Assembly (NCBI GenBank): GCA_009781005.1
Contig: WQYX01000001.1
Span: 1 to 64,000 of the forward strand
Origin: Polyangiaceae bacterium
Lineage (GTDB): Bacteria; Myxococcota_A; Polyangia; Polyangiales; Polyangiaceae
Reading direction: 5' to 3'
Length of the DNA: 64,000 nucleotides
This document shows positions 1 to 64,000 of this stretch, one piece after another (the stretch's first letter is position 1; each line of letters opens with the position of its first letter). Below the pieces are notes generated by a model, which saw nothing but the letters and a program-made list of their open reading frames with translations, was not told the DNA's origin and did not search any database. The position numbers and the translations under genes were made by a program.

Positions 1-98
1 CCGACGAGAGCTGCTTGTGCAGCTTGAGGAGGAGCAACGAAGCGATGCGACGCAAATCGACCAAAAGACGACGGGAGCAACCTACGAGGGGTTCCAAA

Positions 99-122
99 CC
101 TCGCGTCAACTTGAAAGCGGTC
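99..122. repeat. Family A element, right end only
   Basis: These bases match the right terminus of the 123-bp family A element seen complete at 6608-6730, ending in GAAAGCGGTC. The interior of the element is not present to the left. The 5' flank up to base 98 is open in several frames, but I cannot assign it to a gene. Confidence 0.7.
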
Positions 123-176
123 TGTTCTTCGCGGGTTAATGTACTCTCGTGTAGAGTACAAAAGCTGGAAATGCAC

Positions 177-212
177 AATGCCGTCGTTCTCGTGAAAGAG
201 AACGGCGGCATT
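177..212. terminator. Hairpin terminator after the H1-like gene
   Basis: A 15-bp stem (177-191 against 198-212, one G-T pair) encloses a 6-base loop. On the plus strand it is followed by a T-rich tail. On the minus strand it starts 20 bases after the stop of the H1-like gene. It probably ends that transcript and may work in both directions. Confidence 0.65.
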
Positions 213-231
213 CTTTATTTCGGCTCCCCGT

Positions 232-777
232 TCAGCGCGTGCTGCTCGTGCTCTGGCGTGCGGGTTGGCTTCGCTTCGTTGTCGCTCGTCGAGTCGTTGT
301 TCGGCGTGCGGTAGCGCCAGGACGCGACGACGTGCGTGTTGCGGTGTGCCTCGCTGTTCGCTTCAAGGTCCTGCGGCGCGGATTGCGGCGTGGCTCGGTT
401 TTCTTTGCCGGACGCTTTTTTACCGTACGCCGCCGCGCCTGGGTGTTCTTGGCGATGAGCGTACCTGCCGCGCGCGCGCGCGCCCGAGCCACTCTGCGAG
501 GACGCTTCGGTGCGGCACGCTTCTTGGTAAGGGCAGGTGCGGCCTTCACGCGCTTGCTCACCGTCTTCCTCTTGTCCTCGGGCAGGGCAGAACCCGATCG
601 ACGTGCCGGCGCGCGAGGTGTCTGCGCGCGTCCGGTCGACGTCGCTCCTTTTGCGCTGCGGGTCGCGCCCGTGCCCTGCCGAATCTCCTTTCGGGCGGAC
701 GCTCCGACTCGAGGGGCTCTCGCCGTCTTCTTGGCGGGGGCCTTGTTTGCGCGTCCGATCGTCATCTTCTCCGGCAT
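232..777 (-). CDS. Histone H1-like basic protein
   Basis: The 181-residue product is almost entirely Lys, Arg, Ala, Pro and Thr, with repeated KK, RR and PAKK-type motifs and no hydrophobic core. Bacterial histone H1-like and AlgP-like proteins have this composition and bind DNA or compact the nucleoid; that role is inferred from composition only. The start at 777 (MPEKMTIG) is preferred because an AGTGAGGA ribosome site lies just upstream; a GTG 12 bases earlier is possible. A terminator hairpin follows the stop. Low-complexity GC-rich sequence can also give spurious long frames, so confidence is moderate, though the ribosome site and terminator support a real gene. Confidence 0.68.
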   Translation of the reverse strand: MPEKMTIGRANKAPAKKTARAPRVGASARKEIRQGTGATRSAKGATSTGRAQTPRAPARRSGSALPEDKRKTVSKRVKAAPALTKKRAAPKRPRRVARARARAAGTLIAKNTQARRRTVKKRPAKKTEPRRNPRRRTLKRTARHTATRTSSRPGATARRTTTRRATTKRSQPARQSTSSTR

Positions 778-1011
778 GATGTTCCTCACTCTCGACGCCG
801 TGCAAAAGCAAGAGCCTCGCCACCTGTGCAGAGTGCACGGATAGCGTTCGTCGTCCGGGATTCAGGAGCTTTGCGTCGCCGAACGGGCGTGCGCCGATCG
901 TGTCGCGAGGGCGCAGCTCACATGAGGTGGTCGCATCGTGCCACGCGCGACTCACGAGCAGATTCGGTCGGCATGGGGACCAAAACGCGCGGTCCGGCAT
1001 CGAAGGGGGTC

Positions 1012-1968
1012 GTGCGCATCATCGTCACCGGCGGCACTGGATTCATCGGACGAAAGCTCGTGAGGTCGCTCTGCGAGCGCGGCGATGACGTCACCATCTT
1101 CACGCGTAGGCGCGCGAGTGCATGCGGCGCTGGTTTTGGCGCCCGCCCCACGTGCTGCCGCGGGAGCGGCAAGGTCGAACTCGTACCATGGACGCCGGAT
1201 CGCCCCGGCCCCTGGCAGAACCTCGTCGATGGCGCGGACGCCGTCGTGAACCTCGCGGGAGCCGGCATCTTTGACGAGCGCTGGACGCCCGATCGCAAGC
1301 GCGTGCTCCGCGACAGCCGCATCCTCTCGACCACTCTCCTCGCCGAGGCTGTCGAGCGCGCAACGAACAAGCCGGGCGTCTTCGTCAGCGGATCGGCGGT
1401 GGGCTACTACGGCACGCATTGCGGCGATCGCGCGCTCATCGAAGACGATCTCGCGGGCACAGACTTTCTCGCGCAACTTACGATCGAGTGGGAGGCGGCC
1501 GCAGCGCCGGCGCGCGATGCAGGCGTTCGCGTGTGCCATCCGCGAACGGGCATCGTCCTCGGCACCGACGGCGGGATGCTTGCGAAGCTCTTGCCGCTCT
1601 TCCGCGCGTACGTGGGCGGGCCCGTTGGTCACGGCACGCAGTTCATCGCGTGGATTCATGCGGCCGACGTGATCCGCGCGATCGAACATGCGATCGATCA
1701 CGCGTCCATGTCGGGTCCCTTCAACATGGTCGCACCCGAGCCCGCCACCATGAACGACTTCGCGCGCGAGCTCGGCGACGCGCTCGACCGCCCGTCCCAC
1801 GTGCGCGTTCCCGCGCTCGCCGTGAAGCTTGCGCTCGGTGAGGGCTCGGACGCCGTCCTCACCGGGCAGCGCGCCGTGCCCCACCGCCTCGTCGCCGAAG
1901 GTTTTGCGTTTCTCTTCCCCGAGCTTGCTTCCGCCCTGGCCGATCTCACGAGCCCGCCTTCGATTTGA
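1012..1968 (+). CDS. TIGR01777 family NAD-dependent epimerase/dehydratase
   Basis: A 318-residue short-chain dehydrogenase of the extended type. It opens with the Rossmann motif VTGGTGFIG at residues 4-12. The C-terminal region, around AVPHRLVAEGFAF, matches the DUF1731 domain that typifies TIGR01777/YfcH/SDR39U1 proteins. Substrates of this family are poorly known; it is probably a cytoplasmic nucleotide-sugar or NAD(P)-dependent enzyme. GTG at 1012 gives the canonical family N-terminus and has AAGGGGG just upstream; ATG at 973 would add 13 residues without a ribosome site. The last codons (SPPSI and stop) are supplied by a partial family A element. Confidence 0.9.
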   Translation: MRIIVTGGTGFIGRKLVRSLCERGDDVTIFTRRRASACGAGFGARPTCCRGSGKVELVPWTPDRPGPWQNLVDGADAVVNLAGAGIFDERWTPDRKRVLRDSRILSTTLLAEAVERATNKPGVFVSGSAVGYYGTHCGDRALIEDDLAGTDFLAQLTIEWEAAAAPARDAGVRVCHPRTGIVLGTDGGMLAKLLPLFRAYVGGPVGHGTQFIAWIHAADVIRAIEHAIDHASMSGPFNMVAPEPATMNDFARELGDALDRPSHVRVPALAVKLALGEGSDAVLTGQRAVPHRLVAEGFAFLFPELASALADLTSPPSI

Positions 1969-1990
1969 CGCGATCTCAATCGTTGGGGTC
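1954..1990. repeat. Family A element, partial left end between convergent genes
   Basis: The left terminus of family A (compare 6608-6645), with CTTCGATTTGACGCGATCTC then CGTTGGGG. It contains the TGA stop of the epimerase at 1966-1968. Its right edge touches the stop of the convergent TPR/HEAT gene at 1989-1991. The 20-bp gap between the two genes is therefore entirely element sequence. Confidence 0.75.
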
Positions 1991-3812
1991 AGACGATTCC
2001 GCGTGCACGGAGCACGTTGCGGAGCGCTGCTTGCACGTCGGTCGTTGTCGTGTGCATGGCCCCGCGAGCAAGCTCGATGAATCTCGTGCTGCACGACTTG
2101 CCGAGAGCATCGAGCACCGAGGCGCGATCGATGGGTGCTCCGTGCTCGATCACGCCGAGGAGAAGTTCGGCGGCCTCCATGGTGTCGACATTCGAGAGAG
2201 ATCGAAATGCTGCTGCACGCACGGCGGGCTCGGGTGCCTCGCGGACGATGCGCGAGAGCGGGTCGAAGGCGTGCGGGAAGTGGAGCGACTCGACGGCTTT
2301 CGCGGCCTGCTCGACGACGGCCAGATCGGGATCGCGAAGCCCCGCACGCACGGTGATGAAGCTCCGCTTGAAAAAGAGCTGCTCGATCGCTCTGAGGACG
2401 GCGATCTTCACTTGCTTTTCCCCTCGCGCAAAAAGCTTTTCGAGTGGCGAGAGCACCACGAAGAGTTGGAGTTGCCGCAGCTCGTCGGCGAGCCTCACGC
2501 GCGCATTCGTGGCAGGCGCGCTCGCGTCGTTCGGATGATTCTCGACCGCGAGGGCCGTGAGACGCGCGAGCATGGCTCGGCGCCGGATGAGATCCGGCCA
2601 GCGCTTCGCGTCGAGCAGGACGTCCGCACACGCTTCGGCGGCGCTGCCTTGCTGTTCCCACTCGAGGAGATCGACGTGCCAGACATCGGGGAGGTGGTCG
2701 GGGGGATGCGAGGGCACCGCGGTAGCGTCGACGACTTCGTCGCGCACGCCCTCGTAGCGCTTCGCGGCGCGCGCGTAGTGCGTCCTTCGCTGTGCTTCGA
2801 GATCCATGGTCGCTAGATCGGTGTACAATGCACCTATGCGGGCGTACTGGCCCACCTCACCGAAGGCGAGAATGGCAGCGAGCAGCGCGTTCTCCGCGAT
2901 CTCGGGCGGCGCGCCGCGAGCGAGGTGTTGTTTGGACACTTCGCGCCAGAGTTCGGCCTGCACAATGGTGTAGTGTGCAGCCGTGCTCGGAATCGCGAGC
3001 GCGCGCGCGTAGTCGGCGGCTTCTCGTGCGAGCGTGGCTGCGGCGGACAGTTCGCCGCGCTCTTCGGCGGCTTGGAGAGCGTCCTCGAAGTGCTGGAGCG
3101 CGAAGTACTTGAGGTGATCCTCACGCAAGATGCGAATGCAGTTGACGAAGCCTTCGAGCACGTCCTCGAACGTGCCGCTTTCGCGCCCGATCTGCACGAG
3201 CACCTGGAAGCAGTCGAACGCACGTTCGCGCTGACCGATGCTTTCGAAGGTATCGGCTGCTTCTTCGAGCAGGCGCACCGCCGAGACCGTGGCTTCACGC
3301 GCCTCTTTCGGCGCGCCGCATTTGTTCTCGCATCGAGCGAGGTTGAACCGAAGGAGAGCTGCGTTGTACGCGTCCGCACCGCCTGACGCAGTCTGCGTGA
3401 GGCGCGACCAGAGAACGCGCGCTTGCCTATAGTCACCGGATTTTTCGCGGTAGATCGCGGCGGCAACAAGAAGTCCTGCGTCCTCCATTTCGCGTGCTGC
3501 GCTCGCCGCGTCGCCCATGGCCGCGAACGTGCGAGCACGATCCACCGCGGCAACGTTGGGCAAGATCGTGCTCACGCGCCGCCACACATTCGGATCCGAT
3601 GCCGCCATGTACCAGAACACGGTGAGCGCGCTGCGCGTATCGCCGCGTTGCACGAGGACCTCCGAGAGCGGCCGGATCACCGAGAGGTACAGGTTCTCCG
3701 CGACGTGCGTCTGCGTGGCGGCAGTGACGAGAGCGTTCGCGGCGTCGTCCAGATCTCCGCGGGCGAACGACGCTTGGGCGCGGTCGCGTAGCTGGTTGAG
3801 ATTGTCGGCCAT
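1989..3812 (-). CDS. TPR/HEAT-like helical repeat protein, unknown function
   Basis: A 607-residue soluble protein with no signal peptide or membrane segment. Residues about 1-330 are TPR-like helical pairs (for example FARGDLDDAANALVTAA). Residues about 440-600 resemble HEAT repeats, with recurring patterns such as LRDPDLAVVEQAAKAVESL. Such proteins are usually interaction scaffolds, and no catalytic motif is visible. It starts at an ATG 23 bases after the pssA-like stop on the same strand, so the two are probably co-transcribed. It converges with the epimerase gene across a partial family A element. Confidence 0.8.
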   Translation of the reverse strand: MADNLNQLRDRAQASFARGDLDDAANALVTAATQTHVAENLYLSVIRPLSEVLVQRGDTRSALTVFWYMAASDPNVWRRVSTILPNVAAVDRARTFAAMGDAASAAREMEDAGLLVAAAIYREKSGDYRQARVLWSRLTQTASGGADAYNAALLRFNLARCENKCGAPKEAREATVSAVRLLEEAADTFESIGQRERAFDCFQVLVQIGRESGTFEDVLEGFVNCIRILREDHLKYFALQHFEDALQAAEERGELSAAATLAREAADYARALAIPSTAAHYTIVQAELWREVSKQHLARGAPPEIAENALLAAILAFGEVGQYARIGALYTDLATMDLEAQRRTHYARAAKRYEGVRDEVVDATAVPSHPPDHLPDVWHVDLLEWEQQGSAAEACADVLLDAKRWPDLIRRRAMLARLTALAVENHPNDASAPATNARVRLADELRQLQLFVVLSPLEKLFARGEKQVKIAVLRAIEQLFFKRSFITVRAGLRDPDLAVVEQAAKAVESLHFPHAFDPLSRIVREAPEPAVRAAAFRSLSNVDTMEAAELLLGVIEHGAPIDRASVLDALGKSCSTRFIELARGAMHTTTTDVQAALRNVLRARGIV

Positions 3813-3835
3813 GGCGCGTGACGATGCGGTGGCGT

Positions 3836-4672
3836 CTACGATGACGACGCGGGCGGAATGCTCGGATCCGGCTCGCTACCAGTCTCTTGGCGCCGTCGCT
3901 TGGCGAGATCGTGCGGCACGCGGGCAACGGCCTCGACGAGACCGATGAGGATGTAGAACGACAGCAGCCAGACGAGTACGAACGCCGGCTTCGTCTTCAC
4001 GGAGACGATGGCGCTCGAAACGACCGCGAAGAGCACGAGCCCGGCGGTGCGCGCGTTGAGCGCAAGGTCCTTGAAGGATCGAAAGCGGATCGTCGAGATC
4101 TGAAGGAATGCGAGAAATGCGACGAGGCCCATCATGGGTCCGACATAACGCTCGCTCGCGAGATCACCGCCGATGGCGTGGTTGGCGACGATGAGCGAGA
4201 CGAGGATGCCTGCGGCGCCAGGGACGGGGAGACCAATGATGTACTTGCTCGGTTTCTTTGGCGCGCCGCTCTCTCCCATGGAGAGGACGTTGAAGCGCGC
4301 GAGCCGCACGGCACCTGCGGCGGCAAAGGCGAATGCGATGACGAGTCCGAGGGTGGACGCGTGGAAGAGCGACCACTTGTACACGAGCAGTGCAGGGGCG
4401 ATGCCGAACGAGATCATGTCGGCGAGCGAATCAATCTGCAAACCAAAGGCGCTCTGCGTCTTGGTGAGCCGCGCCACGCGCCCGTCGATCAAATCGAAGA
4501 ACAGCGCGTACACGAGCAAGAGCGAGGCTCGGTAGTAGTCGTTGCTCTCGGCAATTGCGCCACCGCTCAAGCGGATGGAGTCGAATCCGCAAAAGATGCT
4601 CGAGAGCGTGATCATGTTTGGCAGAAGAAACAGAGTCTTACGGAGATCGAGCCTTCTGCGAGCCACGGCCAT
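3836..4672 (-). CDS. pssA: CDP-diacylglycerol-serine O-phosphatidyltransferase (PssA-like)
   Basis: A 278-residue integral membrane enzyme of the CDP-alcohol phosphatidyltransferase family. The family signature D-G-x2-A-R-x8-G-x3-D-x3-D is present as DGRVAR, then G, D and D in LQIDSLADM. The start LPNMITLSSIFCGF is typical of phosphatidylserine synthases, which make phosphatidylserine from CDP-diacylglycerol and serine. Hydrophobic helices continue to about residue 255, followed by a basic, then Ser/Pro-rich tail. The ATG at 4672 gives the expected N-terminus; the longer open frame upstream has no membrane-protein character. A related phosphatidyltransferase specificity cannot be excluded. 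Confidence 0.88.
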   Translation of the reverse strand: MAVARRRLDLRKTLFLLPNMITLSSIFCGFDSIRLSGGAIAESNDYYRASLLLVYALFFDLIDGRVARLTKTQSAFGLQIDSLADMISFGIAPALLVYKWSLFHASTLGLVIAFAFAAAGAVRLARFNVLSMGESGAPKKPSKYIIGLPVPGAAGILVSLIVANHAIGGDLASERYVGPMMGLVAFLAFLQISTIRFRSFKDLALNARTAGLVLFAVVSSAIVSVKTKPAFVLVWLLSFYILIGLVEAVARVPHDLAKRRRQETGSEPDPSIPPASSS

Positions 4673-4757
4673 GACGGCACTTTGCCTGAGGTCGGGCCAC
4701 CCGTAAAGCCACCGGGTTTTTGGCCCGGCGCGCGCGCTGCTTCTACCCTTGTGCGTC

Positions 4758-5225
4758 GTGACTCTCGTAGGGTACATACTGAAGTTTTTGCCATTGATCG
4801 TGAGCTCCGTGTTCGCCGCGAGCGCAGCGTTGGGTTGCGCGCACGCCGAAAGCGCTGAGTCAGCGCAGCTTGCGGAGATGGGAGACACCATCACGCGGAT
4901 GCAGGCGGACCGCGATCGCGAGGACGCTCGATATGGAGCTCTCGGCGTCAAGATGGCCGAAGAGCAGGGCGCGGCCGACAAGGAAACCGAGACTCCCGCG
5001 AAGCTCACGGGGTACGCGGCGCGCGCGCCTCTCGTGCCGTTGCGCGCCGTATCCCTTGGCGAGAGCGATGCTCCGCTCGAGAGCGATGACCCGAACGACA
5101 CCACTCCGCGCCCGGAGATCCGTATCGTCGGAACTCCGTCGACCGCGCGCATAGCGCACACGAGAGCGCCGTCTTATCCCGGTGTGAGAAAGAATTCGCC
5201 GAAAGGTCCGAAGGAGACTCCATGA
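4758..5225 (+). CDS. Putative lipoprotein, translationally coupled to LysM protein
   Basis: A product of about 155 residues with a hydrophobic N-terminus and the lipobox-like ALGC about 25 residues in, suggesting an outer-membrane or periplasmic lipoprotein. Residues about 35-70 could form a short coiled coil (AQLAEMGDTITRMQADRD); the rest is Pro/Thr/Asp-rich and probably disordered. The exact start is unclear: GTG at 4758 and TTG at 4749 are both possible and neither has a strong ribosome site. Its TGA overlaps the ATG of the next gene (ATGA at 5222-5225), which supports it as real and linked to cell-wall function. Confidence 0.62.
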   Translation: MTLVGYILKFLPLIVSSVFAASAALGCAHAESAESAQLAEMGDTITRMQADRDREDARYGALGVKMAEEQGAADKETETPAKLTGYAARAPLVPLRAVSLGESDAPLESDDPNDTTPRPEIRIVGTPSTARIAHTRAPSYPGVRKNSPKGPKETP

Positions 5226-6607
5226 GAGCATGCTTCCCAACCGTCCCCTTCGTGATGGCGACGGCGTCCGTCTTCGTGGTCGCGCCCGGCGCCGCGTTTG
5301 CGCAAGACGTGAGCGGCACGGCTCCGGCAGGTGGCACGGCTCCGGCAGGTGGCACAGCTCCCGCGGGCGGGAACGCTGCGCAAACGGTGACGACCTACCA
5401 GATGTTTCCCGGTGGTGTGGCTCCGACCCCGCCCGGACAGACGCTCGGCGGCGGCAACACGGAATACTCGTCATCAAAACCCATTGTTGGCAATGAGACC
5501 GATACCTTTGACTTTCATTACGGTGGTAGCGGCAACACGGTTCGCGGGAGCGACAGTTCATCGTTCGTGCTCGGTGGAAACATGGTTCGCGGCGGTGTTA
5601 CCGAAAACGCGGGTTCCCACGTCGTGCGCAAAGGCGATACCTTATGGGCCATCTGTGATTCGTATTTCCATAATCCATATCAATGGCCGCGTATCTGGTC
5701 CTACAATCCACAAATTCAGAATCCACACTGGATTTATCCGGGCGAAGAAGTCCGGCTGCGCAGCGGAGGTGGCGCCGCGCTCGCGACCGCAAGCGGCGGC
5801 GGAGATGGCGCAGGCGGACCGCCGGCCATCGCGTCACGTGGGGGGATCGTCGACCGCCGTCGCCAGGTTCCGCCTGACACCATCTTTCTTCGCGATACGG
5901 GTTATATCGACGACGATACTCACAACTGGGGCGAAATCACCGGGTCGCGCGAAGACAAGATGTTCTTGAGCAACTTCGATGAAGTCTATCTTCGAATCGG
6001 CAACGACCACGATCTCAAGATTGGTCAGGAGCTTACGATCTATCGGCCTTCGCGCAGGGTCGAAAATGGCGAGCTCATCGAGATCGAAGGCACGCTCACC
6101 GTCGATCAATGGAATCCCAAGGAACGCATCGCCCGCGGCCGGATCACCGAGACGCTCGACGTCATCGAGCGCGGTGCCCGCGTCGGTCCGATCATGCGTC
6201 GCTTCGAGATCGTTCCGCCGCTTCGCAACGAGATCGACGTAAAAGCCAAGGTCCTCGCGAGCGTCGTTCCCGGCAACATCTACGGGCAGCACCAAGTCGT
6301 GTTCATCGACCAAGGCGAGGAGTCCGGTCTCAAGCCTGGCAACCGCCTGCGCGTCGTTCGCAAGGGCGATGCGTGGCACCAGTCCCTGACAACTCGGTCG
6401 TCCGCGATCCGCATCGCGCTCGAGGAGGACTCGCCGGCGGCAATCGAGATGGTGCCGGGGCCACGTGACGAATCGAAGCTGCCAGAGGAAGTCGTCGCCG
6501 AGCTTCGTGTCATCAGCGTCCGAAAGAATACAGCGATGGCGCTCGTGACCTCGTCGCGCATCGAGATCGAAGCAGGCGATCTGGCCTACGCCCGCAAAGG
6601 CTATTGA
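5222..6607 (+). CDS. Secreted LysM domain protein
   Basis: A 461-residue exported protein. It begins with a signal peptide (about residues 1-27, ending AAFAQD), then three perfect GTAPAG hexapeptides encoded by an 18-bp tandem repeat, then a Gly/Ser-rich linker. A LysM peptidoglycan-binding domain at about residues 136-183 opens with HVVRKGDTLWAICDSYF and ends YPGEEVRL. The remaining 270 residues are beta-rich with no recognised catalytic motif. It is probably anchored to peptidoglycan in the periplasm. The start overlaps the upstream lipoprotein stop. A complete family A element begins one base after its TGA. Confidence 0.88.
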   Translation: MRACFPTVPFVMATASVFVVAPGAAFAQDVSGTAPAGGTAPAGGTAPAGGNAAQTVTTYQMFPGGVAPTPPGQTLGGGNTEYSSSKPIVGNETDTFDFHYGGSGNTVRGSDSSSFVLGGNMVRGGVTENAGSHVVRKGDTLWAICDSYFHNPYQWPRIWSYNPQIQNPHWIYPGEEVRLRSGGGAALATASGGGDGAGGPPAIASRGGIVDRRRQVPPDTIFLRDTGYIDDDTHNWGEITGSREDKMFLSNFDEVYLRIGNDHDLKIGQELTIYRPSRRVENGELIEIEGTLTVDQWNPKERIARGRITETLDVIERGARVGPIMRRFEIVPPLRNEIDVKAKVLASVVPGNIYGQHQVVFIDQGEESGLKPGNRLRVVRKGDAWHQSLTTRSSAIRIALEEDSPAAIEMVPGPRDESKLPEEVVAELRVISVRKNTAMALVTSSRIEIEAGDLAYARKGY

Positions 6608-6730
6608 GACCGCTTTCGATTTGCCGCGATCTCATCGTTGGGGCCTGCGGTGCGGTCCTCAAAGCCAAAACAGGCTATTCCGGTCCGCTCCTCGGCCCCG
6701 CCTCGACCTCGCGTCAACTTGAAAGCGGTC
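6608..6730. repeat. Family A element, complete 123-bp copy
   Basis: Starts GACCGCTTTCGATTTG and ends with the imperfect inverse CAACTTGAAAGCGGTC. The interior is also self-complementary, with GGGGCC arms and a tip AGCC-AAAACA-GGCT, so the whole element can form one long imperfect hairpin. It lies between the convergent LysM and PIG-L genes and abuts the LysM stop codon. Complete copies of identical length are at 37325-37447 and 38762-38884. Confidence 0.9.
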
Positions 6731-6779
6731 TTTGTGGTGCTCCGCGAGAAGTATGAAAAGTATGAAGGCGAAAGTTTCT

Positions 6780-7619
6780 CTACAAGCCGGGGAGGAATCC
6801 CGTTGACAGTGTTCCCGGAATCATCGCGAAGGCCTCGGCGGCGACGCCACCGATCTCGCGGGCACGAAAGCGCTCCATGGGTTCGTGATGTACCTCGTAC
6901 ATGTGCTTGGGAGACTGACTTACGTGGGCCATGATGGCGTCGTTCTTGATGCGGAGTACCTCGCCAATCTCGACGTACACATGTGGCTCGAAACCCATGG
7001 TCTGCCGGCCTGTTTCCACCTCGAAAAAATAGAGCGGATTTTGCATCGATTTTTCGAGGTACGCCTGCACTGCGAGCATGGCAGCAATTTGATGATCGGG
7101 ATTCGTGTCGAGCGGCCATTGCGCAAAGACGAGATCGGGCGTGAGCTCGTCGAAGACGGCTGTCATGGTTTTGCGCCAACGCGGGGTAATCTCGCATTCA
7201 CCTCCGCGCATACCGAGGAAGCGCGGCGCAACCCCGAGGATCTTGCACGCCGTTTCCGCTTCGCGTGTCCGGATCTTCCCGTTTTCGTTGAAGGAGCGCC
7301 CGCCGCTTTCGTTCTCTCCGCGGGTCACGTAGAGAATCGTGACGTCGTGCCCTGCCTTTGACAGGCGCGCGAGCGTTCCGCCACAACCGCATTCGGGATC
7401 ATCAGGGTGCGCGCCAACGCAGAGGACTCGCAGCGCGCCAGTCTTTTTGTGCGAACTGGCGAGCGCTGCGGGATGTGCGACGACGGTCGATGAAGACAAA
7501 GAGGCAGCAGCCGAAGTTGGTGCGGCTGTTGGCGCCGACGTCGTGCGTGTCGTGCACCCCACGAGCGCTGCGCCAAAGGGCGCCGCAACGAGACTTTTGA
7601 GAAGTGCCCGTCGATCCAT
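6780..7619 (-). CDS. PIG-L/LmbE family deacetylase, exported lipoprotein
   Basis: A 279-residue protein of the PIG-L family, zinc enzymes that deacetylate N-acetylglucosaminyl lipids or thiol precursors. The metal-binding motif AHPDDPE is intact, as are the downstream family features GCGGTLARL and the DTNPDHQ histidine region. The N-terminus MDRRALLKSLVAAPFG has a twin-arginine-like pair and a lipobox (ALVGC), so it is probably exported and lipidated. ATG at 7619 is chosen because GGGGAG sits five bases upstream; an upstream ATG would add 11 residues. Substrate unknown. Confidence 0.88.
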   Translation of the reverse strand: MDRRALLKSLVAAPFGAALVGCTTRTTSAPTAAPTSAAASLSSSTVVAHPAALASSHKKTGALRVLCVGAHPDDPECGCGGTLARLSKAGHDVTILYVTRGENESGGRSFNENGKIRTREAETACKILGVAPRFLGMRGGECEITPRWRKTMTAVFDELTPDLVFAQWPLDTNPDHQIAAMLAVQAYLEKSMQNPLYFFEVETGRQTMGFEPHVYVEIGEVLRIKNDAIMAHVSQSPKHMYEVHHEPMERFRAREIGGVAAEAFAMIPGTLSTGFLPGL

Positions 7620-7669
7620 GCCTGCTCCCCCACTCATCGACTCACGCGTCACGGCTGTCGAACACGTTC

Positions 7670-8404
7670 TTAGTCGTAGCGCTCGCTGTGAACTTGTTTT
7701 CGATCGATCCCCATCTGTTTGCGTAGCAGATCGCGCACGGCCGACACCATTCGTTCGAGCCCGCAGATGTAGACGTGCGGCACGGTGTTGCCCTTTGCCG
7801 AGAGCTCGTGCCAGAGGCGCTCAACATGCGTCTGAACGTATCCGGTGCGCCCCGTCCAGTCGTCTCTGGCACGCGAAATTGTGTATTCTACACGAATCTG
7901 CGGATATGTGTGTGTGAGCTCCTCGAACTCTGCCTGGTAGAGCCGATCGTGTTCGTGACGTACGCCGGCGATGAGCCAGAGAGGCGATGAATCTCCGGCG
8001 CGAACGGCGTCGAGCATCATGCTGCGGAGCGGCGTGACACCGGTGCCCGTGCCCACGAAGAGTGCAGGGTGCGGTGCGCGGGGCGAGCGCGTGAAGAAAC
8101 CGGCAGGGCCGAGCGCGCGAAGCACGCTGCCCTCGCGTAGCTCGTGCAAGTAGGTCGAGCCCGGGCCGCCGTCGACGCGCGTGACGGCGAGCTCGAAGGT
8201 TGAACCCTGGTTCGGCGCCGACGCGATCGAATACGAGCGACGGCCCTCGCCTTCGCTGAGCGGCAGCACGAGGCTCACCCATTGGCCGGCTTGGAACTCG
8301 AAGGGCGCGCCGTCGACTCGCTCGAACGATAGCTCGCGAACGCTCGGGGAGATCATCCGTGCATGGTGCAGTCGAACATCGAAGGTTGGCGGTGGCGGCG
8401 GCAT
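7670..8404 (-). CDS. Ferredoxin-NADP reductase family flavoprotein
   Basis: A 244-residue FAD/NAD(P)-dependent oxidoreductase. The FAD-binding motif RRSYSIAS is near residue 55, the pyridine-nucleotide motif GTGTGVTPLRSM near residue 117, and the C-terminal CGLERMV plus SERYD match ferredoxin-NADP reductases and related phenol hydroxylase or Hmp-type reductase modules. There is no iron-sulfur domain, so it needs a separate electron partner that is not in this neighbourhood. It lies in a minus-strand run with the PIG-L gene downstream and an unknown gene upstream, separated by 36-50 bases. Confidence 0.88.
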   Translation of the reverse strand: MPPPPPTFDVRLHHARMISPSVRELSFERVDGAPFEFQAGQWVSLVLPLSEGEGRRSYSIASAPNQGSTFELAVTRVDGGPGSTYLHELREGSVLRALGPAGFFTRSPRAPHPALFVGTGTGVTPLRSMMLDAVRAGDSSPLWLIAGVRHEHDRLYQAEFEELTHTYPQIRVEYTISRARDDWTGRTGYVQTHVERLWHELSAKGNTVPHVYICGLERMVSAVRDLLRKQMGIDRKQVHSERYD

Positions 8405-8440
8405 CGTGTGCTCGAGCGTATACCGCTTTTTGGCGCTGGT

Positions 8441-9088
8441 TCAACGACGCGGGAGGTTCTCCACGCGGTATGCGAAACTCGCTTTCACTCGCGAGGAACT
8501 TCGGAGCACGAGCTCCATTCGCAAGAGTGCATCGAGCACGGTTTCGGTCGATAGGTGACGCTGCCGCGCCGCGCTCACGATGCGATCGATGGGCTCGCGT
8601 GCGTCGGGCGGGTGATGAAAAGCGCCCGGCAGCACGAACAGATCGCCCGACGCGCTCGCCGCGATGACGCGTGCGTCGATGACGCCATCGGCGTGCGTGA
8701 GTGCAATGGCTTGAGCCTCGTCGACGTGACGAATCAGAAGCTCTGCGCCCGACCACAAGTCGACGAAATGTGCTCCGCGTGCGTCGGCCTCGTCGACCAC
8801 GAAGAGGCCGCGGTGGCTCGTTGCGAAGTGCCGCGCCGCTGCCTTTGCGCCGTCGGGCAGACGTGGGAGCGCAAGCATCGCGAACTGCTGCGTGGTGAGC
8901 GCGTCGTCCCAGAATGCGCGGCTCCTCGTTTCGAACCACGGATCTTCGGATTGAAAGGCTCCCGTTCGAGCCTCGAAGGTCTTGCGCATCGACGCGGCCT
9001 TGTCACTTGCAGCGCCGAGCTGGCAGATCGCGTCGTAGGCCGCGAGAAAAGCGGTCGGCGTGATATCCTTGTGAACAGAGCGTCCCAT
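8441..9088 (-). CDS. Conserved-looking protein of unknown function
   Basis: A 215-residue soluble protein with normal amino-acid composition, no signal peptide, membrane segment or recognisable motif. The middle region (residues about 85-155, FVVDEADARGAHFVDLWSG) reads like a beta-sandwich or nucleotidyltransferase-associated fold, but I cannot name it. Its ATG at 9088-9086 overlaps the ATG of the divergent gene (CATG at 9086-9089). The ribosome-binding region of each gene therefore lies inside the other's coding sequence. A later in-frame ATG (residue 34) would remove the overlap. Confidence 0.7.
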   Translation of the reverse strand: MGRSVHKDITPTAFLAAYDAICQLGAASDKAASMRKTFEARTGAFQSEDPWFETRSRAFWDDALTTQQFAMLALPRLPDGAKAAARHFATSHRGLFVVDEADARGAHFVDLWSGAELLIRHVDEAQAIALTHADGVIDARVIAASASGDLFVLPGAFHHPPDAREPIDRIVSAARQRHLSTETVLDALLRMELVLRSSSRVKASFAYRVENLPRR

Positions 9089-9509
9089 GCGAAACCGGGT
9101 CTTCTTTCCGCAGGCCGCGATTGATCAGTGGAGCGTCGACGGCATCGTCGATCTCAATGGCAACGGCGATCTCATCCTGCTCGCTGACGGGCGCGTCTAC
9201 AAGGTCGTTGAAGCGGTCCGCGTCATCGCAGAAGCAACCGGCGGGAGCGATTCGCATGACATCGTCGGCAAGGTCAAGCCGAAGAGTTTTTTCGACGAGC
9301 TCGGCGCCGAGATCCTCGAGAACTCGATGATCCTCGGTGACAACGCTTACGACGTCGTCCCGGGGTGGATGGGCAACCCCACGACGCCCTTTGCAGATCA
9401 CCTTTTGTCGGCCGAGCGCATGAAGGCACGCGAGGGCAAGACGGACGTTGAATCGGGACCGCACTCCGATGAGGAACTCCTCGCGCAGCTCCTCGAAGGC
9501 ACTCTTTAG
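9087..9509 (+). CDS. Small conserved-looking protein of unknown function
   Basis: A 140-residue soluble acidic protein beginning MRNRVFFPQAAIDQW. The stretch VDLNGNGDLILLADGRVYKV suggests a small beta-domain, and the C-terminus is helical and charged. No known family was recognised. It precedes the HemX-like gene by 13 bases and probably leads the hemX-hemA-hemC operon. Its start codon overlaps that of the divergent gene, and no clear ribosome site is visible before it, so it may be read from a leaderless or short-leader mRNA. Confidence 0.7.
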   Translation: MRNRVFFPQAAIDQWSVDGIVDLNGNGDLILLADGRVYKVVEAVRVIAEATGGSDSHDIVGKVKPKSFFDELGAEILENSMILGDNAYDVVPGWMGNPTTPFADHLLSAERMKAREGKTDVESGPHSDEELLAQLLEGTL

Positions 9510-9522
9510 CTTAGGTCCCATC

Positions 9523-10542
9523 GTGAACGAGATCATTGCGGCCAATGTCTTGTTCGTGGCGACGATCGCCGTGTACGTCGTCGCCTCGATCCTCTTCTTG
9601 CGCTTCCTCGTTCGCGGCAAAGGGGACGTTGGCACGCTCGGGCCACGACTCATCGGACTTGCCGCAATGTTGCATGCTGCACATATCTGCGTGGCGTCGC
9701 TCATTGCGAAAGTCTGTCCGGTGCAGGGCATCCATTTTTCCATGAGCGTCGCGTCGATGCTCATGTGCGCTGCGTATCTCGTGGCTCGTCGCCGCTTGCG
9801 CATCGATGTTGCCGGCGCGTTCATCGCGCCCCTCGCGCTCACCTCGCTCATGGCGTCGCGCTTCGTCGGTGGTGGAGCCGAGCCCGGCGAGCGCATCAAG
9901 AGCGTGATCTTGCCTTTCCACGTCACCCTGAATCTTCTCGGCGTTGCGCTCTTCAGCCTCGCCTTCACCGCAGCGTCGCTCTACCTGGTGCAAGAACGGC
10001 TCGTGAAGCGAAAGCAGATCGACGGCGTCTCGCGGAGGCTCCCGCCGCTCGATGCGCTCGATCGCGCCGAGCACCGCTTCCTGCTCGCAAGCTTTCCGCT
10101 TCTGACCATCGGCATCGTGAGCGGCAGCATCTGGGCACGTCGCGTCGAGATGGGTGCAACGACCGACGTGCTTCGCGCCGTGTTCGGCTATGTCGCGTGG
10201 CTCTTCATCGCCGGAGTCTTGTTCTTGCGATCGGTCGCAGGGTGGCGCGGGCGGCGCGCCGCATACGGAACCATCGCGGGCTTCGGCTTCGCGGTCCTCG
10301 TGCTCGTCGTTTATCTCGTGCGGCACGAACAGCCGAGCGTTGCCGCGCAGATCTCGTCGGCGGGCGCAGCAGAGACATCGGAGAGCGAGTTCGACAGCCG
10401 TCGCGAGCGAATCGAGGCTAGGGCGGAGCGCGAGCACCGGGCGGAACAGGCTCTGAGGCCTTTGAGCACGGAGCGCAGCGCCCAACCGACGCATCGATTT
10501 CGCGCAGCAGGCTGGCGAACTCGCTCGGAGGTTGCACCGTGA
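9523..10542 (+). CDS. HemX/CcsA-like membrane protein with repeat-derived C-terminus
   Basis: A 339-residue protein with about eight hydrophobic helices (for example NEIIAANVLFVATIAVYVV at the N-terminus) of the CcsA/HemX type. These proteins handle heme in cytochrome c biogenesis or stabilise glutamyl-tRNA reductase. The CcsA tryptophan-rich WWD motif is not seen, and the gene lies directly before hemA, which favours a HemX-like role. GTG at 9523 is chosen over upstream frames because AGG lies seven bases before it. The last 50 or so residues (from SEFDSRRER on) are hydrophilic and are encoded by a family B repeat at 10384-10523. The stop overlaps the hemA start (GTGA). Confidence 0.82.
   Translation: MNEIIAANVLFVATIAVYVVASILFLRFLVRGKGDVGTLGPRLIGLAAMLHAAHICVASLIAKVCPVQGIHFSMSVASMLMCAAYLVARRRLRIDVAGAFIAPLALTSLMASRFVGGGAEPGERIKSVILPFHVTLNLLGVALFSLAFTAASLYLVQERLVKRKQIDGVSRRLPPLDALDRAEHRFLLASFPLLTIGIVSGSIWARRVEMGATTDVLRAVFGYVAWLFIAGVLFLRSVAGWRGRRAAYGTIAGFGFAVLVLVVYLVRHEQPSVAAQISSAGAAETSESEFDSRRERIEARAEREHRAEQALRPLSTERSAQPTHRFRAAGWRTRSEVAP
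10384..10523. repeat. Family B element inside the HemX-like coding region
   Basis: A 140-bp copy with 16-bp terminal inverted repeats, AGCGAGTTCGACAGCC on the left and GGCTGGCGAACTCGCT on the right (one mismatch). It shares the flank GCCGTCGCGAGCGAATCGAG and the right arm ending in the GCGCAGCAGGCTGG motif with copies at 21773-21946 and 59768-59900. Here it is read in frame as the C-terminal tail of the HemX-like protein. Confidence 0.85.
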
Positions 10543-11918
10543 GCCTGCCGGTGATCGTCGTTGGTCTGTCGCACAAGACCGCTCCGGTCGATGTGCGCGA
10601 GCGCTTCGCGGCAGACAAGGAGATCTTGCCCGAAATCCTCGCGAGCCTCGCGCGGAGACCCGAGCTCGAAGAAGCGATGTTTCTCTCCACGTGCAACCGC
10701 GTGGAGGTCATTGCGCTGTCAAAGCGTGGCAAGCCAGCGGAGCAAGCAACCCTCCTTGCATCCGGCGCCATTCGCGAAGTGTTGCGCGATCACATCGGCG
10801 CATCGAGCGTGGAGGAACTCTCGGAGTGGCTTTACGAGATCAGTGGTGACGCTGCCGTGCGCCACGTCTTTCGTGTTGCTTCGAGCCTCGACTCGATGGT
10901 GCTCGGCGAGCCGCAGATCCTCGGTCAGGTCAAATCGGCGTACGACGCCGCCGTTGCGTCGGGCGCACTTCGTAGCCACCTGTCGCGATGCTTGAGCCAC
11001 GCATTCACGGTAGCCAAGCGCATTCGCACGGAGACCCAGCTCGGCGCAGGCACCGTCAGCATTTCGAGCGTCGCAGTGGACCTTGCGAGGCGCATCTTCG
11101 GCGATCTCTCCGAGAGCACGGTGCTCCTCGTTGGCGCCGGCGAGATGGCAGAGGCGGCCGCCAAGAGCCTCGGCAGGGGTGCACGCGCCGTCCGTGTCTG
11201 CAACCGCAGCTTCGATCGTGCTGCGCACCTCGCGAGCACGTTCGGCGGCACCGCCGCCCCGCTCGATCAACTCGAGACCGAGCTCGTCATGTCCGATGTC
11301 GTCGTCGCGAGCACGGCAAGCGTGCACTACGTCGTGACGCGCGATCTGGTCAGGCGCGTGATGAAGCAGCGCAAGGGTCGCACGCTCTTTTTCATCGACA
11401 TCGCGGTGCCTCGCAATGTCGAGCCGCTCGTTCACGAACTCGACAACGTCTACGTCTTCAACGTCGACGATCTCGAGCAAGAGGTGCTTGAGAACATGAA
11501 AGCGCGCAGACAAGAGGTCGCCGCCGCGGAGGCCATCATCGACTCTGAGATGCGTGAGTGGTCGGCGTGGGCGCGCGGCCTCGATGTGGCACCCACGGTG
11601 ATCGCCCTGCGCGCGCGCACGCGCGGCATGCTCATGACCGAGCTCGAACGGACGCTGAGCGGCCGGCTCAAACACCTCGGCGACGCGGATCGCGCCGCAC
11701 TTCTCCAGATGATGGAGAGCGCAACGAACAAGCTTCTGCACGCGCCCACGACGCGATTGAAAGCCGCTGCGCAGTCGAGCGAATCGAACGATCTCGTCGA
11801 GGCGCTCGTCGATCTTTTCGATCTGCCCGCGGTCCTCGAAGGCGAGGACGAACCCGAAATCGCGTCAGAAAAGCGTCCCGCCCGAGAGCGCACCAGCGTT
11901 ATTGTCTCGCGCTCATGA
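10539..11918 (+). CDS. hemA: Glutamyl-tRNA reductase
   Basis: A 459-residue HemA. It reduces glutamyl-tRNA to glutamate-1-semialdehyde with NADPH, the first step of C5-pathway tetrapyrrole synthesis. The family start GLSHKTAPVDVRERFA is present. The catalytic cysteine is in FLSTCNRVEV near residue 51, followed by GEPQILGQVK and the NADPH-binding GAGEMAEAAAKSL. The C-terminal dimerisation helices run to about residue 425 and are followed by a 35-residue acidic/basic tail. GTG start overlaps the HemX-like stop, and its TGA overlaps the hemC ATG, so the three are translationally coupled. Confidence 0.97.
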   Translation: MSLPVIVVGLSHKTAPVDVRERFAADKEILPEILASLARRPELEEAMFLSTCNRVEVIALSKRGKPAEQATLLASGAIREVLRDHIGASSVEELSEWLYEISGDAAVRHVFRVASSLDSMVLGEPQILGQVKSAYDAAVASGALRSHLSRCLSHAFTVAKRIRTETQLGAGTVSISSVAVDLARRIFGDLSESTVLLVGAGEMAEAAAKSLGRGARAVRVCNRSFDRAAHLASTFGGTAAPLDQLETELVMSDVVVASTASVHYVVTRDLVRRVMKQRKGRTLFFIDIAVPRNVEPLVHELDNVYVFNVDDLEQEVLENMKARRQEVAAAEAIIDSEMREWSAWARGLDVAPTVIALRARTRGMLMTELERTLSGRLKHLGDADRAALLQMMESATNKLLHAPTTRLKAAAQSSESNDLVEALVDLFDLPAVLEGEDEPEIASEKRPARERTSVIVSRS

Positions 11919-12817
11919 AACTTACGTACGCGACGCGCCGTTCCGCACTCGCTCTCGCGCAGTGCCGCGCATTCGTCGCCCGTCTCGTCGCGGCGCATCC
12001 GGGGCTCGAACTCGTCGAAGAGCAAGTCGTGACCACCGGCGATCGCATTCAAGATCGCCCGCTCTCCGAAGTCGGCGGAAAAGGTTTGTTCGTGAAGGAA
12101 ATCGAGGAAGCGCTCTTGTCGTCGCGCGCAGATCTCGCGGTGCACTCGATCAAAGACGTGCCGGGCATCTTGCCGCCGGATCTCGTCCTTGCGTGCATCC
12201 CTGCGCGCGAAGATGCGCGCGACGTGCTCGTGGCGCCTCGTCATGGTTCGCTCGGAGCGTTGCCAAAGGGTGCGCGGCTCGGGACGAGCAGCCTTCGCCG
12301 CGCGGTGAGCATCCGAGCCGTGCGGCCCGATCTCGAGATCGTTACGATTCGCGGCAACGTCGACACGCGCTTGCGCAAAGTCGACGAGGGAGAGTTCGAC
12401 GCCATCGTCCTCGCGCGCGCGGGGCTCGTGCGGCTCGGGCTCGAGTATCGCGCGACGGATGTACTTTCTCCGGATCTCTCGCTTCCCGCGGTCGGGCAAG
12501 GTGCCCTTGGTATCGAGTGCCGTCAGCACGACGAGCGCACGCGAGCGTTGCTCGCGCCGTTGCACGACGAATTCACCAGCCGCTGCGTTGCCGCGGAACG
12601 CGGTGTGCTCATTGCGCTCGAAGGTGACTGCAAAACACCCCTCGCCGCTCACGCCGAGCGGATCCGCGATGCGGACGGAGAAATGCTTCTTCGCCTCCGC
12701 GCGTTCGTGTGTGATCCGGATGGCACGAATCAGAGGCGCGCCGAAGAGATCGCGCAGTGGCCCTCTTCCGACGAAGAGGCCGGCGCCTTCGGCGAGCGCG
12801 TCGGTTCCAGTCTCTGA
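11915..12817 (+). CDS. hemC: Porphobilinogen deaminase (hydroxymethylbilane synthase)
   Basis: A 300-residue HemC that polymerises four porphobilinogens to hydroxymethylbilane. The N-terminal signature ATRRSALALAQ, the active-site region SRADLAVHSIKDVP, the arginine cluster GTSSLRRAVSIRAVRPDL, and the dipyrromethane cofactor cysteine in GDCKTPLAAHAE are all visible. ATG at 11915 is the natural family start and overlaps the hemA stop. The gene ends the hem operon; an exported hydrolase begins 49 bases later. Confidence 0.97.
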   Translation: MKLTYATRRSALALAQCRAFVARLVAAHPGLELVEEQVVTTGDRIQDRPLSEVGGKGLFVKEIEEALLSSRADLAVHSIKDVPGILPPDLVLACIPAREDARDVLVAPRHGSLGALPKGARLGTSSLRRAVSIRAVRPDLEIVTIRGNVDTRLRKVDEGEFDAIVLARAGLVRLGLEYRATDVLSPDLSLPAVGQGALGIECRQHDERTRALLAPLHDEFTSRCVAAERGVLIALEGDCKTPLAAHAERIRDADGEMLLRLRAFVCDPDGTNQRRAEEIAQWPSSDEEAGAFGERVGSSL

Positions 12818-12866
12818 CTTGCCCGAACGTGCGCGTCAACTAAAGTGCAAGCCTGCTGTTTTTCTC

Positions 12867-13625
12867 ATGTGTCGTTCGCCCGTTGTTTTTGCCGTAGGTT
12901 TCGTCATCGCGATCGTCGCGTTTTTCGCTGTTTCTCCGCGTGAGGCGCGGGCGAAGAGCGGTTCGGCCTTGGGCGAACCGTTGCTCCTCGAGGTGCCGGG
13001 TGCACCGGACGCGTATTACTTCAAGCCAAGCTCGAAGGGCACGAAGCCCATTCTCATGTACCTGCACGGGCGCGGCGGAAATCCGGCGGAAGATTGCCGG
13101 AAGTGGGCGCGCGTCGCCTCGCAATTCGGTTGGGTCGTCTGTCCTTCGGGCCCCGGAGATTCAGGCACCGGCGGGCGCACGTGGTCGAGCGGTGCGGCCG
13201 ATGCCCAGCGCATCATCGACGCCACGATCAACGCACTCCGTGCAAAGTACAAGGGACGCGTTCAGCGCCGCGGCAATGTCCTGATTGGCTTTAGTGAGGG
13301 AGCGTTCATTGCCATGCAGGTGGGGCTAAAAGATCAGGCCACCTGGAGCAAGTGGCTTATCCTCGCCGCAAGCGATCAATATTGGGGCGGCGAGGAGGTC
13401 GAGCAATTGCTCGAAAAGGATAAGCGCAAAGTGCGCCGCGTCTATCTACTCACCGGCGAAAACGATGGTGTGGCACAGAACACCGTGCGCGTCGGTCAGA
13501 CGCTCAAGAAGAACAACGTCCAGGTGGTAGTGAAAATCGTCCCAGGAATGGGCCACGAAGTGCCGGCCGATCGCATGGTGAGTACATACCGGCGGCCGCT
13601 CGCATGGCTTATCGCGGCCAAGTGA
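12867..13625 (+). CDS. Exported alpha/beta hydrolase
   Basis: A 252-residue secreted esterase-like protein. The signal sequence MCRSPVVFAVGFVIAIVAFF ends near AREARAKS. The oxyanion motif is in YLHGRGGNP, the nucleophile is in GFSEGA (G-x-S-x-G), the acid is probably Asp in TGENDGVA, and the histidine is in PGMGHEVP, so the catalytic triad is complete. The layout resembles poly(3-hydroxybutyrate) depolymerase or phospholipase/carboxylesterase families; the substrate is unknown. No strong ribosome site is visible before ATG 12867. Half of a family A element follows the stop. Confidence 0.85.
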   Translation: MCRSPVVFAVGFVIAIVAFFAVSPREARAKSGSALGEPLLLEVPGAPDAYYFKPSSKGTKPILMYLHGRGGNPAEDCRKWARVASQFGWVVCPSGPGDSGTGGRTWSSGAADAQRIIDATINALRAKYKGRVQRRGNVLIGFSEGAFIAMQVGLKDQATWSKWLILAASDQYWGGEEVEQLLEKDKRKVRRVYLLTGENDGVAQNTVRVGQTLKKNNVQVVVKIVPGMGHEVPADRMVSTYRRPLAWLIAAK

Positions 13626-13635
13626 GATGGCCCAC

Positions 13636-13689
13636 GGAGGACCGCACCGCAGGCCCCAACGAAGAGATCGCGTCAAATCGAAAGCGGTC
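13636..13689. repeat. Family A element, half copy
   Basis: This is the left half of family A in inverted orientation, ending CAAATCGAAAGCGGTC. It fills the gap between the convergent hydrolase and thiolase genes. The thiolase stop codon (bases 13688-13690 on the minus strand) overlaps its terminus, giving the TGACCGC junction seen at other copies. Confidence 0.85.
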
Positions 13690-14869
13690 AATCTGCGCGG
13701 TACATCGTGATGACGCAGGCGCCGCCGAGACCGAGATTATGCTGCAATGCCACCTTGGCATTGGGCACTTGGCGCTTGTCCGCCATCCCGCGAAGCTGCC
13801 ATACCAATTCCGTGCATTGCGCGAGTCCTGTCGCGCCGAGGGGATGGCCCTTTGACAAGAGCCCGCCGGATGGGTTCGTGACCCACTTCCCACCATACGT
13901 GTTGTTGCCCTCCCAAATGAACTTCTCGGCTTGCCCTTCCTCGCAGAGACCGAGCGCTTCGTAGGTGAGGATCTCGTTCGACGTGAAGCAGTCATGCAAC
14001 TCGATGACCTGCACGTCCTTCGGACCGAGTCCTGCCTGCTCGTAAACCCTCTTTGCACATGTCTTTGCCATGTCATAACCAACCATCTTGATCATCGAGT
14101 CCTCTTTGAAAGATGACTCGAAATCTGTGGTCATGGCTTGCGCGGCAATCCACACGGCGTTCGTGATCCCGTGCTTCTTTGCAAAATCGTCCGAGCAGAG
14201 GATGGCCGCACCCGCGCCGCACGTTGGCGCGCAGCACTGGTAGCGCGTCAGCGGATCGAAAATCTCGCCCGAGGCGAGGATCTCGTCGACCGAGAGCACT
14301 TGGTTGAAGAGTGCATAAGGATTGTTCGCTGCGTGCTTTCGCGCTTTCTCACTCACCTTCGCGAAGGTTTCGGGCTTGGTGCCATACTTGGAACGATATT
14401 CGCGCCCGGCCCCGCCGAACATTTGCGCGGCAAACGGGGCTGCGTTGATTCCCTGCACTTCGTTCATCACACCGAAATGCCACTCGAGTGGATTGGTGCG
14501 GTCGGTGAATTTCGAGCCGAGCGCACCCTTCTCCATCTTCTCGAAACCGAGTGCAAGCACGCATTCCGCGATGCCGCCCTCGATGGCTTGCTTGGCGAGC
14601 ATGAGCGCCGTCGAGCCAGTCGCGCAATTGTTATTGACGTTGAAGATGGGGATGCCTGTGAGCCCGAGCTCGTAAACCGATCTCTGCCCGCACGTAGAAT
14701 CGCCATAGACGTATCCGCAATACGCCGCCTCCATTTCGGAATATGGAATCTTCGCGTCGGCGAGCGCCGCCTTCGCCGCATTCGCGGCCATCACGTGGTA
14801 GTCGTCGCTCGCGCCTGGCTTTTGGAACTTCGTCATGCCTACGCCGATGACATGGACTCTGCGATTCAT
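13688..14869 (-). CDS. Thiolase, SCP2/lipid-transfer type
   Basis: A 393-residue thiolase-superfamily protein closest in style to SCP2/SCP-x thiolases. The nucleophile cysteine is C82 in [11 protein letters not shown]. Downstream are HDCFTSNE (general-base region), GHPLGATG and the C-terminal [12 protein letters not shown] cysteine. Such enzymes cleave 3-ketoacyl-CoA, often of branched or sterol-derived chains. The ATG overlaps the TGA of the hydratase gene (ATGA at 14866-14869), so the hydratase and thiolase are coupled and probably act in the same CoA-ester degradation pathway. Confidence 0.9.
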
Positions 14870-15822
14870 TTTTGCTCCCTTGACCGCTTTCGATTTGCCG
14901 CGATCTCATCGTTGGGGCCTGCGGACCCGGGAATCTCAGGATAGAGTTCGGTGGCCGCATTTGAGATGACAATCCTGTTGCGCTCTTTGATTTTGCATTG
15001 GAAGAGAGTCCGTGCATCGCTCTCCTTCCACATCTCCGTGACGAGGGTTTCGCCTGGAAATACGATGTCGGAAAATCGAGTCCGGATGCTCTTGAAGAAG
15101 CGCGAATCGTTTTTCGAAAAATGCTTGATGACGTGCCGCGCGGCATATCCAAATGTGCATAGCCCGTGCAGGATGGGCTTTTCGAAACCGAAGGCTCTCG
15201 CGACGGCCGGATCGACGTGCAGCGGATTGACGTCACCCGAGAGCCTGTACAAAAGCGCCTGATTCGTGCCTACTTTCTCTGTCGCCATCGCATCTGGCGC
15301 ACGATCGGGAGGGGCGTTCCATTCCGTCGAGGGTCCGCGCTCGCCGCCCCAACCACCCGCGCCGCGCACGAAAGTGGAGATCTCGTTCGTCACGAGCAAA
15401 CGTTCCGCCTCATCGAAGGATTGAATTTCGGTGACAACGACGGCATGTCGCCCTTTGTCGTAAATGTTTTTAATCTTTACCTTGTGTGAAAGCTTTGCGC
15501 TTGGTGGCAACGGCTGCGTGACTTCGGTGTACTGTTCGCCATGCAGGATGCGGTCGAAGCCGTAATTCAACCCCGGCGCCTTCTGTCCGCGTTTGGCCAT
15601 CTCGAAGATGAGTTTCAGCGCTGGCGCGACCCCGAACGTGGGCAACGCCTTGAAGCCCTGGCTGGCGTTCTCATAGACATATTGGAGTTCGCTTGTGTCC
15701 GCAGGGTCCGTGCCTGCACCAACGCCCAGCGCGTAAAGGACGAGATCCTTCTCGTCGTAACTTGAATATTGGATCGGAAACTCGTAACCGAGTGCTTCCT
15801 CGACGTCGATGAGATCAGACAT
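14866..15822 (-). CDS. MaoC-like enoyl-CoA hydratase 2 with repeat-encoded tail
   Basis: A 318-residue double hot-dog hydratase resembling the hydratase 2 part of peroxisomal multifunctional enzyme 2. The hydratase 2 motif is intact in [17 protein letters not shown], followed by [11 protein letters not shown]. It hydrates trans-2-enoyl-CoA to (R)-3-hydroxyacyl-CoA, fitting the adjacent SCP2-type thiolase. ATG 15822 has GAGGG six bases upstream. The final 17 residues or so come from a family A fragment (14882-14926), an unusual C-terminal extension relative to the compact family. The stop overlaps the thiolase start. Confidence 0.9.
14882..14926. repeat. Family A element, left part, inside hydratase coding region
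   Basis: The bases match the left third of family A (GACCGCTTTCGATTTG, then CGCGATCTCATCGTTGGGGC). The segment lies within the 3' end of the hydratase gene and encodes its last residues, [13 protein letters not shown], before the native-looking REQK and stop. Confidence 0.85.
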
Positions 15823-15831
15823 CAAATACCC

Positions 15832-16398
15832 TCAAGAAGGCAAACCAACGTAGAGTTTCTCGATATCGATCATGGCCCCTGACTTCAATTGAAGAGTGCC
15901 CTCCGTGGCGAGGCGTCGCGTCCACCCCGCATCCCCCCGCGTCCAGAGCTCCAGCTCGCGTCGTTCGTGCGATACGATGAGGTACTCCTTCAAGGTGTTG
16001 ATCTGGAGATAATCCTCAAGCTTTACTCCGCGATCCTTTTTTTCGGTACTCTTGTTCGTCACCTCGACGAGCACCGTGGGGTTGATCCGTGTTTCCTTAT
16101 CGTCAGGGTGCACCTCATCGGTGCAATAGACTGCCAAGTCTGGATAATAGCCAACCCAGCCCTTGCCTGCGGAGTAGACTGCGAGCCGCTGATCTGCGCG
16201 CTCGAGAATGCACGGCCCGTCTCCGAGCGGTGCGCGGAGGGCATCATGCAGGCGCCCGCAGAGCAGATTGTGGCGGCGTGTTGCACCTGCCATCGCCACG
16301 ATCTCGCCGTCAATGAGCTCGTGTCGCTCTGCCGCTTCTCGCTCGAAGCGGAGGTATTCGGAAAAGTCGACCGCCCAGCGTGAAGGGTTTGCGCTCAT
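15832..16398 (-). CDS. Uma2 family (DUF820) nuclease-fold protein
   Basis: A 188-residue protein of the Uma2/DUF820 family, restriction-endonuclease-like proteins abundant in cyanobacteria and myxobacteria. The PD-(D/E)xK elements are visible as YYPDLAVY and PTVLVEVTNKSTEKKDRG, followed by K-LEDYL and KEYLIV. The N-terminal HELIDGEIVAM is also typical. Cellular role unknown. It lies nine bases upstream of the hydratase gene and 25 bases downstream of the ABC ATPase, so it is probably in the same transcript. Confidence 0.9.
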   Translation of the reverse strand: MSANPSRWAVDFSEYLRFEREAAERHELIDGEIVAMAGATRRHNLLCGRLHDALRAPLGDGPCILERADQRLAVYSAGKGWVGYYPDLAVYCTDEVHPDDKETRINPTVLVEVTNKSTEKKDRGVKLEDYLQINTLKEYLIVSHERRELELWTRGDAGWTRRLATEGTLQLKSGAMIDIEKLYVGLPS

Positions 16399-16423
16399 GC
16401 AAGCGACTTTAGCAGGCGTCCGG

Positions 16424-17416
16424 CTACGTCAGCTCCATCACGCGCTGCTCGAGGCCGCGTCCCTTCGATACGCCGCTGATGCGTGCCTGATTCTGCAGGA
16501 GCGTCCAGAGCACGTGTCCGATGACGGTTTCGGCGTCGACTGCGCCGCGATCGAAGAAGACGGTGAGCTCACGCCGCTCGTCGTCCCACTCGACGCGCTT
16601 GACCATCGGTAACTCGCGCACTGCCGCCATCGGCACCGGGCCCTCGGCAAGCTTGATGCGGACTTCTTCGCTCGCCGCCGTGAGCTCCGCGATGGTGCCG
16701 GAGGCGACGACACGACCGCGATCGAGGATGGCGGCGCTGTCGCAGAGCTCTTCGAGCTCCTGAAGGTTGTGGCTCGACACGATGAGCGTGCACCGGCCTT
16801 TGCGCGATTTGATGAGCTGACGCACCTCGTAGGCCACGCGCGGATCGAGCCCCGCGGTGGGCTCGTCGAGCAGCACCACGTCGGGATCGCCGAGCAGAGC
16901 CTGCGCAAGTTGCACGCGTTTGGCCATGCCGTGCGAGAGGCTCGAGCAGCGAAGGTTCCACCAGTCCTTGCCGTCGACTTCCGCGAGGACATCGCGCGCG
17001 CTCGTCCCGATCCGATCGCGCGGGATGTCTTGTAGCGCGCCCATGTGCATCAGAAACTCGCCGACCTTTTCGGCCGCCGGCAAGAGCGCGTCCTGCGGAA
17101 GAACACCGACGCGCGATCGGAGTTCGTTGGTGTGCAACGGCGAATACCCAAGGATCTCGACGAGGCCGTTCGTTGGCTTGAGGAAGCCCGCCATCATGGA
17201 GAACGTGGTCGTTTTTCCGGCGCCGTTCGGGCCAATGAGGCCGTACACGCAGCCCGCGCGAATGCGGAGGGATACCCCATCGACCGCGGTCTTCGCGCCG
17301 AAGCGTTTGGTCACCTTCGTCAAGCGAACCGCAATCTCGGCGTCGGACTTCTTCTCCTTCTTCTTCGCCGCGCTCGGCTCTGCTTCCGCCGCCGTCTCGG
17401 TTTCGTTCTCGCTCAT
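16424..17416 (-). CDS. ABC transporter ATP-binding protein (ABC-2 type)
   Basis: A 330-residue ATPase. After a charged Glu/Lys linker of about 25 residues come Walker A GPNGAGKTT, Q-loop LPQDALL, signature LSHGMAKRVQ (variant of LSGGQ), Walker B VVLLDEP and the switch histidine in SSHNLQE. A C-terminal domain of about 90 residues follows, as in Nos/Nat-type exporters. Start ATG 17416 overlaps the permease stop (TGATG). It powers the adjacent permease; the cargo is unknown. Confidence 0.93.
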   Translation of the reverse strand: MSENETETAAEAEPSAAKKKEKKSDAEIAVRLTKVTKRFGAKTAVDGVSLRIRAGCVYGLIGPNGAGKTTTFSMMAGFLKPTNGLVEILGYSPLHTNELRSRVGVLPQDALLPAAEKVGEFLMHMGALQDIPRDRIGTSARDVLAEVDGKDWWNLRCSSLSHGMAKRVQLAQALLGDPDVVLLDEPTAGLDPRVAYEVRQLIKSRKGRCTLIVSSHNLQELEELCDSAAILDRGRVVASGTIAELTAASEEVRIKLAEGPVPMAAVRELPMVKRVEWDDERRELTVFFDRGAVDAETVIGHVLWTLLQNQARISGVSKGRGLEQRVMELT

Positions 17417-18324
17417 CAGATGTCCCGCCTTGAAACGACGAGCGAGCCGCCCGCGACACACGCCGCCGAAAAACCGAACGAGATGACGAGGCCGAGCAGC
17501 ATTTCGCTCAGTACCGGAGAGAGCACGAGGCGGTCGTGGAAGTTCGGAAAGATGTACATTGCAGCATTTGGTGGAGGCAGCGCAACGGCGTCCGATCCGG
17601 CGTGCTCCGCATTGATGGCTTGGAGAGCTGCGAGGTGCGGCCCCCAACCGGAGATGTAGATGATCCACCAAGTGAAGAACATGCCGCCCGTGAGCAAGAG
17701 CGCGAGGATGGGCCAGCGGAAGAGCGAGCTGATGAACACGGAAACGCCGCACCACATGCCGATGATGGGCACGGACGCGAGCCAGAATCGAAAGCCCCAT
17801 CCGATGGTTTCGCCGAACGTTGCCTCGCCGCGCGCGACGACGACGATCCAGATGAGCGCGTGCATGGCGAGCGCGACGATCGAACACGTTGCCCACAGAC
17901 CGAAAAACTTGCCGGCCACGTAGCTCCAGCGCCGTGTGCGCAGCGCCCAGTAGCGGATGCTTTTGTGTTGAAGATCTCCCGCGATGTTGTCGAAGCCAAG
18001 AATCAGAACGATGGCGGGCACGAACCAGAGCGACACCGCGAAAACTACGGTGAGCAAGAGGGGTGCGTTGGCGACGTGCTCTCCGGTCTTCGCGTTCGTG
18101 AACCACACGGCTAAAAGTTGCCGTTTCATTTCGAGGAGCATCTCGGGCGAAAGCCCCTTCTCCGCCATCTGCTGCTTGCGAACGCTGTCGGATTGCGCGA
18201 GCAGGTGCGCGAACAAGCCCCCGCCAAGAACCGTCAAGATGAGCAACAAGATGCCTTTGACGGACCGAAAGCTTCTGCGAAGCTCGCGGAGAACCAAGAT
18301 CCAGATCTCGCGAAGTGGGTTCAC
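17416..18324 (-). CDS. ABC-2 type permease
   Basis: A 302-residue membrane protein with about six hydrophobic helices and a large loop after the first (residues about 45-85). The middle region with AGDLQHKSIRYWALRTRRWSYVAGK is typical of ABC-2 permeases (the conserved charged loop after a TM pair). It starts MNPLREIWILVLRELR, the usual cytoplasmic amphipathic helix. It forms an exporter with the downstream ATPase. Confidence 0.9.
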   Translation of the reverse strand: MNPLREIWILVLRELRRSFRSVKGILLLILTVLGGGLFAHLLAQSDSVRKQQMAEKGLSPEMLLEMKRQLLAVWFTNAKTGEHVANAPLLLTVVFAVSLWFVPAIVLILGFDNIAGDLQHKSIRYWALRTRRWSYVAGKFFGLWATCSIVALAMHALIWIVVVARGEATFGETIGWGFRFWLASVPIIGMWCGVSVFISSLFRWPILALLLTGGMFFTWWIIYISGWGPHLAALQAINAEHAGSDAVALPPPNAAMYIFPNFHDRLVLSPVLSEMLLGLVISFGFSAACVAGGSLVVSRRDI

Positions 18325-18464
18325 GCGCGCACCCTAGACGACGACGCGACCGTGGCGCAAACTCGCGGTGGCCAGCCAAGTATTCTGGCTCAACCATCTA
18401 AACCATGGCATTTTCGCGCGTTTCTACGCTTCACCTCGGATGTGTCTCCACGCCGCGATCGAAA

Positions 18465-18479
18465 GATCTCGACGAGATC
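18465..18479. promoter_or_regulatory. Palindrome upstream of SRP RNA
   Basis: A 15-bp near-perfect palindrome, GATCTCGACGAGATC, lies about 45 bases before the 5' end of the SRP RNA stem. It could be an operator or simply part of a leader hairpin. No convincing -35/-10 pair was identified in the 200 bases between the permease start and the RNA. Confidence 0.25.
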
Positions 18480-18522
18480 GAGGAAACGACGTAAACGTAC
18501 CTCCAGCAGCCATACCGAATAT

Positions 18523-18600
18523 GGCCCTGTCGACTCGGAAACGTGAACCCCGCCAGGCCGGAAACGGAGCAACGGTAGCGCGGAAGGGTGTGACAGGGCC
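18523..18600 (+). ncRNA. ffs: Signal recognition particle RNA, small bacterial type (4.5S)
   Basis: The SRP core is recognisable: the strand GAACCCCGCCAGG, the tetraloop region CCGGAAACGGAGC, and the return strand AACGGTAGCG. The ends pair perfectly over nine bases (GGCCCTGTC at 18523-18531 with GACAGGGCC at 18592-18600). A T-rich tail (TTCCTAATTTTGTTTTTT) follows, acting as the terminator with the basal stem. The RNA binds Ffh and targets membrane proteins. Exact 5' and 3' ends may lie a few bases outside the stem. Confidence 0.88.
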
Positions 18601-18618
18601 TTCCTAATTTTGTTTTTT

Positions 18619-19020
18619 GCGGATCGGCGTTGTCGTTGAACGAAACCTTGTGGCACTTGCCCGTTCTTTCCGGTAGTCAAAGAAGACAGGGTCCCGTGCC
18701 CGTTCGCGCGGCATCCGAAGGTTTCTACCGGCTTTTCGCCGGGTCCGTTTGACTAACCAACATGGCCGGGATCCCTTCGCTGGATTTCCCGGTCTGCGCC
18801 CGAGGGCGTGTGCGCTAGTCGCTTGTCGTCGAAATGAAGACCGAGTCTCGTACCATCGCCACCGCTGCCGCTATATTTTTGGCGCGTCCGAATACATGGG
18901 CACGCCCCCAGCTTGAGGACAAGTGGGATACGCGCGGTGTGGGTAGGAGACCGCGATTTTTCTCGGATCGACTCCGCGTGCGCGGTGCGTTCTCGGGCGG
19001 GAAAGAGATTCCCGTCCACC
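18619..19020 (+). other. Structured non-coding leader before RNase E/G
   Basis: No convincing gene is present. The region holds a closed structure at 18674-18755: TAGTCAAA pairs with TTTGACTA, enclosing a hairpin with a UUCG tetraloop (GTGCC...GGCAT, 18696-18714) and a second hairpin (CCGGC-TTTTC-GCCGG, 18728-18742). A third hairpin follows at about 18764-18795 (GCCGGGA...TCCCGGT). Close to the start codon, CGGGAA-AGAGA-TTCCCG can form a small stem over the ribosome site. It may be an unassigned small RNA, the RNase E/G 5' UTR, or both. Confidence 0.4.
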
Positions 19021-21447
19021 ATGGCCAAAAATATCCTCGTTATAAGCTGTGACATTCGTGAGACGCGCGCGGCGCTGATCGAAAACGGAATTATCGCCGA
19101 GCTTCACATTGAACGGCAAGGGCGGCAATCAAGCACCGTCGGCAACGTTTATCTCGGCAAAGTCACTCGCGTGCTGCCCGGCCTTCAGGCGGCGTTCATT
19201 GATATCGGACAAGAGCGCGCCGCATTCCTCCATGTCGAAGACCTCATTCGCCCCGATGACTTCGACGAATACCTCGCGGGCGGGCGCAAGCTCGCGCGCA
19301 GCGAGGAAGGCTTGGTCGACATCGACGAAAGTGACGTCGATAGCGGCGAGCAACCGACTGTTTCGAGTGAAGCCGAAACGAGTCCTGCCGAACCATTGCG
19401 CGGGCGCAGGCGCGATAGTGAAGCTTCTGCCGGCAAGGTCGATCTCGAAGAGACGGTCGCGTACCCGAATTGGCCGCTGCCGCCGTCGCGTTCGTTCGGG
19501 CCCCCTAATGTCGAGAGTAACGGCGCGTCAATGACCGATGCGCTCGCTATCGCGCGGAAGGATGGCGAGCGTGAAGAAGGGCATGAGTCCGCGGACGTGC
19601 TCGCGCCGACCGCCCCTGCTGCATCGGCGTCCGACCGCGCTCCGGCTGCGGAGGTTCATGATTCCTTTTCGCCGCCAGTTGCCCCGGCTGCTCCTTCGTC
19701 GAGTGACGAGATCCTTGCTCGCGGGTTGCGAGATGAATCGGAACCATCGCCGGATTCCGTGCCGGAGCTCGATGAGCACGCGGACGACGAAATCCTCGCG
19801 GGTGGTGCTGGTGACGATCACGATGAGTCCTTCCCCGCGAACGTCACGAGTGAAGTTCGTCTCGACCATATGCAGCCGGATGCGCCGCTCGGAGATGCTT
19901 CGGCCAAGACGATGGAGACCGACGACGACGTGGAAGTGGAAGATGACGACGACGATTTGCTCGACGACGACGATCTTCCTGGATTTACGGTCTCCGAACC
20001 AGGTGAACCAATTCCGCGCGCTCCTGCGCCGGCGCGCACCATGGATCGCAACGGCGATCGCGGGAGCGGGGGCGATCGAGGTGGGCGCCGTCGTCGTGGT
20101 CGAGGCCGGCGCGGAGCCGAACGCGTGCGCGGCGCCGACGCGCGCGGCGGTCGCGGCGGCGAGCGTCGCGGCGGCGGCAGCGGTGATCGGGGCGGTCGTG
20201 CGGCTCAACAACAGAGCATGCCCGGGCGCATCTCGAAGTCCACGCCGATTCGCGAGGTCGTTCGCGAGGGCCAGGAGATCATCGTCCAAGTCACCAAGGA
20301 TCCGATCGGCACGAAGGGCGCGCGCTGCTCGAGCCACATCTCGCTGCCGGGTCGCTACGTCGTGTACCTGCCAACGGTCGATCACATCGGGATCTCCAAG
20401 CGCATCGGCAATGACAAGGAGCGCGCGCGCCTGCGTGAAGCCATTGAGGCAATGAAGCCGCCGTCCGGCGGGCTCATCGTGCGCACGGTCGCCGAAGGAC
20501 TCACGAAGAAGGGCCTCAAGCAGGACGTCGGTTATCTCGTTCGCCTCTGGGGCGAGATCGCGAAGAAGCGCGAAGGCAAGAAGGCGCCCGAGGTGCTTTC
20601 GTCGGAGCTCGATCTCGTGCTCAAGGTCGCGCGCGATCTGTTCACCGACGAGGTGCACGAAGTCGTCATCGACGACAGGCAGCAGTACGAACGTCTCTGC
20701 CGCTTCGTTGAGATGTTCGCGCCCGACCGCGTGAAGGACGTGAAGCTTTACGACGAAGAGGAGCCCATCTTCGACGAGTACGGGATCGAGGACGAGATTG
20801 GCCGCGCGCTCTCACGCAAAGTCCCTCTGCCATCGGGTGGCTACCTCATTATCGATCAGGCTGAGGCGCTCACGGCGATCGACGTCAACACCGGTCGGTT
20901 CGTTGGCAAAGGCTCGAAAGACATGGAGGAGACAATCCTCAAGACGAACCTCGAAGCCGTAAGCGAGATTGCCTACCAGTTGCGCTTCCGCAATATCGGT
21001 GGCCTCATCATCCTCGACCTCATCGACATGGAGAGCCACAAAAACCGCGAGAAGGTGCGTCGTACGCTCGAGGACTTGCTCCAGAAAGACAAGGCGAAAA
21101 CCACGCTGAACCGCATCTCGGAACTCGGGCTCATCGAGATGACGCGCAAACGCACGCGCGAGAGCCTCGGCCGACTCATGCACGAGCCCTGCTTCTACTG
21201 CGACGGGACCGGCCAGCTTCAATCCAAGGAAACGATCGCGTACGAGATATTGCGCGAGATCCGCCGAAAGCGCGATGGCCTTCCTGGGTATTCCGTCGTC
21301 GTCAACGCGCACCCCGCGGTGGCTGACGTCCTCAATGGCGAAGAGAAGGAAGCCGTTGCCGAGGCCGAAAACCGCTTTATGCGCAAGATTCTGGTGGTTC
21401 CCCGGAAGGAGTACCACCTCGAGCAGTTCGATTTGCAGGGCAAGTAA
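19021..21447 (+). CDS. rng: Ribonuclease E/G with large insert in the S1 domain
   Basis: An 808-residue endoribonuclease of the RNase E/G family, which cleaves single-stranded A/U-rich RNA in mRNA decay and rRNA processing. Residues 1-75 are the N-terminal half of the S1 domain (VGNVYLGKVTRVLPGLQAAF). Residues about 76-408 are a low-complexity insert, first Glu/Asp/Ser/Pro-rich with an acidic run near residue 310, then Arg/Gly-rich (GGRRRRGRGRRG). The S1 domain resumes at about 410 (REVVREGQEIIVQV). Catalytic metal ligands are D621 in AIDVNTGR and D666 in ILDLIDM; the zinc-link cysteines are in CFYC at 724-727. ATG 19021 gives the family start MAKNILVISC. Confidence 0.95.
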   Translation: MAKNILVISCDIRETRAALIENGIIAELHIERQGRQSSTVGNVYLGKVTRVLPGLQAAFIDIGQERAAFLHVEDLIRPDDFDEYLAGGRKLARSEEGLVDIDESDVDSGEQPTVSSEAETSPAEPLRGRRRDSEASAGKVDLEETVAYPNWPLPPSRSFGPPNVESNGASMTDALAIARKDGEREEGHESADVLAPTAPAASASDRAPAAEVHDSFSPPVAPAAPSSSDEILARGLRDESEPSPDSVPELDEHADDEILAGGAGDDHDESFPANVTSEVRLDHMQPDAPLGDASAKTMETDDDVEVEDDDDDLLDDDDLPGFTVSEPGEPIPRAPAPARTMDRNGDRGSGGDRGGRRRRGRGRRGAERVRGADARGGRGGERRGGGSGDRGGRAAQQQSMPGRISKSTPIREVVREGQEIIVQVTKDPIGTKGARCSSHISLPGRYVVYLPTVDHIGISKRIGNDKERARLREAIEAMKPPSGGLIVRTVAEGLTKKGLKQDVGYLVRLWGEIAKKREGKKAPEVLSSELDLVLKVARDLFTDEVHEVVIDDRQQYERLCRFVEMFAPDRVKDVKLYDEEEPIFDEYGIEDEIGRALSRKVPLPSGGYLIIDQAEALTAIDVNTGRFVGKGSKDMEETILKTNLEAVSEIAYQLRFRNIGGLIILDLIDMESHKNREKVRRTLEDLLQKDKAKTTLNRISELGLIEMTRKRTRESLGRLMHEPCFYCDGTGQLQSKETIAYEILREIRRKRDGLPGYSVVVNAHPAVADVLNGEEKEAVAEAENRFMRKILVVPRKEYHLEQFDLQGK

Positions 21448-21452
21448 GGGTC

Positions 21453-21767
21453 ATGAGCAGCGACGGTGACAAGCGTGCGGACGAGCGCGTCACAATCAAC
21501 AAAGAGTTCGAGTCTTTCGACGCGTTCATTCAGGAGTACGTGACGAACATCTCGCGAACGGGTGTGTTTATACGAGCGCAGAATCCCCTGTCCGTGGGCA
21601 CACGCGTGAACCTAAGATTCACTGTCATCATGGATGACATCGAGACCATTGAGGGGATTGGCGAGGTCGTCCGTCTCGAAAAAGATGGGATGGGTGTCGT
21701 CTTCCGTGAGCTTTCTACCTACTCGAAAGATCTCATCGATAAGCTGCTCACCGGCCGACCTCGCTAA
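21453..21767 (+). CDS. PilZ domain protein
   Basis: A 104-residue single-domain PilZ protein. Both cyclic-di-GMP contacts are present in recognisable form: the RxxxR motif as RADER near residue 8 and the (D/N)xSxxG motif as NISRTG. Myxobacterial PilZ proteins of this size often have unknown targets. It begins five bases after the RNase E/G stop, so the two are likely co-transcribed, which would put a second-messenger receptor in an RNA-decay operon. A family B element follows five bases after its stop. Confidence 0.88.
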   Translation: MSSDGDKRADERVTINKEFESFDAFIQEYVTNISRTGVFIRAQNPLSVGTRVNLRFTVIMDDIETIEGIGEVVRLEKDGMGVVFRELSTYSKDLIDKLLTGRPR

Positions 21768-21772
21768 GAGGG

Positions 21773-21946
21773 TGTTCGACAGCCTGCTGCGCGAAATCGA
21801 TTCGGCTTCGCCTGCGCCTTCGGCGCTGTCGGCCCGCCTGCGGCGGGACCTCAGGTGGGCGCTGCGGTGCCTGCGCACGTACGAAAAGTACGCTTACGAG
21901 GGCTCCTCGCGCTCCGCCCTAGCCTCGATTCGCTCGCGACGGCTGG
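21773..21946. repeat. Family B element, long copy
   Basis: About 174 bp, inverted relative to the copy at 10384-10523. It begins TTCGACAGCCTGCTGCGCG and ends GCTCGCGACGGCTGG. The middle contains a palindromic tip CGTACGAAAAGTACG and extra GC-rich arms not present in the HemX copy. It lies between the PilZ gene and the DUF4398 lipoprotein gene. Confidence 0.85.
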
Positions 21947-22088
21947 TAAACATGCTCTAAGCTGCAACTCGAGGGATCTCGGCGGCGAAGAATTATGGTA
22001 ACGTAGGCGCCTTCCTGGGTGTCGGTGCATCCTGTTCCCACAGGCGCAACGCGCCTCAGGCGGCTCCCCCACCAGATGAGGACGACCC

Positions 22089-22448
22089 ATGATGAAACTG
22101 CCTCTTCTCCTCGGCGCTAGCGTGCTGGCCGTCATGGTTGCTGCATGCGGCGGTAGCATTCCTCCCCCAAACGAGCGCCTGACGAGCGCGGAGGCCGCGG
22201 CGCGCGGTGCACGTGAGCTTGGCGCAGATCGCGACCCAAGAGCTGCGCTGCATCTGAAGTACGCGAGGGATCAGATCGATCACGCGAAGACGCTCATGGC
22301 AAGTGGCGATAACGTGAATGCCGATCGCGTGCTCCAGCGCGCGAACGCCGATGCCGAACTCTCGGTCATGTTGGCGAAAGAGGTGTCTGCAAAGGCCGAT
22401 GCCGATAAGGCACAAGATCGCGTGAAATCGTTGAAGGGCGGGAGGTGA
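22089..22448 (+). CDS. DUF4398-type lipoprotein
   Basis: A 119-residue lipoprotein with signal sequence and lipobox (VMVAACGGS). The mature part is a helical hairpin of the DUF4398 type (LGADRDPRAALHLKYARDQIDHAKTL). It starts at the first of two adjacent ATGs, eight bases after GAGGA. Its TGA lies inside the ribosome site of the next gene, which carries a related N-terminal domain; the pair probably works together at the outer membrane or periplasm. Confidence 0.82.
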   Translation: MMKLPLLLGASVLAVMVAACGGSIPPPNERLTSAEAAARGARELGADRDPRAALHLKYARDQIDHAKTLMASGDNVNADRVLQRANADAELSVMLAKEVSAKADADKAQDRVKSLKGGR

Positions 22449-22453
22449 TGGAT

Positions 22454-23287
22454 ATGCGAACAATTCATATTGCCTCATTCGTCGTCGTGATGGTGGGCTG
22501 CGGCTCCACGCTTCCACCCAGGGAGCTCGTCGACGCGCGCAAGGCGTACCAAACCGCGGCAAGTGGGCCGGCTGCGCAGCAAAGTCCATCCGCACTCGAC
22601 GACGCCAAGAAGGCGCTCGATAACGCGGAGCGTTCGTTCAACGAAGATGGCGATGCTCCGCAGACCAAGGACTATGCGTACGTTGCCGTCCGCAAATCGG
22701 AACTCGCCGAAGCCACTGCGCGTTTGGCGCTCGCCCAAAAAGATCGCACTGCGGCCGAACGCGAGGCGCAAAATCTCCAGGTCGATCAGCTTCGCAAGGC
22801 GCAGACGGACCTTGCAAGCACGAGAGACCAGCTCGCTCGTGAGAAGGCCGCGCGTGAGGACGCCGAGAGGAAGGCGGCGCAGGCCATGGCGGATCTTCAG
22901 AGGATTGCCGCCGTGAAGCAGGAGTCGCGCGGCATGGTCATCACGCTGTCCGGCTCGGTGCTCTTTGCATCGAACGAATCAACGTTGCTCCCGAGCGCCA
23001 CGCTCAAGCTAAACGACGTTGGCGACGCTCTTATCAAAGGCAATCCCGACGCGAATATCACGATCGAAGGACATACCGATTCACAGGGTCAGCGCCAATA
23101 CAACATGGATCTCAGCCTAAAGCGAGCAGACGCCGTAAAGGTGCAACTCGTCGCGCACGGCGTTGCGGCTGACCGTATCAAGACGGTGGGTATCGGACCG
23201 GACCGCCCGGTTGCCGACAACAAGACGGCCGAAGGGCGCGCGAACAACCGGCGCGTCGAGATTATTGTCGAACCGTCGAAAAAGTAG
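22454..23287 (+). CDS. OmpA-family lipoprotein with DUF4398-like N-terminus
   Basis: A 277-residue lipoprotein. Signal and lipobox VMVGCGS are followed by a DUF4398-like helical region (residues about 20-80), a long charged coiled coil (about 85-155), and a C-terminal OmpA peptidoglycan-binding domain (about 165-275). That domain contains ITIEGHTDSQG and the family end NNRRVEIIVEP. ATG 22454 is preferred since GGAGG ends eight bases before it. It probably tethers the outer membrane to peptidoglycan. A strong terminator follows. Confidence 0.92.
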   Translation: MRTIHIASFVVVMVGCGSTLPPRELVDARKAYQTAASGPAAQQSPSALDDAKKALDNAERSFNEDGDAPQTKDYAYVAVRKSELAEATARLALAQKDRTAAEREAQNLQVDQLRKAQTDLASTRDQLAREKAAREDAERKAAQAMADLQRIAAVKQESRGMVITLSGSVLFASNESTLLPSATLKLNDVGDALIKGNPDANITIEGHTDSQGQRQYNMDLSLKRADAVKVQLVAHGVAADRIKTVGIGPDRPVADNKTAEGRANNRRVEIIVEPSKK

Positions 23288-23309
23288 TTCCCTAGAACAT
23301 TTCAAAAAG

Positions 23310-23355
23310 AAAAGGGTCATTTGCGTCAAGATGCAAATGACCCTTTTGTATTGTT
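23310..23355. terminator. Bidirectional rho-independent terminator
   Basis: A perfect 15-bp stem (23310-23324 with 23333-23347) and 8-base loop. It is followed by TTTTGTATTGTTTT on the plus strand and, read the other way, by TTTTCTTTTTGAAA. It sits between the convergent OmpA-like and SGNH genes and can serve both. Confidence 0.95.
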
Positions 23356-23395
23356 TTGGAGGGCCGGGGAGGACACCGGCCGTTTCATAGCCTCG

Positions 23396-24688
23396 TCATT
23401 GCCATCCGAGCTTGCCGGCAATTTGATCTGCCATGTAGACGGCGATGCGTTCGTGGTATTCGTCGTCACCGTGTCCATCGCAGGCCGTGAGCTCGTCGTC
23501 GGTGGATGGGGTGGGGTCGACGAAGTAGACTTTGGCATCGCCCGCGGCGTTGCGCTCGTCCACCACGGTGTGAAGGCCCGTCTCGACGTTGGTGCGCCGG
23601 CCGTAACCGGGCGGATAGGCGTCGGTGAGCACGGCGTACGCCATGAGGAAGATGCTCGTCTGCGGGTACTGGGTGCGGATGGTATCCGTCAGCTCGCGCA
23701 CCTTTTCGGTAAACCCGTCGAGTGGTGCAGGCCCCGGGTCGCAATTCGGCGTCGACGAAGTGCATCCTTGGCCAATGTTGTAGTCATTGCCGCCAAGTGA
23801 CACGATCACGGCATCCGGTACGTACGAATTCAAATCGAAGGAGGAGGTCCAATCGACAGGATTCGACCGCGGATAAAGAACGCTTATGATCTCGAGATCG
23901 GGCCGCCAGATATTGTAATAAAAGCCTTTGCCACTGAAGACCGTGGCATTCGATTCGGCCTGGAGCTTCTGCGCGAGACGCTCGCCCCAAGCCTGACGGT
24001 AGTTTGCATTGTGCGCCGACCAGTCCGGACCCGGCAGGCACGTGCCGGTCACGGATCCCATGTAGCCGAATCCCGATACGTCCGAGTCGCCGACGATTTC
24101 GATTCTCCGCTTGAGATGCAAGGGCGGCGGCAGAAGCGTGCCGCCTGCGAAATCGAATCCGAGGAATTGCGTCGTACCGTTTTGTCCCTCGCTCCGCCGG
24201 TAGATTTCCACCTTGTGCGTGCCCGGGGAAAGATTCGACGCAAGCGTGTACGTGTTGTCACCTGCGATCAGGATGAGCGGGCTCTCGATGTCGTTCCACT
24301 GATCGTCGATCGCAACGTCGTATTCGCTCGGGCCTGAATCCAGCACAGTCTCGTTCATGCGAACGGAGATGCTTGGCGCATCTTGGACGTTGGCAAGGAT
24401 GTGGATGCCTGGCCAGCCCATCACGGGGCCTGCGGGATCGCGATCGTCAACGCGTCCGATGATCTGTACGGCGGGTGGGCCCGCATCCTCCGGCGGCTCT
24501 GACGGTGCGGCGTCCCCTCCGCCATCTGTGCCACTCCCAGCGTCGGTTGGTGTGGAGGGATCGCTTGGAGCGGTCGGTTGCTCGGGCAAAGGAGCGGTGG
24601 TCGAGCCATCGTTCGTCCCTCCACCTTGACATCCAGAGACGAGCGCGAGAACAAAAACTGCCGAAGCGGCGCGGGCAATAGAGATCAT
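23396..24688 (-). CDS. SGNH/GDSL esterase lipoprotein, CE2-like
   Basis: A 430-residue secreted lipoprotein. Signal MISIARAASAVFVLALVSGC has the lipobox cysteine at residue 20, followed by a Pro/Thr/Gly-rich linker. An N-terminal beta-sandwich (residues about 75-185) precedes a C-terminal SGNH hydrolase domain. The nucleophile is in EIVGDSDVSGFG, the Asn block in SLGGNDYN, and the final catalytic pair in DDEYHERIA. The two-domain layout resembles carbohydrate esterase family 2 acetyl esterases. ATG 24688 is chosen for the signal peptide; GAGGAG lies 12 bases upstream. Confidence 0.85.
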   Translation of the reverse strand: MISIARAASAVFVLALVSGCQGGGTNDGSTTAPLPEQPTAPSDPSTPTDAGSGTDGGGDAAPSEPPEDAGPPAVQIIGRVDDRDPAGPVMGWPGIHILANVQDAPSISVRMNETVLDSGPSEYDVAIDDQWNDIESPLILIAGDNTYTLASNLSPGTHKVEIYRRSEGQNGTTQFLGFDFAGGTLLPPPLHLKRRIEIVGDSDVSGFGYMGSVTGTCLPGPDWSAHNANYRQAWGERLAQKLQAESNATVFSGKGFYYNIWRPDLEIISVLYPRSNPVDWTSSFDLNSYVPDAVIVSLGGNDYNIGQGCTSSTPNCDPGPAPLDGFTEKVRELTDTIRTQYPQTSIFLMAYAVLTDAYPPGYGRRTNVETGLHTVVDERNAAGDAKVYFVDPTPSTDDELTACDGHGDDEYHERIAVYMADQIAGKLGWQ

Positions 24689-24821
24689 AAAAAATATCGA
24701 CTCCTCGGACGCGAGCGTAAGTCCACCATCGAGCCTCGCAATGCGACGACGGAATCGACGAGCTGTGTGAAGCACGTGTGTTTCGCGTCACGCTTCGGCT
24801 CGGACGCAGTAGGGTCGCGCC

Positions 24822-27116
24822 GTGGTCGACCCTTCGCAGACCGAGATCGCCATCGAGGGCGAGGTCGAGCGCATTACCTTCGAGAATCGCGATTCGGGTT
24901 TTCGCGTCGTCAAAGTCATCGTCGAAGGTCGCCGCGGTCCGCTCACGATCGTCGGTGTCTTTCCCCAAGTCGCGGTCGGTGCGCGCGTGCGCGCTCGAGG
25001 AATCGTCGAGGTGGATCGTCAGCACGGCGAGCAGCTCCGCGTCAGCAGCATGACCGAACTCGTGCCGACCACGCTCACGGGCATCGAGAAATACCTTGGC
25101 TCAGGCCTCGTCAAAGGGATCGGCGGGCGCACCGCGCAGCGCATCGTCGAGCACTTTGGTCTCGAGACGTTGAAGGTTCTCGACGAACAGCCTCATCGTT
25201 TGGATGAAGTCCACGGGCTCGGGCGCACGCGCATCGAATCGCTTCGCACCGCGTGGCGAGAGCAGCGTGCGATTCGCGACGTGATGGTGTTTCTACAGGC
25301 GCACGGCGCAAGCCCGCAGCTCGCGACGCGCATCTTCAAACGCTACGGGCCGAAGGCCGTGAGCATTGTCTCGCATGATCCCTATCGTCTCGCGATGGAT
25401 GTGTGGGGCATCGGTTTTCGCACGGCCGATCGGATCGCCGCGTCCATGGGGATTGCGAACGATTCGATGGTCCGAATGCAGGCGGCGCTCCTGCAAGCGC
25501 TCCGCGACGCGACCGAAATCAGTGGTCATTGCTACGTCGTCGCGGGCGATCTCACCTTTCGCGCGGCGAAATTGCTTCTGCCTGAAGCCTCCGAGCTGCA
25601 CGCGGAGATCACCGAGCAACTCGATCGCGCGCTCGCGTCGCTCGTCCGAGGCGGCTACGTCGTCGCGGAGCGAGCCGGCGAGCTCACACGCGCGGATGCG
25701 GACGCGCTCTGCCGAGCGGCCATCTACGACCCGCGGATGCACGCGACCGAAACTCGTCTCGCAAGACGCTTTGCAGAACTCGCTTGCGCCAACACCGCAT
25801 GCTTGCCCGGAGTTGCGCAGGCGATCGCCGAGTTCGAAAAAGATTCAGGCACCGTGCTTGCCGAGGAGCAACGTCACGCGGTCGACGAGGCTGCACGCCG
25901 TCCGCTGCTCGTCATCACGGGTGGCCCTGGCGTCGGCAAGACGACGATCGTCAAAGCCGTTCTCAGTGTGTTCGATCGCGCGAGGATCTCGACGCGTCTC
26001 GCTGCGCCCACGGGCCGTGCTGCGAAGCGCATGAGCGACGCGACCGGGCGCGACGCCGCTACCTTGCATCGGTTGCTCGAATTCGATCCGAAAACGAGTT
26101 CGTTCAAGCGCGATGCGAGAAAGCCCGTCGACGCAGGCGCCATCGTCGTCGACGAGAGTTCGATGGTCGACGTCAGAATGGCCGACGCTCTCGCGCAGGC
26201 CGTTGGACCGGGCACGCGGCTCGTGCTCGTCGGTGACGTCGATCAGCTCCCGAGTGTGGGGCCAGGTTCGGTTTTGCGCGACGCGATCGACTCCGGCATC
26301 GTGCCGTGCGTGCGCTTGTTCAAGATCTTCCGGCAGGCCGAGAAAAGCCTCATCGTACGCAATGCGCACCGGATCAACGCTGGTGAGCTGCCCACGGTTG
26401 CCGAGGCAGGCGACGGCAGCGCGGATTTTTTCGTCATCGACAAGCGCGATCCGGACGAGGCGCGCAAAGTGATCCTCGAGCTCGTGACGCGCCGTATTCC
26501 TCGTCGTTTCGGGCTCGATTCCGTGCGCGACGTGCAAGTCCTCACGCCCATGAACCGCGGTCCCGCAGGTACGATGATCTTGAACGAGGAGCTCCAGTCC
26601 GCGCTGAACCCAACGGGTATTTCCATGATGCGCGGTCGTACGGTGTTTCGTATTGGAGATAAGGTCATGCAACTCCGAAACGACTACGACCGCAACGTGT
26701 GGAATGGAGACGTCGGCGTCGTATCCTCGATTTCTGAGGGAGACGAGTCGCTCGTCGTCCGTTTCGAGGATGGTTCGAGTGCAGCGGGTGGATCCCGCGA
26801 CGTGGTTTACGATGGCGGCGCACTCGACGAGCTCTCGCTCGCCTACGCAACGACGATTCACAAATCCCAAGGAAGCGAATACCCAGCGGTCGTCATTGCA
26901 CTCCTGACATCGCACTTCGTGATGTTGAATAAGAATCTCGTCTACACGGCCGTCACCCGCGGCAAGCGCCTCGTCGTCCTCGTCGCCGATGCGCGCGCTC
27001 TCGGGCTCGCGCTCCTGCCGCGCGACGTGGACTCGAGCAGCCGTCATGAACGGCGCATGACGAAGCTCAGCGAAAGGCTTCGCGCGGTCGCTTGCGAGTG
27101 CATCACGGGCGAGTAG
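24822..27116 (+). CDS. recD2: RecD2-type ATP-dependent DNA helicase
   Basis: A 764-residue 5'-3' superfamily 1B helicase of the RecBC-independent RecD2 type. The N-terminal OB-like domain (EGEVERITFENRDSGF) and helix-hairpin-helix repeats (GSGLVKGIGGRTAQRIV) are characteristic. Walker A GGPGVGKTT is at about residue 367, motif II DESSM at about 444, motif III GDVDQLPSVG, and the C-terminal SYAT-like motif is YATTIHKSQGSEYP. It acts in DNA repair. GTG 24822 gives a full-length product. Confidence 0.95.
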   Translation: MVDPSQTEIAIEGEVERITFENRDSGFRVVKVIVEGRRGPLTIVGVFPQVAVGARVRARGIVEVDRQHGEQLRVSSMTELVPTTLTGIEKYLGSGLVKGIGGRTAQRIVEHFGLETLKVLDEQPHRLDEVHGLGRTRIESLRTAWREQRAIRDVMVFLQAHGASPQLATRIFKRYGPKAVSIVSHDPYRLAMDVWGIGFRTADRIAASMGIANDSMVRMQAALLQALRDATEISGHCYVVAGDLTFRAAKLLLPEASELHAEITEQLDRALASLVRGGYVVAERAGELTRADADALCRAAIYDPRMHATETRLARRFAELACANTACLPGVAQAIAEFEKDSGTVLAEEQRHAVDEAARRPLLVITGGPGVGKTTIVKAVLSVFDRARISTRLAAPTGRAAKRMSDATGRDAATLHRLLEFDPKTSSFKRDARKPVDAGAIVVDESSMVDVRMADALAQAVGPGTRLVLVGDVDQLPSVGPGSVLRDAIDSGIVPCVRLFKIFRQAEKSLIVRNAHRINAGELPTVAEAGDGSADFFVIDKRDPDEARKVILELVTRRIPRRFGLDSVRDVQVLTPMNRGPAGTMILNEELQSALNPTGISMMRGRTVFRIGDKVMQLRNDYDRNVWNGDVGVVSSISEGDESLVVRFEDGSSAAGGSRDVVYDGGALDELSLAYATTIHKSQGSEYPAVVIALLTSHFVMLNKNLVYTAVTRGKRLVVLVADARALGLALLPRDVDSSSRHERRMTKLSERLRAVACECITGE

Positions 27117-27131
27117 ACTCAAAGACGAAGA

Positions 27132-27653
27132 ATGCTCAAGCGTCTCCTCGTCGGCGTCGTGATCGGACTCGTCATCGGCGGCGTCGTGGCTGCCGCCCTC
27201 GTGGAGGGACTCGGGATGCCGTTTTTCGCGAGTCCGCTGATCGCCTATGTCGCTGCGGCCGTGACTGGAGTGCTTACCGGACTCGTCGCCGGCAAGCCGA
27301 TCTGGTCATCGGACGGGGCTGTGGAAGCCGGGCTCAAAGCTTTCTTTGGCACATTGCTCGCGCTTTTCGGCATGTTCGCGCTGCGCCAATGGACGCATAT
27401 CACGGTCGATCTCAGCGCGCTCAAAGCAGGTACCGGTCAGCTCGGCGACTTGCCCGCAACCTCATTACCTTTGATCGCAGTCGTACTCGCGGGCTTTTTC
27501 GAAGCCGACAACACGCCCGCATCGGACAATGGCAAAAGGGGTGCGAGCGCAAGTGCCATGAAGCGCCTCGGCAGCAAAATGCGCGTGGCTGACGAAAACG
27601 CAGACGACGAGGACGAAGTGGAGTCCGCGCAGAAAAAAGGGAAAACTCGTTAG
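27132..27653 (+). CDS. Small membrane protein, unknown function
   Basis: A 173-residue protein with three or four hydrophobic helices (residues about 4-26, 35-52, 70-85, 105-123) and a charged cytoplasmic tail rich in Asp, Glu and Lys. No family recognised. It begins 15 bases after recD2. Its TAG stop overlaps the left terminus of a shortened family A element. Confidence 0.75.
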   Translation: MLKRLLVGVVIGLVIGGVVAAALVEGLGMPFFASPLIAYVAAAVTGVLTGLVAGKPIWSSDGAVEAGLKAFFGTLLALFGMFALRQWTHITVDLSALKAGTGQLGDLPATSLPLIAVVLAGFFEADNTPASDNGKRGASASAMKRLGSKMRVADENADDEDEVESAQKKGKTR

Positions 27654-27707
27654 ACCGTTTTCAAGTTGACGCCCCGCCGATGAGATCGCGTCAAATCGAA
27701 AGCGGTC
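27653..27707. repeat. Family A element, 55-bp miniature copy
   Basis: Both termini (GACCGTTTTCAAGTTGACGC and the inverse ending CAAATCGAAAGCGGTC) are present, with only about 15 bases between them. It separates the membrane protein from the convergent methylase gene. It overlaps the stop codons of both: TAG at 27651-27653 and, on the minus strand, TGA at 27691-27693. Confidence 0.85.
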
Positions 27708-30700
27708 CCTTGCGCTGATGCCAATGGTTGACGGCGGCTCGCTCCTCTTCGGACAAGCCGTACATCGCGGCCACGAGCTCGTCGAGCTCCTTTCGACTCC
27801 TCTGGCCGTGTGTCATGGAGAATTGTTTGCCAATGTCACAAAGGCGGGAGCCCCAGATTCCAAGCCCTTCTCGTGGGATGGGAATCGAGCGAAGATGGCT
27901 GATCTTGACCTGCGGCATGATGGGTTGCCGAGCGTCGCGGAAGCGCTGATAGTGAAGCCATCGAATCAGCGCAGAATTTAGGAGAGCCACCGTTGCGGGG
28001 GCAGGCCAGTCATGAAGCTCGAATGCGGCGAGCAGTGAATTTCGGAAAGCCAGCCCGTCGGACAGTGCTGCAATTGGATATCGAGCGGTCTGACGCACGA
28101 CCACGCGAACGTTCGCGAACTCTTCGACGGAACGGATTCGATTCCCGAGAGCCGCGCGATCGACATGAATTCGTGGCGGCAGAAGCTCGAACTCACGGAC
28201 GTCGGTGCCCTCACGAATGGGTGTCGTATAATTCGCAGTCTTTTCTCGTGATTCGATAAAATAATCCGTCCATGTCTTGTCGGATTGAATGCCGCGATCA
28301 CCGAACAGCTCCGGCGGGACCGTGGGCAGAGAAAGAAGGCGCCGGAGAAGGCTGCGATCCACGGGGGTCAGTTCCGGACGCGCCACGGGCCATGGTTCGC
28401 CAGGTTCGGCGTCGCGCCGGCCTCCCTCCGAACGCCGCGAGACGAGCGCCATGCAGGGTTGAGTGACCCCTTCGAAACAACCTTCGCCGAAATCCGTTAG
28501 CTCCCCGGTAAACTCGCAGAGACGATCGTGAGCGGCACGGGTCTTCGCGTAGCCGTCGAGTTCCGCGAGGGACGATGGAAGGACGAAGCATAGGGTTCCG
28601 CCAGATCTCAAGACTCTCGGGATCACGCTCGCAAAAAGACCATGCGTTGTCCGATAGTCGGCAAAGGCCTCGTAGTTGGCATTGTAGAATCGCCTGACAC
28701 CCTTCGGGAGGGGCTGCGCCGCGCGTCCGGCATGCGCAATCCACGGCGGATTGCCAATCACCACGTCGAAACCGCCCCTCGCGAAAACCTGTGGAAACTG
28801 CAAGTGCCAGTGGAAGAAGGCATGACGCTGGGCGAGCTCGGTCACCGTTTTCAACATGAGCGCGGACGGTTCTCCCAGGCGATCGCGGAGCTGTCGCCAT
28901 GCCTCGTTGGTCGGCGCGGCGTCCGAAAGATGGCCCGGTACTTTTGGCCAGAAGAATGCCGCGCACCATGCGTCGGCAACGATCTTCTGATGACGATATT
29001 CAGGCGAACGGAGGATTCTGTCCCAACCCTCTTCCTTTTTCGCGAGTGCGGAGGCGTTCGTATCACTCTCCTCATCGAGGTCCGACATGGCTCGTGTGAC
29101 GGTTTGCGCCTCTCCCGCCGCCTCCGCGGTGACCTGCTCTTCGACCGCGTAAATCCTATTTCGCTTCTTCAGCGTACGCGCAACGCTCTTGTCCTCGCCC
29201 TCCATGGCATCCCACGCCATGTCCGGAATGCCCTTCGCCATCCGCTCCGGTGTGGCACCGAGGAGCGCGTTCCCGTGTTGAATATGCGAATCGAGAAATG
29301 TGAGTGGCAGTCCCTCCTCCACGGCCTCCATCCACAGACCGACTTTGCACAGCTCGATGGCCATGGGGTTTGAGTCGATACCGAAGATGCACCGCGCAAA
29401 AACCTGGCGTAAGGCGTGTCGGTATTCGGCATTCGACGGTGTACCATTCGCTTGGAGGTGCGCCACGTGCGCGGCGAGCCTGCGTGCGGTCGCGAGAAGA
29501 AAGTGTCCCGACCCACATGCCGGATCGACGATTGCCAAACGAAGCAATGCTTCCACTGCGTTGTCCGGGTGGTTCGCAATGGTATCGGAAATCATGGGTT
29601 CGAGTGCGCTGTCGAGCAGCACTCGCACGAGGCTCTCGGGGGTGTAGTAGCTGCCCGTGGCCCTGCGTGCATTGCCTTGCGGTTCGCCAACTGCGAAGTT
29701 GAACTGGCGCCCATCTTTTACAACTTGAGGGACGAGTTCGAGGAGGCTTTCGTAGACACTACCGAGCTCCTCGGGCCCCATATCGCGCCAGTTCACGCGC
29801 GAAAGGTTGTCTCCTTCGCGCAGCCACGCGAGCTTGAATACAGCTTCGAGCAGCGCGCGGTTGTCGAGTTTGCTGGCATCGAGCGCTGCACATTGTGTTG
29901 CAGCGAAGATTCCTGCAAGCGCGGGCAGGCCGAGGCGCGGCTCGCCGTCAGCGAGACCGCGGCATACGATTTTGGTGGCTTCCCAGAGATCAGAGAAACA
30001 GTCATGAATACCGCGTTTCACCGAGCGCTCGCGAAGGCGCCGGAGTCCGTAGCCGCGTGCATAGAGTGATTTCACCGCGTCGCTCGTTCCGCTTGGATGG
30101 AGGAGGGTGCGCTCTTCGACCGTGAGTACGAAGATGAGCCTGTAGACGAGCCGCAAAAGTTGATTGAAATACTCTTTCGTCGACAGCGAGCCGCTCTGAA
30201 GAAGGGCTCGCAGCGCGGTGTTGCCGGCATGCGCGAGAAATCCTTGGCCGAGCGCAACGAGCGCGTCTTCGACACCACGTCGCAAGTGCACGCGTGCACG
30301 CGTGCCTTGTTCGCGACCTCTGGTGCGCCACGCCTCGAGCGCGCATTCGGTGACGGGCTCTCCTTCGCGACCGAAGCGTGTCTCGTGGCAGAGAAGCCAG
30401 AGCACGGCGAAGTCGGCGTAGCGTTCCTCGGTGAAAATGCGCTGAAGGTCCGCTGCAATCCACGCGGGACGCGTGAGGCTCGCGTTGTCGCGCACGATGC
30501 GGAGCACGGAGCCGTTGCTGACGATGCCCCAGAGCGCCTCCTCTTTTGCATTCAGATATTCTTGGGCGAGGCCGAAGGCGTTGCGTCGACGGCTGCCGTC
30601 GCCGAACGAAGGCGAGAGCGCGTCGAGATCGCGGTCGGCCGGCGAAATGACGACGGGTACGCGACCGTCGAGTGCGGCGTGACCGATCGGATACGTGCGT

Positions 30701-31044
30701 TCTCGGAGGATCGCCGGCTCGACTGGGGCGAGCGTCGTAAAGCCGAACGAATCGCGAAGAAATGCGAGCACGAAACGCTCGGAGACGGCCCGCGGGTCCG
30801 TCGTTTTTGCGTTGCGCGCGGATATGAAATCAGCCCAGTGTGCCTGTGCGATGCGCCAGCAGCGGCCAATCTCATCGCGCAGGTGGAGTCCCTTTTGGAT
30901 CCGGTAATCTGCTTCGGTTTGTATTCCAGCCTGAAGTTGAGCGACCGTTGAAAGCCATTCGGGCGACAGCAAGCTGCCTTCGATGCAGAGCGCTTCGAAA
31001 GCAAGTTGGGCCTTGTGCCCTTTCGTCTTTCGGGGACCCGCCAT
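27691..31044 (-). CDS. Adenine-specific DNA methylase, Eco57I/DrmMI-like
   Basis: A 1117-residue N6-adenine methyltransferase. SAM-binding motif I is VDPACGSGHF at about residue 506, and the catalytic motif IV is GNPPWI at about residue 762. Large N-terminal (about 430) and C-terminal regions probably recognise DNA. Size and layout match Eco57I-type methylases and the DrmMI methylase of class 1 DISARM. No separate restriction-nuclease motif is evident. ATG 31044 lies two bases after the helicase stop; a TTG six bases earlier is possible. The last residues GPLSI and stop are encoded by a family A terminus. It probably marks self DNA for the cassette. Confidence 0.9.
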   Translation of the reverse strand: MAGPRKTKGHKAQLAFEALCIEGSLLSPEWLSTVAQLQAGIQTEADYRIQKGLHLRDEIGRCWRIAQAHWADFISARNAKTTDPRAVSERFVLAFLRDSFGFTTLAPVEPAILRERTYPIGHAALDGRVPVVISPADRDLDALSPSFGDGSRRRNAFGLAQEYLNAKEEALWGIVSNGSVLRIVRDNASLTRPAWIAADLQRIFTEERYADFAVLWLLCHETRFGREGEPVTECALEAWRTRGREQGTRARVHLRRGVEDALVALGQGFLAHAGNTALRALLQSGSLSTKEYFNQLLRLVYRLIFVLTVEERTLLHPSGTSDAVKSLYARGYGLRRLRERSVKRGIHDCFSDLWEATKIVCRGLADGEPRLGLPALAGIFAATQCAALDASKLDNRALLEAVFKLAWLREGDNLSRVNWRDMGPEELGSVYESLLELVPQVVKDGRQFNFAVGEPQGNARRATGSYYTPESLVRVLLDSALEPMISDTIANHPDNAVEALLRLAIVDPACGSGHFLLATARRLAAHVAHLQANGTPSNAEYRHALRQVFARCIFGIDSNPMAIELCKVGLWMEAVEEGLPLTFLDSHIQHGNALLGATPERMAKGIPDMAWDAMEGEDKSVARTLKKRNRIYAVEEQVTAEAAGEAQTVTRAMSDLDEESDTNASALAKKEEGWDRILRSPEYRHQKIVADAWCAAFFWPKVPGHLSDAAPTNEAWRQLRDRLGEPSALMLKTVTELAQRHAFFHWHLQFPQVFARGGFDVVIGNPPWIAHAGRAAQPLPKGVRRFYNANYEAFADYRTTHGLFASVIPRVLRSGGTLCFVLPSSLAELDGYAKTRAAHDRLCEFTGELTDFGEGCFEGVTQPCMALVSRRSEGGRRDAEPGEPWPVARPELTPVDRSLLRRLLSLPTVPPELFGDRGIQSDKTWTDYFIESREKTANYTTPIREGTDVREFELLPPRIHVDRAALGNRIRSVEEFANVRVVVRQTARYPIAALSDGLAFRNSLLAAFELHDWPAPATVALLNSALIRWLHYQRFRDARQPIMPQVKISHLRSIPIPREGLGIWGSRLCDIGKQFSMTHGQRSRKELDELVAAMYGLSEEERAAVNHWHQRKGPLSI

Positions 31045-31046
31045 GT

Positions 31047-33893
31047 TCAATCGCCGGGCGGCACTCGTTTCGGTAGCAAAACGAAAAGACCGATAATGTC
31101 CGCCGGAAGAAATGCCTTCACGCTATAGCGGCCGAGCGCTTCGGAGGCTTCGCGAACGCGGCGGTGATCGGCGAGGAGTATTTGCGCACGCCGCTCGGCG
31201 AAAGCGGAGAAATCCGACATGCGAGCGTCGAGCTGGCCAAGTGCCTGGGCAATCTCACGCTCGCACACGTAGGGCGGCGGATCGGAGACGGGACTTGGAG
31301 AGAGAAGCGCGAGAGCATCCGGCCCTTCGATTGCGCTCGACTCCTCTGTCCACGCGATGGCCGTTGCTTCCTCGACGAGGAGCGTCGTGGCACGGCGTGC
31401 GCGCTGCGACGTGAGCTGGTGGCGGAGCCGCACCAGAGCCACGAGCGTGCGCGACGTATTTTTTTCGCCTACCCAGCAACCTACGCGCCCGACGACGCCC
31501 GCGTCTTTCATGTCGGCGTTCGCAACACCAGCAAGCGTGCGCTCGAGCAACGTTTCAGCCAGCACGGAGACGAGGGGGTGACTGCGTTGCACGGCATGGC
31601 AGCGAGGTGCAGGCGGATAATCGAAGTCGATGAGCAACGTGCCCTCTAGCCCTTCTGCCTCGAGCCGTTCGCGCACATCTTCCGCAAGCGCGGCGAGCGG
31701 CATTTTGAAGCCACGACCGGAGTTGCTCAAGGGTGAAAGCGCACCGCCGAGGCGCGCCAATGCGCGGCACGTGAAGCGCTCGACGTCCTCTCTGCTGCCC
31801 AGTGCGGCGAGGGACTTTCTCCATTCAGGCAACACGTCTTCGGGTTTGAGGCGGCGCTGCGCGAAGATCGTGCGATTCTTCTTTGCTTTCTCGGCCGCAT
31901 CGAGCCACCGCGTCTCGATGGCCTTGGCCTCCTCCATCTCGACGAAAGAAAACGTCCGCTGACGCTCTTCTTCACGCTCTCGTTCGCGAAGCAAGACAGC
32001 CTTCATCAGCGCTTGGCTGAGCGCGTGCCCGTCGTCGGGCAGCGGCACGGGTACGCCGAGCTCCTCGCGGATCTTGTCCGCTTTCTTGATGATCACCTCG
32101 AGTACGGCGCCGTCGACCGGGTTGTTGGCGCCGTAGAGTAGCGTCGCGCGCACGACGGGGCTCTTCTGCCCGAAGCGATCGACGCGTCCTTCGCGCTGTT
32201 CGTGGCGTGTTGGGTTCCATGAGAGATCGTAGTGGACGACCGCATCGAAGTGGTCCTGGAGGTTCACACCCTCCGAGAGGCAGTCCGTCGCCACCAGGAT
32301 GCGTCGCTCGGCATCGCCGAGTCGCTCGACTTTTTCCTTGCGCTCCTCCGAGGCTCGTTCGCCCGTGACGACGTCGACCGTGGCGCCGTTCACGTGCGAA
32401 GCAAGGTGCTGACCGACGTAGCGAGCCGTTGCGATGTAGCGGCAGAAGACGACCGGATTGAATCCCTCGTTCACGAGCTCGGTCACGTGCTCGATCAAGA
32501 TCGAAAGCTTCGGATCATCCGCTTGGCGTGCGAGCTCCTCGGCCTGCTCGAGGAGTAGGGCGAGCTCTGCGCCATCCGAACCTGCGGACGGCTCAACGTC
32601 GTCGTCCGGAAGTGCGTCGTCCGTGCCGTCGAAGACACGCGCCGCGACGTCGTTCTCAGCGGCTTTTTGTTTGCAATCCGAACGCGTGCGCAACGCTTGG
32701 ACAGCGGCTGCAGGACTCGACGCCACGCAGCGCATGAGAGCGAGCGTGCTCCAAAAATCGAGACGCTGCTCCTTCGTGTCTTTATCCGCATCCGCCGCGC
32801 GCGTGACTGTCGCGCAGTAGTCGAGCACGGCGTCGAAGAATCGTTCCCAGCGGCCCGTGAGTCTGTACGTCAGCTCCGTGGTCTCGCGGCGTGGAAAGAG
32901 GTTGCCTTCTTTCCATTCGGCGATGTCCGGGCGCCTTCGTTGGACGAAGTGGGCGGCAAGGCGATCGCGAAGTTTCTTGTGCGAGTCACCCGTAAGGTTG
33001 CAGAGTGCAGCAAAATCCGGATGAAGAAGTCCAAGGAGGCGATAGTACGCTTCCTCGTCACCGCTGTGCGGTGTCGCCGTGAGCATGACGAGGTGGCGCG
33101 CTCTGCCGTGGACCTTCGACTCCTCGCTGACGAGGCCCTTGAGTAGTTCGTAACGCTGGTGGCGACCTTGGCCGGCACCTGCGCACGTGTGCGCTTCGTC
33201 CACGATGACCAGCTCGGGGCACGCGCGCAGAAACTCTGCGCGACGTCGCTCGCTCTTGATGAAGTCGAGACTCGTGACCGTGTGCGCGTGCGCCGTGAAG
33301 ATGCTTTCACTAGGTGGCAAGTTGCGCTCGAGGCGCGCAGCGCTCGTGGCGGTCACCGCAACGGGCCGCAAGTGGAATCGACCTCCGAGCTCGGTGACCC
33401 ACTGATCCACGAGGTGCGGCGGACAGAGCACCGTAAAGCGCTCGACGTCACCGCGATCGAGGAGCTCGCGAACGATGAGCGCCGCTTCGATCGTCTTGCC
33501 GACGCCGACGTCGTCCGCGATGAGCAGCCGCACCGGATCGAGCTTCAATGCCATGAGCAGCGGCACGAGCTGGTAGGCGCGCGGCTCGATGGCGATCTCA
33601 CCGAAGCTGCGGAAGGGACCTGCGCCGCGGCGAAGGGAGAGCACGAGTGCATCGCGCAGGAGCAGGGCTGCATCGTGCCCGGCCTTCTGCGTGGGATCAA
33701 GCAACGAAAAAGTTGCATCTTCGACCGGGGTGGATTCGAGCGCGAGATGGATGAAGGTCTGATCTTCTTCGGAGCCCAGCACTGGACGAACCCGAAGCAC
33801 CTCCGCGTCGCTGCCGGCGAGCACAATCCACTCGCGATCGCGAGCGCGCACCAGGCTGCCGGGACTCCACCGCGTACCCGGGGGCGTCGACAT
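31047..33893 (-). CDS. SNF2-like DEAH helicase, DrmD-like
   Basis: A 948-residue superfamily 2 ATPase. Walker A is DDVGVGKTIEA at about residue 128, motif II DEAH at about 229, motif III TATPHSG, and motif VI QREGRVDRFGQ. The C-terminal half contains helicase-associated regions (FDYPPAPRCHAV) but no nuclease motif that I can see. The combination with an Eco57I-type methylase resembles DrmD-DrmMI of class 1 DISARM phage defence. It is directly followed by the methylase and preceded by Fic with a 63-base gap, suggesting one transcript. Confidence 0.9.
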   Translation of the reverse strand: MSTPPGTRWSPGSLVRARDREWIVLAGSDAEVLRVRPVLGSEEDQTFIHLALESTPVEDATFSLLDPTQKAGHDAALLLRDALVLSLRRGAGPFRSFGEIAIEPRAYQLVPLLMALKLDPVRLLIADDVGVGKTIEAALIVRELLDRGDVERFTVLCPPHLVDQWVTELGGRFHLRPVAVTATSAARLERNLPPSESIFTAHAHTVTSLDFIKSERRRAEFLRACPELVIVDEAHTCAGAGQGRHQRYELLKGLVSEESKVHGRARHLVMLTATPHSGDEEAYYRLLGLLHPDFAALCNLTGDSHKKLRDRLAAHFVQRRRPDIAEWKEGNLFPRRETTELTYRLTGRWERFFDAVLDYCATVTRAADADKDTKEQRLDFWSTLALMRCVASSPAAAVQALRTRSDCKQKAAENDVAARVFDGTDDALPDDDVEPSAGSDGAELALLLEQAEELARQADDPKLSILIEHVTELVNEGFNPVVFCRYIATARYVGQHLASHVNGATVDVVTGERASEERKEKVERLGDAERRILVATDCLSEGVNLQDHFDAVVHYDLSWNPTRHEQREGRVDRFGQKSPVVRATLLYGANNPVDGAVLEVIIKKADKIREELGVPVPLPDDGHALSQALMKAVLLREREREEERQRTFSFVEMEEAKAIETRWLDAAEKAKKNRTIFAQRRLKPEDVLPEWRKSLAALGSREDVERFTCRALARLGGALSPLSNSGRGFKMPLAALAEDVRERLEAEGLEGTLLIDFDYPPAPRCHAVQRSHPLVSVLAETLLERTLAGVANADMKDAGVVGRVGCWVGEKNTSRTLVALVRLRHQLTSQRARRATTLLVEEATAIAWTEESSAIEGPDALALLSPSPVSDPPPYVCEREIAQALGQLDARMSDFSAFAERRAQILLADHRRVREASEALGRYSVKAFLPADIIGLFVLLPKRVPPGD

Positions 33894-33956
33894 CGGGACT
33901 GGAGGGTACCCGAGCGCGGGACCGTCGAAAAGGGCGGGAAGGATATGTGGCCTGTC

Positions 33957-35153
33957 TCACGTTCGATTCGTCGCGTCCTCGAGTGCTGCGGCCGGAAGGA
34001 AGGCTTCGATCTGTTCGACCTTTGCTCGATACCGACCGTCCGCCGTTCGGTCGAGAAGCCCTTTCTGCAGAAGTGCATTGACGTCGCGGACCACGGTTCT
34101 CGGGCTTATCTTCGCGTAGGCCTGCGCAACGCGTGCATTGACTCTCGACAACTCGCTCTTTGCGACAGGAGTTGGCTGCTCACTTATCGCGAGCACCAAG
34201 TACCTTTGGCGTTTCCCTGTCGCGCTCTCGTCGTTTTGAAAGAACTCGTGAACAAAGTTCCTCCAGATGATGTCGAATTGCTGATTACGAATCGTGTCAA
34301 TCTGCTCGCGTAGCCCGTCGACGAATCCTTGCACGGCATAATGGATGAACGGAATCACGTCTCCTTTGGATTTGCTCGCAGCGTCGAGCTGACGGTAGTA
34401 CTCATCACGCGTTTCATTATAAAAATTGCTGAGCACGTGTGCTGCTGGCTGGGGCATTCCGGCGTTTGCAAGAATTTCGAACTCGAGCAGCCGAGCCGTG
34501 CGTCCGTTGCCATCCCCAAATGGATGAATCCACGCAATATACAAATGAGCAAGGATGGCTTTTAGAATGGCAAAGACCGGCCTGAGCTCTGAACGACGGT
34601 CGTTTTTTCCGAAGTCAGGGCCGTTGAGCCACTCACACAATTTTTCGAGCAGATACTTGCAGTCTTTTGCTGGAGCACCCCGGTATTGGGCAAGCCCGAC
34701 GGAGTGTTCGCGAATGCTGCCTGGCACAACATCCTCTCCCCGTGGAAGGCCGTGAAGCGCTTTCTCATTGAATTCACAGATTCGGTCCACGGTGATCTCG
34801 TAACGCCCGCGTCGTTCGAGTGCGCGCGACCACACCTCGTTGCATGCATCGAGGATGTTCTGCACCTCCGTGCCGAGATACTCCTTCGAGGGGGGAAGCC
34901 GTAGCGTGCCCTCAATCTGTTTCATCACTTGGTCTTCCGACAGCGTGTTGCCTTCAATCGCGGTGGTCGCACGAACACCGCGCGCCAGATAGAGCTGATT
35001 GAGTTTCGTCGCCGTCGAAGGCCGAAGCGACGACCGTGCGATGTGGCCAAGCTTGGATCTCGCCTCACCGAGCAATAGCCACAAGATTGGCGGCACCTTG
35101 TCCTGGTTGATCCGGTAGGTGATCCATGGATGTGTCCCTTCGTATGTCCTCAT
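33957..35153 (-). CDS. Fic domain protein with winged-helix C-terminus
   Basis: A 398-residue Fic protein. The catalytic motif HPFGDGNGRTAR at residues 208-219 is intact, so AMP (or other nucleotide) transfer to a hydroxyl is expected. The inhibitory motif of class II Fic proteins, TTAIEGN at about residues 62-68, is present and would block activity until released. The C-terminal 100 residues form a winged-helix-like domain (SRVNARVAQAYAKISPRT), fitting DNA binding or autoregulation. AGAGGA lies five bases before the ATG. Base composition is visibly more AT-rich than its neighbours, suggesting horizontal arrival. It is the first gene of the cassette. Confidence 0.92.
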   Translation of the reverse strand: MRTYEGTHPWITYRINQDKVPPILWLLLGEARSKLGHIARSSLRPSTATKLNQLYLARGVRATTAIEGNTLSEDQVMKQIEGTLRLPPSKEYLGTEVQNILDACNEVWSRALERRGRYEITVDRICEFNEKALHGLPRGEDVVPGSIREHSVGLAQYRGAPAKDCKYLLEKLCEWLNGPDFGKNDRRSELRPVFAILKAILAHLYIAWIHPFGDGNGRTARLLEFEILANAGMPQPAAHVLSNFYNETRDEYYRQLDAASKSKGDVIPFIHYAVQGFVDGLREQIDTIRNQQFDIIWRNFVHEFFQNDESATGKRQRYLVLAISEQPTPVAKSELSRVNARVAQAYAKISPRTVVRDVNALLQKGLLDRTADGRYRAKVEQIEAFLPAAALEDATNRT

Positions 35154-35165
35154 GGTTGTCCTCTA

Positions 35166-35192
35166 TCATGACGCATGAATATCGCATGAAAA
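35166..35192 (-). promoter_or_regulatory. Direct repeats upstream of Fic, possible operator
   Basis: Read on the minus strand, the sequence just before the Fic ribosome site contains TCATGCG twice, 11 bases apart (one helical turn), followed by a third TCATG. A possible -35 (TTGCAC) lies immediately upstream. Regularly phased repeats at a promoter suggest an operator, perhaps for the Fic winged helix. This is inference only. Confidence 0.35.
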
Positions 35193-35323
35193 ACGTGCAA
35201 TTATGCCGCTTTCAGGCCATCAATGACCGGAGATTTGACCATCCTCGTGATCGCAAGATTGGCGCTGCGTAGTCCCTGGTCCGTTGCTTGAAGTGCCTTC
35301 CTATCCCGGCTAACCACGGCGTC

Positions 35324-36160
35324 ATGCAAGCCGCTCGCGACGTTCTTCGCATTGGTCCCCGTACGTTCTCGAGCCGCCTCATCGTCGGCACGGGCAAGTA
35401 CAAAAGCGTCGAAGAGACCGAGATGGCCGTGGACGCCGCAGGAGCCGAAATCGTCACGGTAGCTCTGCGCCGCGTCGACCTCGCGGACAAATCGAGCGGC
35501 TCGCTCATGAGCATGCTCACCCGGCGCGCTCACGTTGGAGAGGCTCGCAAGGGAGATCTCGACTCCGCCGCGGGCACGGTCAAATGGACGATCTTGCCGA
35601 ACACGGCGGGGTGCTTCACGGCGGACGAGGCCGTGCGCACGCTGCGTCTTGCACGCGAGCTTGGCGTCGCGGAGCTCGTCAAGCTCGAAGTCATTGGCGA
35701 TCCGAAGACGCTCTATCCGGACAACGAGCAGACGCTCGAGGCTGCGAAGATCCTCGTCAAGGAAGGCTTCACGGTTTTGCCTTATTGCATCGACGATCCC
35801 ATCGTATGCCGCAAACTCGAAGACATGGGGTGCGCCGCGGTCATGCCGCTTGCCGCGCCGATCGGCAGCGGCCTCGGCATCCGCAATCCGCACAACCTCT
35901 CCATCATTCTCGAACACGCGAAAGTGCCTGTCATCGTCGATGCCGGAGTTGGCACCGCAAGCGATGTGGCGGTCGCGATGGAGCTCGGGTGCGACGGTGT
36001 TCTCGTCAACACCGCGATTGCTCATGCCAAAGATCCCGTCTTGATGGCGCACGCGATGTGTGAAGGCGTATCGGCCGGACGAAAGGCGCATCTTGCCGGC
36101 CGCATGCCGCGAACACGATATGCCAACGCGTCGAGTCCCTTGGCGGGCCTCATCGAATGA
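35324..36160 (+). CDS. thiG: Thiazole synthase
   Basis: A 278-residue ThiG. It forms the thiazole phosphate of thiamine from deoxyxylulose phosphate, dehydroglycine and ThiS thiocarboxylate. The family landmarks are [12 protein letters not shown], the Schiff-base lysine in [15 protein letters not shown], the [15 protein letters not shown] loop and the phosphate-binding [21 protein letters not shown] 35324 gives about the family length; TTG at 35288 is the only upstream option and has no ribosome site. No TPP riboswitch was recognised in the 160 bases upstream, and ThiS is not in the window. The stop overlaps the next gene. Confidence 0.95.
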
Positions 36161-36423
36161 CGCGATTCGCGGTCGCCGGTGTCTTGCTTGCGTCGCTCGG
36201 TCATGCGCCGCTCCAGTGCAGTCGCGATCCGGGGCCGGAGCTTCGCACGGAGGACACCGCTGGCGATGCACTCTACAAGCTTGCGCAGAACTTCCGTGCG
36301 AAGGGCAACGACGCCGCCGCGCGCGAGACGTTGCGCTTCCTCGTCGAGCGCTATCCGTCGAATCGTTTCGCACCGGCGGCGCGCGACGAGCTTGAGGATG
36401 CTGGAGTGCCGTCGAGCAAGTGA
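36157..36423 (+). CDS. Small TPR-like putative lipoprotein
   Basis: An 88-residue protein with an N-terminal signal and lipobox-like PLQC near residue 21. It then has one tetratricopeptide-like repeat ([20 protein letters not shown], then [14 protein letters not shown]). Its ATG overlaps the thiG TGA, so translation is coupled, yet no thiamine role is known for such proteins. The YfiO/YbgF-like repeat suggests a periplasmic interaction module. Confidence 0.75.
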
Positions 36424-36429
36424 CGTGTG

Positions 36430-37071
36430 ATGTGTCCGTCGCCGCGCCTCATCCTCATTACCGATCCTCGCTACTCGCTCGCATGGATGACGGAGATCGT
36501 GTGCGCGGTGGCTCGTGCGCTGGAGCCGTCTGCTCTCGCCGTGCAATTGCGTGACAAGGCGAACGCCGAGCCGGATGTCATCGAGGCTGCGAAGGTTCTT
36601 CGTGCGGTGACGCGCGAGGAGCGCGCGATGTTTCTCATCAACGGACGAATCGATCTCGCGCGCGCCGTCGAGTCCGATGGTGTCCACGTTCCCTCCGGCT
36701 TGTCGATCGCCGATGCGCGCGAAGCGCTCGGCCGAGGGGCGTTCGTGACCGCGGCTGCGCACGACGATGACGACGTTGCGCGTGCATGCGAACAAGGCGC
36801 AGACGGCGTCCTCGTGAGTCCGATCTTCGCTACGCCCGGCAAGGGCGCACCTCGAGGAACCAGCGCGCTCACGCGTGCAGCACAGATCGCCTCGTGCTCC
36901 ACGACACGCGTGCACGTCTATGCGCTCGGCGGCGTGGATGCTCGTCGTGTCGCGTCATGCGCCGAGGCCGGTGCCAGCGGAGTCGCAGTCATCCGCACTT
37001 TGTTCGACGCAGAGAGCGCGCAGGTTGCAGCTCGCCTCGCGCGCGCGCTGACAGCGCCGTTCGCGCTGTGA
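36430..37071 (+). CDS. thiE: Thiamine-phosphate synthase
   Basis: A 213-residue ThiE that joins thiazole phosphate and hydroxymethylpyrimidine pyrophosphate. The sequence follows the TIM-barrel family: VQLRDKANAEPD, FLINGRIDLARAV, DGVHVPSGL, SPIFATPGKGAPRG, and YALGGVDARRVASCAEAGASGVAVI. The start is ATG 36430 (GTG just before is possible), six bases after the lipoprotein gene. Asn replaces the usual Asp in the FLING(R)ID loop compared with some homologues, but the fold landmarks are complete. Confidence 0.92.
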   Translation: MCPSPRLILITDPRYSLAWMTEIVCAVARALEPSALAVQLRDKANAEPDVIEAAKVLRAVTREERAMFLINGRIDLARAVESDGVHVPSGLSIADAREALGRGAFVTAAAHDDDDVARACEQGADGVLVSPIFATPGKGAPRGTSALTRAAQIASCSTTRVHVYALGGVDARRVASCAEAGASGVAVIRTLFDAESAQVAARLARALTAPFAL

Positions 37072-37086
37072 TAACTTCAGTAGGTC

Positions 37087-37326
37087 ATGGCAAGCTACGA
37101 CGAGACCCTCAAGATCACGACCGAGATCCTGCAGAAGCACGTCGATGGCGGCCGTATCATCCGTCCGGATGATCATATCCAGAGCGACCTTGGTCTCGAC
37201 AGCCTCGGTGTCATGGAGCTCGTCGCCGACATCGAAGACCGGTTCTCGATCACGATTCCGAACGACGCTCTCTCCAACATGGGCACCGTCGAAGACATTG
37301 CCCGCGCCCTCACGAAGCTCGCCTGA
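37087..37326 (+). CDS. Acyl carrier protein
   Basis: A 79-residue acidic carrier protein. The phosphopantetheine serine is in LGLDSLGVMELV. It is probably not the housekeeping AcpP, because it sits after thiE and next to a convergent alpha-oxoamine synthase, as specialised ACPs accompany serine palmitoyltransferases in some bacteria. Its TGA overlaps the first bases of a complete family A element. Confidence 0.9.
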   Translation: MASYDETLKITTEILQKHVDGGRIIRPDDHIQSDLGLDSLGVMELVADIEDRFSITIPNDALSNMGTVEDIARALTKLA

Positions 37327-37447
37327 CCGCTTTCGATTTGGCGCGATCCCTTCGTTGGGGCCTGCGGTGCGGTCCTCAAAGCCAGAACAGGCTATTCCGG
37401 TCCGCTCCTCGGCCCCGCCTCGGCCTCGCGCCAACTTGAAAGCGGTC
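37325..37447. repeat. Family A element, complete 123-bp copy
   Basis: Same length and termini as 6608-6730, with tip AGCC-AGAACA-GGCT. The left end overlaps the stop codon of the acyl carrier protein gene (TGA at 37324-37326). It separates that gene from the convergent alpha-oxoamine synthase gene, whose stop is 36 bases beyond. Confidence 0.92.
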
Positions 37448-37482
37448 TACCGACGAAGCGGGCCGTGCAGCCGCAAGATTGG

Positions 37483-38712
37483 CTACTCCTCCATGGGGCC
37501 GATCTCTTCGCCGGATAGAACGAAGAATGCTTCGCCGTACGTCTTGAGGTGCTCGATCGCGAGGTCCATGTCTTCTTGCGTGTGGCCGCGTGTGATGTTG
37601 ACGCGCAAGCGCTCTTCTCCGTGTTTCACCGCTGGGTAGATGAGCGGCACCATCAGCACACCGCACTCGAGCAGTGCCACGTGCATGAAGAGTGTCTTGC
37701 GTTCTTCGCGGCACATGACCGGCATGATGTGCGTGTCGCTGGTTCCGAGCTCGAAGCCTGCTTTTTGGAGCTCGCCCCGGAAGTAACTGGCTTTCTGATG
37801 AAGCTCGCGCACCATCGCAGGGCCGTCGGTTTCGAGCATGTCGAGGATTGCCGAAGCGGCTGCGACGATGGGCACGGGGAGCGACGCGCTAAAGGTGAAA
37901 CTTCGTGCGGTGTGTTTGATGAAGTCGACGACGTCGCTCTTGCCGAGCAGCACGCCACCGATGCCGCCGAAGGTCTTCGAGAACGTGGAGATAACGATCG
38001 GCACGCGCCCGGCGAGCCCCGTTTCTTCGATGATGCCCGTGCCGCGCTCACCCAGCGTGCCGGTGCCGTGTGCGTCGTCGACGATGAGGACCGCGTCGTG
38101 GCGCTCGCAGATTTCGACGAACTCCTTGAGCGGAGATTTGTCGCCGTCGAGCGAGTAGACACCTTCGATGAGGACGAGCGCGTTCTTTCGCTCGCGCGTT
38201 TTGAGAATGCGCTCGAGGCTCTTGGCGGAGTTGTGATTAAAAAAACGAACCTCGGGTTGGTGACCGGGGATACCGGCGGCGAGGAAGGTTCCGTCGAGGA
38301 TGCAGGCGTGGCTGTACGCGTCGAGGATGAACGTCGTATCTTTGTCGGCGAGCGCCATGAGCGTTCCGACCATGGCTTGGTAGCCCGTCGTGAAGGTGAG
38401 GCAGCTCTCGAAACCGAACCACTTCGCGAGGCGCCTTTCGAGCTCGACGTGTTCGACCGTTGTTGCTTGAACGCGAGAACTCGATAGTCCACATGCGTAC
38501 TTGTCGACAGCGGCCTTTGCGGCGGCCTTCACCTTCGGATGGTTCGTCAAACCGAGGTAGTCGTTCGAGCTGAAATTGACGATGGGTTTGCCCTCGATGG
38601 TCGTGTGCAAACCTCCGGTCTCGAACTCGCGATAATACGGATAGACCTGTTGGTCCTTCGCCTTGTGAATTCGGGCCATTTCCGCGCGTGCTCTTTCGTC
38701 AACAAAACTCAT
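37483..38712 (-). CDS. Alpha-oxoamine synthase (AONS/serine palmitoyltransferase-like)
   Basis: A 409-residue PLP enzyme of the alpha-oxoamine synthase family, which condenses an amino acid with an acyl thioester. Landmarks: NFSSNDYLGLTNHP, SSRVQATTVEHVELE, the PLP-stacking HAC region, VDDAHGTGTLG, and the Schiff-base lysine in TFSKTFGG at about residue 243. Substrate cannot be told from these motifs: biotin-pathway, serine palmitoyl or natural-product variants are possible. The ACP and ketosynthase neighbours suggest acyl-ACP rather than acyl-CoA. ATG 38712 has GAGAAGA upstream. Confidence 0.9.
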   Translation of the reverse strand: MSFVDERARAEMARIHKAKDQQVYPYYREFETGGLHTTIEGKPIVNFSSNDYLGLTNHPKVKAAAKAAVDKYACGLSSSRVQATTVEHVELERRLAKWFGFESCLTFTTGYQAMVGTLMALADKDTTFILDAYSHACILDGTFLAAGIPGHQPEVRFFNHNSAKSLERILKTRERKNALVLIEGVYSLDGDKSPLKEFVEICERHDAVLIVDDAHGTGTLGERGTGIIEETGLAGRVPIVISTFSKTFGGIGGVLLGKSDVVDFIKHTARSFTFSASLPVPIVAAASAILDMLETDGPAMVRELHQKASYFRGELQKAGFELGTSDTHIMPVMCREERKTLFMHVALLECGVLMVPLIYPAVKHGEERLRVNITRGHTQEDMDLAIEHLKTYGEAFFVLSGEEIGPMEE

Positions 38713-38761
38713 TTTGCGATCTTCTCTCACGAAGGGGTTTGCACTTCCACCCTACTTTTTA

Positions 38762-38884
38762 GACCGCTTTCAAGTTGGCGCGAGGCCGAGGCGGGGCCGA
38801 GGAGCGGACCGGAACAGCCTTGCTTGGCTTTGAGGACCGCACCGCAGGCCCCAACGAAGGGATCGCGCCAAATCGAAAGCGGTC
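38762..38884. repeat. Family A element, complete 123-bp copy
   Basis: Inverted orientation relative to 37325-37447, starting GACCGCTTTCAAGTTGG and ending CAAATCGAAAGCGGTC. The tip is AGCC-TTGCTT-GGCT. It lies between two minus-strand genes of one cluster and overlaps the stop codon of the ketosynthase-like gene at 38883-38885. Confidence 0.92.
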
Positions 38885-40049
38885 AGCGGGGGCGGCGGAC
38901 GACGACGGCAGACGCGTTGCCGTAGTAACCCACAGTTGTCACGAGCACGTGATCGACCACGGCCGGCGCTGCGCCGCGAACGAGCGGAGTGACGGATGCG
39001 CCGTCGAACCATTCGAGCACGGAGACGATGCCCATGGTGCCACCGGCGCCGAGCGTCTCGCCGAAGATCCGCTTTGGCGCCGTGATCGGCACATCGCCCA
39101 GCACGCTCTCGATGGCCGCGAGCTCCTGATCGTCGAATTGCGCGAGCCCCGAAACGCTCGAGGCGACGATGTCGATATCTTTCGGCGTGAGCCCGGCGTC
39201 GGCGACCGCCAGTGCAATCGCGCGCGCGATCGCTTCCCGCGACGCAAAGAGCAGCATGCTGCTCTCGCCTTCGGGTGCGACGAACGACGTGCCATAACCG
39301 ACGATCTCACCGAGCGTGCGAGCCGAGCGCGCCCTGGCGCCCTCGATGGTTTCGAGCGTGAGGAATGCGGCGCCCTCGCTGAGGTTCGTCTCGACCACGG
39401 GGGATGCACCGCGTCCGCGGATGCCGAGTTTCTCGAACGCGAGAAACAGTGCTTCGCTCATTGCTTCGCCGCCCCCGGTGAGGATCGCCTCCGCGCGCCC
39501 CGTTGCGAGGAATATGTCGGCGCACGCGACGGCGTCGAGCCCGCCGCAGTTGCCGTCGGAGACGGTGACGTTGAGCGCGCGAAGATCCTCCCAGATGCTC
39601 ACGTACCCGCTCGCGCTGTTCGAGACGGTGTTCGGAAACTTTGCGGGGTTGATGTAGCGCGCGTCCTCGAGCTTCGCGATTCGATCGAGCTCGGTGATCG
39701 CTTCGAGACTGCCATAGGCGTTCGAGCAGCAGAGGCCGACGCGCTCTGGCGAGAGCGCAACCCACTGGTTGTCTTTCTTGATGTTTGCACTATGCAACGA
39801 TAGGCGCGCAGCCACGATAAGCAGCTTCGTCAGCCGGTCGAGCGTACGAAGGCCTTTGCTTCCAAGGTGCGCGACGGGATCGAACCCGGGGACTTCGACG
39901 ACGTGCGCGTTCGGGTATTTCGCAGCCTCGAAGCTCGTAATCGCCTTCGAGGCTTGTGCAATGCGACCCTCACGAAGAGCGGGGAAGACCTCTGCACCGG
40001 TACCGAGTGCGCACGTGATTCCAACGCCGGTGATGGCACGAGGATTCAT
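38883..40049 (-). CDS. Ketosynthase-like protein lacking catalytic histidines
   Basis: A 388-residue thiolase-fold protein related to beta-ketoacyl-ACP synthases. A cysteine is retained (C168, DGNCGGLDAV). The first catalytic histidine block (NAHGTGT in normal enzymes) reads SSVSGLA near residue 298, and the second (G-H-x-x-G-A-A/G) reads GETLGAGG with Glu at 331. It therefore cannot perform normal decarboxylative condensation. By analogy with chain-length factors it may form a heterodimer with the complete ketosynthase encoded 23 bases upstream. Confidence 0.85.
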   Translation of the reverse strand: MNPRAITGVGITCALGTGAEVFPALREGRIAQASKAITSFEAAKYPNAHVVEVPGFDPVAHLGSKGLRTLDRLTKLLIVAARLSLHSANIKKDNQWVALSPERVGLCCSNAYGSLEAITELDRIAKLEDARYINPAKFPNTVSNSASGYVSIWEDLRALNVTVSDGNCGGLDAVACADIFLATGRAEAILTGGGEAMSEALFLAFEKLGIRGRGASPVVETNLSEGAAFLTLETIEGARARSARTLGEIVGYGTSFVAPEGESSMLLFASREAIARAIALAVADAGLTPKDIDIVASSVSGLAQFDDQELAAIESVLGDVPITAPKRIFGETLGAGGTMGIVSVLEWFDGASVTPLVRGAAPAVVDHVLVTTVGYYGNASAVVVRRPR

Positions 40050-40072
40050 GGATTAGGATCTCTTGCTGTGAT

Positions 40073-41317
40073 TCACGCCGCCTGGGACGCGGGCGGCGGA
40101 GGATCTGGCAACTTGTATGGTTTCGCAAAACACGTGACGGCGTTGTATCCGCCAAACGCGAGCGAGTTATTGAGCACGACGTCGTGCGCTCCGTTGCGCG
40201 CTTGGTTCGCAACCACGTCGACGTCGCATTCTGGATCGGGCGTCTCGTAGCCGATCGTTGGCGGGTAGATGCCCGTCTCGAGCGTCATCATGCAGCCGAC
40301 CGCTTCGAGCGCCGACGCTGCGCCCATGCAGTGGCCAAGCATACTTTTCATGCTCGAGATCGGCACTTTGCGATCGCCGAAGATCTCGCGCATCACCTTC
40401 GCTTCGGCCGCGTCGTTGTGACGCGTGCCGGTGCCGTGCGCGTTGACGAAGTCGACGTCGTCGGGGCTGATGCCCGAGCGCTCGATGGCCTGCCGCATGG
40501 CGCCGATGCTGCCTGCTGCGTCGGGATGCGGACGCGTGATGTGATACGCGTCGCACGTGATGCCGTAACCGCCGATCTCGGCGAGCAGTCGCGCGTTGCG
40601 ACGGACGGCGTGCGCTTCGCTCTCGACGACGAGCATGCCCGCGCCTTCGCCGAGAATGAGGCCTTGGCGATTCAAGTCGAAGGGTTGGCACTTCGTGGGC
40701 GCCATGGCGGCGAGACGAACGAAGCCCGAGAATTGTAATTGCTGGAGCATCTCGGCGGAGCCTGCCACGACGACGTCGGCTTTGCCTGCGCGGATCATGT
40801 CCGCGGCGAGACCGAGCGCGTAGTTGCCAGCGGCGCATGCGCCGGGCAGCGTGAGCACGGAGCCTTCGGCGCCGATGGCGCGCGCGATGTGAATGGACAG
40901 GAGCGTGGAGCCGTACCTCGGGATCAGCGCGCGACGCACGCCCGACAGACCTTTGTGGATCCACGCGGCGTCGAGGTTGCCGAGAACATCGGCCTCGCCC
41001 ATGGTGGTGCCAATCACGACGGAGGCGCGTGGGCCCTTGACGGCCGTGTCGGGAAGGTCGGCGTCGGTGATGGCCATCCGGGTGGCGGCGAGCGCCATCT
41101 GCGAGCAGCGCCCCATGCGCCGTGCTTCGCCTGCCATGAGGTGATCCTTGGGGCGGAAGCCTTTCACCTCGCCGGCAACCTCGCGTCCGAGGTTCGACAC
41201 GTCGAACGCCTCGACTTGGGCAATGCCGCTTGTGCCCGTGCTCAGGGCCGAGAAGAACGCAGGTTTTCCGAGACCGATGGAACTGACGACGCCGACGCCG
41301 GTGATGAAGACACGCAT
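40073..41317 (-). CDS. Beta-ketoacyl-ACP synthase (KAS II-like)
   Basis: A 414-residue condensing enzyme with a full Cys-His-His triad: C161 in LPGACAAGNYAL, H294 in NAHGTGT and H329 in MLGHCMGAAS. It elongates acyl-ACP with malonyl-ACP. It heads a minus-strand cluster (this gene, the ketosynthase-like partner, the alpha-oxoamine synthase). It diverges from a dedicated acyl carrier protein 657 bases away, so it is probably a pathway-specific enzyme rather than housekeeping FabF. The Pro/Ala-rich tail is unremarkable. Confidence 0.93.
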   Translation of the reverse strand: MRVFITGVGVVSSIGLGKPAFFSALSTGTSGIAQVEAFDVSNLGREVAGEVKGFRPKDHLMAGEARRMGRCSQMALAATRMAITDADLPDTAVKGPRASVVIGTTMGEADVLGNLDAAWIHKGLSGVRRALIPRYGSTLLSIHIARAIGAEGSVLTLPGACAAGNYALGLAADMIRAGKADVVVAGSAEMLQQLQFSGFVRLAAMAPTKCQPFDLNRQGLILGEGAGMLVVESEAHAVRRNARLLAEIGGYGITCDAYHITRPHPDAAGSIGAMRQAIERSGISPDDVDFVNAHGTGTRHNDAAEAKVMREIFGDRKVPISSMKSMLGHCMGAASALEAVGCMMTLETGIYPPTIGYETPDPECDVDVVANQARNGAHDVVLNNSLAFGGYNAVTCFAKPYKLPDPPPPASQAA

Positions 41318-41974
41318 GCAAACCTCGAGAGACCTTAACCCCCGAATGTCCTGATGCCTTGTCGGCGCTGCATTCGATTGTGAGATTGCAGCGGAGCGAC
41401 CGTATTGTCAGGCTTGCGGAGGCCGTTATCAGACTCGTATATACCCCGCGCCGCGCAGATGCCGCAACGAAGGGGAACGCATTTTATCGCGGAAAAATAG
41501 TGCGATTCATCATATGGTTGAACCACTTTTATCTGCGAATAACACTTCGCTGCGCGACCTCTCATACGCATTTAGGCATTGATGTTTGGTGAATTGGTGT
41601 GCTTCCCGCCGAGTAGATCAGTGCACAATACATCGTTCCGAAGAGCGAATTTGTGTGGAAATTGCCTCGTCCGGGGCGGAACGCATCAAGGCGCCCTTGC
41701 CCGCGCGGAAGCGCGAATTGTTTGTTCGAGCCCCGCGGTGGCACTTGCATGCACCATGCAACGGACGGAATGGCATGGCTCGGCTGAGGCCGCGTAATTT
41801 ACTTCACGGCCGAACGGCTGACGTTCTTCGCAGGCTCGATCGTTTTTCAACCTCGATCGCTCTCAGGGCTCGATCGTTCGCCAAGGAAGTGGCAAATGGC
41901 ACTCACCAACTGAAGCGTGCGAGAGCGCGCCTGACGAGAGTAAAGCGAATACTCGCCGCTGAAAGAGGAACGCC
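41318..41974. other. Divergent intergenic region with relatively AT-rich core
   Basis: I see no supportable gene in these 657 bases. The stretch 41400-41640 is clearly more AT-rich than its surroundings, as expected for promoters of the divergent ketosynthase and acyl carrier protein genes. A possible plus-strand pair is TTGCGG near 41414 with TATATA near 41438. AGAGGA lies five bases before the acyl carrier protein ATG. Confidence 0.5.
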
Positions 41975-42223
41975 ATGTCGAACGTGAAGGAAGAATTGAG
42001 GGCTCTCATCGCCGAGATCGCCGAAAAAGACGAGATTCCGGATGACGTGACGTTCAAGGATCTCGGCATCGACTCGATGATGGGCGTCGAGATCGTTGCG
42101 GCGATCGAACGCAAGTACCAAGTGAAAATTGAAGACTCGGAGCTTCAGCAAGTGACAACGCTGAACGGCTCTGTCGATCTCGTGCAGAAGAAACTCGGTG
42201 CCGCCTCGACAAAAGTAGCGTAA
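41975..42223 (+). CDS. Acyl carrier protein, pathway-associated
   Basis: An 82-residue acyl carrier protein with the phosphopantetheine serine in LGIDSMMGVEIVA. The sequence is distinct from the other carrier protein (DSLG). It has a good ribosome site (AGAGGA). Position opposite the ketosynthase suggests it carries the intermediate in that pathway. Confidence 0.9.
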   Translation: MSNVKEELRALIAEIAEKDEIPDDVTFKDLGIDSMMGVEIVAAIERKYQVKIEDSELQQVTTLNGSVDLVQKKLGAASTKVA

Positions 42224-42245
42224 CGGCCCGCGTTCTTAGAGCCTC

Positions 42246-42677
42246 TTAGGGTGCCTGCGTGGTGGGTTCTTCGTGCGCGTGCGCGTGCAGTGTCAGCCGG
42301 TAGCAAACCGAGGCAGCGAAGATTCCGATCGCCAACCAGATGAACCACGGCAGCACAGAATTCGATGCGCTGGTCGTGGAGGTATCCGACGTGTTTTTGG
42401 TCTGTTGGATGATCACGGTTTGATCGGGCGACGAGCGGCGAAGTCCGTCACCGCCGATCGGACGGGGCGGTACTGCCGCCTCGTCCGGCGCGATGATCAC
42501 GAGAGGCAGAATCGGCGGCATCGTTAACGCTGATCGATGCGTGCGTTGCCGATCGAACAAGAGGGTCTTCTCCGTGTCGTCGACATACGCATCGACAGGC
42601 GGATGGTCCCGGTTGACCGGTTGCGCGGCCTCGTCTGCGCGCGCTGCGGGTTGAGCTCTCGGCAAGTCCCGGGACAT
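42246..42677 (-). CDS. Putative single-pass membrane protein
   Basis: A 143-residue protein, mostly polar and Pro/Asp/Arg-rich, with one transmembrane helix close to the C-terminus (SVLPWFIWLAIGIFAASVCY) and a short histidine-containing tail. This tail-anchored layout has no recognised family. ATG 42677 has TGGGA upstream; longer forms starting at about 42749 or 42767 are possible. It converges with the acyl carrier protein gene (22-base gap) and diverges from ileS. Confidence 0.6.
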   Translation of the reverse strand: MSRDLPRAQPAARADEAAQPVNRDHPPVDAYVDDTEKTLLFDRQRTHRSALTMPPILPLVIIAPDEAAVPPRPIGGDGLRRSSPDQTVIIQQTKNTSDTSTTSASNSVLPWFIWLAIGIFAASVCYRLTLHAHAHEEPTTQAP

Positions 42678-42839
42678 TTTTCCCAGGATCCAGCATGCGC
42701 CATTCCACGTCGTAACCCACTGAATTTGCGACGATTTGTGGTGTTTCATGGATCCTCGTCGACCCATGCGGTGGACATCGATGCCCCATCAGGTGCGACA
42801 GTACCGGAGACATCGAACGCCTGATATGAAACCCGCCCC

Positions 42840-45800
42840 ATGCCGTCGCGATTCGAAAAGGTGCCAAGCGAGCTCGATTTCCCGAAGGAAGAGCGCGAAA
42901 TCTTCGTGTTTTGGAAAGAGCGCGGCATCTTCGACAAATCGCTCGCGCAGACTGCGCAGGGTACGCCGTTCATTTTCTACGAGGGTCCGCCAACGGCCAA
43001 TGGCATGCCTCACAACGGGCACGTTCTCACGCGCGTCATCAAGGACGTGTTCCCGCGGTACAAGACGATGCGCGGTTTCCACGTCCCGCGAAAAGCCGGT
43101 TGGGATACGCACGGCTTGCCCGTCGAAGTCGAAGTCGAAAAAGAGCTTCGCATTCACGGCAAAGCCGCGATTGAAGCGTACGGCGTCGAGCCCTTCGTCA
43201 AGCGCTGTATCGAATCGGTCTTTCGCTACACGACCGAATGGGAGGAGCTGACCGAGCGCGTTGCGTTCTGGGCCGATCTCGAAAGCGCGTATGTCACCTA
43301 TCATCGCTCGTACGTCGAGAGCGTGTGGTGGGCGCTCTCCGAGCTCTTCAAAAAAGGGCTTTTGTACCAGGGCAACAAGGTCCTGTGGTGGTGGGCGCAA
43401 GGCGGCACGGCGCTCTCGTCGGCCGAAGTGGGTCTTGGTTACAAAGAGGTCGACGACCCGAGCGTCTTCGTCGCGTTCCCGTTGATCGATACGCCGGATG
43501 TGGCGCTCGCCGTGTGGACGACCACGCCGTGGACCTTGTCGTCGAACATGTACGCGGCCGTGAACCCTGCGTTCGAATACGCGGTCGTGCGCGGCGACGC
43601 GGACAAGGTGAAAGCCGGCTGGGCGAAGAAGGCTCTCGAGAAAAAGCTGGTGCTGGCTGCTGGTCTCGTCGACGAGGTTGCGAAGAAGCTCGGAACGACG
43701 CTGACGGTCGAGAAGAAGATCTCCGCGAGCGATCTCATCGGAAAAAATTACGCGCCGCCGTTCGACACGTTTGCGAGCGGCGCACCCGAAACCGCGTGGC
43801 GTGTCTTGTCCGCAGACTTCGTCGAGATGAGCGCGACGGGCATCGTGCACGTGGCGCCCGCGTTCGGTGAGGTCGACTTCCTTGCACACCGCAAGCTTTA
43901 TGGCGCCGACGCACCGATCTTCAGTGCGGTGCGCCCCGACGGCACGTTCGGCCCCGAGATGGGCAAGTATCACGGCCGCTGGGTCAAGGATTGCGACAAA
44001 GATCTCATCGAGGATCTCAAGGGCGCGGGCGTCCTCATCCACCACGAGACGTACCGGCACCCGTACCCGTTCTGCTGGCGATCGGACAGCGATCCGCTCA
44101 TCCAGCTTGCGAGACCGGCCTGGTACATCCGGACGACGTCGCTCATCGATAAGGCGATCGAAAACAATCGCGCGGTCAACTGGTTGCCCGACCACATCAA
44201 AGAGGGCCGCTTCGGCGATTTTCTCGCCAACAACGTCGACTGGGCGCTGTCACGCGAGCGCTATTGGGGCACGCCGCTCAACGTTTGGGTCAACGACAAG
44301 ACCGGCCGCATGGAAGCGCCTGCGAGCACGCAAGAAATTCTCGCGAAAAACCCGAGTGCGTTCGATCATTTTCATGCAGCGAAGAAGGCAGATCCGAGCC
44401 TCAGCGAGCATCTCATCGTCCACAAGCCGTGGATCGATCAGGTGACTTGGCAAAACCCTGACGAAGAGGGCACGTACCGGCGCGTGCCCGAAGTCATCGA
44501 CTGCTGGTTTGACTCGGGCTGCATGCCGTTTGCGCAGTGGGGCTTCCCGCATCAGGGCCAGGAACGATTCAAAGAGAGTTTCCCAGCAGACTTCATCACC
44601 GAAGCGATCGATCAAACGCGCGGCTGGTTTTACTCGCTGCTCATGATCGCAACGCTCGTCTTCGATGAAGAAATGCAGAAACGCTACGGCATCTCGCCCG
44701 TGCGCCCGCTGCCGCTTCCGTACAAGACGTGCATCGTGCTCGGTCACGTCTCGGACAAGGAAGGCAAGAAGGAGTCGAAGTCGAAAGGCAACTACACTCC
44801 GCCGGACGTCATTCTCGAGCGCGTGCAGATGGACTTTGCGGTGCTCGACGAAAAGGACGTGGACGGCGTGAAGGCCGAAGCCGGTGTTGCGTTGATTGCG
44901 CGCGAAGATCTGGAGGGGCTCGACCTCGCCGAAGGCTCGAAGATCAACGTCTTTCGTGCAGGCATGCCCGAGTCGGCGCGCGAGTTCGTCGTCAGATCGC
45001 ACAAGAAGCTCCGAAGGCGCGTCGTCGTCCTTGCCGAGGCCGATCGATCCGTGCTCGCCGTCGCTCCAACGAAGACGAAGGACGTGCCCCCCGTCGGTGT
45101 CTTGCGTTTGTCGCCGGACGAACGGGTCACGCTGCTCGACTCGTCGACGGCTGCACCCGGTGCCGATGCGTTCCGGTGGTTCTTCTTTGCGTCGAGTCCT
45201 CCGTGGAGCGCCACGCGCCACTCGCTCACCAACGTGCGTGCGCTGCAAAAAGAGACGCTCGTGAAGCTGCGGAACGTCTATTCGTTCTTCACGATCTACG
45301 CGAGCATCGACGACTTCGATCCCTCGCAGAAGCCGCTGCCGGTGGATCGACGGAGTGAGATCGATCGTTGGATTTTGAGCGAGCTCAATCTGCTCACGCT
45401 CGGCGTAGCCACGGATCTCGACGCCTACGACGTCTACGCGGCAACCGGGAGGATCGTTTCGTTCGTCGACGCGCTGTCGAATTGGTACGTGCGGCGCTCG
45501 CGCGATCGCTTCTGGCGCACAGCCGATCCAAAGGACATCGACAAGCGCGCAGCGTACGAGACCCTCTACGCGTGCCTCGTGACGCTGTCCGGCATCATGG
45601 CGCCGTTCACGCCGTACCTCGCGGAGGCGGTGTATCGAAACCTCGTCGTCAAGGGACTCGGCGCGGAAGGTGCGAAGCAGCCCGAGAGCGTGCATCTTAC
45701 ACGTTTCCCCGAGAGCGATCCCAGACTCATCGATCGCGGTCTGTCACAGACCATCCGAGCCGTGCGCGATCTCGTCAGCCTCGGCCTTCAGGTCCGCACG

Positions 45801-46496
45801 CAAGCGAAGCTCAAAGTGCGGCAGCCGCTGTCGGTTGCAAAGGTGATCCTCGCGGATCCGAAACATGCGAGTCGCCTCGAGGCATATGCCGACATGATGA
45901 AGGACGAACTCAACGTTCTCGGTGTGGAGTTCGTGTCGTCGGCGAGCGGTGCCGACGAGTACGTCACCTATCGCGTCAAGCCGAACTTCCGCACGCTCGG
46001 TCAAAAGGGCATGGGCAAGCAGGCCCAAGATCTGAAAAAGACCATGGCGGCGATGACTCCGTCCGAGGCGCGTGCGCTCATCTCCGAGCTCTTTGCGAAT
46101 GGCACGGCCACGGTGCACGGGACGGCCGTCGACAAAGAAGACGTCGAGATCGCTTTCGATGCAAAAGAGGGCTACGCGGCCGCAGGGGCACGCGTCGGCG
46201 TCGTCGTCGTCGACACGCGTTTGACAGACGAATTGCGCGATCTCGGCTACCTTCGCGAGCTCCTGAATCGATTGCAGAGTGCACGCAAAGAGATGGGGCT
46301 CGAGTTCACGCAGCGCATTGCCGTGGCTGTTGCGGGCACCGATCGCACGACACGCATCGCTCGCGCACACTCCAACATGATCAAGAGCGAGTGTCTCGTC
46401 GTCGATCTCTCGACGCCGTCCGTCACCCCAACAGGGGCGCCGCGTGAGGTCGATGTCGAGGGCGATCGCGTGCAGCTTTGGATCTCGAAAGCGTGA
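42840..46496 (+). CDS. ileS: Isoleucyl-tRNA synthetase with insert after KMSKS
   Basis: A 1218-residue class I synthetase that charges tRNA-Ile. The HIGH-equivalent is GMPHNGH at residues 55-61, the editing domain lies in the first half, and the KMSKS-equivalent is KSKGN at 647-651. The length, the WWWAQGGTALSSAEVG region and the C-terminal domain suit the eukaryote-like IleS2 class, which is often mupirocin-resistant; this is inferred. Between KSKGN and GADAFRWFF (about residue 774) there are about 120 residues instead of the usual 20 or so. No T-box or ribosome site was seen before ATG 42840. Confidence 0.95.
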   Translation: MPSRFEKVPSELDFPKEEREIFVFWKERGIFDKSLAQTAQGTPFIFYEGPPTANGMPHNGHVLTRVIKDVFPRYKTMRGFHVPRKAGWDTHGLPVEVEVEKELRIHGKAAIEAYGVEPFVKRCIESVFRYTTEWEELTERVAFWADLESAYVTYHRSYVESVWWALSELFKKGLLYQGNKVLWWWAQGGTALSSAEVGLGYKEVDDPSVFVAFPLIDTPDVALAVWTTTPWTLSSNMYAAVNPAFEYAVVRGDADKVKAGWAKKALEKKLVLAAGLVDEVAKKLGTTLTVEKKISASDLIGKNYAPPFDTFASGAPETAWRVLSADFVEMSATGIVHVAPAFGEVDFLAHRKLYGADAPIFSAVRPDGTFGPEMGKYHGRWVKDCDKDLIEDLKGAGVLIHHETYRHPYPFCWRSDSDPLIQLARPAWYIRTTSLIDKAIENNRAVNWLPDHIKEGRFGDFLANNVDWALSRERYWGTPLNVWVNDKTGRMEAPASTQEILAKNPSAFDHFHAAKKADPSLSEHLIVHKPWIDQVTWQNPDEEGTYRRVPEVIDCWFDSGCMPFAQWGFPHQGQERFKESFPADFITEAIDQTRGWFYSLLMIATLVFDEEMQKRYGISPVRPLPLPYKTCIVLGHVSDKEGKKESKSKGNYTPPDVILERVQMDFAVLDEKDVDGVKAEAGVALIAREDLEGLDLAEGSKINVFRAGMPESAREFVVRSHKKLRRRVVVLAEADRSVLAVAPTKTKDVPPVGVLRLSPDERVTLLDSSTAAPGADAFRWFFFASSPPWSATRHSLTNVRALQKETLVKLRNVYSFFTIYASIDDFDPSQKPLPVDRRSEIDRWILSELNLLTLGVATDLDAYDVYAATGRIVSFVDALSNWYVRRSRDRFWRTADPKDIDKRAAYETLYACLVTLSGIMAPFTPYLAEAVYRNLVVKGLGAEGAKQPESVHLTRFPESDPRLIDRGLSQTIRAVRDLVSLGLQVRTQAKLKVRQPLSVAKVILADPKHASRLEAYADMMKDELNVLGVEFVSSASGADEYVTYRVKPNFRTLGQKGMGKQAQDLKKTMAAMTPSEARALISELFANGTATVHGTAVDKEDVEIAFDAKEGYAAAGARVGVVVVDTRLTDELRDLGYLRELLNRLQSARKEMGLEFTQRIAVAVAGTDRTTRIARAHSNMIKSECLVVDLSTPSVTPTGAPREVDVEGDRVQLWISKA

Positions 46497-46602
46497 CAAT
46501 CGCCGAACCCAAGAGTGGTATACGTGCACGAAACGTCAGGCCGCGAGCGTGTGATTGTCAATGCGGCCGCAATTGGCAAAGACCCGAAGGGTGAAGCGAG
46601 TC

Positions 46603-47937
46603 ATGGCAATTCGGTCGGGCGCAACGCAGGCGAAGACGAAAGAACTCGAGCCGAAGCGCCCGTCGGTTGCGCGAGCCGAGATCGTCGACAAAGCCACGCG
46701 TGCGCGCTTCGAGGCGGAACTCGACGCTGTGCTCAAACGTCGCCCCGCGAACGAGATCAAGCTCGCGGGCGCGCTTCGCGCCGTCGCCTCATTGAGCCCC
46801 GCTCTGCGAAACGCCGTTGCAGACGCCACCCAGACGATGGTGCGGCGCGGCTCGTACTCTCGTGAGATTTATGTCGCGTGCATTCGCACGCTCGCAGAGG
46901 CAGACGACCGCCGTGTTCCGGCGCTCCTCACAACTGCGCTTGCAGGTGACGACGCGGGTGGCAATGCCACGCTGAGCGCCGCGTCGTTTTGCAGAGATCC
47001 GTCGCTCGCGGCGTTGCTCGCCAAGCTTTCCGCAAGCCAGAAGGCTCACGTGTCCTTCGGAGCGGAGACGGCGCGCGTGTGTCGCGGCGAGTCGAATGGA
47101 GCGCGCTTGTCCGCGCTCGCGCCGATGATCAAGGAGAGCCACCGTATCGCGCTGTGCGTGGAGCTCTTCGTGCCGCTCGTCCGCGCCGTACCCGTTCCAA
47201 TCCACATCGGTCCAGCGCTCTCGGTTCTCCGCGGGGCAGAGAGACACCTCGGCCGGTGGCTCGTGCTCGCCGAGATTGCGATGCGCTCGGGTGATTCGAG
47301 CGCGCTTGAAGAGGCAAACGAGAAAGCGCTGACGGGGCCCGGGAGTGCGCGTTCGGGCTGGTTGCTCGTGTCATGGGCGCTCGAACAAGCGCGCGCGAGT
47401 GTCCTGAGCGGCCCTCGTGGGCCCAACCAAGATGCTTCAATCGCGGTACCGCCCGCGCGGCCGACCGTGGAACTCGTTGCGCGCCTTTCGGATCGCCCGA
47501 GCGCGGATCGCGACACGACGTTTCTTTTTCGCATGGCGCGTGCACGTGCGACGAGCTGCAAACCGATGCTCGAGACACTCGCGAAGACGAGTCCGTTTCT
47601 CGACGAAGTCTCGATTCGCGCAGCGTCCTATCTGGCGCGCGATCACGGTCGCTCGGACATGAGAGATGCACTCGTTGGTTGCGCGAGGAACGCCAAACGC
47701 GACGAGCTCCGAGGTTTTGCAGTTGCCGCTCTTTGGGACACGGGCGACTCCGACGCCCGCCAGATCGCGCGAGATCTGAGCGACGAGCTGCTCACATCGC
47801 GAAGCATCTCGAACGTTGCATGGGGGGCGCTCGTTCGCGCGGCAAGCGCTGCGGGCCACCCATCTGCGAGCACAGGCGATGACATCGTTGCGGCCGAAAC
47901 GCCGCTGCGGTGGGTGCAGCGGGGCTGGCTCGAATAG
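46603..47937 (+). CDS. HEAT-like helical protein of unknown function
   Basis: A 444-residue soluble protein, Ala/Arg/Leu-rich, made of helical pairs similar to HEAT repeats (for example REIYVACIRTLAEADDRRVP, with VPALLTTALAG following). No catalytic motif or signal peptide. ATG 46603 (MAIRSGAT) is preferred; ATG 46561 would add 14 basic residues. It follows ileS by about 100 bases and converges with the phosphodiesterase gene across a palindromic element. Confidence 0.75.
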   Translation: MAIRSGATQAKTKELEPKRPSVARAEIVDKATRARFEAELDAVLKRRPANEIKLAGALRAVASLSPALRNAVADATQTMVRRGSYSREIYVACIRTLAEADDRRVPALLTTALAGDDAGGNATLSAASFCRDPSLAALLAKLSASQKAHVSFGAETARVCRGESNGARLSALAPMIKESHRIALCVELFVPLVRAVPVPIHIGPALSVLRGAERHLGRWLVLAEIAMRSGDSSALEEANEKALTGPGSARSGWLLVSWALEQARASVLSGPRGPNQDASIAVPPARPTVELVARLSDRPSADRDTTFLFRMARARATSCKPMLETLAKTSPFLDEVSIRAASYLARDHGRSDMRDALVGCARNAKRDELRGFAVAALWDTGDSDARQIARDLSDELLTSRSISNVAWGALVRAASAAGHPSASTGDDIVAAETPLRWVQRGWLE

Positions 47938-47945
47938 CTCCCGTC

Positions 47946-48052
47946 GCCGGCCTTCAGATCTGCTTCGCCCGCCTTCGTTGTTCGGCCTCCCCCCGTACTT
48001 CAAGTACGCCTCCGGCCTCGCGCCTCGGCGGGCTCGCATCTCTTTGGCCGGC
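47946..48052. repeat. Long imperfect palindrome (element D) with GTAC tip
   Basis: Nested inverted arms (GCCGGCC/GGCCGGC outside, GCCCGCC/GGCGGGC inside) close on the tip GTAC-TTCAA-GTAC at 47995-48007. Only one copy is in the window, but its design matches families A-C, and it fills a convergent gene gap. Confidence 0.6.
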
Positions 48053-48060
48053 TCGGTCCG

Positions 48061-48798
48061 CTACACACCAATGAAGAGGCGATGGGCGAAGTTGCGCTCG
48101 AGCCGCGCGCGAAGGACTTTGTCGGCTGCAAGTTCGATATCGTATTCGATGCGCTTGAATTCGAAACGTCGCGCGGTGGCATCGAACACCGTGAAGCTCG
48201 CGCGGTTGTCGAAGTCGCGCGGCTGCCCCACGGAACCGACGGATACGATGTACTTCTTGTCTGGCAAAAGGTCGAAGTCGGATGCTGGTAGCTCGTCGAC
48301 GTTCGTGCGTGTGAGCTCGAAGACCTTGCAGAGATGCGAATGCCCAATGAGCGTGATGTGTCCGAGTTTGTCCCAAAGCGGAAGGCACTCGCTCGCCTGT
48401 TCGGGGGCGAAGATGTATTCGAATTCCTCGAGGCGCACGGGCGAGCCGTGGCAAAGCAGCATGTCCGCGTCGTCGAGTTTGTGTTGATACGGGAGGCCCT
48501 TCAGCCACTGCATGTTCTCTTGCGAGATCATTGCAGCGTGGACGTCGAGCGCGTGGCGCGCCGCTTCATAGTAATAGGAATAATCCATGCGCCTTGACAC
48601 GGCGGCGTCGTGGTTTCCGAGGATGGTTGCCTTCGCAATGTCCCGCACCAGATCGGCGCACTCATTTGGCGAACCGCCGTAACCCACCGTGTCACCGAGG
48701 CAGTAATAGACGTCGATGTCCTCTTTCCGGTACGCATCGAGCACTGCGGAGAAGGCTTCTAAGTTTGCATGAACGTCACTAAAAACACCTATCCGCAT
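48061..48798 (-). CDS. Calcineurin-like metallophosphoesterase (YfcE/MJ0936-like)
   Basis: A 245-residue metal-dependent phosphoesterase. All signature blocks are present: SDVHANLEA, GDTVGYG, GNHDAAV, CHGSPV and GHSH. Proteins of this type hydrolyse phosphodiesters or phosphoproteins, and the physiological substrate is unknown. It is divergently arranged to the next unknown gene with 76 bases between. Confidence 0.93.
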   Translation of the reverse strand: MRIGVFSDVHANLEAFSAVLDAYRKEDIDVYYCLGDTVGYGGSPNECADLVRDIAKATILGNHDAAVSRRMDYSYYYEAARHALDVHAAMISQENMQWLKGLPYQHKLDDADMLLCHGSPVRLEEFEYIFAPEQASECLPLWDKLGHITLIGHSHLCKVFELTRTNVDELPASDFDLLPDKKYIVSVGSVGQPRDFDNRASFTVFDATARRFEFKRIEYDIELAADKVLRARLERNFAHRLFIGV

Positions 48799-48843
48799 GG
48801 ACCCGCGAACAGGCTAGGCGTCCTGCGCTTCTAACGGAAGGTC

Positions 48844-48858
48844 CAAATCGAAAGCGGT
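48844..48858. repeat. Family A terminus, fragment
   Basis: CAAATCGAAAGCGGT, a solo terminus of family A, lies 16 bases before the start of the following gene and 45 bases from the divergent phosphodiesterase start. It is the only copy in a divergent promoter region. Confidence 0.6.
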
Positions 48859-48874
48859 ATAAGAAGCCTCCACC

Positions 48875-49507
48875 ATGGCGGAGCCCCCGAAGGAAAATGG
48901 CTTGAACGGCGCGCACCACGGCGCCAACGACCACGCGTTCGAACAAGACGACGAGCCTCTGCCTCCGCCGCCAAAGGTGATCGCCGAGCTCTGCGCGGCG
49001 TGCATGCGTTTCGTCGCAAGCAAATACAAGATCGCGCTCGATGGCGAGCCGGACACGCTGAGCCTCGTCGACCAATACGTTCGCGACGCACGCGACGCCG
49101 TCAAGGAGCGTCCTGAAAGCATCGATCTCGTGGCTCCGGCGATCGGTGCGTATCTCGGTGAAGTCATGCGCCAGCAGTTTGGCGCCGAGTGGTTTACGGA
49201 CGGATCGTACGAGTCGTACCGACTTTACTTCACGAACGTTTATCTCTCGTTCAACCCGATCGGTATGGCGCGCGAAGCTCTCACGCGGGACGAGCAAGAG
49301 GGCTGGCATGCGCATTTCGAGATCGATCCCGGCGATCGCGATCTCATCGACGAGCGTCTCTCGATCATGCCCGACGTCGATGAAGAAGAGTACTACCTGC
49401 CAACGACGCGCTTTGACGTCGTCACGGTGATTGTCTCCACACTTCGCGCAAAGGCAGAACAGATGGGGCTCGGCGACGTCCGCTTCACACGAGATGACTA
49501 CGATTAG
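48875..49507 (+). CDS. Conserved-looking soluble protein of unknown function
   Basis: A 210-residue acidic protein. The first 35 residues are low-complexity (HHGANDHAFEQDDEPLPPPP). The rest has normal globular composition, rich in Tyr, Phe and Asp (for example EWFTDGSYESYRLYFTNVYL). No recognised family. AGAAG lies upstream of the ATG. It is followed by a GC-rich hairpin region. Confidence 0.72.
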   Translation: MAEPPKENGLNGAHHGANDHAFEQDDEPLPPPPKVIAELCAACMRFVASKYKIALDGEPDTLSLVDQYVRDARDAVKERPESIDLVAPAIGAYLGEVMRQQFGAEWFTDGSYESYRLYFTNVYLSFNPIGMAREALTRDEQEGWHAHFEIDPGDRDLIDERLSIMPDVDEEEYYLPTTRFDVVTVIVSTLRAKAEQMGLGDVRFTRDDYD

Positions 49508-49538
49508 AGGGATGACGTTGGCAGTCTCGGCACGACGG

Positions 49539-49599
49539 GTCCCCCGCCCGCGCGCAGGAAGGCGGGCTTTGCCGCCTGACGAGCACGGGCCGGGGGGAC
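49539..49599. repeat. GC-rich inverted repeat (element E) between convergent genes
   Basis: GTCCCCC at 49539-49545 pairs with GGGGGGAC at 49592-49599, with an inner GGCGGG/CCGCC hairpin. It occupies the gap between the convergent unknown gene and the kinase gene and could act as a two-way terminator. Confidence 0.5.
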
Positions 49600-49642
49600 A
49601 GCGCAGCGAGCGAAGCGAGATGGCGCGGAGGGGGCTACCTAA

Positions 49643-51733
49643 CTAACCCATTCCCACGGCGACGCCCGCGCTCGGATCGCCTTCGGCTTCTTCGATGCGC
49701 AGTTCGAGCGCCGGCAAATCGAGCTCCTCGCATGCGAGGATCGCTTCGAGCTTGATCGGGTTTGCGATTGCTGGCGGCTGCCCTGCGGTGAGAACCGCGA
49801 CGGCGATGCTCACCGTCCACCGGCCGAGCGACGTCACCGTCAACCGGTTGTTCTCGCGGATGAGCGTCTCCTGCAGTGGATGGTAATCGAGCAAGCGCTG
49901 CTCGACGTCCGCGCCGAGAATCATCTGCGCCGTTCGGACGATGCGGTGAAGGACGCTGTTCCACGCCACGAGCATGTCGGCGCCTTGCGTGGCGTCCTCC
50001 ATGACGTCGAGACCGACGGGCAAGTGCTCGATGCGCTCGAGAATGGAGTCAATCATGGCACCGCGCCAGAGCCGCCCGTGCTGGGGCGCGATGATCTCGA
50101 CCGGGGGATCCAGCTTTCGTACCGCGGCCACGGCATTCGAGAGGGCGCGCTGCGTGGGCATGTACGCCTGATGAAATGCACGCATGCCGGGCCAGTCCGT
50201 TTCGTCGGCCCACAGTCCTTCGCCGCTCGAGGTGGTCACGCCGCCGAAGAGATCGCCCGAGAAGAGCACGCGCGTTGCGTGGTCGTAGAGCATCACGGCG
50301 CCGCGGAAGTGACAGAACGGACTCGGCACCGGAATCATGGTGTGGCCCGTTGGGAGGCGGAAGCCCTGCGCGAACTTGTCGAGATCGACGAAGCGTTCAC
50401 GCGGCAGGTTGAAGTGCACGATGAGCCGCCAGGTTGCTTCCGACGAGAGGATCAGCGCCCGCGGCGCGAAGCGCGCCGAGATCATGAACGCCGATGATCC
50501 GACGTCGGGATCCTGGTGGTTGATGTGCAGGGCCGAGACCTTGTCGAGCGAGCCGATGAGCGAGGAGACCTTCGCGGAGACCACCGCAAAGTCCGAGCTC
50601 GATCCAGGATCGACAAGCAGGTTGAACTGCGCGGGATGACCTCCGGACACGTGCGGCCCGCGGAAGATCCGCAGGTACGGATTTGAGTGGAAGATGGCTT
50701 TGGGATCACGCTTTCCAACCCAGTACGTGTCTGGCGCAATCTCGACGGGATTCATCCATTCAGAGGCGGGGTTCTTAGGCGACGGCGCGTTGGACAAGGC
50801 GACCTCCGGAACTTTGGTGACGATCGTGCGGACGCGTGACGGTGCGCGAGGCGCGAAGTCGTTTCGAACGTATCGGAGTGCCTGGCGCATGCTTGCAGCC
50901 GTTTGGAAACGCTCGCGCGGATTGAATGCTAGCGCGCGATCGACCAGCTGAGTAAGCGATGAAGGGAGCGCAGGCGCGACTAAAGCGAGCGAAGGGGCCG
51001 GGGTCGTTGCTGCTCGCACAATGCTCTTTTGGGGATTGGCTGCGTCATGCACGACGCGGCCGGAAAGCAACGTGAACATTGAGGCGCCGAGAGCCCAGAG
51101 ATCGCTGCGTGCGTCAACGGCGTCCCAGTCGCCCCGTGCTTGCTCGGGCGACATGAACCCGGGCGTGCCCATGGACCCCCCAAGGTGGGTCGCGTGAACC
51201 GACGACAGCGGCTCATCGACGCGAGCAAGCCCAAAATCCAGCACCTTCATGAACCCATCGCGGGTCAGAAACAGGTTGTCCGGCTTGATGTCGCGATGAA
51301 TGACGCTCCGAGCATGTGCGGCACCAAGGATGTCGAGCACCGCATCCGTGCGCTCGACGACCTCACTCGCCTCGAGTTTTCCGCCCGCTGCCAGGGCGAG
51401 CCGCTCGAGCGTGTCGCCCTCCAACAGATCCATCACCAGGAACGCAAGTCCGTCCTCGGTGACACCGTCGTCGAGGATGCGCACGACGCCCGGGTGCGCG
51501 ACGACGTTTGCAGCGTACCCCTCGCGCTGGAAGCGTTCCCGGACGGTGGCGTTGTTCGCGAGCTCGGGATACAGAATTTTAATGGCGGCCCGGTTGCCGC
51601 CGTTGCGGTGCGTTGCCGAATATACGGCAGCCATACCCCCCATGCCGATGAGCGCGTCGAGCATCCACGTGCCGGCGATCCACGAACCAACACGAGCGGC
51701 GCTTCGCCGCTCTGCTTCGTCAGGCGAGATCAT
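49643..51733 (-). CDS. Ser/Thr protein kinase fused to a flavodiiron-like MBL domain
   Basis: A 696-residue protein. Residues about 25-290 are a complete Hanks-type kinase: GMGGMAAVY glycine loop, HRDIKPDN at 146-153 and DFGLAR at 166-171. Residues about 330-590 are a metallo-beta-lactamase domain of the flavodiiron/oxygen-binding diiron type: HQDPDVGSS at 406-414, PFCHFRG with H475, LFSGDLFG with D494, and APQHGRLW with a late histidine. In classical flavodiiron proteins the first motif is H-x-E-x-D-H; here it is H-x-D-x-D-V, so metal binding may differ. No flavodoxin domain follows. The rest is helical. A redox- or oxygen-sensing kinase is inferred. Confidence 0.88.
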   Translation of the reverse strand: MISPDEAERRSAARVGSWIAGTWMLDALIGMGGMAAVYSATHRNGGNRAAIKILYPELANNATVRERFQREGYAANVVAHPGVVRILDDGVTEDGLAFLVMDLLEGDTLERLALAAGGKLEASEVVERTDAVLDILGAAHARSVIHRDIKPDNLFLTRDGFMKVLDFGLARVDEPLSSVHATHLGGSMGTPGFMSPEQARGDWDAVDARSDLWALGASMFTLLSGRVVHDAANPQKSIVRAATTPAPSLALVAPALPSSLTQLVDRALAFNPRERFQTAASMRQALRYVRNDFAPRAPSRVRTIVTKVPEVALSNAPSPKNPASEWMNPVEIAPDTYWVGKRDPKAIFHSNPYLRIFRGPHVSGGHPAQFNLLVDPGSSSDFAVVSAKVSSLIGSLDKVSALHINHQDPDVGSSAFMISARFAPRALILSSEATWRLIVHFNLPRERFVDLDKFAQGFRLPTGHTMIPVPSPFCHFRGAVMLYDHATRVLFSGDLFGGVTTSSGEGLWADETDWPGMRAFHQAYMPTQRALSNAVAAVRKLDPPVEIIAPQHGRLWRGAMIDSILERIEHLPVGLDVMEDATQGADMLVAWNSVLHRIVRTAQMILGADVEQRLLDYHPLQETLIRENNRLTVTSLGRWTVSIAVAVLTAGQPPAIANPIKLEAILACEELDLPALELRIEEAEGDPSAGVAVGMG

Positions 51734-51931
51734 GTTCGCGCCCCTACATGGTAGCTATGGTAGTTGAAAGGAGTAGACCGAAATCGCTGAAAATCACGTC
51801 GTGGAAGGCGCATCATCGACAGGTTTGCCCGGGCGTGCCCCGTACCCTCGGGGGTGTACGAGTCTCAAGTTTGAAGCATGTGACGCACGTATCACAGTCA
51901 TTTCGCTACGGGCTGTCAACTTTGTGCCGCA

Positions 51932-52111
51932 AGCCCGGATAATTCATGACGCGATTTCTGCAGACGGCCGAGACCGCAGCGAGAAGGGCGCACGCCGCAC
52001 CGCAGGACCGAGGCGTACTGTACGTACGCCGCAGGTCCGAGGAGCGCCGTACGCCCTTCGCAGCAAAGGGATCGGCTCGTCTGAGTGGAGTCGTCATGAA
52101 TTATCCGGGCT
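51932..52111. repeat. Family C element, 180 bp
   Basis: The termini are perfect inverted repeats of 20 bases beginning AGCCCGGATAATTCATGAC. The interior is also self-complementary around GTAC-TG-TACGTAC, so the element folds end to end. A second 180-bp copy in opposite orientation is at 60425-60604. It lies between the kinase and lipoprotein genes. The remaining sequence 51734-51931 carries no evident gene. Confidence 0.9.
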
Positions 52112-52116
52112 AGGTC

Positions 52117-53376
52117 TTACTTTCCGCCATCGACGCCTCCAATCTGCGAGGTGCCCGGCACAATCTGAAGTGCCATAGGTGCGAGTGCGTCGCCAAGGAA
52201 CGTGCGCCATTGGACATTGTAGCGTCCGTGGGGGAGGCCAACGATGACATCACGTGCGCCAGGTGCTGCCCACGCCACGGTGATGCCGTCGATGGTGACG
52301 ATGCGAAGTTCGTCGGTTGCATTGATGATGGTGAGCCCTTCGGAGGTCTGGCCTGGGGCGGTCGGGACATCCCCCGGTCCCGTGCGAAACGCCGCGAGCT
52401 CTTGAGGGCTGAGCACGATCTGTGCGCCGTCGGCGCTGACAGGCGCCGCCGCGAACGCCGACGTTGCAGGTGGAACGAGGAGCGCGGACGTCGCGATGTC
52501 GTTCTTTTTTTGCACGCCGGTGATGTCGAAGGCGAGCGAGCCTTGACTCGTCCACCGAAGTTCGACGCGTACGGGCAGCTCATCGAGACTGCACACCTGG
52601 GTGCTCGGCGGAGCGTTCATGAGATCGAGCAACGCGCGGCAGAGAAGGATGCCGCCTTCTCCGAGATCCGGCAGGCGACCGACGTCGAAGAGTGCATGCG
52701 CGGCGCGCGTCGTGACTTCGACTCTGTGTGTTCGAATGCCGATGCGTTTGCCGCCCTGGCCCTTCGAGCTCACGTCCGCAGGGGTGAGCGGCGCTACATC
52801 GAGACGTCGCTCGCCAAACAGTGCGCGCAGCGCTCCGGGGCCGATCGGTCTGTACGTTGCGCCGCCGGGCCACACGACGACGTGGCCGAACCTGTCCGAT
52901 CGTGCGCGGATCTCTGTTTCTGGTGGCAGCACGAAACCCTGCCCGAGCAGCGAGAGACGCATGCGCGACATACTGAGATCGATGGTGAGGCGAAGCTCCG
53001 TCTTCTTGCGCGCAGCATCGATACCTGCCGCGTTGACCTCCGGCGCGCGTGGCGGCCCCACGAGCTCGCTCTGCCGAAAAACTGCGGAGAGCGTGTAACC
53101 CGAGGAAGCGTCGCGCGCGAGCGTGTCGGGCGCGAGAGGAATGTCGCCGCGAATCGGTACCGGAAGCGGGCCGCCTTCAGGCATGACGATCGGCTGCGCA
53201 GCGCTCGACGGCGTCGTGACGTTGGCGAGGGGCGCCGGTATTGCGCTCGCTTGCGGGCTGGCGGTCGCGTCGGGTGCGTCCGACGTAGAGTTCGAAGGTT
53301 GGCAGCCGAGGAGCGTCGCGATGATCAGCGCGAACGCTTCGATCACGGTCCGTGATTTGAAAGCCGGAACTGTCAT
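52117..53376 (-). CDS. Putative lipoprotein of unknown function
   Basis: A 419-residue exported protein with signal and lipobox (IIATLLGCQPS), a Ser/Pro/Ala-rich linker, then a mostly beta-rich body without a known motif. Two cysteines in the middle (ILLCRALL and STQVCSLDEL) may form a disulfide. ATG 53376 is preferred over 53397 for the signal peptide. It is the last gene of a minus-strand run after the citrate-synthase-like pair. A family C element begins six bases after the stop. Confidence 0.75.
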   Translation of the reverse strand: MTVPAFKSRTVIEAFALIIATLLGCQPSNSTSDAPDATASPQASAIPAPLANVTTPSSAAQPIVMPEGGPLPVPIRGDIPLAPDTLARDASSGYTLSAVFRQSELVGPPRAPEVNAAGIDAARKKTELRLTIDLSMSRMRLSLLGQGFVLPPETEIRARSDRFGHVVVWPGGATYRPIGPGALRALFGERRLDVAPLTPADVSSKGQGGKRIGIRTHRVEVTTRAAHALFDVGRLPDLGEGGILLCRALLDLMNAPPSTQVCSLDELPVRVELRWTSQGSLAFDITGVQKKNDIATSALLVPPATSAFAAAPVSADGAQIVLSPQELAAFRTGPGDVPTAPGQTSEGLTIINATDELRIVTIDGITVAWAAPGARDVIVGLPHGRYNVQWRTFLGDALAPMALQIVPGTSQIGGVDGGK

Positions 53377-53400
53377 GCGCGGAGTCGCGCGTAGCACACG

Positions 53401-53432
53401 CGGCGACGATCACTACCGGCGACGATCACTAC
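53401..53432. repeat. Tandem duplication of 16 bp
   Basis: Two head-to-tail copies of CGGCGACGATCACTAC overlap the 3' end and stop of the upstream minus-strand gene. It looks like a recent slippage event that may have altered the C-terminus (SSDRRR). Confidence 0.7.
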
Positions 53433-54207
53433 TCTTGCGCGGCTCTGGTCCGACGTAGCGGATGGCTTCGCTGGGGAGGCAGCGAAGTTCGTCGGCTCGT
53501 TGCATTGCGCCTTCGAAGGCGTGCGCGAGAAATTGTGGCTGAAGGAGGATTGCCGACAGCGCTCCGATTTCTTTCGGTAAGAGGCCCAGATCGAGGCACG
53601 CGGCGCCGATGGCGTCGAACGCACTCACGTCGATGCCGAGAAGCTCGCGCATGATCGGCCAGAGTTCTTCGGCGAGTGTCCACCACGGTCGTTCACTTCG
53701 TCCACGACGCGCAAGACAACTTCGGATGCCGACGACGCGCTCATCCACTCTGCGCTTATGAACACCGACGCTCGGCCACTCCGCGTACGTTTCTACGAAT
53801 CGCCGAATTGCTTTCGTTTTCAGCGTCGCATTCACGAGAGCATCTTCACGTTCGAGAACGGCGCGCAACTCGACGAGCGTTCGTGCGCTCGCCTCAATGG
53901 CTGCCGTGCCGATGAAGTCGCCGTCGAGCACTGCCAGACCCGCGAGATACCCCGTGATGGGCCGACCCGACGACGCGCCGAGGCGCGCGAGCTTCAGCGG
54001 CCACACGCGAGGCTCCGTGACATGGCAACACGCAGCGACGTCGTCGAGAACGGCGATGTCCTCATCGGCAAGACGGCGCCCGGTGAGCGAGAAGACGGAG
54101 AGTCCCGCGAGCGTGATGTTTCCGGCAAGATCACGGTAAAGACGCAGACCGAAGTGATCGTAGTCGCCGAAGTCGGCCCAGCCCACGCGCGTTGCGATGG
54201 GCTTCAC
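53413..54207 (-). CDS. Citrate-synthase-like protein, C-terminal half
   Basis: A 264-residue helical protein resembling the large-domain and C-terminal parts of citrate synthases, with blocks such as PITGYLAGLAVLDGDFIG, EWPSVGVHKRRVDERVVG and a final DLGLLPKEIGALSAILL. Classical catalytic His and Asp residues could not be placed with certainty. Its start overlaps the end of the preceding gene, which carries the N-terminal half, so the two may form one split enzyme. Assignment rests on overall pattern and is moderate. Confidence 0.6.
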   Translation of the reverse strand: MKPIATRVGWADFGDYDHFGLRLYRDLAGNITLAGLSVFSLTGRRLADEDIAVLDDVAACCHVTEPRVWPLKLARLGASSGRPITGYLAGLAVLDGDFIGTAAIEASARTLVELRAVLEREDALVNATLKTKAIRRFVETYAEWPSVGVHKRRVDERVVGIRSCLARRGRSERPWWTLAEELWPIMRELLGIDVSAFDAIGAACLDLGLLPKEIGALSAILLQPQFLAHAFEGAMQRADELRCLPSEAIRYVGPEPRKSSDRRR

Positions 54208-54883
54208 GGTTCCTCGTAAACGAACGGCGGCGTGCTCACCGTTGGATAGTCACCGAAGGCCACAGGATGCCGACCTCTGGACTCCGCAATGGCGGAGACG
54301 AGACGCGCGAGCGCCACCACCGAAACTAATTGCATCTCAGTCTCGATACCGCACGCAGACAGGACGGCGAGCAGCGCCACATCTCGACGTGGTTGCTGCG
54401 CGAGCAGAGGAACATCCAAGATCCCTTCGAGAGCGCGCGCGAGCTCGCTCACGGCATGCACGGATGCATCGTCCGTTGCTTTGAGCGACGGCGGTAGCAT
54501 GAGCGACGGATCCGCGAGGTGCGCCGAGCAAGCCCGGAACGTTTCGGCGGCATGTTCCGCAAGGCATGCGCTCGCAACCGACAGCACCCCGCTCGGTCGT
54601 GCGCCACAGATGCGAGAGAGAACGGCCGCATGAATCGGGTACTCGGCACGCTCATGGGCGCGAGCATCGTGAGCGCCAACTCGAAGCCGCGCGAGCGAGC
54701 TTCGGTCGGAAGGTCGCCCGTTACCGCAAGAAAGACGATGTCGGCGAAACCAACGTGGCGAGCAAGATCGGAATCCACGTCGTACCCAAAGAGACGCGGA
54801 CTTCCCAAAGGCGTCACGGCGAGAGCATCGAGCTGGTCGGGCCACCGCTGCGATTCGAGCGGGCCCGTGCGAGGAGTCGTCAT
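54204..54883 (-). pseudogene. Citrate-synthase-like protein, N-terminal half, frameshifted
   Basis: Two overlapping frames together make one protein. The first runs from ATG 54883 through GYDVDSDLARHVGFADIVFL and TGDLPTEARSRGFELALTML. Near 54640-54655 homology-like sequence jumps to another frame, which continues EYPIHAAVLSRICGARPSG to the stop at 54204. The jump corresponds to a single-base indel, and the 680-bp span is not a multiple of three. No slippery sequence is visible, so a sequencing error or true decay is likelier than programmed shifting. Start overlaps the ThDP-enzyme stop (ATGA). Confidence 0.65.
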
Positions 54884-56637
54884 GACTCGACGAACCCCGC
54901 GATGGTTCGGGCTCGATCACCGAGCGGTGGCGGGATGCTCCCGTCGACGCGTACCTCGATGAGCGATGGCCCCGGCATGCGCAGCGCCTCGCGGACGACG
55001 TCGCCGAGTGTGTTGGGGGTGTCGACGACCCACGCGAAGAGCCCCATGGCTCTTGCGATGGCAGCGACTTCGAGTGTTCTCCGGTAGCGAACCGACGCGA
55101 GCGGCACCTGCGAGCCCACGAGTTTGCTGCCGTGGTACGTGATGCCGTGCATGTTGTTGTTCTCCACGATCCAGATGACGCGCGCGTCGTATTCGGCAGC
55201 CGTGACGAGCTCCATGCCGTTCATCGTGAAACACGCGTCCCCAATGATGGCGAAGACGGGGCGGTTCTTTGCTGCGAACGCGGCGCCGATGGGTGCGGCG
55301 GTTCCGTGACCCATCGATCCGAAACCGAGATTCAATATGAATTTCTGACGCTCTTTGATCGTGAGATACTGAACGTTCGAGAGCATGTGGCCGCCAACGT
55401 CCGAGAACACGATCGCGTCGTTCGGCAAGACCTCTTCGAGCTCGCGCCGCCAGCGCTGAGGTGTCAGCGGAATCTGGGTTGATTCGCGCAACTCCGGTGA
55501 GATGTACGTGTGAGACACCGGCTCGTGCGCGCGCCAGAGCGATTCGGGCTTCACGCCTTCGCGCAAGGCACGATGAATATGATAGACGACCTCGACGAGG
55601 ATGGCTTGAGCGTCGCCCACGAGGGCGACGTCGACGGGATAATTGCGACCGATGCGATCGGCGTCGATATCGAGTTGGATGAAGCTGCGATTTTTGCGGA
55701 GGCTCGGCGTCCAATTCAATGTTGCGGTCTCGTTGAGCGACGTGCCGACGGTGAACAAGACATCGAGCTCGTGACCGAGCATGATCTCACGAGCGACCGC
55801 ATGACCGGCGAAGCCCATGACGCCGAGCGAGAGCGGATGATTTTCCGGGAAGAGCCCCTTGCCCCGCGGCGTCGTTGCCACCCTGGCCGGAAGGAGCTCC
55901 GCGAGTGTACGAAGATGCTCTTCGGCACCGCCGATGCCGACGCCGGCGCCCGCAAAAAGAACCGGGTGCTTTGCTGCCATGAGTATGGCCGCGGCGCGCT
56001 TGACGGAGACGCGGTCGAACGTGCGCGTGTCAGGTCGATACGTCTTTGGGTTGAACCATTCCTCGGTAAGCGGACGCTCCCAGAGATCGACGGGGACGTT
56101 GAGATGCGCGGGTCCCGGCCGACCCGTGAGTGCGAGGCGCAAAGCGCGACGAAGATGCCGTGCGAGGCTCTCGGGCGACGTGACCATGGCCGAGTATTTG
56201 GTGATGGGACGAAACATCGCGACGATGTCCATGTCCTCGCGCGACGTCTCTTGCGCCGCGCCTTTGCCGAGTGCGTGGCTTGCTGCTTGCCCCGTGACGA
56301 CGAGCATGGGAACGCCGTCTGCGAACGCGCACGCCACGCCCGTGAGGAGGTTCGTCGCGCCCGGACCTGCCGTGCCCGCGCACACGGACAGACGACGCGA
56401 GATGCGCGCATAGCCATCCGCCATGAACGCCGCGCCCTCCTCGTGTTTTGTCACGACGAGGCGAATCTCGGGGTCGCTCTCGATGACTTCGAAGAACGGA
56501 TGGAGCAGACCTCCGGGGATCCCGAAGACGACGCTGACGCCTTCCGCTTTGAGGTACCGCAAAAAGACGTCGATGGCGCGTGACGGTTGGCGACTCGAAG
56601 GGACGGGCGGCAGAGTGGGAGAGGTGGCTTGGTTCAC
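54880..56637 (-). CDS. ThDP-dependent enzyme, acetolactate synthase family
   Basis: A 585-residue thiamine-diphosphate enzyme. The catalytic glutamate is in TKHEEGAAFMADGYAR, the central FAD/ADP-like domain includes GAGVGIGGAEEH, and the ThDP/Mg motif is GDACFTMNGMELVTAAEYDA followed by ENNN. It could be an acetolactate synthase, a benzoylformate-type decarboxylase or a carboligase; no regulatory subunit gene is adjacent. GTG start overlaps the histidine-kinase stop (TAGTG), and its stop overlaps the citrate-synthase-like gene. Confidence 0.9.
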   Translation of the reverse strand: MNQATSPTLPPVPSSRQPSRAIDVFLRYLKAEGVSVVFGIPGGLLHPFFEVIESDPEIRLVVTKHEEGAAFMADGYARISRRLSVCAGTAGPGATNLLTGVACAFADGVPMLVVTGQAASHALGKGAAQETSREDMDIVAMFRPITKYSAMVTSPESLARHLRRALRLALTGRPGPAHLNVPVDLWERPLTEEWFNPKTYRPDTRTFDRVSVKRAAAILMAAKHPVLFAGAGVGIGGAEEHLRTLAELLPARVATTPRGKGLFPENHPLSLGVMGFAGHAVAREIMLGHELDVLFTVGTSLNETATLNWTPSLRKNRSFIQLDIDADRIGRNYPVDVALVGDAQAILVEVVYHIHRALREGVKPESLWRAHEPVSHTYISPELRESTQIPLTPQRWRRELEEVLPNDAIVFSDVGGHMLSNVQYLTIKERQKFILNLGFGSMGHGTAAPIGAAFAAKNRPVFAIIGDACFTMNGMELVTAAEYDARVIWIVENNNMHGITYHGSKLVGSQVPLASVRYRRTLEVAAIARAMGLFAWVVDTPNTLGDVVREALRMPGPSLIEVRVDGSIPPPLGDRARTIAGFVES

Positions 56638-58322
56638 TAGTTCTCAACCTTCCGAATCGTCACGACGTTGGTGATCATGTTGTCGAGGGTTTCCTCCGCG
56701 CTGGCGCGCTTCGTGGCGATCGGTTTGACCGGGAAGTGCGCCCAGAACGTGGTGCCGACAGCGGGCTTCGACATCACGTCGATGCGCCCGCCAATCTGCG
56801 CAAGCAGGCGCACCACGCTCGATAGGCCGATGCCATAGCTGTCGGGGCGCGACGGCGGCGCGTCATTTGGACGCGGGCGAAAGATCCGCTGGACGTCGGC
56901 GGGCGAAATACCTTCTCCGGTGTCCGACAGCTTGAGCGTCAGAAAACCCGGCGATTGGCTCGAATCGCCCTCGAGCAGAGAGAGAGGCGTGCCGCTGATC
57001 TCGAGCAAGATGCTTCCTTGATGCGTGTATTTTGCAGCATTGGTCAGGAAGTTATCGACGACGCGATCGAAGACCAGCGGATCGATCACGATCTCATCGG
57101 GGGCCTCACGCGTGCAAAATACACTCACCTTGATGTCACGGCCGTGAACGAGCGCCTTCAAACGACGGCGATACATTTCGGCAAGCGGTGCAACGGGCTG
57201 CGGCTCCGGCGCGAGTCTCACGAAGCCGGGATCCTGCGTCGCGACTTCCATGAGCCTCGTCAGCATCTCGTCGATTTGCGCCGTGGCCGTCTCCATGTCG
57301 TGGAGCGCCTCGCTTCCCTCCACGTCCTGGATGCGGTCGCGGAGAAATTGCGTGTTGCCTCGGACCACGAAGAGGGGATTACGAAGGTCGTGGGAGAAGC
57401 CGCGGAGCGTGGTGACGCGCGACTGCTGGAGTCCCTGCAGGCCGTGAACGACGGTCTCGAGGGTCGCCGTGCGCTCTGCGACTTGTTGCTCCATCAACCG
57501 AATCCAGTCGCGCTGGCGTTGGTGGAGCGCGATGATTTCGGATCGCGCTTCCGATTCGGCGTGCGCAAAATCGCGCAGGACCTGGTTGACCTCCGAGGAG
57601 ATCCGGAGATTCGCTCGTTGCGCCCGGCGAAGCTCGTAGAGATAGCCCAGAAGCGCGCCAAGGATGGGGAGGAGAACTGGCAGCGTGATCGCCGGGCTCA
57701 CCAGATCTCCTGCCGCCGTCGCAGCGGCGACCGCTGCGCCGAGGGCAGCACCGCCCAGGATAGGCAAGAGCCTGCGCCTGTCGAACCAACGCAGATGGTA
57801 TTCGCAGTAGTCGTCGCCGCGCGCGATGCAGGCCTTCTCGGTCAGATGCGCGGGAGGCATGGCCCAGATGGTTGGACCATATAGCCACGATGCTTGTCGG
57901 GATAAGCATAGCAATCGAGATTCGGGTCTTGTCGAAAAATAACGGACTTCGAACTCATTTCGTGCCGACCGCAAGATTTCGAAATGGCTTATGCGCGTCA
58001 TGAACTTCGCTGTCTTGACGGCAGCTTCGAAGAATTGCTGTTCCGTGAGCGCTTGAACCATGTAACGGATGACGTCGTAGCTTTCGTTGAACCGGTACCC
58101 ACACGCCTTCAAAAAGGTGTTGTCATCTGGAATGTGCATCCGCGCGGCGGCAAGAAAACTTTCGATTTGCTCGAGTGAAACCCAGTATGTCGACCGGTCG
58201 ATCTCTTCGACGGAAAGCTGGGCCGCCTTTGCCGCAGCTTCGAGTTGCTCACGACCGACGTGAGCCTCTAGCCATCGTGCAAGAGACCACACGATCTTGA
58301 TGTTCAACTCCGGAGATCCCAT
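56637..58322 (-). CDS. Sensor histidine kinase
   Basis: A 561-residue kinase. The N-terminal 190 residues form a sensor domain ending in the V4R-like pattern ARGDDYCEYHLRW. Two hydrophobic segments at about 197-245 and a coiled coil follow. The phosphoacceptor histidine is in RGFSHDLRNPL at about residue 310, the N box is DNFLTNAAKYTH, and the G boxes are DTGEGIS and YGIGLSSV. No response regulator is next to it. The gene is directly coupled to the ThDP enzyme, an unusual pairing. Confidence 0.9.
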   Translation of the reverse strand: MGSPELNIKIVWSLARWLEAHVGREQLEAAAKAAQLSVEEIDRSTYWVSLEQIESFLAAARMHIPDDNTFLKACGYRFNESYDVIRYMVQALTEQQFFEAAVKTAKFMTRISHFEILRSARNEFEVRYFSTRPESRLLCLSRQASWLYGPTIWAMPPAHLTEKACIARGDDYCEYHLRWFDRRRLLPILGGAALGAAVAAATAAGDLVSPAITLPVLLPILGALLGYLYELRRAQRANLRISSEVNQVLRDFAHAESEARSEIIALHQRQRDWIRLMEQQVAERTATLETVVHGLQGLQQSRVTTLRGFSHDLRNPLFVVRGNTQFLRDRIQDVEGSEALHDMETATAQIDEMLTRLMEVATQDPGFVRLAPEPQPVAPLAEMYRRRLKALVHGRDIKVSVFCTREAPDEIVIDPLVFDRVVDNFLTNAAKYTHQGSILLEISGTPLSLLEGDSSQSPGFLTLKLSDTGEGISPADVQRIFRPRPNDAPPSRPDSYGIGLSSVVRLLAQIGGRIDVMSKPAVGTTFWAHFPVKPIATKRASAEETLDNMITNVVTIRKVEN

Positions 58323-58614
58323 TGGCTTCTCCGCGCTCGGAGCGCAGGATCGCTAATACAATGGGTGTGGGACGAGCGGTCAACTGTCGCAGACGGGTGC
58401 ATTGCAAAGGTATCCCACTCGCCCTCGCTCACTTGCACATGTGGGCCTATGGCGCCTTATCATACGTCACTATCTTTTCATTTGATAACGATGACGCCAG
58501 GACGATTTTTCCTGCTGCGACGGCGCGTATTCGATATCGGGATTTCATTGTCGCAAATGCAGCCGGCGCCCGAGACTGCCGGCGCCCGCGCGTACGTGCT
58601 ACGTGAGTAGGCCG
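58323..58614. other. Divergent intergenic region
   Basis: The 292 bases between the histidine kinase and the DnaJ-type gene hold no supported gene. A direct repeat of GGCGCCCG (58567-58588) with intervening GC-rich sequence could form a leader hairpin before dnaJ. Confidence 0.4.
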
Positions 58615-59733
58615 ATGTCGCATCGCGACCACTACGAAGTCCTCGGTGTCGTCCGCACGGCCACTCAAGAAGAGATCAAGGCTGCATTCCGCAAACAGGC
58701 TGCCATCCATCATCCCGACCGCAATCCTGATGATCCAAAGGCTGCGGCTCGCTTCAAAGAATTGAACGCGGCTTACCAAGTGCTCGGCGATCCGCAGCGG
58801 CGCGCCATGTACGATCGCTTCGGTCATCGCGCGGAAGAGCCGGGATCACCCTTCGCGAGCAGTGGTCCGTTCGCTGGTGGTGTCGTCGACTTCAGCGAGA
58901 TTGCGTTCGATGGAATCCTCGGTGATCTGCTCGGCGTCTTCGGCGTCGGTCGCGGCGACAGGGGCGATCTGAAACGCGAACTCGAAATTTCGTTCGAAGA
59001 AGCCGCGTTCGGTGCCACGAAGACGATGCGCTACGACCGCGTGGTTTCGTGCGGAGATTGCGGAGGGTCGGGGTCCGCACTGGGAGCCACGCCGGACACG
59101 TGCAGCGCGTGCAACGGGCGCGGTCGTGTTCGCTTCCAACAAGGCATCATTCCCATTGCGGTCGAGCGTGTTTGCCAGCGCTGCAAAGGGCGCGGCACGA
59201 TCGTTACGCACGCGTGCAGTACATGCCGTGGCAGCGGGCTCGTCGCGAGCCAGAACACGATCGAGGTGACGATCGCTCCGGGCGTCGAGCACGGCGCCAC
59301 GCGTGTCGTCAGCGGAGCAGGCAATCGCCCTCGAGCCGACCGACCCGCCGGCGATCTCGAGCTCGAGATCCACATCGCGGCGCATCCGTTCTTTCGTCGC
59401 GTTGGTGACGACATCGTTTGCAGCGTGCCGATCACCTTCACCCAAGCCGCACTCGGTGCTGAAGTCTCTGTCCCCACGCTCGACGGCAAAGGCAAGCTAC
59501 GCGTGCCGGCGGGCACGCAACCCGGAGCCACGTTGCGACTCAAGAGCAAGGGCATGCCGAAGCGCGCCGGCATCGGCCGCGGCGATCAGCGCATCGAGAT
59601 CATCGTCGAAGTGCCCACGTCGCTCACCGACCGGCAACGCGAGCTGCTCGAACAGCTTGCAAGAGAGCTCGGCGAAGAGGTTTCGCCGCAGCACAAAACC
59701 TTCATGGACAAACTGCGAGAGCTGTTTGGTTGA
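58615..59733 (+). CDS. dnaJ: DnaJ-type Hsp40 co-chaperone
   Basis: A 372-residue type I Hsp40 that stimulates DnaK ATPase. The J domain (DHYEVLGVVRTATQEEI) has an intact HPD. It is followed by a Gly/Phe-containing linker, four zinc-binding repeats (CGDCGGSG, CSACNGRG, CQRCKGRG, CSTCRGSG) and the substrate-binding C-terminal domains. ATG 58615 (MSHRDHYE) is preferred over GTG 58603. Without dnaK or grpE nearby it may be an additional paralogue. Confidence 0.93.
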   Translation: MSHRDHYEVLGVVRTATQEEIKAAFRKQAAIHHPDRNPDDPKAAARFKELNAAYQVLGDPQRRAMYDRFGHRAEEPGSPFASSGPFAGGVVDFSEIAFDGILGDLLGVFGVGRGDRGDLKRELEISFEEAAFGATKTMRYDRVVSCGDCGGSGSALGATPDTCSACNGRGRVRFQQGIIPIAVERVCQRCKGRGTIVTHACSTCRGSGLVASQNTIEVTIAPGVEHGATRVVSGAGNRPRADRPAGDLELEIHIAAHPFFRRVGDDIVCSVPITFTQAALGAEVSVPTLDGKGKLRVPAGTQPGATLRLKSKGMPKRAGIGRGDQRIEIIVEVPTSLTDRQRELLEQLARELGEEVSPQHKTFMDKLRELFG

Positions 59734-59767
59734 CTCCTTCGCGCGTGTCTCGCCTCAGAGCGTGTAG

Positions 59768-59900
59768 GGCAGCCGTCGCGAGCGAATCGAGGCAAGGGCG
59801 GAGCGCGAGGAGCCCGCGAAAGCGTACGTTGTGGTACGTGCGCAGGCACCGCAGCGCCCGACCGACGAATCGATTCGCGCAGCAGGCTGGCGAACTCGCT
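59768..59900. repeat. Family B element
   Basis: A 133-bp copy in the same orientation as 10384-10523, with palindromic tip GTACGTTGTGGTAC and right end AGGCTGGCGAACTCGCT. It occupies the gap between the convergent DnaJ-type and small lipoprotein genes. Confidence 0.88.
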
Positions 59901-59974
59901 CTCAGCCCGCCGCACACGCCTTCCCCTCTTGAACGCGAACAAGAAAAAGGAAAGCGTGTGGCCGCTGTCATCGA

Positions 59975-60313
59975 TCATTGCCCTCCGTCTTTGTCCGTAC
60001 CGCCGTCTTTGCCGCCGTCGTGGTGATCCTGGACGTAGCCGCCGTCTTTGCCACCGTCACCGTGGACGTAGCCGCCATCTTTCCCGCCGTCCGCGGGCGC
60101 GTCTGCTGCCCGTTGCGCCGCAGGGGTGTTCGGCGCCGCGGCTGCCGGCACGATCGGCGCCGTGCGCGTGACCGCCTTTGGTGACGGCTCCGAAGCGTGT
60201 GCTGCAACTACGTCTGCTTTCTTGTCATTGGTGCAGCCCATCACGAGGGCCACCGTGGGAACGAGAGCGAGCGACAGTGCGATGACGAGCTGCGAGCGTC
60301 GAAATGAATTCAT
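59975..60313 (-). CDS. Small Gly/Asp-rich repeat lipoprotein
   Basis: A 112-residue lipoprotein. Signal MNSFRRSQLVIALSLALVP leads to lipobox VMGC near residue 27, followed by an Ala/Pro-rich stretch and a C-terminal run of GGKDGG repeats with Tyr, Val, His and Asp (GGKDGGYVHGD type). AGGGGGAA lies about six bases before ATG 60313. The repeats could bind divalent metal ions, but no function is known. Confidence 0.75.
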   Translation of the reverse strand: MNSFRRSQLVIALSLALVPTVALVMGCTNDKKADVVAAHASEPSPKAVTRTAPIVPAAAAPNTPAAQRAADAPADGGKDGGYVHGDGGKDGGYVQDHHDGGKDGGTDKDGGQ

Positions 60314-60424
60314 GTGTTTCCCCCTTTTGACGTGTTTGATAACGCACCCGTCGCGCTCCCGTGACCCCTCGGTACAATGAATTACAATCGCGACAATCGT
60401 TCGATCGGGGCAAGACGTCGCGCT

Positions 60425-60604
60425 AGCCCGGATCATTCACGACGACTCCACTCAGACGAGCCGATCCACTTGCTGCGAAGGTCGTACGGCGCTTCTCGGA
60501 CCTGCGGCGTACGTACAGTACGCCTCGGTCCTGCGATGCGGCGTGCACCCTTCTCGCTGCGGTCTCGGCCGTCTGCAGAAATCGCGTCATGAATGATCCG
60601 GGCT
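60425..60604. repeat. Family C element, 180 bp, inverted copy
   Basis: Starts AGCCCGGATCATTCACGACG and ends with its near-perfect inverse. The internal tip is GTACGTACAGTAC. Same length as 51932-52111 but opposite orientation. It lies between the small lipoprotein and the superoxide dismutase gene, so the sodB promoter must be in the 77 bases after it or inside it. Confidence 0.9.
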
Positions 60605-60681
60605 TGTCCGAAAACTACCTTTTCAATCGCCCTCTATCCTCTTATTGTGGACCCCTACGTTTGCAAAGAAGGAGACACGGC

Positions 60682-61266
60682 ATGGCTTTCACGCTCCCGA
60701 ATCTGCCCTATGCGAAGGATGCTCTCGCCCCGCACATGTCGGCCGAGACGCTCGACTATCACCATGGCAAGCACCACGCGGCATACGTCAACAACCTCAA
60801 TAAGATGATCGAAGGCAAGCCCGAGGCGACCAAGAGTCTCGAGGAAATCATCGCGTCTGCCGACGGCGGCGTCTTCAACAACGCCGCGCAAGTCTGGAAT
60901 CACACCTTCTTCTGGAATTGCATGAAACCGAAAGGCGGCGGAGAGCCGAAAGGCGATCTTGCGGCGGCTATCACACGCGACTTCGGCTCATTCAATAAGT
61001 TCAAGGAGGAGTTCTCGAACGCAGCAGCAACGCAGTTTGGTTCGGGTTGGGCGTGGCTCATTCTCGACGGCGGCAAGCTCTCGATCATGAAAACAGCAAA
61101 CGCCGATTTGCCAATGAAGCATGGCAAGAAGGCTTTGCTCACCATCGACGTATGGGAGCATGCGTATTACGTTGATTACCGAAACCTCCGTCCCAAGTAC
61201 ATTGAGACGTTTCTCGCTCATTTGGTGAATTGGGACTTCGTAAACGAGAACCTGAAGAAGGGCTGA
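60682..61266 (+). CDS. sodB: Superoxide dismutase, Fe/Mn family
   Basis: A 194-residue cytoplasmic enzyme converting superoxide to peroxide and oxygen. Metal ligands: His in TLDYHHGKHH, His in QVWNHTFFWNCM, then Asp and His in TIDVWEHAYYVDY. The sequence FFWNCM and QFGSGWAWL favour the iron form, as in SodB. ATG 60682 is preceded by AAGGAGA at ideal spacing. Confidence 0.97.
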   Translation: MAFTLPNLPYAKDALAPHMSAETLDYHHGKHHAAYVNNLNKMIEGKPEATKSLEEIIASADGGVFNNAAQVWNHTFFWNCMKPKGGGEPKGDLAAAITRDFGSFNKFKEEFSNAAATQFGSGWAWLILDGGKLSIMKTANADLPMKHGKKALLTIDVWEHAYYVDYRNLRPKYIETFLAHLVNWDFVNENLKKG

Positions 61267-61282
61267 TTCTGAAGCTCGCAAA

Positions 61283-61309
61283 CGATTTGGCGCGAGGTCG
61301 AGGCGGGCC
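61283..61309. repeat. Family A fragment
   Basis: CGATTTGGCGCGAGGTCGAG followed by GCGGGCC matches the right end of family A in inverted orientation, without the GACCGC terminus. It sits between the convergent sodB and Nudix genes. Confidence 0.55.
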
Positions 61310-61331
61310 CGACGCGCGTCAAAGAAGCGGG

Positions 61332-62039
61332 CTAGTGGCGGTTCCACCGATAGAGTTGCGCTGACGGTTTGGTCGCGGGCTTATGCGTTGCCGCCACGAT
61401 GAGCCCGCGGTCGATGAGCTGCTTGCGTATCTTTTGCGCGGTGAACGGTCGGTCGAAGACGACCTCGTACGTTCTTCGTATTTCGGCGAGCGTGAAGCGC
61501 GGTGGCATGAGATCGAAGCCAACGTCGCGCCGCGGATCATCGAGGGTACGACAGAGTCTGCGGTAGGCCGCCGTGATGATTTTGTCGTGGTCGAACGCGA
61601 GACGCACGACGGGAGAACCCTTGCGTGCTCGAGAAGGGAGCTCGCCGGGCGCAGGGACTTTCTCGATGCCGAGCGAGCGCAGCGGATGAAATGCAGCTTC
61701 CTCGGCGTCGTCGCCTGCTACGGCAGACACCTCCGCGACGAGGTACGTGATCCATGCGATGGTCACCGTGTGACCGCGAGGATCGCGCCCCGGCTCACCG
61801 AACGCGCCGAGCTGTTCGAGCCTCACGCCGCTCAGGCCGGTCTCTTCGTGGAGCTCGCGAGCCGCAGCGCGCTCGAGCGCTTCGTTCTCGTTGACGAAAC
61901 CACCGGGCAGCGCCCAGAGACCACGAAACGGGTCCTTCTTTCGGCGGATCAGGAGCACGGCGACGTCGTCGTGCCGCATGGTGAACGCGACCACGTCGCA
62001 CGTTACCGAGGGCCGCGGGAATGGATACGAGAAAGACAC
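61332..62039 (-). CDS. Nudix domain protein with winged-helix tail (NrtR-like)
   Basis: A 235-residue protein. The Nudix box is complete (GGFVNENEALERAAARELHE then ETGL), so pyrophosphatase activity on an NDP-linked substrate is possible. The C-terminal 80 residues (FTLAEIRRTYEVVFDRPFTA) match the winged helix of NrtR-type regulators of NAD metabolism, so it may be a repressor, an enzyme or both. GTG 62039 is the only in-frame start after the glutathione-transferase stop. Confidence 0.85.
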   Translation of the reverse strand: MSFSYPFPRPSVTCDVVAFTMRHDDVAVLLIRRKKDPFRGLWALPGGFVNENEALERAAARELHEETGLSGVRLEQLGAFGEPGRDPRGHTVTIAWITYLVAEVSAVAGDDAEEAAFHPLRSLGIEKVPAPGELPSRARKGSPVVRLAFDHDKIITAAYRRLCRTLDDPRRDVGFDLMPPRFTLAEIRRTYEVVFDRPFTAQKIRKQLIDRGLIVAATHKPATKPSAQLYRWNRH

Positions 62040-62089
62040 ACCGCGAGAGATATCCTGAAGATTCGCGCCGTCAACCGCCGTAACGCGTT

Positions 62090-62857
62090 TTATGTGCTTT
62101 CGCCCCGCATGGATCCGATAGCGGAGGCGTCCGTCGCCGTGTCCACGCGATCGAGCCAGCCCGTGAGCGAGGGCCGCATGGCGATTTGCTGCGCCTGCGG
62201 CTTCGTGAGCGGCGTCCTCAAAGAATGCAGCGGCGCGAAGATGGCGATGTCTGCGAGAGAAAGTTTCTCGGCGTCGCCCCAGAAGCCAGCTTTGGGTGCG
62301 AGCCTTTCGAGGTGATCGAGCAGCCGGTGAAAGTCGTCCCAAAAGAGGCTCTCGCCAGCACGAAGCTCCCGCTCGAGCGACCGGATCATGGTCCTTCGAA
62401 TTTTCGGAGCAACCATCGTGCGCACGAACCAGGGAGTGTCCTTGAAGAACGCGTCCCGAGCGATGGGCCAGTTGCGATCGTCCACCCATCGTGCCGCGAT
62501 GACGAACGTCGCGAGCGAGCGGTCGGCCCAATCTTCCCAGAGCCATGCCTCGGCCCGGCCTCGCGCATCGCTTGGCAGAAGCACGCCCGGCGCAAGCTCG
62601 TCGAGGGTCTCGAGAATTCGAGTCGAGTCGCATACGGGTCTTCCATCCACGAGAAGGATGGGGATTTGAGCCGCTGGGTTCAGCGAACGGAAATGGTAAG
62701 GCAAGCCAAATCGCGACGTGTACGAGAGGCCGCACGCATGCAGAGCGCGGCGAGCCTTCAAACAGAAAGGCGAGTAGCTCTCGACGCGAGGAATCGTGGT
62801 GAGGCGGAACTCACAGAGCACCAAGGAGGCGCGGTTCGTTGCGAAAGCATCTTTCAT
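62090..62857 (-). CDS. Glutathione S-transferase family protein
   Basis: A 255-residue protein with an N-terminal thioredoxin-like domain (ESYSPFCLKARRALHACG; RSLNPAAQIPILLVDGRPV, then CDSTRIL) and a C-terminal helical domain (KLSLADIAIFAPL). The VESYSPFCLK active-site segment and P-loop cis-proline are in place. The first 25 residues extend beyond the usual start, so a later GTG near 62818 is possible. It diverges from a WYL regulator that may control it. Confidence 0.88.
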   Translation of the reverse strand: MKDAFATNRASLVLCEFRLTTIPRVESYSPFCLKARRALHACGLSYTSRFGLPYHFRSLNPAAQIPILLVDGRPVCDSTRILETLDELAPGVLLPSDARGRAEAWLWEDWADRSLATFVIAARWVDDRNWPIARDAFFKDTPWFVRTMVAPKIRRTMIRSLERELRAGESLFWDDFHRLLDHLERLAPKAGFWGDAEKLSLADIAIFAPLHSLRTPLTKPQAQQIAMRPSLTGWLDRVDTATDASAIGSMRGEST

Positions 62858-62916
62858 GGGAAGAGGATGCTCTTTCGTGATGTCAGCCTTATGTCAACTA
62901 TATTGGCTGCAGAACG

Positions 62917-63582
62917 ATGCGTCGCACCGAACGCCTCTTTGCCCTCGCCGAAGTTCTTCGCGGGCGCCGTACGGGCATCACGGCAGAAGCTCTCGCCGAG
63001 CGCTTCGGCGTCACGGTGCGGACGATCTACCGCGATCTCGACGCACTCCGTGACGCCCACATGCCGCTCGCGGCCGAGCGCGGTCGCGGCGGAGGCTACG
63101 CACTCGATAAGAGCTATAGCCTGCCCCCCGTTAATTTCACCGCGCGCGAAGCAGCCGTGCTCGTCGCGCTCGGGCGCCACGCCGTCGACATGCGCCTCGT
63201 GCCCTTCGAGGAAACGCTCGAGAGCGCGCTCGACAAGGTGCGTGCTGCACTGTCGACGTCCGCGCAACGTGAGCTCGTCGATCGCCTGAAGGAGCTGAAG
63301 TTTTTCGGCATCCCCCAACACCCGAGCAAGAAGGCCGTGCGTGCCGCGCTCGAGCGCGCATGGTTCGAGCAGCAGCCGCTTCGCATCACCTACGTCGACA
63401 GCCAGTCGATCCAAACGACGCGCGACATCCGCATCGAGTCCGTCGTCATGGATCGCCATGACACACGCGTTCATGCGCTCGATCTCGGACGAGGAGATCG
63501 GCGCACCTTCCGGCTCGACCGCATTGCGAAAGCCGTGGTCATTACTCAGTCCTTCGTGTCCTCGGTCAACGCAGCAACGTAG
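62917..63582 (+). CDS. HTH-WYL transcriptional regulator (YafY-like)
   Basis: A 221-residue regulator. The N-terminal winged helix (ALAERFGVTVRTIYRDLDAL) is of the DeoR/HTH_11 type, and the C-terminal part resembles a WYL ligand-binding domain. The domain appears slightly short. It lies 59 bases from the divergent glutathione transferase, a common regulator-target layout. Its last 37 bases overlap the 3' end of the convergent Fic gene. Confidence 0.88.
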   Translation: MRRTERLFALAEVLRGRRTGITAEALAERFGVTVRTIYRDLDALRDAHMPLAAERGRGGGYALDKSYSLPPVNFTAREAAVLVALGRHAVDMRLVPFEETLESALDKVRAALSTSAQRELVDRLKELKFFGIPQHPSKKAVRAALERAWFEQQPLRITYVDSQSIQTTRDIRIESVVMDRHDTRVHALDLGRGDRRTFRLDRIAKAVVITQSFVSSVNAAT

Positions 63583-64000
63583 GGTTTGTATAGGAATTGG
63601 CGATCGCGCAACTTTCCGGTTGCTTCCGTCAGAATGCCGAGCCCCATCAAACGTTTGACGGCATCTGCAACGGTCGGGTGTGCAAGCTGCAACTGCTTCG
63701 CCGCCGAAGGAATCGAAATCACGGCGTAACGCTTGACGAGTTCATAGAGTTTGAGCGCAGACGCAGACCCTTTCCCGCTGGTCGAGAGCACGCGCTCGCG
63801 ATCGCGTTCGAAGAGTTGCGCAACCGTTCGAGCCGTCTTCGTCGCCTGCACCGAAACGGATGCAACGCCATCAAGATAAAAGTGCATCCACCCCTCCCAG
63901 TCTCCGTGGGTTCGCAAGCGCTGGAGACGATCGTAATACTCTTGGCGGTGAGCCTTGAAATGAAGGCTCACGTAGAGGAGGGGTTGCGCGAGCACCTGCT
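63546..64000 (-). CDS. Fic family protein, C-terminal part (runs off window)
   Basis: The open frame continues past base 64000. The visible 150 or so residues match the region after the Fic core: QPLLYVSLHFKAHRQEYYDR and GDWEGWMHFYLDGV, typical of DUF4172-type Fic proteins, then a winged-helix domain (SIPSAAKQLQLAHPTVADAV). The catalytic motif itself would lie outside the window. It is unrelated in detail to the Fic at 33957-35153. Confidence 0.85.
   Translation of the reverse strand, partial: QVLAQPLLYVSLHFKAHRQEYYDRLQRLRTHGDWEGWMHFYLDGVASVSVQATKTARTVAQLFERDRERVLSTSGKGSASALKLYELVKRYAVISIPSAAKQLQLAHPTVADAVKRLMGLGILTEATGKLRDRQFLYKPYVAALTEDTKD

Follow-up and report, generated by a model that had tools for sequence, protein, structure and literature searches.

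The closest described relative of the locus analysed here is ARMADA Type I, whose gene order is given in Bell et al. 2025 (PMC12458937) as YprA, a BrxHII-like helicase and a PglX-like methylase. The same paper reports that ARMADA and Druantia synergise in E. coli and that loss of any one of the four genes of E. coli ARMADA Type II abolishes defence, although this deletion evidence comes from Type II and the pair considered here appears to be Type I. In intact ARMADA, judging from the family, the methylase presumably marks self, while the helicases, together with a predicted Vsr-type nuclease borne by YprA at its C terminus, would attack unmarked DNA. Among Fic proteins, those of the SoFic group act as anti-phage toxins (PMC12249575). 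We analysed a 64,000-nucleotide stretch of a Polyangiaceae genome (hereafter, the window) in which genes for a Fic protein, a helicase and a methylase follow one another on the minus strand (Table 1). Our analysis suggests that this locus most likely represents a relic rather than a new weapon. In our preferred reading, which we hold to be probable, the helicase and methylase are an orphaned and relaxing ARMADA pair, and the Fic gene is an independently acquired, self-inhibited AMPylase.

The order, spacing and coordinates of the three genes in the original prediction proved to be real. It was also right that Fic has both an intact catalytic motif (HPFGDGNGR, residue 210) and an intact inhibitory motif (the class II TTAIEG, residue 63) and that no drmA, drmB or drmC adjoins the pair, the flanks being recD2, a membrane protein gene and thiG/thiE. 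Pfam domains comprise Fic (1.5e-15) in the first protein, SNF2-rel_dom and Helicase_C in the helicase, and Eco57I, N6_Mtase and TaqI_C in the methylase. All helicase motifs (GVGKT, DEAH, TATP and REGRVDRFGQ) are intact, as are DPACGSG and NPPW in the methylase, whose ATG stands 2 nt past the helicase stop codon. Since the gap between Fic and helicase holds no terminator-like site, it is possible that all three genes are on one transcript. The recD2 and membrane protein genes occur together in all 12 genomes of the genus; thiG does not adjoin them in the other genomes, so that the empty-site comparison does not define the boundaries of an insertion. The immediate surroundings of the locus do not form a defence island.

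Table 1. Features of the locus and its flanks, with coordinates in the window.
Feature	Coordinates	Strand	Description
recD2 helicase	24822..27116	plus	conserved neighbour; flank, outside the system
Membrane protein gene	27132..27653	plus	conserved beside recD2; flank
N6-adenine methyltransferase, PglX/DrmMI-like	27691..31044	minus	1117 aa; ATG start
Methylase residues 1-770			orthologous to the ARMADA Type I methylase
Methylase residues 771-1117			different recognition region
SNF2 helicase, BrxHII/RapA-like	31047..33893	minus	948 aa; ortholog of the ARMADA Type I helicase
Gap between Fic and helicase	33894..33956	minus	63 nt; place of the YprA-like gene in relatives
Fic	33957..35153	minus	398 aa; class II; C-terminal region resembles a winged helix
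thiG	35288..36160	plus	divergent flank; thiE also in flank

Scanning 84,980 species genomes and related whole genomes yielded 85 loci with a close helicase, a few of them fetched from both collections, and HMMs of the core genes were run on their six-frame translations. The methylase is paired with the helicase in 77 of these 85 loci, most of the others being contig ends or broken copies, and the pairing is thus far above chance. Where the sequence allowed a test (84 loci), a YprA-like gene adjoins the pair in 82; the two without it are a locus with a broken helicase (L105) and one with 366 nt of contig (L196). The gene encodes about 1,790 aa (roughly 1,700-1,850) with DEAD, Helicase_C and MZB domains, has DruE as its best PADLOC match and mostly lies directly upstream of the helicase. 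In a few loci, 0.3-1.9 kb separate it from the pair, and in L197 it is downstream and on the opposite strand. L108, a YprA-positive locus, is itself decayed. YprA-positive loci span Myxococcota, Pseudomonadota, Verrucomicrobiota, Acidobacteriota, Gemmatimonadota and Spirochaetota. Plasmid records contain the helicase in 67 cases and the YprA protein in 65, mostly the same records, and plasmid MP1 of Deinococcus radiodurans R1 has the plain order YprA, helicase, methylase; no helicase relatives were found in phage records and viral contigs. Because the layout of the relatives matches the ARMADA Type I order in Bell et al. 2025 (PMC12458937), the sequence comparison assigns the pair to ARMADA Type I and not to DISARM.

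Several features of the related loci deserve mention in their own right. In 47 of the 85 loci (L045-L109, L186-L205), the methylase is followed downstream by an HNH gene (HNH_2, about 262 aa), which the available part of the Bell et al. preprint does not name as a part of ARMADA Type I, and a DUF2326-type ATPase gene is present downstream in 16 of 85. Tandem double methylases occur in L047 (12211-20003) and L186 (12126-19684), as though such loci encoded a second specificity; one methylase of the L047 tandem is short and fast-evolving. In the ARMADA-like operon of the D. radiodurans plasmid (L206, 4863-16359), the methylase is split over two open frames and McrBC is nearby; this species is in common laboratory use.

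The original prediction had described a DISARM-like module without its core, with the helicase as a counterpart of DrmD. These are indeed DISARM-related defence genes whose core partner is gone; however, the missing core is, by comparison with the 82 of 84 loci, the YprA-like ARMADA helicase and not drmABC. A class 1 DISARM with drmABC elsewhere in the genome would accord with the PADLOC matches to DrmD (268 bits) and DrmMI (206 bits), but the helicase has a better full-length match to another PADLOC model, labelled DpdE (602 bits), and scores 301.9 of 610 bits against the NCBIfam DrmD profile, below its cut-off. Moreover, the drmB-type MZB partner is absent: the single DUF1998/MZB match in the whole genome is an 892-aa MrfA-like helicase, which leaves no drmB candidate, and the natural neighbour of this helicase-methylase family is YprA. 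Given the score under the DrmD cut-off and the missing drmB, we rejected class 1 DISARM, including distant drmABC partners, as extremely improbable. Dpd was rejected at 188 of 500 bits in the NCBIfam DpdE comparison. The PADLOC DpdE model seems to have come to include ARMADA helicases, and the PADLOC labels DpdE, DrmD and DrmMI misname ARMADA parts.

No YprA sequence was found in the window, and a remnant of its tail in the gap upstream of the helicase was rejected because alignments there score the same as shuffled sequences. The downstream accessory genes of ARMADA are absent from the locus as well. The sole ARMADA-type YprA piece in the assembly is on a 4.3-kb contig (C167, locus L120). Spanning residues ~583-716, it is internally deleted and frameshifted and is fused to a frameshifted methylase without its first ~410 residues, followed by a DUF2326-type ATPase gene; residues 1-582 and 717-1784 of an ARMADA-type YprA were found nowhere in the assembly. 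In a draft genome of 199 contigs, an ARMADA fragment on a separate short contig might point to an assembly error at the Fic-helicase junction, with an intact YprA in the true locus. We consider such an error very unlikely: the junction is internal to a contig of 137 kb and its flanks are ordinary, most of YprA is missing assembly-wide, and the fragment, being decayed and bearing its own methylase piece, appears to be a second, wrecked ARMADA copy. Loss of YprA seems to have occurred more than once, since YprA-less pairs, without Fic and with insertion sequences adjacent, exist on plasmids of Thermus brockianus and Calothrix.

Another contig of this genome, C127, carries Druantia Type I at locus L121: DruA, DruD and a DruE truncated where the contig ends, with two unnamed genes lying among them. 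The pair might therefore still work in trans with another YprA-family helicase such as this DruE, and PMC12458937 describes the YprA proteins of ARMADA and Druantia as mutually closest kin in addition to the synergy of the two systems. However, DruE and ARMADA YprA are 43-52% identical over short stretches only and fall into different clades, and a working partner would not predict the relaxed constraint on the pair described below. We regard a partnership in trans as quite unlikely.

The original prediction had also noted the absence of a nuclease motif. An E-x-K motif in the methylase N-terminus is absent in all 30 homologues examined. On that account the pair has no visible nuclease, and a self-contained Type IIG enzyme was rejected for the methylase. 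In the structural model, the methylase N-terminus is predicted to have strands and helices in what we read as a PD-(D/E)xK-like order.

Rate tests were performed with the window genes against their nearest sister, Polyangium fumosum (L071), and several outgroups, and since the split the pair has undergone about five times as many amino acid changes as the sister lineage. Across outgroups, lineage-specific changes in the helicase number 70-102 for the window and 17-27 for the sister, and those in the methylase (residues 1-760) 83-112 and 18-28; the relative rates against L071 are 101 v 18 (p=3e-14) and 112 v 21 (p=3e-15), respectively. Nonsynonymous to synonymous changes are 61:131 in the window helicase v 10:92 in the sister (Fisher p=1.5e-5), and 72:120 v 12:56 for the methylase (p=2.5e-3). 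This nonsynonymous excess on the window branch is present in most comparisons and weakest with outgroup L049. The control comparison of L071 with L045 shows no such imbalance of rate or of nonsynonymous to synonymous changes. A genome-wide fast clock was rejected, as recD2 of this genome has equal rates and no excess. The helicase also alters 12 of 319 positions that are otherwise invariant in the clade, whereas its six closest relatives alter 0-3.

Nevertheless, both frames (948 and 1117 codons) remain whole and most of the changes are still synonymous. The constraint on the pair is therefore relaxed without being lost, and some function is probably kept. Residues 1-770 of the methylase share about 67-80% identity with the usual long methylases of close relatives, while the last 347 residues match just one other protein among the loci, namely the first and shorter methylase of the L047 tandem (53%). 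The recognition region has been exchanged. Fast evolution together with a new recognition region could reflect adaptation to a new role; these data do not separate positive selection for such a role from relaxation.

The Fic protein combines an N-terminal [S/T]xxxE[G/N] motif with HPFx(D/E)GN(G/K)R, as expected of class II AMPylases. Its gene has a GC content of 55.5% and a GC3 of 62.7%, compared with 63.8% and 73.7% for the helicase, and is also below the flanks. Running a Fic HMM over the 85 ARMADA loci (1.47 Mb in total) gave 2 matches, one distant (L078) and one weak (L069), against about 2.2 expected from the density in the genome of the window (7 in 4.77 Mb), and thus no enrichment near ARMADA. 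Close Fic relatives (50-55% identity) were found in eight other genomes of 145; they have varied neighbours, with no such helicase or methylase adjoining where the contig permits a view, and in none of the 85 related loci does a Fic gene stand beside the pair in place of YprA. Given the low GC and GC3, the lack of enrichment and these relatives standing alone, the Fic gene looks separately acquired. The proposal that the three genes form a new architecture was not borne out, as the order does not recur and homologues of the pair essentially never co-occur with Fic. The end of the window cuts through a second Fic gene of about 400 aa, located 28 kb away from the first (63549-64000, continuing to C1:64751).

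It is nonetheless conceivable that the three genes act as a new defence system, in which detection of unmethylated DNA by the pair would set the Fic AMPylase free to shut the cell down, substituting for the lost nuclease. The shared strand, the short gap with no terminator and the intact Fic motifs are compatible with this idea, as are the anti-phage activity of the related SoFic proteins (PMC12249575), the accelerated yet in-frame evolution of the pair with its new recognition region, and one further ARMADA locus, in Novosphingobium resinovorum, where a distant Fic gene lies directly upstream of YprA in an intact operon (L078, 388-1494). However, the arrangement was seen only once, Fic is at chance level near ARMADA, the close Fic proteins of the nine genomes that have one are beside the pair in none but this genome, the base composition differs, and an inhibitory helix of its own makes outside restraint of Fic unneeded. 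A Fic-armed system is in our judgement unlikely, and so is its evolutionary counterpart, a pair re-armed with Fic after YprA loss, so that unmethylated DNA would lead to protein AMPylation instead of DNA cutting. If this were so, an effector switch would have left its trace in the rapid evolution of both genes and in the new recognition region, and a real link to Fic would add a new effector type to the DISARM/ARMADA class. A lone suggestive neighbour such as this Fic gene needs a recurrence test.

Returning to the orphaned ARMADA pair with a separate Fic gene, the reading we prefer, the methylase would probably retain adenine methylation at a site of its own, and the helicase would probably remain able to bind and hydrolyse ATP. 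Because the YprA helicase with its predicted Vsr-type nuclease is gone, the pair alone should not restrict phage, and it may be a methylation-only or decaying remnant. The Fic protein would be a self-inhibited AMPylase and a bystander, possibly co-transcribed but not functionally tied to the pair. Intact frames, mostly synonymous changes and the placement of Fic as if in one transcript speak against a relic. The locus may illustrate the disintegration of a multi-gene defence system that has only recently been named, and suggests that the helicase and methylase can persist after the nuclease half is lost, under looser constraint and with altered specificity.

Compared with known systems, the Fic protein resembles the single-gene anti-phage SoFic in being class II and matching the PADLOC SoFic model at 211 bits, but is far under the NCBIfam cut-off (37.8 of 550 bits), and the 63-nt gap is too short for a small downstream antitoxin. 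With Dpd, the locus shares the label of its best PADLOC helicase model, although there are no 7-deazaguanine genes beside the pair and the NCBIfam DpdE match is below cut-off. Class 1 DISARM likewise joins a SNF2-like helicase to an N6-adenine methylase, but the helicase here is below the DrmD cut-off, none of drmA, drmB and drmC adjoins the pair and no drmB was found in the genome. Among solved structures, BrxX/PglX of BREX is the nearest to the fold predicted for the methylase, at 14% identity and with no BREX genes around. From ARMADA Type I, the locus differs in having no YprA-like helicase-nuclease at the locus and none intact in the genome, a shorter methylase with another C-terminal region, and a Fic gene upstream; it shares with ARMADA Type I an orthologous BrxHII/RapA-like helicase with a PglX-like methylase directly after it.
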